DNA of 32,275 nucleotides, from positions 1 to 32,275 of the forward strand of contig CACIHQ010000013.1 of NCBI GenBank assembly GCA_902586495.1, given 5' to 3'. Source of the DNA: an uncultured Pelagibacteraceae bacterium. Its GTDB lineage: Bacteria; Pseudomonadota; Alphaproteobacteria; Pelagibacterales; Pelagibacteraceae. This document shows, piece after piece, positions 1 through 32,275 of the stretch; the first letter of the stretch is position 1; each line of letters begins with the position of its first letter. A model generated the notes under the pieces. The model did not search any database. It was not told where the DNA came from and saw only the letters and a program-made list of their open reading frames with translations. Position numbers and translations under genes: made by a program.

Positions 1-11
1 TTTTATTTTAA

Positions 12-911
12 TTAAATAAGATATTGAGAATAATCTTTTTTTTCAATAATATCTTTTTTATTTACTTTGTTTTTAATTTCATCATAGTTCATTTTGTTTA
101 TTCCCGGATAGGGTAAATTAATCGGAAAATTATACTTTAGTTTAAATCGAGCCCAATCCTCAGCCAAAGTAACTTGCCTTCTGATCAATTTCTTTTTTTT
201 TTCTACTTCTGGAAGATAATCAAAATTAATGTTTCTATGATGAAAACAAAAAGCTCCCTTTGATAAAATACATTTAAAATTATGCGCTTTAGCACGGAAG
301 CCAAAATCTGCATCTCCAAAATAATCCTTAAAATTATTACAATCAAAATATCCAATTTTTTCTAATAATTTTCTATTAACTAAAAAGCTATCTCCAACAA
401 GATAATCTTCTTCAATATAATTATTTTTTTCTTTCGAGAATATCTCTTTTGAAATTTCATTTGGATGCTTGTTAATTTTATCTCTAAGATCAATATTATG
501 TGTGGATTTATTGTTATCTACGAAGTTAGATACACCCCTAACATAGCCAATATTTTCCTCGATGTTTGAGATATTGATTAATTCCTCTATGAAATATGAA
601 TTGATATACATATCATTAGATACGAAAATAGTTTTTTCACTAGTGGAGTTTGACAGAACACAATTTACACTTTGAGTGTAACCCAGGTTTTTAGTGAAAT
701 GAAAAACTTTAACGTCCTTAAATTCTTTTTTTTGATTAAAAAAATAATCTTTAATTTTGCCTTTATCTGGGGAAAAATCGTCAATCAATATAACTTCATA
801 AGTACCCTCTACTGAGTTTTTAATTGCTTGAATACAGTTTTTTGTAGATATTAAATTACCGAATGCCGATACTCCGATTGTGATTTTTTCTTTGCTGAAA
901 TATTTGTTCAT
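12..911 (-). CDS. Family 2 glycosyltransferase
   Basis: GT-A fold glycosyltransferase, likely transferring a sugar from a nucleotide-sugar donor in surface polysaccharide synthesis; the acceptor is unknown. The protein opens with a beta strand and the family's ITIGVSAFGN-type start, then YEVILIDDFSPD, a KNLGYTQSVN segment and a VSNDMYIN motif that probably replaces the DXD metal site. The later GDADFGFRAK stretch is typical of GT2 enzymes. The open frame reaches up to 947, but those extra 12 codons lie in the tRNA gene. I chose the ATG at 909-911 (about 299 residues) because AAGGA stands five bases before it. It follows the tRNA by nine bases and may be read from the rpoD transcript. It could be the edge of a surface-polysaccharide region extending beyond the window. 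The family call is firm; the substrate is not. Confidence 0.85.
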   Translation of the reverse strand: MNKYFSKEKITIGVSAFGNLISTKNCIQAIKNSVEGTYEVILIDDFSPDKGKIKDYFFNQKKEFKDVKVFHFTKNLGYTQSVNCVLSNSTSEKTIFVSNDMYINSYFIEELINISNIEENIGYVRGVSNFVDNNKSTHNIDLRDKINKHPNEISKEIFSKEKNNYIEEDYLVGDSFLVNRKLLEKIGYFDCNNFKDYFGDADFGFRAKAHNFKCILSKGAFCFHHRNINFDYLPEVEKKKKLIRRQVTLAEDWARFKLKYNFPINLPYPGINKMNYDEIKNKVNKKDIIEKKDYSQYLI

Positions 912-920
912 TTTTTCCTT

Positions 921-995
921 TGGTGGGCCGTGTTGGTTACGCTCCAACTACCCCTGCAATGTCAATGCAGTACTCTACTATTGAGCTAACGGCCC
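921..995 (-). tRNA. tRNA-Val (anticodon GAC) with aberrant D- and T-loops
   Basis: The minus strand folds into a full cloverleaf: acceptor GGGCCGT with ACGGCCC (7 of 7 pairs), D-stem GCTC with GAGT, anticodon stem CTGCA with TGCAG, anticodon loop TTGACAT (GAC, valine), variable loop GGGTA, T-stem GTTGG with CCAAC, discriminator A and an encoded CCA end. The loops are odd. The D-loop AATAGTA lacks the G18-G19 pair of guanines, and the T-loop is AGCGTAA where nearly all bacteria have TTCRANN, so T54, T55 and A58 are all absent. It begins five bases after the rpoD stop and ends nine bases before the glycosyltransferase start, so it is probably cut from a longer transcript. It may be a functional but divergent tRNA or one with a special role. 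Confidence 0.85.
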
Positions 996-1000
996 AGATA

Positions 1001-2825
1001 TTAACTTTCCAAGAAACTTTTTAGCTGTTTTGACCTACTAGGGTGTTTTAACTTCCTCAAAGCTTTAGCTTCAATTTGTCTAATACGCTCTCTTGTTACA
1101 GAAAATTGCAAACCTACTTCCTCTAAAGTATGATCAGTGTTCATTCCAACTCCAAATCTCATTCTTAAAACTCTTTCTTCTCTTGGTGTAAGTGTAGATA
1201 ATATTTTTGTAGTTGCCTCTCCTAGATTTGACTTGATTGCTTGTTCTAGTGGTGCAAGAGCTTTTGTGTCTTCTATAAAGTCTCCTAGGCTGCTGTCTTC
1301 TTCATCACCAACTGGTTTTTCAAGGGAGACTGGTTCTTTTGAAATTTTGAGTACCTTTCTTACTTTATCCAAAGGCATCCTTAGTTTTTTTGCTAATTCT
1401 TCAGGTGTTGCCTCTCTTCCAAATTCACTAAGTATTAATCTTTGAGTTCGAACAATCTTATTTATAGTTTCAATCATATGAACAGGAATTCTGATTGTTC
1501 TAGCTTGATCAGCAATCGATCTTGTGATTGCTTGTCTAATCCACCAAGTGGCATATGTAGAAAATTTATAACCTCTTCTATATTCAAATTTATCAACAGC
1601 TTTCATTAGTCCAATATTACCCTCTTGAATTAGATCTAAAAATTGCAGACCTCGGTTTGTATATTTTTTTGCAATTGAAATTACTAATCTCAAGTTTGCT
1701 TCAACCATTTCTTTCTTGGCAATTCTAGACTCTTTCTCTCCCTTTTGAATTCTACTAACTAATTTTTTATAATCAGTAACAGACATTCCTAATTTATGAC
1801 TTATCTCTACTAATCTATCTCTAATATCTTTAAACTCACTTTTATTTTTTGAAAAAAATTGTTTCCATAAAGTATTAGTGTCTAAAAATTTTTTTAAATT
1901 TGGATTAATTTCATTACCTATATAAAATTTAATAAATTCATTTCTAGAAATTTTATGGTCCAAGGCTAATCTTAAGAGATTACCTTCTAGTGAAACTATT
2001 CTTTTATTTTCTACATAGTGCTTTTGTACTAATTCCTCCAGTACAGATGGCGATAGTTGAAGAGATTTAATATTTTCTAATATTTCATTTACAATTTTGT
2101 CATGTCCTTTTTCTTTAGCGGGCGAGAAAGTCTTAGAATTTAAAACACAATCTAGTTTTTCTTTTTGATACTTGATTAATTTATTATATTCTTTGGTCAA
2201 TGTGTTAACAGTTTTAAGAACCTTAGGTTTTATTTCGCTTTCCATTGCAGCAAGAGTGGGATTGAAGTCATCCTCTTCTTCGTTGGAACCTTCCTCTTTT
2301 TCTATTTCTCCAGAATTTTTTTGCTTTGCGCTAGGACCTGTAGTTTCATCTTCCATATAATTGGTGTCAATATCAATAATTTCTCTGACTAAAATTTCAT
2401 CTTTTTGAAGTTTTTCATTCCATTCAAAAAATTGTTGGGCTGTTATGGGACTTTGTGACAATGCAATTAACATGACGTCTTTCCCAGCTTCAATTCTTTT
2501 TGCTATAGCAATCTCGCCTTCTCTTGATAATAATTCAACACCCCCCATTTCTCTTAGGTACATTCTTATTGGGTCATCACTTTTCTCAATTGTTTTTCCT
2601 TCTTCTTTTGAGGAATTATCTTTTTTTCTTAAAACTTTAAAATCCGATTTTTTTTTCTACTAAAGTTACTTTTTCATCAAGAATATGAATAAATGCCTGG
2701 GCAAGATTTTCATCTGACAAATTCCTTTTTCCTAGGGATTTGCTTAATTCTTCGTAAGTGATAAATCCTCTATGAGTGCCACGACCCATTAATCTTGCAA
2801 ATGATTTTGTAATAATTCTTTCCAC
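1001..2825 (-). CDS. rpoD: RNA polymerase primary sigma factor RpoD (sigma-70), reading frame broken once
   Basis: Housekeeping sigma factor directing RNA polymerase to -35/-10 promoters. The main frame (1001-2563 from its first ATG) carries region 1.2 ([17 protein letters not shown]), the long non-conserved acidic region, region 2 ([17 protein letters not shown], then [13 protein letters not shown]), region 3, and region 4 with the helix-turn-helix [17 protein letters not shown]. Region 1.1 (about 62 codons with [14 protein letters not shown]) lies in another frame at 2637-2825 and opens with GTG at 2823-2825; no in-frame ATG precedes it. The frames meet at a run of nine A. Dropping one A gives a continuous protein of about 607 residues, close to the E. 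coli length of 613. The gene follows dnaG by 65 bases, the normal macromolecular-synthesis operon order. The identity is certain; whether the break is real is not. Confidence 0.93.
2648..2656 (-). other. Apparent +1 frameshift in a nine-base poly-A run of rpoD
   Basis: On the coding strand the sequence reads GTAG followed by nine A and TCGG. With nine A the frame carrying region 1.1 stops at a TAA shortly after (ending VEKKIGF). With eight A it continues as [13 protein letters not shown] into the acidic linker and region 1.2. Long A runs are both error-prone for sequencers and known sites of polymerase slippage. Confidence 0.85.
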
Positions 2826-2890
2826 AGCAATAATTTGAATAGTCTTATATAATGTTAAATTTATAAAAATCCATTAATAAAATATGTAAT

Positions 2891-4666
2891 TTAATTGATA
2901 TTTTGCTTTTTTTTGAGCTCTTTTAGCTCATTAAATGTTGTCTCACTAAGATCTTTAGAAAACTTCGATTCTAACTCCTGGATCCTAAGTTCTAGATTAT
3001 AGCTTTTCAAATCTCTATTAATATCATCTAATAATCCAATTACCTCATGTTGATTTTTATTTTTTTTACCAAGAATATATTTAATCGGAGCAAACTTATA
3101 AATTTTTTCAATTAATTGTTCATCAATTTCTAAATCTTGGGGATTTAATTTATCAGCTGATTTGAGTTTTGATATAATTTTTGAGAAAATTTGCTTATTA
3201 ACTTCAGTGAATAAACTTATATTTTCAATTAAGTGAAGATTATTTCTCATTAATTCTAAATTATTTATTAAAAGATAAATTAATGAAAACTCTTTAAGCT
3301 CTATGGCAGATAGAGATTTACTTTCATTAAAATATTTTTTTGTCGACTCAAGAGATTTAACTTTTTTAACAAAATTAGGTTTTTTATCAAAATTTGTATG
3401 TGGTGCTAAATCTGAAATTTTATCTAAAAAGTATTCTAATATGTACTTTTTGATATATTCATCCTTTATAGTATTCGCTATCGATCTAAGTTTTTTATCA
3501 AAAATAGCCATAGATGATGGATTATTTTGAGTTTGTTTTTTATAATGAGTAAAAAGAAACTGGTGTATGGGTAATTTGTTTTTTTTTACAAAATCTAAAA
3601 AATAATCCTTTCCTTTTTTATTCACAAAGGTATCCGGATCTTCTTTATCTGGTAAAAATAAAAATGAAATTTGTTTCTCTGGTTTTAAATAAATAATTGA
3701 ATTTTCCGCTGCTCGTAGAGCTGCTTTGTATCCACTTTCATCCCCATCAAAACAAATAATTATATCATCAAAAAATTGATTTAATGTTAAGATTTGTCTA
3801 TCAGTAAGTGATGTTCCTAAATTAGCTACCGAATTTTCAATGCCGTTTTTTGAAAGTCCAACAACATCCATATAACCTTCAACAAGAAAAATATGATCTA
3901 ATTTATTAGATAATTTTCTAGCCTGATCTAAATTATATAAATTTGAACCTTTCTTAAAAAAAAATGTTTCAGGAGAATTGATATATTTGGCAAGGTAATC
4001 ACTTTTTTCAATAATTCTTCCCCCAAGTGCAATTGGTTGACCAGAAATATTATTTATTGGAAAAATTAAACGACCTTTAAATCTTTCGATATAAATTTTC
4101 TTTTTTTCATCAAAATAAAATAATCCAGTTCCAGTTAAAACTTCTTCGCTGAAATCATTTCTTAATTTTTCAAAATAATTTGGATTTTTATTAATATATC
4201 CAATTCTAAATTTTTTAACTTGATCTTTATTAATATTTCTCTCTTTTAAATAATTTCTTGCATTATCATGCGTTTCATTTCTTAATAATTCATCATGATA
4301 AAATTCAACATATTGATTAAAAATCAAACAATACTCTTTCCATTTTTTTTCTCTTTCTTCATCTTGTTTTGTAAACATATAAGGCTGCATACCAGCCATA
4401 TTTGCAAGATACTTTACCGCTTCACCAAATCTAAGATTTTGTGTTTTCATTACAAAATCAAAAATATTTCCGTGTTCTGATGTAGCAAAACAATGATAAA
4501 ATTCTTTTTCGTCGTTAACTGTAAATGAGGGTGTTTTTTCATTTTTAAAAGGTGAAAGACCTACAAATTCTTTTCCTCTTTTTTTTAAACTTACAAATTT
4601 TGATATGACTGTTGAAACTTTTAATCTAGTTTTTATTTCATCAAGATATTCTTTTGGATATTTCAT
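2891..4666 (-). CDS. dnaG: DNA primase DnaG
   Basis: Makes RNA primers for replication and acts with the DnaB helicase. The 591-residue length is normal. The order is an N-terminal zinc-finger-like domain (residues 1-100), a catalytic core with a TOPRIM domain (FLVEGYMDVVGL near residue 260, the DGDESGYKAALRAA acidic motif near 305) and a divergent C-terminal helicase-binding domain. The zinc site is unusual: the canonical C-P-F-H is S38-P-F-K41 and the second pair C-x2-C is C59-x2-T62, so only one of four CHC2 ligands remains, although the surrounding NEKTPSFTV and FYHCF motifs are kept. It starts two bases after the yqeY stop and is followed by rpoD, so the three genes form one operon. Confidence 0.95.
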   Translation of the reverse strand: MKYPKEYLDEIKTRLKVSTVISKFVSLKKRGKEFVGLSPFKNEKTPSFTVNDEKEFYHCFATSEHGNIFDFVMKTQNLRFGEAVKYLANMAGMQPYMFTKQDEEREKKWKEYCLIFNQYVEFYHDELLRNETHDNARNYLKERNINKDQVKKFRIGYINKNPNYFEKLRNDFSEEVLTGTGLFYFDEKKKIYIERFKGRLIFPINNISGQPIALGGRIIEKSDYLAKYINSPETFFFKKGSNLYNLDQARKLSNKLDHIFLVEGYMDVVGLSKNGIENSVANLGTSLTDRQILTLNQFFDDIIICFDGDESGYKAALRAAENSIIYLKPEKQISFLFLPDKEDPDTFVNKKGKDYFLDFVKKNKLPIHQFLFTHYKKQTQNNPSSMAIFDKKLRSIANTIKDEYIKKYILEYFLDKISDLAPHTNFDKKPNFVKKVKSLESTKKYFNESKSLSAIELKEFSLIYLLINNLELMRNNLHLIENISLFTEVNKQIFSKIISKLKSADKLNPQDLEIDEQLIEKIYKFAPIKYILGKKNKNQHEVIGLLDDINRDLKSYNLELRIQELESKFSKDLSETTFNELKELKKKQNIN

Positions 4667-4668
4667 TA

Positions 4669-5130
4669 TTATTTATTCAACAGTTCTTTAATAAGAGATC
4701 CAGCTTTAGCAAAATCAATTTTATCGGAGTGTTCTTTTTTTAGTTCACCCATAACTTTGCCCATATCCTTTAATGAAGATGCGCCCAGTTTTGTTATAAT
4801 ATCCTCACATATTTTTTTTGTTTCTTCGTCTCCTAAAACCTTTGGTAAAAAACTTGATATTATGTCATATTCATTTTGCTCAACTTCCAATAAATCAGTT
4901 CGATTATTTTTTTTATAGATTTCAATTGATTCGGTTCTTTGCTTGACCATCTTTTTAAATAGCTTTTTAATATCCTCATCGTCTGTCTCTTTTTTATTCG
5001 GACCCGATCTATTTTGAATATCTAAATCTTTAATGGATGATAAAATTAACCTATAAGTTGATATTTTTGTTTTATCTTTAGATTTTAAAGCATTTTTGTA
5101 TTCAGTTTCGATTGTTTGTTTTAAAGACAT
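4669..5130 (-). CDS. yqeY: GatB/YqeY domain protein
   Basis: A 153-residue stand-alone YqeY protein, homologous to the C-terminal tRNA-binding tail of the GatB amidotransferase subunit. Visible family marks are the opening helix LKQTIETEYKNALKSKD, the RLILSSIKD segment, the VKQRTESIEIYKKNNRTDLL helix, ISSFLPKVL, and the closing KDMGKVMGELKKE with a final helix. The biochemical role of free YqeY is not settled; it often lies beside dnaG, as here. It is the first gene of the operon running on to dnaG and rpoD and starts at an ATG in a 125-base divergent gap shared with carA. Confidence 0.92.
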   Translation of the reverse strand: MSLKQTIETEYKNALKSKDKTKISTYRLILSSIKDLDIQNRSGPNKKETDDEDIKKLFKKMVKQRTESIEIYKKNNRTDLLEVEQNEYDIISSFLPKVLGDEETKKICEDIITKLGASSLKDMGKVMGELKKEHSDKIDFAKAGSLIKELLNK

Positions 5131-5255
5131 AATTTTTAATCTACTTTAAAGCAAAAAATTCTCAAAAGAAAAATTGTTTTTTTTCAATTTTATAATACAT
5201 CTCTGTTGCGATAATAAACCAATTATTGTATTAACCTTTAACTTATGAGTTGTAA
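5131..5255. promoter_or_regulatory. Divergent promoter region between yqeY and carA
   Basis: This 125-base AT-rich gap separates two outward-facing operons, so it should hold both promoters. A perfect TATAAT lies at 5191-5196 on the plus strand and would suit carA, but no good -35 sits 16-18 bases before it (a TTGTTT at 5174 is too close). On the minus strand TATTAT/TATAAA-like hexamers overlap the same place. No riboswitch or pyrimidine attenuator hairpin is evident by eye. Confidence 0.4.
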
Positions 5256-6453
5256 TTGATCAAAAAAGCAAAAAAAACTAACTCAAAAAAAATCTCAGAT
5301 AAACAAACAGGTATTTTAGTTCTTGAAAATAGACAAGTTTTTAAAGGTATTGGTATTGGCTACCAAGGAACTGCTACTGGAGAAGTTTGCTTTAATACCT
5401 CTCTTACAGGTTATCAAGAAATAATTTCTGATCCTTCTTATGCTGGACAAATAATCAATTTTACTTTCCCTCATATCGGTAACGTAGGTACCAATAAAGA
5501 AGATCATGAGTCAGATAAAATTTGGACAAAAGGTGTTATATTTAATTCAGAAATAACTTCACCTTCAAATTATAGATCTTTTTTTACATCTAGATGCTTG
5601 GCTCAAAAAAAATAAAATAGTTGGAATTACTGGATTAGACACTAGAAATTTAACCAATTTTATCAGAGATAAAGGTGCGCCAAAAGGCACAATATCAGTC
5701 TCAAAAACAGGAAAATTTAACATAAATAAGATCATCAATATGACTACAAAGTGGAGTGGATTAAAAAATTTAGATCTTGCAAAAGAAGTCACCACAAAGA
5801 AAAATTACCTTTGGAAAGGTTTTAAAACTTGGAAAAAACAAACTGGATATCAAAAAAATAAACGAAAATCTTTTCATGTCGTCGCTATAGACTATGGAAT
5901 TAAAAAAAATATTTTGAGATACTTTTCTGACTTTAAATGTAAAGTTACAGTTGTTCCGTGTAATGCTAGTTATGAAAAAATTTTATTATTAAAACCTGAT
6001 GGAATATTCCTATCAAATGGCCCTGGAGACCCTGCTGCAACAGGTAAATATGCTATAGGAGTCATAAAAAATTTAATTAAAAATAACTTTCCGATATTTG
6101 GAATTTGTCTTGGTCACCAATTGCTTGGTTTAGCCTTAGGAGCTAAAACTAAAAAAATGAAACTTGGACATCGTGGAGCCAATCATCCAGTAAAAAACTT
6201 TATTAATGACAGTGTTGAAATTACCAGTCAAAACCACGGTTTTGAAATTGTTAAAGAAAGTTTGCCAAGAAATCTGGAAATTACTCATAAGTCTTTGTTT
6301 GATGGAGGCATAGAGGGAATTCGCTTAAAAAATAAACCCGTGTTTTCTGTTCAATATCATCCAGAGTCAAATCCTGGACCTCAGGATAGTGTTTACCTTT
6401 TTCGAGAATTTATAAACAATATTAAAAAAAATGCCAAAAAGAAAAGATATTAA
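5256..6453 (+). CDS. carA: Carbamoyl-phosphate synthase small subunit CarA, reading frame broken once
   Basis: Glutaminase subunit that feeds ammonia to CarB for carbamoyl phosphate, the precursor of pyrimidines and arginine. The N-terminal part (5256-5615) carries the small-subunit domain ([34 protein letters not shown]). The C-terminal part carries the class I glutamine amidotransferase with nucleophile Cys in [15 protein letters not shown] and the His/Glu pair in [10 protein letters not shown]. The frames part at a run of seven T (5579-5585). Dropping one T gives [20 protein letters not shown], a smooth family sequence, and about 398 residues in all. The start is TTG at 5256, since the preceding in-frame codon is a stop and no ATG follows nearby; no clear ribosome binding site is seen. 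It overlaps carB by 23 bases. Confidence 0.92.
5579..5585 (+). other. Apparent +1 frameshift in a seven-base T run of carA
   Basis: With seven T the frame ends at a TAA at 5613-5615. With six T it reads [23 protein letters not shown] and joins the downstream frame well before the glutaminase domain. This is the second single-base excess in a homopolymer within 3 kb, both in essential genes, which points to read errors. Confidence 0.85.
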
Positions 6454-9400
6454 AAAAATTTTAGTCGTTGGAGCTGGCCCAATAATTATTGGTCAAGCAT
6501 GTGAATTTGATTATTCGGGAACTCAAGCATGTAAGGCATTGAAAGATGAAGGTTATAAAGTAGTTTTAGTAAATTCAAATCCAGCAACAATAATGACTGA
6601 CCCAGATGTTGCAGATAAAACATATATAGAACCAATTACATTAGAAATACTTGAAAAAATTTTAAAAAAAGAAAAACCTGATGCAATTTTACCGACTATG
6701 GGTGGCCAAACTGCATTGAACTTAGCAATGGAAGCAGAAAAAAAGGGAGTTCTTAAAAAATACAAAATAGAACTAATTGGTGCTAATTCAAATGCAATCT
6801 CTAATGCTGAAGATAGGAAAAAATTTAGAAAAAACATGATGGATATTGGTATAGATTTACCGAAATCAAAAGTTGTCAATAAATTCAATCAAGCCTCAAA
6901 AGTTTTAAAACAAATTGGTCTACCTGCAATTATTAGACCTGCATTTACACTCGGTGGTCTTGGGGGTGGAATTGCTAAAACCAAAAAAGACTTTTATAAA
7001 ATTATTAAAAATGGATTACATGAATCTCCAGTAAGCCAAGTTCTAGTTGAAGAATGTTTGGAGGGTTGGAAGGAATTTGAAATGGAGGTTGTAAGAGATA
7101 AGAAAGATAATTGTATAATTATTTGTTCAATAGAAAACATTGACCCAATGGGAATTCACACGGGTGACTCTGTTACAATTGCACCAGCGTTGACACTTAC
7201 CGATAAAGAATATCAAGTAATGAGAAACGCATCAATTGCATGCCTTAGAAAAATTGGAGTTGAAACAGGAGGATCTAATGTTCAATTTGCCATAAATCCA
7301 AAAAATGGACGAATGGTCATTATTGAGATGAACCCAAGAGTATCAAGATCATCTGCTTTAGCATCGAAAGCAACAGGCTTTCCTATTGCAAAAATTGCAG
7401 CGAAACTTGCTGTTGGTTACACATTAGATGAATTAAAAAATGAAATAACAAAAGTCACTCCTGCATCTTTTGAACCAACTATTGATTATGTTGTTACAAA
7501 AATTCCTAGATTTACTTTTGAAAAATTTTCTACCTCACCTGCAATTTTAGGCACATCAATGAAATCAGTTGGTGAAGCGATGGCGATAGGTCGAAATTTT
7601 AAAGAATCTTTACAAAAAGCACTAGTTTCTCTTGAAACGGGATACTCTGGTTTAGATAGAGTATTTAATATAAATAGAAAAGAAATAGAGAAAAAACTTA
7701 GAGAAAATATCCCTAATAAACTTTTACTTGTGGCTGAGGGATTTAGGAAAAAAATCAATATAAAAAGAATTTATAATTTATCAAAGATCGACCCATGGTT
7801 TTTAGAACAAATTAAAGAGATCGTTGATAATGAAAATAAACTTAAAAACAAAGGTGTTCCAAAAGACTTTATTGAATTCAATCGTATTAAATCTATTGGT
7901 TTTTCAGATAAAAAAATATCCGAATTAACCAAAATTCCTGAAAGTGTAGTCAGAAAAAAAAGGATGGCTCTAAAAGTATTGCCTGTCTATAAAAAAGTGG
8001 ACACTTGTGCTGCAGAATTTAAATCTTTTACACCTTATATGTATTCAAGTTATCAAAGAAATTTCTCACTAAACACCGAGTGTGAAGCGGAACCAACTCA
8101 AAAAAAAAAGATAATTATTTTAGGTGGCGGCCCCAACAGAATTGGTCAGGGAATAGAATTTGATTATTGTTGTTGCCAGGCAAGTTTTGCCCTGAAAGAT
8201 GCAGGTTTTGAAACAATCATGGTCAATTGTAATCCAGAAACGGTATCAACAGATTATGACACAAGTGATCGATTATATTTTGAACCTCTTAAAGAAGAGT
8301 ATGTTTTCAATATTATTAAAAAAGAGCAAGAAAAAGGAAACTTAATTGGAGTAATAGCGCAGTTTGGTGGCCAAACTCCTATAAAGCTGGCTGAATTTTT
8401 ATATCAAAATAAACTTCCAATTTTAGGAACACAATACACTTCAATTGATCTAGCTGAAGATAGAGATCGATTTAGAAATCTTTTAAACAAATTAAAACTA
8501 AAACAAGCAGAAAGTGGAATTGCTAAAACTTACAATCAAGCAATAAAAATTGCTGACAAAATTGGTTTACCTTTAATTGTAAGACCCTCTTACGTTTTAG
8601 GTGGAAGAGCCATGGAAATTGTATATGAGAAAAATGATTTAAAAAAGTTTGTTGAAGAAGCCTTCAAAGCTGCTGAAGACAATCCAATATTAATTGATAA
8701 ATTTATTAATCAAGCAATGGAAGTTGATGTAGATGCATTATCTGATGGTAAAGATGTATTTGTTGCAGGTATCATGCAGCATATTGAAGAGGCTGGAATT
8801 CACTCTGGAGACTCAGCATGTAGTCTACCTCCAGTTTCAATCAAACCATATTTAATTAGAGAAATAGAAAATCAAACAAGAAAATTAGCTTTAGCTCTAA
8901 AGGTTAAAGGATTTATGAACATCCAATTTGCAATTAAAAAAGATCAAATTTATGTAATTGAGGTAAATCCTAGAGCAAGTAGAACTGTGCCTTTTGTATC
9001 AAAAGCAAAAGGTCTACCTCTTGCTAAAATTGCTTCAAGAGTTATGGCGGGAGAAAAATTATCTAAATTTAATTTAAAGGATAAATCTAAAGGAATGTAT
9101 GCTGTCAAAGAAGCAGTTTTTCCATTTAATAAATTTCCAAATAGTGACTTACTTTTAGGTCCTGAAATGAAATCAACGGGAGAAGTTATGGGTTTTGATA
9201 AAAATTTTGGTATGGCATTTGCTAAGAGCCAAATTGCCTCTGCCAATTCTTTACCAAAAGATGGCCTTGCTTTTATATCTTTAAAAGATTCACACAAAGA
9301 TGAAGGGATCGATTTAGCTAAACAATTGATCAAGCTTAAATTTAAATTATGTGCCACAAAAGGAACTGCTGAATATATTAGAAAATTTGGCATGAAGTGT

Positions 9401-9655
9401 AAGAAGATTAATAAAGTTAGTTCAGGGACTCCTCACATTGTTGATGTTTTAGACGCTAAAAAAATTGCTCTAGTGATTAATACTGGTGGTGGTAATAGTG
9501 AGCATAGAATTAGTGATGCCATAGCTTTAAGAAGAGCAACTTTAAAAAATAAAGTCCCTTATTGTACTAATATGTCAACCGCATACGCTTGTTTGGAGGC
9601 GATTAAATCATTAAAGACTAAAAAACTAGAAGTAACTGCTTTACAAAATATTTAA
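6431..9655 (+). CDS. carB: Carbamoyl-phosphate synthase large subunit CarB
   Basis: ATP-dependent synthesis of carbamoyl phosphate from bicarbonate, ammonia and two ATP, with ammonia channelled from CarA. At 1074 residues it is full length. Two homologous ATP-grasp halves are visible: the first opens with [20 protein letters not shown] and the second near residue 560 with [20 protein letters not shown]. Each has the NPATIMTD or NPETVSTD phosphate loop and a glycine-rich loop ([20 protein letters not shown]). The C-terminal methylglyoxal-synthase-like allosteric domain ([16 protein letters not shown]) is present. The ATG at 6431 lies inside the end of carA, so the two are translationally coupled. 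It converges with the next gene, with one base between the stops. Confidence 0.97.
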
Positions 9656-9656
9656 A

Positions 9657-11873
9657 TTAAAAAACTTTTCTTAAATTAAAAAAAGCTTGCTTAATATCAC
9701 TTATATCAAAAGGGTCTTCATTTATTATTTTAAAATCTAATTCAAAATCATTTATTGTTTTGCTTAAGATATATTCTGATCTAAGATCATCAGATCCTTG
9801 AATATTAAATGCATAATTTGTTTCTTTACTAGGTAGATATCCAATAGCAATATGAATTTTATCAGTATGTCCTGATCCTAACGCTTGATTTCTTTCATAT
9901 ATAAAAAAAATACTGAAATTATCCTGAAGTACAATATCAATCCCAATCTCACTATTAATACTGTGCAAAGCTCCTGAAGATAAACTATCATCAAAAGTTA
10001 CGCTACTGTCACTAGTATAATTATATTTAAACTTTGAGGATCGATCCAAATCCATTATGTATTCAATTTTTCCATGTCTTTTTAGTTTATATTTTTCATT
10101 TAAAAAATCTTCGACTGCAGCAAAACCTGTTCTAATTTTTTTCGTTCGAATGTGTTGATTTTCTACATCAATACCACCATTGCCAGATTCGTTATAAGAT
10201 CCTAAAATAGTGTGACCAATATCAAATCTTCCAGAGGGAATAAAAGTCAAATTATCTTTTTTTATTTCATCTTTTATTCTTATTGTTCCATAAATTTGTT
10301 TTCCTTTTCTGTTAGCAGTTAAATTTTTACCGTCTAGAACAGTTAATAAATCAGACTTCAACCCCCCGATCCCTATAAAGGTATCGATAAATTTAGTATC
10401 ATCTTCTATTGGGGTCGTAGAATAATAGGTAATGTTGAATGTATCAGTGTCTAAATTACTTCCAGAATTTCCAACATCAACATTATTTCTACCAACTCTA
10501 AACGCCAACCCTTTGATTCCATTATCATCGGTAAATTTATCTGCACCGAAAGTGATTGCATCTGTACCAATTTTCTTAGTAGATGAAATACTTGTATCTC
10601 CAATTCTTCCAACCGCAATACTTCCTTCGCTCCAATAAAATACGTCTTCCTCTTTATCTTTTGCTTTTTTTTTAGCAGTAGCAGTTTTAACAATCTCTGT
10701 TAAAGAAGCTAATCTTTGATTAGTAAAATTAAAATCAATATTTAAATTACTTAAATTTTGTTTATCCTTATTTCTTCTAATCCATTTTAATCGATTCAGT
10801 GCACCATCTGTTGCATGATCAATAGTTCTTTTGGCAATTTCTATTTGTGCTAATGCCATTCCAGTTCTATCTTTATTCTCAACAATTGAAGGACATTTTC
10901 CTGAAATAATATTAAAAGGACAAACTAAATCATATTCAAATATAGTTTCGGCACCAAAATTACTTACATAAAGTTTTAAACCTGTGCTATTAAATCCAAG
11001 GGCACCTAAGCTAAAACTATTTCCAGATGAGTTGAGTGGTGTAGCAGTTCCATCTAAAACAGCTCCTACTAAACTGTAAGCAGTTGGTAAGGAATATTGA
11101 ACAACACGTTGGCCATTCTTATAAGCTAAAAATAGTCTTCGACCATTATTATTAAAGGCAATAGCTTCTGGGTTATGTGTTTCATGAAGTTGAATTGCCG
11201 TTGTTTCCAGCACCATAGTAGATAGATCAAATGCTGTTGAAAGAGTGTATTCTTTTATAGAGTCTTTATCTGATTCTCCGTCATTAAAACTCAAAAATAT
11301 TTTTGTACCGTCGGGTTTAATTGCAATACCTTTTAAATGATTTTTATTAGAATTACCTCTATCACCAGCAGTCGTTCCATCTTGAAGAACATCTGTATCA
11401 ACGTATCTTACACTGTCGAAAGAACAAGTTGAGACGTCATAAGCAGTTGTCAAAGTGAATTTTAATACAAAGTCAGTGGCTGCGTTATTGATACCTCTAT
11501 TTGTGGTGAACATTATCAAACCATCACTGCTAAATGTCATATCGCCACCTTGTCCAGCTCCTTGGGTACCAGCTACATCAGTATTCGCATCATCAGGTGC
11601 ATCAAGTAAACACCTTTCACTGTCTCCTGCATAACTTCTTGTTGAAATATCATAAGGTGTAGAAAGAGTATATTCAGAAACAAAGTCTTCACTGCCATTA
11701 TCTGAAGTTATGATAAATATTTTGGTTCCATCACCATTGAAAGTTAAACCATTAATATTATCTTGTCCGTCATCAAAAAAAGTTTCTGTTTGATTAAAAG
11801 TCACATTACCAAAGGAATTAGAAAAAGGAAAAATTATTAAAAAAATCCAAAGTAGTTTTTTAATCATTTTCAT
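9657..11873 (-). CDS. Secreted beta-propeller protein with C-terminal autotransporter-like barrel (copy 1)
   Basis: A 738-residue surface protein. It has a signal peptide (residues 3-22, ending SNSFG), then about five repeats of the form F-x2-DG-x-K-x-F ... YTLSTxYDxST (residues 25-315), which are beta-propeller blades. A linker holds two cysteines (DLVCPFNIISGKC) and the conserved segment KRT...LKWIRRNKDKQNLS. The C-terminal ~330 residues are alternating amphipathic strands rich in Gly and aromatics, ending in Phe, as in autotransporter barrels; this would sit in the outer membrane and expose the propeller. Its upstream neighbour is a paralogue five bases away, so they are co-transcribed. 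No enzymatic site is seen. Adhesion or sensing is a guess from the architecture. Confidence 0.75.
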   Translation of the reverse strand: MKMIKKLLWIFLIIFPFSNSFGNVTFNQTETFFDDGQDNINGLTFNGDGTKIFIITSDNGSEDFVSEYTLSTPYDISTRSYAGDSERCLLDAPDDANTDVAGTQGAGQGGDMTFSSDGLIMFTTNRGINNAATDFVLKFTLTTAYDVSTCSFDSVRYVDTDVLQDGTTAGDRGNSNKNHLKGIAIKPDGTKIFLSFNDGESDKDSIKEYTLSTAFDLSTMVLETTAIQLHETHNPEAIAFNNNGRRLFLAYKNGQRVVQYSLPTAYSLVGAVLDGTATPLNSSGNSFSLGALGFNSTGLKLYVSNFGAETIFEYDLVCPFNIISGKCPSIVENKDRTGMALAQIEIAKRTIDHATDGALNRLKWIRRNKDKQNLSNLNIDFNFTNQRLASLTEIVKTATAKKKAKDKEEDVFYWSEGSIAVGRIGDTSISSTKKIGTDAITFGADKFTDDNGIKGLAFRVGRNNVDVGNSGSNLDTDTFNITYYSTTPIEDDTKFIDTFIGIGGLKSDLLTVLDGKNLTANRKGKQIYGTIRIKDEIKKDNLTFIPSGRFDIGHTILGSYNESGNGGIDVENQHIRTKKIRTGFAAVEDFLNEKYKLKRHGKIEYIMDLDRSSKFKYNYTSDSSVTFDDSLSSGALHSINSEIGIDIVLQDNFSIFFIYERNQALGSGHTDKIHIAIGYLPSKETNYAFNIQGSDDLRSEYILSKTINDFELDFKIINEDPFDISDIKQAFFNLRKVF

Positions 11874-11878
11874 TTAAA

Positions 11879-14359
11879 CTAAAAAGTACCAGAAATTTCT
11901 ATATTTGCACCATAATCAGGGATTTTACTAAATAAACTATAATTAGAGTTTAGTTTTAAATTAAAATTGCCTAATTGTTTTAGATAGCTGACTTTCGTAT
12001 TATTGTTGTTTATTGGATCAAAATCGAGAGCAAACTGATTATTTTCTTCTTTTGATTTACTAAATTTAATAATAAAAGTTTTGTTATTAAAATTTTGAGA
12101 TACTGCTGAATGTAAACAACTTTCACAATTATCTAAACTTTTTATGTATTTATAATCAAAAAGTATAGTGAAGCCATTTTCAAGTATATACTCTAAACCA
12201 ATATTAGTTTTTAATTTTTTATTCGAATAGCTATTAATTGTCTCTTCATTTACAACAGTTGAACCTGCATATGAATATTTGTAGGCATTATCATCTGCTA
12301 GATCATAAATAATTTCAATTCCTCCCATGGGTTGGAATGTTACCCCATCTCTCTCAATTTTTTCCATTTCAAATAAAACACCACCAGTAAATTCTCCACT
12401 TACAAATGTATCATCATGAAAACGAATATCTGTAGCTGGTCGATCGCTAGCTTTGCTAATAAAATCTGTAAATTCAGATAATTCTGTCACCCCATAAGTA
12501 AGTTTTCCAGTAGGAGTAATATTAAACTTACCATATGTCTTTTTAGTTCTGTAATTAATAGATGCAAATGCCTGTCTTCCATTTCGTTCACCTGATATTT
12601 TACCTAAGTACTTGTTATCAAAACGTAGAGCACTCAGGCCTAAAACTGCATTAATATACCGATTGTTATTTGTTGGTACAGTTCCATAAATATTTAATGT
12701 CAAAGACTCGAGGTCAACTTTTTGACTAGATCGTCTAATATTCGATGCACTATCTCCATACCTCAATGCCAAACCAAAAAACTTATTATCTCCAATTTTT
12801 CTATCTGAGCCAAATGTTATACCTTTCGTTTTAATACCTTTTGCTTTATCTACGAGTGTTTCTTGATAATCTCCTATTGATAAATCCAGTAAACTCCATG
12901 ACGACCATTTAGATTTTTTCTTTTCGTCATTTTTCTGAGTATTACTCACAAGGGATACTAAATTATTTTTTAATGAAGGTTCTAACTTACTTGCTAGAGA
13001 TTTTAATATAGGATTGGGGTAGTTTATATTTATATTGTGACTAGTTAAGTCTTCTTGATCTCTATTTCTTTTGATCCACTCAAATCTTTTAAAAATAGTA
13101 TCAACGTTTATACTTATATTTTGTTTAGCTAATTCAACTTGAGCATTAACAGATGCACTTGCATTGGATACACATGAAACAATGCCATAAGGACAATCAA
13201 GGTCAAATTGATAAATATTATCTACCGTTTGTCCATCATCTGCTTGTGAAATAAATAATTTCATACCATCACTTGAAAAAGAAAAACCCCATATTATTCC
13301 ATGACCCGCTGGATAACTCTTCGCTTCGTCTGCATCTCGTAATGCTCCTCCAGGGGAGACACGATATAGAAAATCATGGCCTCCTAAATGAGTAGCTGTT
13401 GAAACATCAAAAGGTTTGCCTAAACTAAATTGCTCAATGCTATTAGTATGATTTTTATTAAAAAAAGAGACAAACATTTGACTTCCATCATCACTAAACT
13501 CAATATCTCTAGCCGCTTGAAAATTAGCGACATCTTCAACTCCAATTGTAAATAGATTTACACTATGAATTTCTGTAGCAGATGTGATATCAAATGCTGG
13601 TGATAATGAAAAAGTTGCCACCACAGGTGTGTCAGCATCTTCGCCTTGATCCACAGAATACATTCTTGTACCGTCTCTGCTTAACGAAAAACCAGTAACT
13701 TTTGTTGATGTGCTTAAATCAATTTGATGTATGTATTTTGCCGTTTTAAAATCAAAAGGTGTACTTAAATCATATCTATATACATCACCTGTGCTATTCA
13801 AAATATAAAAAATCCTACCACCTTTTGCTACATGAATACTTCTATATGCAGTAGAAAAAAAGCTCAAACCTTGTGCCAGAAATTCTGGATGATCAACATC
13901 AAAACCATCAATATCATCACAAGTATGTGGTATATTATCTGTAGTATCAGTTTTTACAGTGTTTAATTCAAATGGAGTAGCAACTTTATTCATAGATAAA
14001 TCAAGGTCACCCATATAACCACTAGAAGGACTCTTATCCATGTTATTATTAATAGAAAAAACCATTGTGCCGTCATCACTCCACACGATATCTCTTAGAT
14101 TCTCGGTTCTATCGTGTTTAAGTTCTGTAAAGTAGCTTTGCACCGATGTTGTTTGGTTAATCTGTTCTAATTTAGAGCTAAAACAACCGGGTGCACTATT
14201 TGGAATTCTATTTTCTTTATGTGTAAGTGTTAAAGCGGCGGCTAGAGCTAGTGTAGAAAAAAAGGCTGTAAATAAGAAAAAAAAAATATTAGTACTTATA
14301 ACGCCTGTTTTTAAAGACTTAAAAATTTTTTTAATATTTAATTTTTTAAAAATTTTCAT
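11879..14359 (-). CDS. Secreted beta-propeller protein with C-terminal autotransporter-like barrel (copy 2)
   Basis: An 826-residue paralogue of the next gene downstream. A long basic N-terminus (residues 1-20) precedes a hydrophobic signal segment (about 22-41, LALA-type end), resembling extended autotransporter signal peptides. Propeller-like repeats follow (SDDGTMVFSI, SRDGTRMYSV, SDDGSQMFVSF, SSDGMKLFIS, each with a nearby PFDxxTA), then the shared linker DLDCPYGIVSC and WIKRNRDQEDLTSHNI, then a barrel from about residue 500 with KGITFGSDRKIGDNKFFGLALRYGD-like content shared with the paralogue. It ends in SGTF with a terminal Phe. It begins ten bases after the CHASE2-phosphatase stop, so signalling and surface genes share a transcript. 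The family assignment rests on pattern only. Confidence 0.75.
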   Translation of the reverse strand: MKIFKKLNIKKIFKSLKTGVISTNIFFFLFTAFFSTLALAAALTLTHKENRIPNSAPGCFSSKLEQINQTTSVQSYFTELKHDRTENLRDIVWSDDGTMVFSINNNMDKSPSSGYMGDLDLSMNKVATPFELNTVKTDTTDNIPHTCDDIDGFDVDHPEFLAQGLSFFSTAYRSIHVAKGGRIFYILNSTGDVYRYDLSTPFDFKTAKYIHQIDLSTSTKVTGFSLSRDGTRMYSVDQGEDADTPVVATFSLSPAFDITSATEIHSVNLFTIGVEDVANFQAARDIEFSDDGSQMFVSFFNKNHTNSIEQFSLGKPFDVSTATHLGGHDFLYRVSPGGALRDADEAKSYPAGHGIIWGFSFSSDGMKLFISQADDGQTVDNIYQFDLDCPYGIVSCVSNASASVNAQVELAKQNISINVDTIFKRFEWIKRNRDQEDLTSHNININYPNPILKSLASKLEPSLKNNLVSLVSNTQKNDEKKKSKWSSWSLLDLSIGDYQETLVDKAKGIKTKGITFGSDRKIGDNKFFGLALRYGDSASNIRRSSQKVDLESLTLNIYGTVPTNNNRYINAVLGLSALRFDNKYLGKISGERNGRQAFASINYRTKKTYGKFNITPTGKLTYGVTELSEFTDFISKASDRPATDIRFHDDTFVSGEFTGGVLFEMEKIERDGVTFQPMGGIEIIYDLADDNAYKYSYAGSTVVNEETINSYSNKKLKTNIGLEYILENGFTILFDYKYIKSLDNCESCLHSAVSQNFNNKTFIIKFSKSKEENNQFALDFDPINNNNTKVSYLKQLGNFNLKLNSNYSLFSKIPDYGANIEISGTF

Positions 14360-14369
14360 GAATTAAGAT

Positions 14370-16421
14370 TTATTTCTTTTTAATCAGCTCAGTATTACTG
14401 ATATTTATTGCCATACAAGTAATATCATCTCTTAATTTTTCAGCACCCCAATTTAATTCTTTTTCAATAGACTCAACTATAGTTTTTGGTGTCACATCTG
14501 ACATGCCATCTATGATTTTTTGTACTCCTTCTGCGCCTAATTCCTCACCATTTTTCAAATAGCCTTCCGTTACACCATCTGTGTAAACCACAAATGTCTT
14601 ATCTTTTAAGTTCATGGTATTTGATTTGACCATAGACTCTGTGAAATATTTAACAATTCCAATGGGTGGCATTTCTGATTTGATATATTCATAATTTTTA
14701 TTTTGATCAAAAGTCAAAATACTTTCATGCCCTGCATTAATAAATACAAGTTCTCCAGTTTTAATATTTAATTTTCCAAAAACAGCGGTTACAAACATCC
14801 CTTTAAATTTAGCCTCAACAAGCTCATTATTGACACCGAACACAACTTTTTCTAATGGAAACTTCAAGTTCGTAAGCGTTCTAAATATTGAAGATGCTTT
14901 TGCCATATACATACCCGCTTTGACCCCTTTTCCTGATACATCGGCTAATGTGAAGAAGTATTCTTCCGGGGTAGATCTTACCACATCAAAATAATCTCCC
15001 GATACGTCTCTTGCAGGAACGTTTCTTGCAAAAATAAAATTTTCAAATTTTGATATATCTGGAAATAAGCTTTTTTGAACTCCTGCAGCTAATTCTCTTT
15101 CTTTTAATAATTTTGCTTCTTTTTGTAAGTTATCTAAAGCTATTTTGTTTTCCTCAATAAATCTAAAATAAAGACCCGTTAAAAAAGTAACGGTTACAAT
15201 AAATATAGGATAACTCATATCTACTAATTCAGATCTAAATTTATAAATAGAAAATCCAATAATTATGATTGCTAAAATGTTTCCAAAGAAAATCGATAAA
15301 CTTAGTTTTGGTTTTACTTTTTGAGATAAAATAAATGTAATTAAAGCAACGATAATAGAAAACAATAATTCAAATATATATGTGTTTGGATTTCTAACCA
15401 AATACGATTGGTCCAAAATATTTTCAATAACATTAGCATGAACTTCAACTCCTGGTATAGTTACCCCAAGAGGAGTTTTAACTAAATCGAATAAGCCTTG
15501 TGCTGACGCGCCAATTAAAACATATTTATCTTTAAAAAAATCTGTTTGAAATTTACCATCATAAACATCTCCAGCAGAAATATATTGGTTTTTATCTGAC
15601 TTTTTATATTTAATCCAAATGATCCCATTAGGATCAGAGTCGATTTTGTGAGGTCTTGCACTTATTCTTTGAATTCCAACTTCATTTAATTCTACATAAA
15701 TATTTTTTTGTTTGGAACCAACTCTAACCATCTCTAAACCCATAGTTGGATACATTTTTTTATTGAATTGAACAATTAAAGGTAGAGATCTAATGATACC
15801 GTCTAATTGATCTAAAAAAGAGATAGATCCTAAACCTTTGACATTTTTTTCTAATACTTCTAGTGAGCCTATGGAATAAGGATAAGAGTAAGTAAATTGT
15901 TTTGGTTCCCCACCTTTAGATAAAAATCTAGCTTTTGCTTTTCGATCATAGTTTGAATGAGACGGAACATTGCTTCCCAGAACTGCTATTATAGATTTAG
16001 ACTCTTTAAGTTTTTCAGAGAATATATCATCCGGACTTTTTAAATTCTGAAGTTCTGCTATGTCAGAGGGAATTAAACCATACGATTTAATTATAGCATC
16101 GGGTGATTGTTTATCTTTTTCAGTGAAAAAAATATCAAAACCTATCGCCTTTGGGTTTGACTCGTTTAGCTTATCTAAAATTTCTGCAAAGACAATTCTG
16201 TTCCAAGGAAACTGACCAAACTTACCTAAACTTTTTTCATCAATATCTATAATTACAACATCTGAATTTTTTTTTTCTGCAAATACTTTTTGGTAAAGAT
16301 CAAAACTTAAAAAGGATATTGATTTGATAAAACTCGGGTTAAGGATCTTTAAAAAAATTAAGAGAACAAGTAAAGCAAAGAAAACTGCGTAATTTAGATT
16401 TTTATGTAAAATTGCTTTCAC
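14370..16421 (-). CDS. CHASE2-domain membrane sensor with SpoIIE/RsbU-type PP2C phosphatase
   Basis: A 683-residue membrane receptor. TM1 (residues 11-27) leads to a large periplasmic CHASE2 domain (about 30-340, with VVIIDIDEKSLGKFGQFPW, GFDIFF and YVLIGASAQGLFDLVKTPLG), then three more membrane helices (348-366, 376-393, 402-420), a short coiled coil and a cytoplasmic phosphatase (about 445-675). Metal-binding acidic residues are intact: GDYFD (475), ADVSGKG (493), TDGVTE (615) and RDD (664). Such phosphatases dephosphorylate STAS antagonists in partner switching; the nearest candidates are the two STAS proteins at 22989-23569. The start codon is GTG with no strong ribosome binding site. 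It is first in a likely operon with the two propeller proteins. The ligand is unknown. Confidence 0.9.
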   Translation of the reverse strand: MKAILHKNLNYAVFFALLVLLIFLKILNPSFIKSISFLSFDLYQKVFAEKKNSDVVIIDIDEKSLGKFGQFPWNRIVFAEILDKLNESNPKAIGFDIFFTEKDKQSPDAIIKSYGLIPSDIAELQNLKSPDDIFSEKLKESKSIIAVLGSNVPSHSNYDRKAKARFLSKGGEPKQFTYSYPYSIGSLEVLEKNVKGLGSISFLDQLDGIIRSLPLIVQFNKKMYPTMGLEMVRVGSKQKNIYVELNEVGIQRISARPHKIDSDPNGIIWIKYKKSDKNQYISAGDVYDGKFQTDFFKDKYVLIGASAQGLFDLVKTPLGVTIPGVEVHANVIENILDQSYLVRNPNTYIFELLFSIIVALITFILSQKVKPKLSLSIFFGNILAIIIIGFSIYKFRSELVDMSYPIFIVTVTFLTGLYFRFIEENKIALDNLQKEAKLLKERELAAGVQKSLFPDISKFENFIFARNVPARDVSGDYFDVVRSTPEEYFFTLADVSGKGVKAGMYMAKASSIFRTLTNLKFPLEKVVFGVNNELVEAKFKGMFVTAVFGKLNIKTGELVFINAGHESILTFDQNKNYEYIKSEMPPIGIVKYFTESMVKSNTMNLKDKTFVVYTDGVTEGYLKNGEELGAEGVQKIIDGMSDVTPKTIVESIEKELNWGAEKLRDDITCMAINISNTELIKKK

Positions 16422-16480
16422 AAATCAAATTTATAGGTAATTGGATTAAAGTAAATAAATCTTATTTACGAAAGATCTGT

Positions 16481-17749
16481 TTATTTTTTTCTTCTTCTTT
16501 TCTTTTTAGCTTTTTTCTTCTTAGCAGCTCTTTTCTTCTTCACTACTCTTTTCTTTTTAACGACTTTTCTCTTAGGTTTCTTCTTAACGACTTTTTTCTT
16601 CTTTTTAGGTTTTTTCTTTACTGCTTTTTTCTTTTTAGCTGGCTTTTTCTTCACTGCTTTTTTCTTTTTAGCTGGTTTTTTCTTAGTAGCTTTTTTCTTA
16701 GTAGCTTTTTTCTTAGTAGCTTTTTTCTTAGCAGGTTTTTTCTTAGTTACTTTTTTCTTTTCAGTTTTTGTTACTTTTTTCTTAACAGCCTTTTTCTTTT
16801 TGCCTTTTTTACCTTTTTTGGCTTTTTTCTTCTTACCTTTTTTCTTACCTTCATCTAATTTAGCTTTTTTCTTTTGCTTTTTAGCTTTAGCTTTAGCTTT
16901 CTGAGCTTTTTTCTTTTCAGCTCTTTCAGCTTTAATCGCTACTTTCTTCTCTTTATCTTTTTGTATGTTCTCTTTAATTATTGTTTTAATTTCTTCTTTT
17001 TCAAAACCCAGAGCTTTTAGTTCTTTTTTAAGAGTTTTTCTTAACTGTTTTCTTTCAGCTTTAGTTTCATTTGGTGAAAGTTTCGCAACTCTTAACGCTT
17101 TCATCTTTTTGTTAAATTTCTTTAATTGATTTTTAGTGATTTTTTTCGCTTGTCCCGGAGCTTTTCCTTTTGACATAGAAGCCATGCTGTAAGGATTATC
17201 TAATAAAGTTTGACCAAGATTATTTCCAACTAAAACTGCACCTGGTCTCATACCTAAGGTATTATTTTTTCCAGGACCAATTAATAATGTATCTGTTTTT
17301 CCTTTTGAAACTATAGTTTGAAATTCTGTTCCTCTTGAACCTAAAGTTCCCTCAGGAACTTCAACCGTAAGGCTATCAGGATTTTTTTTACTAATTAACC
17401 CTGAGATAACTTTTAAACTTCCTTGTTTTACACTCGCTACAATTTTTCCATCATTTGTTTCTGGATCAAAAATAAATGTATCCATTACAACTTCTGAGTC
17501 CTCGCCAACTGTAAAAGTTGACTGATCTAATAGTAAAATTTGCGTACCCGAACCTGGTGCAGCATAAATTGTTTCATTTAAGTAAATTTTGTCTCCGGCT
17601 TTTAATTCTCTTGTTTCAGTTTTTACTGTTCCAGATATAGCTCCGACTATTCCAACAAGTTGCTTTTCAATACTTAGCTTCTCTGCAGAATTTGCATAAG
17701 AAGAAAGAATTAAAAATAACCCAATAACTGCACTGAATAATTTTTTCAT
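16481..17749 (-). CDS. Secreted FecR-domain protein with a long lysine-rich tail
   Basis: A 422-residue protein with a signal peptide (residues 1-22, ending ANSA) and one FecR-like domain (about 33-160: VGAISGTVKTETRELKAGDK, QILLLDQSTFTVGEDSEV, VPEGTLGSRGTEFQ). A helical Lys/Glu stretch (200-262) follows, then a tail of about 160 residues (264-422) made almost wholly of Lys with Ala, Pro, Val and Thr, built from units such as KKKAT, KKKPA and KKKAV and ending in KKKRRRKK. The tail resembles histone H1-type tails, but the signal peptide puts the protein outside the cytoplasm, where it may bind polyanions such as DNA, LPS or polysaccharide; this is inference. It is not a classical FecR, which has a cytoplasmic N-terminus and one membrane helix. 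It sits 59 bases upstream of the CHASE2-phosphatase gene. Confidence 0.8.
   Translation of the reverse strand: MKKLFSAVIGLFLILSSYANSAEKLSIEKQLVGIVGAISGTVKTETRELKAGDKIYLNETIYAAPGSGTQILLLDQSTFTVGEDSEVVMDTFIFDPETNDGKIVASVKQGSLKVISGLISKKNPDSLTVEVPEGTLGSRGTEFQTIVSKGKTDTLLIGPGKNNTLGMRPGAVLVGNNLGQTLLDNPYSMASMSKGKAPGQAKKITKNQLKKFNKKMKALRVAKLSPNETKAERKQLRKTLKKELKALGFEKEEIKTIIKENIQKDKEKKVAIKAERAEKKKAQKAKAKAKKQKKKAKLDEGKKKGKKKKAKKGKKGKKKKAVKKKVTKTEKKKVTKKKPAKKKATKKKATKKKATKKKPAKKKKAVKKKPAKKKKAVKKKPKKKKKVVKKKPKRKVVKKKRVVKKKRAAKKKKAKKKRRRKK
16670..16741 (-). repeat. Short tandem repeats encoding KKKAT/KKKPA units
   Basis: Within the lysine-rich tail a 15-base unit (plus-strand phase TTAGTAGCTTTTTTC) recurs head to tail at least three times with near-identical copies. 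It encodes KKKAT units flanked by KKKPA. Such short units are prone to copy-number change by slippage in 15-base, frame-preserving steps. Confidence 0.8.
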
Positions 17750-17870
17750 TATCTAGAAGGTATCAAATATATTAGAAAATAAAAACAATTAATGTTCATT
17801 ATGGGCTTGAAAAAAGTCAATAAAATAAGGGAAATATGATCCTAAAAATACTAACTAATCAATTCAAAAA

Positions 17871-19172
17871 TTAATTTAATCTATAAGATTTCGAAAAACT
17901 TAAAGAAAGGGAATCTGTAATATAATCGTAATTAAGGATATTAGCTTCGGAAAAAAGTTTTTCGTATGATAAATTTATAAAAAGGCTTCTGTTAGGATCT
18001 ATTCTTGGAAAAATGTCCCCAATAGCTTTTGTTAACATAATATCAAATGTATTTGTAAAGTCTGATCTTATTGTATTATTAACCGATGTATCTGCTGTCT
18101 TGTAATCATTAAAACTCATACTATTACTTACTGCAATATAAGCCCAAGGAAATGCAAAGTTTATTCCAAAACCTACATCATAATTTTCATAATCATTCCC
18201 TGCATCAACCCTTGAGTCAGTATCACTGTAACCCAAACTAATATTAGTTGTGATCAATTGATTTACTATAAAGTCGTGACCAAAATTTATACTGTGACCA
18301 CTAGCATTAGTTTCATTTGCAGTAGTGTCCATTGTATTATTATTACCTTTTGAATTTGAATATGAAAATCCATAACTAAAAGAATTTCTTTCACCAACAG
18401 GAAAGAAACCTCCTAACCCATACATCTTAGAAAAACTATCAGCGTCATGTTGATAATCTGATTTACCTAGAATAAAGTATGGACTGACACTTTGTCCCAA
18501 AAAGACTGTGTCTAAACCAAGTGTTAAGCCGTAGCTTTGATAATCATCATCAGTTTCAAAATATTGTTCAGAAGTGGTGTGAGATAAATTTATTAATAAA
18601 GAAGACTCTTCACCAACAGGTCTAGATGCAGATAAACCCATACTTCCACTTAAAGTTCTATCAAACTTTGGAGAGTTGAAGGCTTCACGACTACCTGACG
18701 AGTCTTTAAATCTTGTGCTTGAAACACTATTAACATTATCAGAGGCAATCACTCCAGTTGAAAAATCGGCAGCAAAAGTCCAAAGACCTGGTTCTCGATC
18801 TTTTAATTCCTCTTCAATTTCTTGTAATGTTTCTAAATCTTCAGATGAAAGGTCCCTTCTTAATTTCATTTCTTCAATAATTGTTGATGCTTTTTCAGGT
18901 GAGTCAACTTGGACCAGAACTGATAATAAATATAATTTTATTTCAGTATTATCAGGATAAAGCATGTTCAATCTTTCAAGTGTAGAAATTGTTTGCTTAT
19001 AATTTCCCATTTTACCTTGTTGCTGGGCATACTTTAAATTTAAATCTAAATCATTTGGTTTTTGCAAAATTTGCATGTACGTAATATTTTTTTCTGAAGA
19101 GACAGCAAAGGTTGTCATCAGCAACAATGTTGAGATGAGAACAAATATTAATTTGTTAGTGTTTAAATTCAT
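17871..19172 (-). CDS. TPR protein with C-terminal outer-membrane beta barrel
   Basis: A 433-residue exported protein. A signal peptide (about 1-25, ending FAVSS) is followed by a short helical TPR-like part (about 35-130, with LKYAQQQGKMGNYKQTISTLERLNMLYPDN and a second repeat) and then about 300 residues of alternating strands with many Tyr/Phe, Gly and Ser, typical of an outer-membrane barrel. The layout recalls TPR-barrel surface proteins of the Slam/DUF560 kind, but I cannot assign it to that family. It lies upstream of the FecR-domain gene with a 121-base gap. TPR-barrel, FecR and CHASE2 genes side by side suggest one envelope-linked unit. The function is unknown. Confidence 0.7.
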   Translation of the reverse strand: MNLNTNKLIFVLISTLLLMTTFAVSSEKNITYMQILQKPNDLDLNLKYAQQQGKMGNYKQTISTLERLNMLYPDNTEIKLYLLSVLVQVDSPEKASTIIEEMKLRRDLSSEDLETLQEIEEELKDREPGLWTFAADFSTGVIASDNVNSVSSTRFKDSSGSREAFNSPKFDRTLSGSMGLSASRPVGEESSLLINLSHTTSEQYFETDDDYQSYGLTLGLDTVFLGQSVSPYFILGKSDYQHDADSFSKMYGLGGFFPVGERNSFSYGFSYSNSKGNNNTMDTTANETNASGHSINFGHDFIVNQLITTNISLGYSDTDSRVDAGNDYENYDVGFGINFAFPWAYIAVSNSMSFNDYKTADTSVNNTIRSDFTNTFDIMLTKAIGDIFPRIDPNRSLFINLSYEKLFSEANILNYDYITDSLSLSFSKSYRLN

Positions 19173-19232
19173 AAAAGTGAAAGATATTAAGTCTATTTAT
19201 TTTTTCAATTGATATTTTTTTGTGAATTAATA

Positions 19233-21386
19233 CTATTTTCCAATACTTATTACTGTTAAATCATCAGACAGTTTTTGATTTTTGCTCGTATTTACGACCA
19301 TTTTAGTTATATCATTTAATTGTTGGGTGGTGTCTTTGTTGTAATTGGTCTCAATAATATCTATTGATCCGTCGATACCTATTTCTTGTCCTTTATCATT
19401 TAAGCTTTCAGATAATCCATCAGTAAAAGCATAAAACCTTGAGCCATTTAATTTCATTTTATTAATATTATAAATATTTTTGTCTTTCTGTTTAATAACT
19501 CCCAAAGGTGGAGCCGAACTTTCAAATTGTTCATATTTCCCTTTATCATTACGAACTATCGCAGGCTGATGACCTGCATTTACCCATCTAATTTCATCAG
19601 TAATCAAATTATATTCACCAACGATTGAGGTTACAAACATTCCTGCAGTTTTTGTATTATTTAAATCGTTATTCATATGCAAAACCATTTCGTCAGGATC
19701 TACTTTTGATTGGGATAAGACTTCAAATAATGTAGATGCTTTTGCCATGACCATGCCAGCGTGAATTCCTTTGCCAGCAACATCTGCAATTATGAAATAA
19801 ATGCTATCATTGTGAGGGTAAAAACTAAAGAAGTCGCCTGAAACCTCTCTAGCGGATATGTTGATGCCGTGCACAGGATAATTTTTTAAATTTCTTTTTG
19901 GTAAAAAGTTTTCTTGAACTTTTACTGCCAATTTAACCTCTTTTGAAATTCTCTCTCGCCATTTATTTTTTTCTTCTTCGGTTGTTTCAAGTTTACTCAT
20001 TAACTTGTTGTAATAAAGTCCGATAACCCCTCCGGCTGTAAAAGGGTCTTGAGGTCCTCTTACTTTAAGATCTCCAGATTCGGATTGTTTATTCAAAATT
20101 GAAATTAAGTCGTGCTCAATTGAAACGGCATTATGTTCTGCAATATTTAATCCTAATTCTTCTTGAACAGTGCTTACTCTTAATGGATAAAATTTATTTA
20201 TGAAATTTAAAATTACATATGAAGATATAAAAGTAAAAGATCCAATCGCTAAAATTCCAATTACTTGAATTTTGATTTGTGAAAATCTATCGAGACCCGT
20301 ATCTAAAATGCTAAGATCACTAAAAAAACCAACTGCTAAAGTTCCCCAAATACCTGCCGCTAAATGAACTGGGACAGCACCAACAACATCATCAATTTCA
20401 AATTTGTTTAAAAGTTCATTTACAGAAATTGCAATAATTGCACCGATGATACCAACAAAAATTGAAGTGACTGATGTCATTGAATTACATCCTGCTGTGA
20501 TTGCAACCAAACCTGCTAGCGGACCCAAGATAATATAAAAAGGATCAGGTTTTTTATGTTTAAAATAAGAAATACCTAATCCAGTTAATAAACCAAAAGC
20601 AGCGGCTAGAAATGTATTAATTAAAATTAAAGGCACTACTTCATCCATTGCACCGTTACTTCCGCCATTGAAACCAAACCAGCCAAACCATAAAATGAGT
20701 GTACCTAAAACAGCAAGTGGGAAACTCGAACCAGTAAATTTTCCTTTGTTAGCATCTGAGTATTTGCCAATTCTTGGTCCTAAAATTATTACTGCAGATA
20801 AAGCAATCCAACCACCAACCGAATGTACAATTGTACTACCTGCAAAATCAATAAAACCTAAATCAGACAACCATCCTGTTGTTCTCACTGAGCCAGTAAC
20901 AACTAATAACTGATCGACCGTATCATATTTTGAGAGATAACTTGAGGACCACGCCCAATGACCAACTATTGGATAAATTATTCCAGTTGCTAGGACAGTC
21001 ATAATTAAGTAACCATTAAATTTCATCCTCTCTGCAACAGCTCCAGAAATAATTGTTGCAGCAGTTGCAACAAACATTGCTTGAAATACAAAGTATGTCA
21101 TATATTCAGCTTTATTAGTTTTGAAAAAAAATAAATCGGTCCCAAAAAAACCGTAATAAGACGTACCAAACATTATACCAAAACCAAATATCCAGAAAAT
21201 AACTACAGATACTCCAAAATCAGCAGCATTTTTAAGTGCAACATTAATGCTATTTTTATGACGAGACAAACCAGTCTCCATACACATAAAACCTGCCTGC
21301 ATGATGAATACTAGAATAGCGCAATTTATAACCCACAAAGTGTCAATATTACTAGTCAGTACGTTGATGACTTCTTGAGGCATCAT
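19233..21386 (-). CDS. amt: Ammonium transporter (Amt) fused to SpoIIE/RsbU-type PP2C phosphatase
   Basis: A 717-residue fusion. Residues 1-400 form an Amt/Mep channel with about 11 membrane helices, the MCMETGLSRHKN motif after TM1, and the pore twin histidines H188 (STIVHSVGGW) and H341 (VPVHLAAGIWG). A linker (400-490) ends in a helix (KEVKLAVKVQENFLPKR), which in RsbU-type proteins couples the sensor to the phosphatase. The phosphatase (about 490-717) keeps the metal motifs GDFF (517), ADVAGKG (535), TDGLSE (656) and SDDL (707). The simplest role is an ammonium sensor or transporter that dephosphorylates a STAS antagonist. Amt proteins fused to other signalling domains are known; I do not recall a described case with this phosphatase type. 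It follows a small lipoprotein gene by 14 bases. Confidence 0.92.
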   Translation of the reverse strand: MMPQEVINVLTSNIDTLWVINCAILVFIMQAGFMCMETGLSRHKNSINVALKNAADFGVSVVIFWIFGFGIMFGTSYYGFFGTDLFFFKTNKAEYMTYFVFQAMFVATAATIISGAVAERMKFNGYLIMTVLATGIIYPIVGHWAWSSSYLSKYDTVDQLLVVTGSVRTTGWLSDLGFIDFAGSTIVHSVGGWIALSAVIILGPRIGKYSDANKGKFTGSSFPLAVLGTLILWFGWFGFNGGSNGAMDEVVPLILINTFLAAAFGLLTGLGISYFKHKKPDPFYIILGPLAGLVAITAGCNSMTSVTSIFVGIIGAIIAISVNELLNKFEIDDVVGAVPVHLAAGIWGTLAVGFFSDLSILDTGLDRFSQIKIQVIGILAIGSFTFISSYVILNFINKFYPLRVSTVQEELGLNIAEHNAVSIEHDLISILNKQSESGDLKVRGPQDPFTAGGVIGLYYNKLMSKLETTEEEKNKWRERISKEVKLAVKVQENFLPKRNLKNYPVHGINISAREVSGDFFSFYPHNDSIYFIIADVAGKGIHAGMVMAKASTLFEVLSQSKVDPDEMVLHMNNDLNNTKTAGMFVTSIVGEYNLITDEIRWVNAGHQPAIVRNDKGKYEQFESSAPPLGVIKQKDKNIYNINKMKLNGSRFYAFTDGLSESLNDKGQEIGIDGSIDIIETNYNKDTTQQLNDITKMVVNTSKNQKLSDDLTVISIGK

Positions 21387-21400
21387 TAATTATTAAAGAG

Positions 21401-21691
21401 TTATTTATAAACGCTCATTGGATCGTAAATACAATCTAAATGATCAATTGTTTCAAAGAAAATTTCGTTAAGCTCAGAGGAATGAAAAGTTTGGCAATAA
21501 GTCTGTTGGCTCATTTCTTCTTCTACATTCTTTCTAACCTGTCCAACTGCAAGTGAGCTCGCAAATGATGTCGAGGCTTGAGATAAAGTTCCACCACTCG
21601 CTAGTGTGACACTTGGATTAATCATGGCAGAATATTGAGTACAATTATTTAAAAAAGGAATAATGATAAGTAATAAAAGAATTTTTTTCAT
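21401..21691 (-). CDS. Small putative lipoprotein of unknown function
   Basis: A 96-residue protein with a short basic start, a hydrophobic stretch and Cys17 in FLNNC, close to a lipobox although Asn at the -1 position is unusual. The mature part has a Ser/Thr/Ala-rich segment and a C-terminal motif with two cysteines (TYCQTFHSSELNEIFF ... HLDCIYDPMSVYK), which may form a disulfide. I do not recognise a named family. It is the first gene of the pair with Amt-phosphatase and could be an envelope partner of it; that is only a neighbourhood inference. Confidence 0.6.
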   Translation of the reverse strand: MKKILLLLIIIPFLNNCTQYSAMINPSVTLASGGTLSQASTSFASSLAVGQVRKNVEEEMSQQTYCQTFHSSELNEIFFETIDHLDCIYDPMSVYK

Positions 21692-21730
21692 AAAACGTAT
21701 TAAATTTAATTTTTTTAGTAATTAAATAAC

Positions 21731-21749
21731 CAATGCGCTCATTTTGGCT
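21731..21749 (+). promoter_or_regulatory. GC-rich motif TGCGCTCATTTTGG, copy 1
   Basis: In the 114-base gap upstream of the lipoprotein-amt pair, a G+C-rich core stands out from AT-rich DNA. Nineteen bases match a second copy at 22921-22939 at 16 positions, in the same orientation. It is about 40 bases upstream of the lipoprotein start, read on the opposite strand to that gene. A regulator site is possible; no palindrome is evident. Confidence 0.35.
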
Positions 21750-21805
21750 AAATTTAATAAACAATTCTTAAATAAGTAAATTTTAAATAAAAATCAATAG
21801 ACTTT

Positions 21806-22210
21806 CTAGCATGGGTCATCAAAACGACCAATTCGAGGAAGAGTAAGCGTACATTCTCCACTTTTTGCAACAATTTTATAATCCACATCGTCATCTGGTT
21901 CTATACAAATTTGATAGCCGACTTCTTTTATACTTGGAACAACATCAGAATCAGCAAATAAAGCAGAATTAATAGAATCACCACAACCGCTTGTTATATA
22001 ACTATTAGAATTTGAGTACTCTTCAGTTTGCGCAAGAGAAATTTGTTGCATCACATTAATTACTGTTTTTTTTTTAGTACCAGAAATGTAGCCATTATAA
22101 CTTATTATACCAACAGCTGATAAAATTCCTAAAATAGCCACAACTATTAAAAGCTCAACTAGGGTAAACCCTAGTGAGCTTCTAATATTTTTTTTGTTAA
22201 TCTTATTCAA
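21806..22210 (-). CDS. Type IV prepilin (minor or second pilin)
   Basis: A 134-residue class III signal protein: leader of 14 residues ending in Gly, then FTLVELLIVVAILGILSAVG with Phe at +1 and Glu at +5, the cleavage and assembly signature of type IV pilins and pseudopilins. The C-terminal part has four cysteines (TSGCG, YQICIE, GECTL and the last residue), so two disulfides and a C-terminal loop are plausible. The start is TTG at 22208-22210, the only initiation codon that yields a leader. It follows the other pilin by seven bases, so the two are co-transcribed. The needed prepilin peptidase is not in the window. Confidence 0.88.
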   Translation of the reverse strand: MNKINKKNIRSSLGFTLVELLIVVAILGILSAVGIISYNGYISGTKKKTVINVMQQISLAQTEEYSNSNSYITSGCGDSINSALFADSDVVPSIKEVGYQICIEPDDDVDYKIVAKSGECTLTLPRIGRFDDPC

Positions 22211-22217
22211 CTAATTG

Positions 22218-22826
22218 TTAGCTCGTACCAACTACACTATTTAGGTAGTCGTCATCACCATCATCAAACTTTGTTTGAACAGTAATTTCACCATCACTTG
22301 GTTCGTTGGCTTCAATTAAAGTCTCACCTTTATATAGACTAGTTGCTGCTGTTGCTCCACTATCTGTATCGCCGGCAACGGTATCATCACTACTGTTGTC
22401 GTGCGAGTCAGCAAGCGCAGTTTTTACACCAAACAACTCCTTTAATATATTTATATTTGGTAAGCTAGCTGATGATGTGGGCGTTGTAGCCAAAGCCTTC
22501 TTAGAAGTTGAATGTGGATTTTTAAAACTCTTATTCAACTCAGTTACAGTTGCATCTGCAACAGCAGTTGCTTTATCTGCAGCAGACAAGGCTAGAAAAC
22601 TCTCACAAGTTACTGCACCACCAAATGCAGTTTCTTCTCCAACGTTACATTTTTGTACTTCCGCAGCCATATATTTTACCGCAGCATTATGATTTGATTT
22701 TGATGCATTAATTTTTGCACTATTTGTATAACCATTATAAGCAACTACACCAACTGCTGCTAAAATACCTATGATAGCTACAACAACTAGAAGCTCAATT
22801 AAAGTAAAACCCTTATTGTTTCTCAT
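22218..22826 (-). CDS. Type IV prepilin (probable major pilin)
   Basis: A 202-residue prepilin with a six-residue leader MRNNKG and the mature start FTLIELLVVVAIIGILAAVG (Phe+1, Glu+5), then YNGYTNSAKINASKSNH as in many proteobacterial pilins. One cysteine pair (QKCNVG, VTCESF) is present. The C-terminal half from about residue 115 is unusual: low-complexity Ser/Thr/Ala, then DSHDNSSDDTVAGDTDSG and an acidic end, giving a strongly negative surface. A good ribosome site (AAGAGGAAAAT) precedes the ATG. It is transcribed away from the STAS operon and is the likely fibre subunit for the assembly operon at 24014-31398. Confidence 0.9.
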   Translation of the reverse strand: MRNNKGFTLIELLVVVAIIGILAAVGVVAYNGYTNSAKINASKSNHNAAVKYMAAEVQKCNVGEETAFGGAVTCESFLALSAADKATAVADATVTELNKSFKNPHSTSKKALATTPTSSASLPNINILKELFGVKTALADSHDNSSDDTVAGDTDSGATAATSLYKGETLIEANEPSDGEITVQTKFDDGDDDYLNSVVGTS

Positions 22827-22988
22827 ATTTTCCTCTTGATAAATTAATTTATATACAAAACTTATAATAAATTTTAATGATGTAAACTGAAAAAAACCCT
22901 TTATTTTTCTTATTGTTGGGCACTGCGCTCATATTGGGTTTAATTTTAATGTATTTTTTGTTATTAGCTAGAGTAGTTTAAAATAATT
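22827..22988. promoter_or_regulatory. Divergent control region between pilins and the STAS-kinase operon
   Basis: This 162-base gap must hold promoters for both the pilin pair and the partner-switching operon. For the pilins, TTTACA (minus strand, 22881-22886) with TAAGTT 16 bases on is a weak candidate. For the plus-strand operon no clear -35/-10 is seen. A purine-pyrimidine-rich stretch with seven A then CCC lies at 22890-22899. The GC-rich motif TGCGCTCATATTGG is at 22924-22937. Confidence 0.45.
22921..22939 (+). promoter_or_regulatory. GC-rich motif TGCGCTCATATTGG, copy 2
   Basis: This is the second copy of the motif at 21731-21749, with 16 of 19 bases identical and the same strand. It lies 50 bases before the first STAS gene and 95 bases before the pilin start. 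Both copies flank the pilin pair and its neighbours. It might be a site for the regulator or alternative sigma factor controlled by the switch. Confidence 0.35.
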
Positions 22989-23273
22989 ATGAAATTTAAG
23001 GTAAGTGAAGAAAATAATATTAGTACAGTTTTTCTTAATGGAGAGATAGACATGGATATCGCTGATAACGTCAGAGAAGTAGTCTTCCCTTTAATAGATG
23101 CTGGTAAAGAAGTCCATTTAAATTTAAAGGACGTTCAATATATGGACTCATCAGGAATATCAGTAATTGTTGAAAGCAATCAAAGAGCAAAACAAAAAAA
23201 CACTAAAGTCGAACTTAAAGAATTAAGTCAACCAGTTGAGAAAGTGTTAGCAATGGCAAAGAAATTTTTATGA
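22989..23273 (+). CDS. STAS-domain anti-sigma-factor antagonist (copy 1)
   Basis: A 94-residue SpoIIAA/RsbV-type protein, a single STAS domain from end to end. In this family the unphosphorylated antagonist binds the RsbW-type kinase and frees its target; kinase phosphorylation on the conserved serine turns it off and a PP2C phosphatase restores it. The phospho-site motif MDSSG is at residues 52-56, with Ser55 the likely acceptor. Its stop overlaps the start of a near-copy in an ATGA junction, showing tight coupling. The kinase gene follows as third gene. Confidence 0.93.
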   Translation: MKFKVSEENNISTVFLNGEIDMDIADNVREVVFPLIDAGKEVHLNLKDVQYMDSSGISVIVESNQRAKQKNTKVELKELSQPVEKVLAMAKKFL

Positions 23274-23569
23274 GCTACAAAGTAACTGAAGACGGAAATA
23301 TCAGCACGGTTTTTTTAGATGGTGAGATTGATATGGATAAAACTGAAGCTGCAAAAGAAGTAATTTTTCCATTAATCGATGCAGGTAAAGAAGTGCATCT
23401 TAATTTAAGTAATGTCCAATATATGGACTCATCGGGTATTTCAGTTTTAATTGAAAGTCATCAAAAAGCACTTGAGATGAATAATAAATTGATTGTTAAA
23501 GATGTGAGTAAATCAGTGCTTAAAGTAATTATGATGGCGAAACTGGAACAAATTTTAAACTTGGAGTAA
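23270..23569 (+). CDS. STAS-domain anti-sigma-factor antagonist (copy 2)
   Basis: A 99-residue paralogue of the preceding gene from tandem duplication. The first 60 residues align without gaps (VTEDGNISTVFLDGEIDMD against VSEENNISTVFLNGEIDMD) and MDSSG is again at residues 52-56. The last 30 residues differ more, notably a longer C-terminal helix ending EQILNLE. Two antagonists for one kinase would let two phosphatases act through separate substrates, or the pair may bind the kinase with different strength. It lies five bases before the kinase start. Confidence 0.93.
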   Translation: MSYKVTEDGNISTVFLDGEIDMDKTEAAKEVIFPLIDAGKEVHLNLSNVQYMDSSGISVLIESHQKALEMNNKLIVKDVSKSVLKVIMMAKLEQILNLE

Positions 23570-23574
23570 ATTCC

Positions 23575-24012
23575 ATGAATACTGAACAACCAGAATTAAA
23601 AAATATTTCTGAAAAAAAAGATTTTTTGGTTCGTTCATCAAGTCTTAAAGATGTCAGAACATTTTCCAGAGAAGTCTTTGAAAAGCTTGATTTAGATCAA
23701 AGTTTAAAAGATGAATTAGTTCTTGCTATTGCTGAAGCTGCACAAAATATTGTTAAACATGCCTATAAAGATTTTCCGGATACAGACGATAGAATGGTTG
23801 TGCAAATTTCTTGTAAAGATAATAAATTAGAAATTGCTTTTTTTGATAATGGGAAACCTGTTGAAAAAGAAAAAATTAAACATAGAGCAATCGATGATAT
23901 TAAACCGGGTGGGCTAGGCACTTTTTTTATTCAAGAAATAATGGACTCAATTGTTTTCAAAGAAGGTAACAAACCTTGGATCAACAACCTGGTATTAACA
24001 AAAAAATTATAA
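23575..24012 (+). CDS. RsbW/SpoIIAB-type anti-sigma kinase (HATPase)
   Basis: A 145-residue GHKL-fold serine kinase. The N-box helix ELVLAIAEAAQNIVKHAYK holds the catalytic Glu and the Mg-binding Asn. DNGKPV is the G1 box and PGGLGTFFIQEIMD the G2 region. Such proteins either bind a target (often a sigma factor) or phosphorylate their STAS antagonist. A GGAG site overlaps the end of the second STAS gene, showing translational coupling. No alternative sigma factor lies next to it, so the target is elsewhere or is not a sigma factor. The gene converges with pilC, with one base between the stops. Confidence 0.92.
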   Translation: MNTEQPELKNISEKKDFLVRSSSLKDVRTFSREVFEKLDLDQSLKDELVLAIAEAAQNIVKHAYKDFPDTDDRMVVQISCKDNKLEIAFFDNGKPVEKEKIKHRAIDDIKPGGLGTFFIQEIMDSIVFKEGNKPWINNLVLTKKL

Positions 24013-24013
24013 T

Positions 24014-25249
24014 TTAGTTTATTAGGGCACCGACATTGAAGATAGGTGAATACATCGCTATCATTAAACCACCAATCATTACTCCCATAAAAACAATCAT
24101 GATCGGTTCAATTAAACTAGACATATTATCTACCGTGGTATCAAATTCTTCCTCATAATATGCTGCAACAGAATTAAACATTTCATCTAACTGACCTGTT
24201 TGTTCACCAACAGAAATGAGTTGACTAAATGTTGGAGGAAACAGGGGCTCTTTTAAAAAAAGTTTTGTAAGAGTATCACCCGAAAAAACACCTTTTTTTA
24301 CATTTTCAATTGCATCTGTGATTACATCATTGTTGCTAACTGATTTTGCAATTTCTAAACTTTCCAAAAGATTTACACCGGCAGCACTCAAATTTCCCAT
24401 TATTAAAGATATTCTCGCTAACATTGATTTTAATATCATTTCACCAAAAACTGGTAACTTAAGAACCTGTTTGTGCCACTTAAACCTTAAAGTTGCATTT
24501 TTTTTAATTGTATAATTGAAACCGAAGTAAAAAATTATGCCACCAAATAAAATTACTTTTCCACCAGTCCCTCTTAAAAAATCACTCATAGCCATTATAG
24601 TTGCTGTTGCTGCCGGTAGTTCTAATCCCATTCCATCATACATTTTAGCAAAAACTGGAACGACTTTAACTAGCATAAATGCACTAACTGTAATAGCAAC
24701 TGTAAACATTATTGCTGGATACATTAGTGCTGATTTAATCTTTTTTTTAATTTTTTCTTTTTTTTCTAAAGAGTCTACAATTTTAAGTAAAAATACGTCT
24801 AATTTACCACTAGCCTCTCCTGCTTTAATTAGGTTTACATATACATTGTCAAATTGTTCTGGATACTTTTCAAAACATTTTGACAAATTCATACCACCCT
24901 CAAGACTTTTTCGAATATCCTCAACAATTTCTTTTATTCCATCATTTTCAAGCTGATCTCGAAGCATTGCTAGAACTTGCAGGATAGGTAGTCCAGCTTT
25001 AACCATTGTTGCGAATTGTTTGGAAAATATCAAAACATCTTCAACTTTAGCTTTTTTCTTACGACTAAATAAAGAGAAGCTACTTTTCTTACCTTTTTCC
25101 TGAACCTTTTTTTTCTTAGATTTGATAATATTTGTAATTATAATTTTCTGTTCTTTTAAAAGATGGGAAGCCTCATCAATATTAAGAGCATCTATATCAC
25201 CCTCTACATATTTTCCATCTGAAATACCTTTATAAGTGAATGCTTCCAT
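24014..25249 (-). CDS. pilC: Type IV pilus/type II secretion inner-membrane platform protein (PilC/GspF)
   Basis: A 411-residue polytopic protein that couples the assembly ATPase to pilin polymerisation. It opens with FTYKGISDGKYVEGDIDA, then has two homologous GspF halves: LIFSKQFATMVKAGLPILQVL (about residue 75) and ISLIMGNLSAAGVNLLESLEIA (about residue 280), each followed by EGxxLSxxF or GDTLTKLF. Membrane helices are near residues 178-198, 228-247 and 378-398; the FNSVAAYYEEEFD and EPIMIVFMGVMIGGLMIAMYSP motifs are typical. It is the last gene of the assembly operon, two bases after pilB. Confidence 0.95.
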   Translation of the reverse strand: MEAFTYKGISDGKYVEGDIDALNIDEASHLLKEQKIIITNIIKSKKKKVQEKGKKSSFSLFSRKKKAKVEDVLIFSKQFATMVKAGLPILQVLAMLRDQLENDGIKEIVEDIRKSLEGGMNLSKCFEKYPEQFDNVYVNLIKAGEASGKLDVFLLKIVDSLEKKEKIKKKIKSALMYPAIMFTVAITVSAFMLVKVVPVFAKMYDGMGLELPAATATIMAMSDFLRGTGGKVILFGGIIFYFGFNYTIKKNATLRFKWHKQVLKLPVFGEMILKSMLARISLIMGNLSAAGVNLLESLEIAKSVSNNDVITDAIENVKKGVFSGDTLTKLFLKEPLFPPTFSQLISVGEQTGQLDEMFNSVAAYYEEEFDTTVDNMSSLIEPIMIVFMGVMIGGLMIAMYSPIFNVGALIN

Positions 25250-25251
25250 AT

Positions 25252-27003
25252 TTAATCTACTGACAGAACTCGTTCGTATTCTCTAAAATTAAGTTCACCA
25301 GATGCAATTAAACGTCTACCCATATCTTGCATTGTTTGAAAACCCTCTTTAATACCTATTTCCCTCAACTCTGGCGTTGTAGCTTGTCTCAATATTGCTT
25401 CTTTAATTGGTTTTGAAACTACTAAAATTTCATAAATTCCCTGTCGACCTTTGTAGCCTGTGTTACTGCATTTTGAGCAACCCTTTCCTTTCACAGCTTT
25501 TACCCTTGATGCGGCTTCTGCAGTAAAACCTAAATCTTGTAAAACTTTTGGAGTAACATCTTCATCTGGAATTTTACAATCTTTACAATTTTTTCTAGCT
25601 AATCTTTGTGCAACAACTAATTGAGTAGCTGCACTAATCAAATAATCAGGTGTTCCCATATTTTGCAATCTTGTGATTGTACTTGGTGCATCATTGGTAT
25701 GAAGTGTGCTAAACACTAAGTGACCAGTTAAAGCAGCCTTCAAACCAATATCGACAGTTTCTTTATCTCTCATCTCACCAACGAGAATTATTTCTGGATC
25801 TTGTCTTAAAAATGATCTCAGCGCTGAGGCAAATGTTAATCCGATATGATCTTTAATCTGAACTTGTCCTACTCCATCAAGTTCATATTCAACTGGATCT
25901 TCAGCAGTTAAGATATTTAAATGCGGCTTACTTACCTCTTTTAATATACTATAAAGCGTTGTTGATTTTCCTGAACCAGTTGGGCCAGTAACTAATATTA
26001 ATCCTTGAGTGCTGTGTATTGCTTTTCTTAAATTTTGAAGATCTTGATCCTCGAAATTTAACTGTTCAAGTTTTATATCACCTGCATCTTTATTAAGAAT
26101 ACGCATTACAATTCTCTCATTGTTTGCTGTTGGTAAAATTGAAAGTCGAAGATCAACAACTTTATTTTCAATTTTAAAATTAATTGCACCATCTTGAGGT
26201 AATCTTCTTTCAGCAATATCTAATTTCCCCATAATTTTAAATCTTGTTACCACCGCTCCGTAATTATCATGCAAAAATTGTTTATATTGTTCTTGCTCTT
26301 GAAGCATTCCGTCTAATCGATATCTAACTCTTGAACTAAATCTGTAAGGTTCGATGTGAATATCACTTACTCCCATTTTTATCGCCTCAGCAACAACTGC
26401 TGTACTGAATTTTATTACTTCAGACTCATTCTCAATAGCCTCAATATCTTCTTCAGGTGCTTTCTCTAAAACTTCTCCGGCATCACCAAGATCACTATCA
26501 AAAGTTTTTGTTTTTTTTCTATTATCATCTCTAATTGATGCAATAGTAACCTCATCAGCATCACTTGATAACTTTTCAATATACTCTGAAATATCCGTTA
26601 TAGTTGCTGCGTGTAATTCTATGTTCTTCTTAGTAATAGCTTTTAAGTTTCTCATTAAACCTAACTTAGAACTATCTGGAATAGCTATATGCAAAGTTTT
26701 ACCTTCAATTTTAAATGGGGCAACAAAGTTTATTTTGATATAATTGGAGGGCAGAACAGATTTAATTTCATCTGTAACTTCAATCTTTTTTAAATCGACA
26801 ATTTCTAAGTTTTGTTCTTTAACTAGAAGATCAATTATTTTTTTTTCATCCGTTAGTTTTAGCTCAAAGATCGCATCAATTTGTGACTTATTATTTTCAG
26901 TACTCACTTTTTTGATATTAATTAGATCTTTTCCAGAAATTATATCGTTGTCGATTAGCACGTTAACTAAATTAATTTCACTCTCTCTACTTATTTTCAA
27001 CAT
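25252..27003 (-). CDS. pilB: Type IV pilus assembly / type II secretion ATPase (PilB/GspE)
   Basis: A 583-residue hexameric ATPase that powers pilus extension. It has an N-terminal MshEN/T2SSE_N-like domain (1-150), then the ATPase core: Walker A GPTGSGKSTTLYSIL, Asp box (TAEDPVEYELDGVGQVQ), Walker B region DPEIILVGEMRDKETVDIG and the His box LVFSTLHTNDA. The tetracysteine zinc site (CKDC ... CSKC) marks the extension-type PilB/GspE and excludes PilT. Its ATG shares one base with the secretin stop (TAATG), so translation is coupled. Confidence 0.96.
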   Translation of the reverse strand: MLKISRESEINLVNVLIDNDIISGKDLINIKKVSTENNKSQIDAIFELKLTDEKKIIDLLVKEQNLEIVDLKKIEVTDEIKSVLPSNYIKINFVAPFKIEGKTLHIAIPDSSKLGLMRNLKAITKKNIELHAATITDISEYIEKLSSDADEVTIASIRDDNRKKTKTFDSDLGDAGEVLEKAPEEDIEAIENESEVIKFSTAVVAEAIKMGVSDIHIEPYRFSSRVRYRLDGMLQEQEQYKQFLHDNYGAVVTRFKIMGKLDIAERRLPQDGAINFKIENKVVDLRLSILPTANNERIVMRILNKDAGDIKLEQLNFEDQDLQNLRKAIHSTQGLILVTGPTGSGKSTTLYSILKEVSKPHLNILTAEDPVEYELDGVGQVQIKDHIGLTFASALRSFLRQDPEIILVGEMRDKETVDIGLKAALTGHLVFSTLHTNDAPSTITRLQNMGTPDYLISAATQLVVAQRLARKNCKDCKIPDEDVTPKVLQDLGFTAEAASRVKAVKGKGCSKCSNTGYKGRQGIYEILVVSKPIKEAILRQATTPELREIGIKEGFQTMQDMGRRLIASGELNFREYERVLSVD

Positions 27004-28544
27004 TATAAAATCCTTGGTGCAATAAATACCAATAGCTCACTCATGGTATCAGATTTTGCTGTGCCTTTGAATAATTTCCCAACCACTGGCACGTTTTTGG
27101 CTCCAGGAACACCTTGTTTACTATTACTAATTTGATTTTTCTTTATACCACCAATAACCACGATATCTCCGTCTGCAACTAACAATCTCGTATTAATCTC
27201 CATTTTGTTTACTCCAACTGTAGCACCAGTTCTATTAGGTGTATCATTAGTAACCTGAATTTCTAGCATCACATTTCCGTCCCCAATAATATTTGGTGTA
27301 ACAATTAATTTCAAATTTGCATCGATCAATGTGTCTGCCCCTTCACCCCCAGATAAAGGAATTTGCTCACCCTGTGTGATACTTGCTTTTTGATTATCAA
27401 GCGTAAATAATTTTGGATTAGATATTGTTTTTCCTAAACCCTCTGTTTCTAGAGCATCTAATTGAAACTTTAGAACTGCAGACCCTGTTTTTCTCAGTAT
27501 TCCAATACCACTTGTTCCACCCGCAGAAAAATTAAATAAGTTATCAGTACCAGACTGATTACTAAAGGCTGCTGTGCTGTCCGTTATCGTGGCACCTTCA
27601 CCTTGAGGCGCTCCTATTGAACTATTGCCTTGAGTACCTCCAACTCTTAGCCCCTTTCTTGTATAAGCAGCTCCCATTGCTTTTCCTAACGCTTGTTCAA
27701 AAGTTGAACTTGCTTCAACAATAAATGCTTCAATTAAAACTTGCCTTGTTCTTTTATCTATTTCTCTCACAACTTTATCAACAATATCTAAATCTTTTGC
27801 TTTACCTCTAACAATTATTGATCGAGTGGTTTTTTCTTCAGTAACTTGTATTGGGGTGAAGCTTCCTGTTGTTCCTTTTGATGTAAACAGCTCTGTTATA
27901 GTAGCTTTAGCTTCTGCTGGGGTTATATAATAAAGTTTAAATATTTCTGAAACTATAGGCTCTACAGAATCTTCTAACTCTACTTTCTTTTTTACAGCCG
28001 ATGCTCTTGCAGATTTATAACTTTCCTGAGATGTTAAATTTGAAGGTGTAGAAATTCTAATTATATTATTTGATACATCTATATCAGCCGCATAACTTTT
28101 TAAATCTAATAGCGCATTAAAAGCTTTATCCCATGGAACATCTGTTAATTCTGCACTTACTGAGCCTGCAACTTCATCTCCAACTAAAATATTTATATCA
28201 CCTACTTCCGCCATTAGACCCATCGCTTCTTTAAAATCTAAATTCTTAAATTTAAATGAAACGTTTTGTTTTAAAGTTTCAAATTCATCTGAAATTAATA
28301 AGTAATTTTTCTCTTTTACTGATGAAATTTGTTTTCTTTTTTGAAGTTTTATAACATCTCCCTCAACAGGTATTGGTCCCATTTCAGCACTTTTTTCTAA
28401 TTCCTTTTTTCCAATTTTTTTTACATCTTGTTTGATAAGTGGAGTATCATGTTTAAATTGTTTGTTCGCAAATTTTTCTGCACATCCTGTTAAAAATAAA
28501 AAAATTATTGAGGGTAAAATCAAAAATAAATTGTATTTTTTCAC
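27003..28544 (-). CDS. pilQ: Lipoprotein secretin (PilQ/MshL family)
   Basis: Outer-membrane pore through which the pilus exits. The open frame extends to a TTG at 28562, but I prefer the GTG at 28542-28544 (513 residues): AAAGG lies ten bases upstream and the start gives a clean lipoprotein signal with lipobox LTGC, just after the pilP stop. Domains are an N0/STN-like part (FKFKNLDFKEAMGLMAEVGDINILV), one N1-type domain (EIFKLYYITPAEAKATI) and the secretin core (LIEAFIVEASSTFEQALG, ISNPKLFTLDNQKASITQGEQIP, VTPNIIGDGNVMLEIQV, VVIGGIKKNQ, VPVVGKLF). The AMIN domains common in PilQ are absent; size and lipidation fit MshL better. Confidence 0.93.
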   Translation of the reverse strand: MKKYNLFLILPSIIFLFLTGCAEKFANKQFKHDTPLIKQDVKKIGKKELEKSAEMGPIPVEGDVIKLQKRKQISSVKEKNYLLISDEFETLKQNVSFKFKNLDFKEAMGLMAEVGDINILVGDEVAGSVSAELTDVPWDKAFNALLDLKSYAADIDVSNNIIRISTPSNLTSQESYKSARASAVKKKVELEDSVEPIVSEIFKLYYITPAEAKATITELFTSKGTTGSFTPIQVTEEKTTRSIIVRGKAKDLDIVDKVVREIDKRTRQVLIEAFIVEASSTFEQALGKAMGAAYTRKGLRVGGTQGNSSIGAPQGEGATITDSTAAFSNQSGTDNLFNFSAGGTSGIGILRKTGSAVLKFQLDALETEGLGKTISNPKLFTLDNQKASITQGEQIPLSGGEGADTLIDANLKLIVTPNIIGDGNVMLEIQVTNDTPNRTGATVGVNKMEINTRLLVADGDIVVIGGIKKNQISNSKQGVPGAKNVPVVGKLFKGTAKSDTMSELLVFIAPRIL

Positions 28545-28545
28545 T

Positions 28546-29049
28546 TTATTTAGACCTTTCAATAATTTGATTTTTAAAATTAATTGCTAATAAATTTTCA
28601 TTATTATCAAACACTGCTTCCCTATTATTTATAGCGACCAATTGAACACCAGGACTAAGTTCCTCAAATAAAGAAATGTTAATCACTTCTCCATTTTCAT
28701 CAATCAGAGATGCAAAACCTTTATCATTCTCAGATGTCATTACACCTACCAACTTAAATTTGTATAGGCTCATATTATTTTCAAGCTCTTCAGGATTATC
28801 AGATAAAATTTTAGATCCACCAGTGAGTGAACTATCTCCAACAAACGGATCATTTAAAGGTAAAGGTTCCTCATTATTAATTTCTGATGCTATATTAGCT
28901 TGGGTGTTAGCTTGTTTCTCTTTAACTTTTTGATTTATTTCTTTTGCTCTTTCAATAATGTTTTGCTCTGAATCATGGCTATCTGCATAAGATTGAGCAC
29001 TAAGCAACAAAGATAAAATTAAAAACGATATTATTTTAAAAAAATTCAT
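28546..29049 (-). CDS. pilP: PilP-like type IV pilus periplasmic protein
   Basis: Exported protein of about 167 residues. The frame reaches a TTG at 29064, but the ATG at 29047-29049 starts a clear signal peptide (MNFFKIISFLILSLLLSAQS, ending SYADS). A flexible Glu/Asn/Gln-rich segment follows, then PLNDPF and a small beta domain (FKLVGVMTSENDKGFASLIDENGEV ... LSPGVQLVAINNREAVF), the pattern of PilP/GspC homology-region domains that tie the inner-membrane complex to the secretin. It overlaps pilO by 14 bases and ends one base before the preferred secretin start. The position between pilO and the secretin matches the standard pilMNOPQ order. Confidence 0.8.
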   Translation of the reverse strand: MNFFKIISFLILSLLLSAQSYADSHDSEQNIIERAKEINQKVKEKQANTQANIASEINNEEPLPLNDPFVGDSSLTGGSKILSDNPEELENNMSLYKFKLVGVMTSENDKGFASLIDENGEVINISLFEELSPGVQLVAINNREAVFDNNENLLAINFKNQIIERSK

Positions 29050-29725
29050 TTGGTAAACCAACAATAGTTAATGTTCCTTTCGCTTTTATCGCTCCAGTTG
29101 AATCTTTACTTTTTACAACACTTATGGTCTCTTTGTCAAAATTTAACATCTTATTAGATAAAGAAACTGCTCTTTTAAACTTTATATAACCTATGAAACT
29201 CCCATCTATTTCGAATTGAACCGGAATTAAATAATATGCAACATTAGCCATCTTTTTTGCCTTATTTTTTTTACCTCCCTTTTTTTTCTTCTTACCAGCA
29301 GCTGCAGCAAGAGCGTCTGCTTTCAAAACTGGCTTAATTTTCTTTTTTTCAATTTTTGTTATTACTAAATCATTTAAAGTCGCAAATTCGCTAAGCGATT
29401 GATAGAGACCTTCAACTTCAGCTTTACTATGAAACAAGCTCGAGTATTTTTCATATCTTGGTCTAAGTTTTTTAATTTTAGCTTTCATCGATTTAATATC
29501 ACTCAAATTTTTTTGGGTTTCTTGCTTCTTTATATTCATATCCTCTATTTGAACTTTTTTCTTTTCAACTATTGGATTTATAACGGCGTAATAAATTATT
29601 AAAAAAATTATTAATCCTCCAAAACCAATACCTATTTTTATTAAAGTTTTTTTATCTGCAAATTTTAGAATTTGTTCTTTTAAATCTTCGATATTTAAAT
29701 TTTTTAAATCAATATTTGCCATCAT
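29036..29725 (-). CDS. pilO: PilO-like type IV pilus inner-membrane protein
   Basis: A 229-residue bitopic protein: a cytoplasmic start, one membrane helix (about residues 30-49, IKIGIGFGGLIIFLIIYYAV), a coiled coil (55-95) and a periplasmic ferredoxin-like domain (YYLIPVQFEIDGSFIGYIKF). PilO pairs with PilN and helps align the platform with the secretin. An unusual Ala/Lys-rich insert (about residues 138-160, AAAAGKKKKKGGKKNKAKK) interrupts the periplasmic domain. Its start ATG shares a base with the stop of the PilM-PilN gene (TAATG). Confidence 0.85.
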   Translation of the reverse strand: MMANIDLKNLNIEDLKEQILKFADKKTLIKIGIGFGGLIIFLIIYYAVINPIVEKKKVQIEDMNIKKQETQKNLSDIKSMKAKIKKLRPRYEKYSSLFHSKAEVEGLYQSLSEFATLNDLVITKIEKKKIKPVLKADALAAAAGKKKKKGGKKNKAKKMANVAYYLIPVQFEIDGSFIGYIKFKRAVSLSNKMLNFDKETISVVKSKDSTGAIKAKGTLTIVGLPNEFF

Positions 29726-31398
29726 TAACCTTTCTTAATTGTTACAAAAACTCTAAATCCTTTCATTGATGCCCCACCCTTTGATCTTTTAGGAAGTCTC
29801 ATTGATGATAAAGATGCTTGTGATACGAGTTTTTGTTTTCCTAAATTCTCAATAAATTTTAAAATATCCTGATCTGATGCAGCTACACCTTGAATAGTAA
29901 TTCTATTTTTACCGTTATAATCGACCTTATCAAATCTTACCCTTTTAGGTACACTTGAAGCAATTTGAGCTAGAACTCTATAGGTTAGTTCTTTGTTGGA
30001 TTTCAAAGTTTTGCTTAATCTTAAAGAGGTTTGAATTCTACCTAATTCTTTTTTAACAGCTTTTATTTGTTTTACAGATTTAGAATGTTCAACTTTTACT
30101 TTAGCGTAATCTGTTAATTTTTTGTTATATGAATAAATATTCCAAAACGACATTCCAAATAAAATTAAATAAATCCCGACAACTAAGCCGACCGCTCCTT
30201 TAAACGCAAAGCCAGAAATAGCTTTCATCTTTTTTTGTTTCATCATGCTTGATCTATTAGGAAGCAAGTTAATATTTTTGACAGCAGTGACAAATTTATA
30301 GTAGCCAAAAACATCGAGCTTTCTAAATGCTAAACCGATTGCGGTAGTCAAATAGGATTTATTTTGTTTTTGATCTATAATTGCTTGGAATTGAGTAGGA
30401 ATTTTTAAGCCTTCAGTCGGATCAAGTGTGTTAAATCCAACATTTAATAAAAACTTTCTAAAACTTCCTAAATATTCATCAACATTTTCAATATCTGAAA
30501 CTACTTTGATATTTCTTATTCTTTTTTCATATTTTGTTTCAAAATCCTGAACTGCTTGTTTTACTTGAGTTACGTAACGCCTTACAAGTGCCTCTTTCTC
30601 CTCTGCATCTTGAGAACCTTGTAGAATTTTTCTATCCTGCCCTCTAATGAAAATATCAGTAATTATTGGATTGTTTTCATAAAGTATCATTAGATAATTT
30701 TCATCTAATCCAAATTCTAAAACTGCAGTTAAATTTGCATCTTCAGTCTTGTTGGTTAATTGATTTACTTGATCAACCGCAGATTTAAGAGCAAAACATT
30801 TAACATCAATAATTACAGGATTAAGACCGGCATTTTTAATTATTGATGTGTAACTATTTATGTCTGAGAGTTTTGAGGCGACAAATAAAATGTCCATTGT
30901 ATTTTCCTTTTGATTTCTGCTTATTACCTGGTGGAAAATAGAATAATCTTCTAGATTATCTGTAAGTTGAACTAAATTTTCCCATAAAGAATTTGTTTCA
31001 ATTGCTTTTTCTAACTCTTCGTCTTTCATTAATGGAGCAGTTACAACTCTTATAATTGCACTTGTAACCGGAATCGCAATTGCAGCATTAGCTGTTGTAA
31101 TTTTTGATTTTTGTATTGCAAGACTTAACTCCTCCGAAAATTTATCCGAATTTTCAATTGGACTAGTGTCATCCGTAATTTCTACTGGGTGAATATATAA
31201 TTTTTCTAATACCCATTGATTTGCTTTATTGCTAGTGACTTGTACTAATCTAATTTCATTGTTAAAAAGTTGTACTCCTAAAATTTCCTCGCCTTTAACG
31301 GAAGATTTTCCTAATTTAGATTTAAAAAAGTTTTCAAATTTAGATTTGAAATTTCCCATCTTACCTTTGTTAAATGAAGTCAATGAAGATTTTGTCAA
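29725..31398 (-). CDS. Fused PilM-PilN type IV pilus assembly protein
   Basis: A 557-residue single protein joining two usually separate parts. Residues about 40-350 are PilM-like, actin-fold (EILGVQLFNNEIRLVQV, AAIAIPVTSAIIRVV, PVIIDVKCFALKSAV, TAVLEFGLDENYLMIL). From about 365 comes PilN: the NINLLPNR motif, one membrane helix (about 398-420), a coiled coil, and a small periplasmic domain (KRVRFDKVDYNGKNRITIQGVAASDQDILKFIENL). In most systems free PilM docks on the NLLP motif of PilN; here they are covalently tied. The first codon is TTG at 31398, just after the upstream stop. An in-frame ATG at 31357-31359 with AAGG nearby is an equally possible start. Confidence 0.88.
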   Translation of the reverse strand: MTKSSLTSFNKGKMGNFKSKFENFFKSKLGKSSVKGEEILGVQLFNNEIRLVQVTSNKANQWVLEKLYIHPVEITDDTSPIENSDKFSEELSLAIQKSKITTANAAIAIPVTSAIIRVVTAPLMKDEELEKAIETNSLWENLVQLTDNLEDYSIFHQVISRNQKENTMDILFVASKLSDINSYTSIIKNAGLNPVIIDVKCFALKSAVDQVNQLTNKTEDANLTAVLEFGLDENYLMILYENNPIITDIFIRGQDRKILQGSQDAEEKEALVRRYVTQVKQAVQDFETKYEKRIRNIKVVSDIENVDEYLGSFRKFLLNVGFNTLDPTEGLKIPTQFQAIIDQKQNKSYLTTAIGLAFRKLDVFGYYKFVTAVKNINLLPNRSSMMKQKKMKAISGFAFKGAVGLVVGIYLILFGMSFWNIYSYNKKLTDYAKVKVEHSKSVKQIKAVKKELGRIQTSLRLSKTLKSNKELTYRVLAQIASSVPKRVRFDKVDYNGKNRITIQGVAASDQDILKFIENLGKQKLVSQASLSSMRLPKRSKGGASMKGFRVFVTIKKG

Positions 31399-31399
31399 A

Positions 31400-32170
31400 T
31401 TATTTGCAAAAGAAGGTTTTTTTTAATTTTATATCTTTTAATTTACCAAAAATATTTGCTAGCTTAGCTTTGGCATCATCAGTTTTTACTGGCTCAACTT
31501 TTTCATCCGAAGGTGCTGCAGTCGTTTGTGCTTGGGTTATAGCTTCATTGGTCTGACTTGACTTAGTTGAAACTGATGAAACAGGTTTTGTATCTTCCTC
31601 AACAGAAGTTTGAGATTGAACTGTTTCAGGTTGATTTTGATTTTCAATATTTTTTATTTGCTCGGCCTGTTTTTTTATTTTTTCACTTTCTGCTTGTACA
31701 TCATCAAACCATTTTTCTAGGATTGGTATTGCTTCATCTAAATTGGTTGTGCCTGAGGACGAAATTTTTTGTTTTCCATCAATATAAAGTCTCCCTACCC
31801 AATTTTTTGATTTTAATTCACCTTTATATTTGTCTTGCCGAACATAAATGTGTAGTCTTCCATCTTTTTTGTGAATGACTTGGTGGCTTGATCCAACATT
31901 TTCATCTTTTATTTGGTTTGAAACCTCTGAAGTTTCAAAATTATCAATTGTTTGATCATTATTTTGTGCACTAACATCATCGTTTGGCTCATTATTCTGA
32001 TTTTCTACTGAAGATGTTTGATTTTCCAAATTTTCTTGAGGCGGTGTCTCTTCACTTTCTATTTTTACATCTTCAGATTGAATTTTTTCCTCAACTGAAG
32101 ATTGATTTTCACTTTCAAAGGTACTTTCCTCATCATTTAGTATTTTTTTATCGTCCTCTTGATCACTCAT
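31400..32170 (-). CDS. Acidic low-complexity protein with a small central domain, first in pilus operon
   Basis: A 256-residue protein with no signal peptide or membrane helix. The first ~95 residues are Glu/Asp/Asn/Gln/Ser-rich and likely disordered. Residues about 103-158 form the only ordered part: HKKDGRLHIYVRQDKYKG, WVGRLYIDGKQKI, SSSGTTNLDEAIPILEKWFDD. The three strands and helix resemble the N-terminal arm-type or AP2-like DNA-binding domains of tyrosine integrases, but no catalytic integrase domain exists. The tail is again Gln/Thr/Ser-rich, closing with a basic helix (LANIFGKLKDIKLKK). It ends one base before the PilM-PilN TTG start, so it leads the operon. The function is unknown. 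Confidence 0.65.
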   Translation of the reverse strand: MSDQEDDKKILNDEESTFESENQSSVEEKIQSEDVKIESEETPPQENLENQTSSVENQNNEPNDDVSAQNNDQTIDNFETSEVSNQIKDENVGSSHQVIHKKDGRLHIYVRQDKYKGELKSKNWVGRLYIDGKQKISSSGTTNLDEAIPILEKWFDDVQAESEKIKKQAEQIKNIENQNQPETVQSQTSVEEDTKPVSSVSTKSSQTNEAITQAQTTAAPSDEKVEPVKTDDAKAKLANIFGKLKDIKLKKTFFCK

Positions 32171-32190
32171 AATTTAATTTTTACATTTTC

Positions 32191-32244
32191 TCTAACACAA
32201 TTTAACGAATCTCTAACACAAAAATACAATTTAGTCTAACACAA
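32191..32244 (-). repeat. Three direct repeats TTGTGTTAGA upstream of the pilus operon
   Basis: The ten-base unit TCTAACACAA (plus strand) occurs exactly at 32191-32200, 32212-32221 and 32235-32244. Spacing from start to start is 21 and 23 bases, about two helical turns, so bound proteins would sit on one face of the DNA. The array ends 20 bases before the first ATG of the operon. It may be an operator or activator array; no convincing -10/-35 pair could be picked among the repeats. Confidence 0.6.
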
Positions 32245-32275
32245 AATTCAAAATTATGTGTTCAAAATGAGTTAT

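Follow-up and report, generated by a model that had tools for sequence, protein, structure and literature searches.

A SAR11 tRNA-Val(GAC) gene with a putative alternative elbow, A18·G55

Introduction

The non-proteinogenic tRNA-Gly genes of staphylococci occur as extra copies beside a canonical gene with the same anticodon; their products do not bind EF-Tu and serve cell-wall peptide synthesis. In E. coli, suppressor tRNAs with altered D and T loops have reportedly been selected by the Steinberg group, and non-standard elbows are said to work in them. SAR11 is an abundant marine lineage. A nearly universal contact of G18 with U55 keeps tRNAs in their L shape. In the canonical elbow, as described in the available part of PMC4810234, residue 18 bonds with Psi55 and is intercalated between T-loop residues 57 and 58, and the G19-C56 pair presents an exposed flat face. 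In the UGNRA lonepair triloop, which is closed by a U-A pair, it is common for the triloop G and an A from outside the loop to combine into a composite GNRA tetraloop, as seen in T-loop-like motifs (available part of PMC2258182).

No report of an A18·G55 pair in tRNA was found in the open-licence literature; subscription journals may hold one. In the available part of a paper on SAR11 tRNA signatures (PMC3937112), G18, U55 and the T-loop were absent from the main text, and neither A18 nor G55 appeared in the available part of a review of T-loop modification (PMC7912444).

The window analysed here, a stretch of 32,275 nucleotides, is contig 13 of a Pelagibacteraceae draft genome of about 1.05 Mb that is 79.5% complete. 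Sequence comparison indicates that its tRNA-Val(GAC) gene probably encodes an active elongator tRNA of SAR11 with an alternative elbow, in which A18·G55 takes the usual place of G18·Psi55, G19-C56 is kept and the 54·58 pair is reversed to A·U. The new element would be a tRNA elbow built on a different 18-55 pair. A double swap that is natural and recurrent offers ready material for testing the requirements of the elbow and the need for Psi55 and TruB.

Identification and Structure of the tRNA-Val(GAC) Gene

Scanning of the window with ARAGORN showed a single tRNA, tRNA-Val(gac), at 921–995 on the minus strand (75 nt including CCA). The Rfam tRNA model (RF00005) gave this segment a score of 53.6 bits against a cut-off of 29, and the gene belonged to that family by its four-stem cloverleaf and its 7-nt anticodon and T-loops. 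All four stems were fully paired (−28.6 kcal/mol; z = −3.29 against 200 shuffles) and the CCA was encoded in the genome (921–923), as the original prediction had described. The marks of an elongator-type tRNA were present: U33, the anticodon GAC (961–963, minus strand, in the loop UUGACAU), A37, the discriminator A73 and the CCA.

The D-loop, AATAGTA (976–982, minus strand), consisted of seven residues without GG (A14 A15 U16 A18 G19 U20 A21; residue 17 was absent). A18 (979) replaced G18, and G19 (978), the partner of C56 (941), was retained. The T-loop (937–943, minus strand) was AGCGTAA (A54 G55 C56 G57 U58 A59 A60), in which G55 (942) replaced U55/Psi55 and the usual U54·A58 pair was reversed to A54 and U58 (939–943). 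Both loops had been read in this way in the original prediction, which listed the loss of T54, T55 and A58 together with that of G18, suggested that a G19-C56 pair might remain and held that canonical modification of positions 54 and 55 was impossible; the sequence agreed on each point, G19 and C56 both being present and neither residue 54 nor residue 55 being U. With the canonical bacterial elongator elbow the tRNA-Val shared the cloverleaf, the CCA, G19-C56, R57, the 7-nt T-loop, a Val anticodon and A73. It differed from that elbow (G18·Psi55, T54·A58) in having A18·G55, A54·U58 and A60, with no substrate for Psi55 or m5U54. Annotation rules that require GG and TTC will underrate genuine tRNAs.

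The upstream neighbour of the tRNA was an ORF on the same strand (1001–2563, minus strand), named by eye from its translation as an rpoD-like sigma factor gene. An rpoD C-terminal motif lay no more than 400 bases upstream of the variant in 87 of the 110 distinct flanks that were long enough, one further flank being too short. The location of the gene, on a chromosomal contig and adjoining the rpoD-like gene, was not that of a phage or prophage. On the other side, at 910–921 (minus strand), an ORF read by eye as a glycosyltransferase had a possible ATG start 8 bases past the tRNA CCA, so that the two may be transcribed together.

Conservation of the Variant tRNA-Val

Matches to the tRNA-Val were found in 29 of 61 genomes, all of them among the 37 genomes of the same genus and none among the 24 outside it; the match in G028 covered the 3′ half only. 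A further 20 genomes of the genus, the single-contig genome G012 among them, carried the identical 75 bases. Among the listed matches to the A18+G55 pattern in named genome contigs, 69 of 119 were this identical gene. By their taxon titles, 118 of those 119 belonged to Pelagibacteraceae, Pelagibacterales or Candidatus Pelagibacter (SAR11), and one to a Verrucomicrobia MAG; the contig with the latter label (L106) carried a tRNA-Asn(GUU) with the loops AACAGTA and TGCGAAT and may be viral. On the basis of these titles, genus g1 was taken to be Pelagibacter, family f1 to be Pelagibacteraceae and the order to be Pelagibacterales. Sequencing or assembly error could be considered for a draft genome of this completeness; it is refuted by the recurrence of the identical gene in the 20 genomes and the 69 matches, and its probability is negligible.

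Among the 11 distinct Val variants that have the same length, 12 of the 21 stem pairs varied; in 11 of these both sides had changed, and no pair was broken. The anticodon loop and the variable loop were invariant. The D-loop was AATAGTA in eight variants and differed by one base in the other three (AAAAGTA in two, AATAGAA in one); the T-loop was AGCGTAA in eight, AGCGTTA in two and AGCATAA in one. A twelfth variant, in G079, had a D-loop one base longer, and AGCGTAA was the T-loop of nine of the 12. The prediction that the gene was not decaying at random was supported, the loops being nearly fixed in relatives while the changes in the stems kept their pairing.

Canonical tRNA-Val(GAC) genes were found in relatives, among them three genomes of the genus (G081, G082, and G191), whose genes have the same acceptor stem as the window variant. 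The canonical and the variant state thus sit on backbones that are close relatives of each other. The original prediction had named canonical relatives as a finding that would speak against it. Such relatives do exist, and they point to an evolutionary switch and not to a misreading of the variant.

In G069, a second tRNA-Val copy was truncated at its 5′ end, with only the 3′ part left (L267, contig 1, 397130–397300). This copy suggested an integration site, but the surrounding 12 kb consisted of ordinary-looking ORFs, among which no integrase was recognised by eye.

Covariation of Residues 18 and 55 in Pelagibacterales

The window's genome had 28 tRNAs, of which 26 had T-loops of the form TTCGANN. 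The two exceptions were tRNA-Val(GAC) and tRNA-Phe(GAA), both with A18 and G55. In the complete relative G012, 30 of 32 tRNAs were read and comprised 28 canonical tRNAs, an A18/G55 tRNA-Val(GAC) and an A18/G55 tRNA-Phe(GAA); a pattern search of this genome likewise found one GAC tRNA and one GAA tRNA, both A18/G55.

For a survey of Pelagibacterales, 40 genomes were chosen and 37 had a match, giving 60 complete genes for tRNA-Val(GAC) or tRNA-Phe(GAA) and the 5′-truncated G069 copy. In all 60 complete genes, U55 was accompanied by G18-G19 and G55 by A18-G19. Among the 118 distinct tRNAs of the Pelagibacterales loci, 93 were GG/U55, 25 were AG/G55 and none was mixed, these counts, like those of the viral tRNAs below, being counts of sequences and not of independent evolutionary events. 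The 25 A18/G55 tRNAs comprised 12 Val, 9 Phe, 3 His, and 1 Thr. Their 54·58 pair was A54·U58 in 12 of 12 Val and U54·A58 in the other 13 (Phe, His, and Thr). In the alphaproteobacterial class sample, a looser A18/G55 pattern matched 3 of 385 genomes, all of genus g1, the window's genus. One of the A18/G55 patterns was confined to D-loops of 7 nt with a GCTC stem and to T-loops with A59 and G57.

The joint change of the two loops, put forward in the original prediction as a sign of co-evolution, was thus seen in many tRNAs as covariation of A18 with G55. Relaxed constraint would explain the variant by drift of the loops in a streamlined genome, with the 18-55 contact gone, and the genomes are indeed small and TruB, the Psi55 synthase, was not found in genus g1. 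Drift, however, predicts mixed combinations, and none occurred in the 118 tRNAs; moreover, the loops barely vary while the stems turn over, and the other 26 tRNAs of the same genome retain TTCGANN loops. Because of the 18-55 covariation, relaxed constraint is strongly disfavoured and is considered very unlikely. The A18/G55 combination looks, from these sequences, like a working alternative elbow and not like a broken gene.

A different T-loop was seen in SAR11 tRNA-Thr(GGU), in which nine distinct genes (at loci L100, L107, L113, L118, L130, L133, L162, L169, and L184) had GTCAGTA (G54, U55, G58, A60) with canonical G18-G19 and an odd 54·58 pair.

Role in Translation

The tRNA-Val(GAC) would be charged with valine and would read GUU and GUC in ordinary translation. 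In 15 ORFs of the window, GUU and GUC made up 307 of 498 Val codons, and GUU alone, the most used, made up 252 of 498. A canonical tRNA-Val(UAC) was also present in the genome; since it covers the Val box as well, tRNA-Val(GAC) alone is not proven to be essential. tRNA-Phe is indispensable to the cell. The A18/G55 tRNA-Phe was found in the window's genome and in many others of the genus, and because the only Phe tRNA found in the complete genome G012 carries the swap, the A18/G55 elbow must work in translation.

The original prediction had raised a special, non-translational role, as in the staphylococcal tRNA-Gly that feeds cell-wall synthesis. A D-loop without GG is common to that tRNA and to tRNA-Val(GAC), and the presence of a second Val isoacceptor, the canonical UAC, would leave room for such a role. 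The staphylococcal tRNAs, however, are extra copies, whereas one GAC tRNA each was found in the window's own draft genome (G000) and, by the pattern search, in the complete genome G012; the search for a second tRNA-Val(GAC), proposed in the original prediction, found none in either. The GAC anticodon reads the commonest Val codon of the window ORFs, and the swap is shared by tRNA-Phe, tRNA-His and tRNA-Thr genes of the group and by viral tRNAs of 20 isotypes. Unlike the staphylococcal tRNA-Gly, therefore, tRNA-Val(GAC) is the only copy found with its anticodon, has a matched change in the T-loop, keeps G19 with C56 and shares its swap with an indispensable tRNA-Phe. A non-translational role is not supported by these findings and is regarded as highly improbable.

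A18/G55 in Viral tRNAs

In IMG/VR, the scan for A18/G55 with a 7-nt D-loop gave 122 listed matches, 115 of which fold as tRNA (74 distinct, 15 anticodons), and the scan with an 8-nt D-loop gave 121 listed matches, of which 115 fold as tRNA. Control scans of the whole collection, all with a 7-nt D-loop, found 11 stretches for A18/U55 (6 tRNA), 11 for G18/G55 (0 tRNA), 14 for A18 with A or C55 (1 tRNA), and 7 for Y18/G55 (1 tRNA).

A total of 1457 distinct tRNAs were parsed from the IMG/VR loci: GG/U55C56 in 1049, AG/G55C56 in 260, AG/U55C56 in 9, GG/G55C56 in 2, and other classes in the remaining 137, including 22 GG/C55C56. The loci were picked by a match to the A18/G55 or a control pattern, so that the 260 among 1457 cannot be read as a frequency, and five of the nine AG/U55C56 rows come from loci that were themselves retrieved with the A18/U55 control scan. 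After removal of the 136 tRNAs that matched the two seed patterns, there were 124 A18/G55, 1051 GG/U55 and 146 others. The 42 control-scan loci had 1 A18/G55, 69 GG/U55 and 14 others. The 2 × 2 tests of residue 18 against residue 55 used 1320 of the 1457 viral rows and ignored relatedness.

Exceptions in the viral table were A18 with U55 (11, of which nine had C56), G18-G19 with G55 (2), G18-G19 with C55 (22), and A18 with C55 (2). A further 18 viral tRNAs with G55 were called neither AG nor GG at 18-19, and at least four of them seem to have a pyrimidine at 18. In 35 distinct viral tRNAs, G18-A19 occurred with U55-U56, which is a Watson-Crick switch of the 19-56 pair and serves as an internal positive control. 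One viral tRNA each in L435, L526 and L582 had an apparent C19 with G56 for G19-C56, together with A18/G55.

The 260 viral A18/G55 tRNAs came from 144 loci and covered all 20 isotypes. They made up at least half of the parsed tRNAs in 6 of the 94 loci with at least five tRNAs (L348, L582, L586, L526, L546, and L590), with a maximum of 14 of 15 in L348. Among named phages, Erwinia phage Cronus had an A18/G55 tRNA-Met, one of 17 ARAGORN tRNAs. In the fetched stretches of six others (Breeniome, Aeh1, Atu_ph07, S-RIM4, CR3, and Nican01), all 84 parsed tRNAs were GG/U55 and none was A18/G55; in the stretches of BDU-MI-1 and BcepSaruman, read by eye, all 11 tRNAs had U55 and none was A18/G55. A BcepSaruman tRNA-Leu (L634, 908–993) without GG had the T-loop TTGGAGT, with U55, and seems to have C19 with G56. 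The viral A18/G55 tRNAs offer a way to ask how phage tRNAs handle the modification enzymes of the host.

Three distinct viral tRNA-Val(GAC) genes had the T-loop AGCGTAA, identical to that of the window tRNA. This identity, the frequency of the elbow in some metagenomic phage contigs, and the restriction of the looser pattern to genus g1 in the alphaproteobacterial sample (three of 385 genomes) would fit an acquisition of the A18/G55 tRNAs by Pelagibacter from phages. Comparison with the loops masked, in which the phage genes were those of the examined loci, pointed the other way: 11 of the 12 distinct variant Val genes were closest to canonical Pelagibacterales Val(GAC) and not to phage genes, the exception (L052) being a tie at 40 with a canonical phage gene, and eight of nine Phe variants were closest to canonical Pelagibacterales Phe, the exception (L080) being nearer to phage genes (48 vs. 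45). The window tRNA also had no blastn match in 50,697 phage records (E 0.01). Phage origin is accordingly held to be very improbable.

Distribution of TruB

A domain search for TruB_N (PF01509) found it in none of the 235 genomes of genera g1, g8, g9 and g10, compared with 51 of the 62 genomes of other genera and 14 of 14 control genomes. A18/G55 tRNAs matching the 7-nt D-loop pattern were present in 216 of the 235 genomes of the TruB-less genera (g1, 183/198; g8, 27/29; g9, 6/7; g10, 0/1) and in 2 of the 62 others (g7, 2/4; g5, 0/2; g6, 0/3; second family, 0/53); the pattern behind these counts is limited to D-loops of 7 nt with a GCTC stem, and the genome set includes many incomplete drafts. 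All tRNA-Phe swaps, among the matches listed, were in TruB-less genera. For TrmFO, 0 of 12 genomes gave a match over the cut-off; there were sub-cut-off matches only, which presumably represent the related MnmG family.

The distributions of TruB and of the A18/G55 tRNAs are in favour of an explanation, compatible with the alternative elbow, in which the loss of TruB made U55 dispensable and A18·G55 was then fixed as a pseudouridine-free elbow. Against it, the independent events are few, TruB having probably been lost once or twice, and the TruB counts include many incomplete drafts. Two genomes of g7 (G131 and G190) were TruB-positive yet had the Val swap (in G190, truB lies between rbfA and pnp), and the TruB-positive genome G061 (g5) had an A18/G55 tRNA-His that is invisible to the 7-nt pattern. 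Conversely, canonical Phe and Val were retained in the TruB-less genomes G311 (g10) and G082 (g1), as was canonical Phe in a further five g1 genomes. Phage hosts generally possess TruB. TruB-positive genomes with Val or His swaps weaken the case for TruB loss as the sole cause. The loss may favour the swap, being neither needed nor sufficient, and would be a contributing cause at most; as the explanation of the swap it is a possibility that we rate somewhat below even.

Proposed Structure of the Alternative Elbow

In all 285 A18/G55 tRNAs (260 viral and 25 Pelagibacterales), residue 57 was a purine and residue 56 was C, so that the loop reads G-C-R and the partner of G19 is kept. R57 and C56 were equally constant in canonical tRNAs and are therefore no specific sign of a GNRA-like turn.

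In the elbow proposed here, A18, like G18 in the canonical elbow, would intercalate between residues 57 and 58. It would also be the outside A that completes a composite GNRA-like turn with G55-C56-R57. The A18·G55 pair would probably be sheared, as in GNRA loops; this reading draws on the G-C-R loop, a G-N-R triloop and an A from elsewhere being known to form a composite GNRA in T-loop-like motifs. The resulting turn would hold the L shape without pseudouridine, and the G19-C56 face, which is used by the ribosome and other partners, would stay.

Comparison with the UGNRA type R1 lonepair triloop, a riboswitch T-loop motif (available part of PMC2258182), showed that the tRNA-Val has the G-N-R triloop (G55 C56 G57) and, in A18, a candidate outside A at the intercalating place, the contact between them being a proposed one. 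The tRNA-Phe also shares the U54·A58 closing pair of the motif. The tRNA-Val, by contrast, closes with A54·U58, and it is not filed as a UGNRA member because of this pair; its elbow may work like a UGNRA composite turn, by an analogy that puts the motif into a tRNA elbow as a proposal. The geometry of the Val elbow may also differ from that of tRNA-Phe, A54·U58, which remains complementary, standing against the consensus U·A. A54·U58 was also found in 14 viral A18/G55 tRNAs and in 26 viral GG/U55 tRNAs; since it occurs in both viral classes, the 54·58 reversal is separable from the 18-55 swap. Compared with the laboratory selections of the Steinberg group, the A18/G55 tRNAs are natural, recurrent and conserved.

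A wider proposal can be put forward only tentatively and is thought somewhat unlikely in its full form. In it, bacteria and phages would have a second natural kind of tRNA elbow, A18·G55, a composite GNRA turn that frees the tRNA from Psi55 and TruB; phages would use it for every isotype and, in some contigs, for almost the entire tRNA set, and SAR11 would have fixed it in essential chromosomal tRNAs, with TruB loss helping.

Other Features of the Window

Several other genes of the window were unusual. An ORF on the minus strand (19233–21386) encodes a fusion of an ammonium transporter (PF00909) with a SpoIIE-type phosphatase (PF07228). In its neighbourhood were a CHASE2-SpoIIE protein (14370–16421), an HATPase_c_2 anti-sigma-like protein (23575–24012), and two STAS-like ORFs (22989–23569), the first of which was confirmed as STAS. 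The fusion and its neighbours resemble a partner-switching set, for which ammonium could be the signal.

At 5256–6453 on the plus strand, a gene read by eye as carA-like lay in two frames with a switch at about 5615, which is a frameshift or an assembly error. At 16481–17749 on the minus strand, a FecR-domain protein had a long, lysine-rich, repeat-like C-terminal tail.
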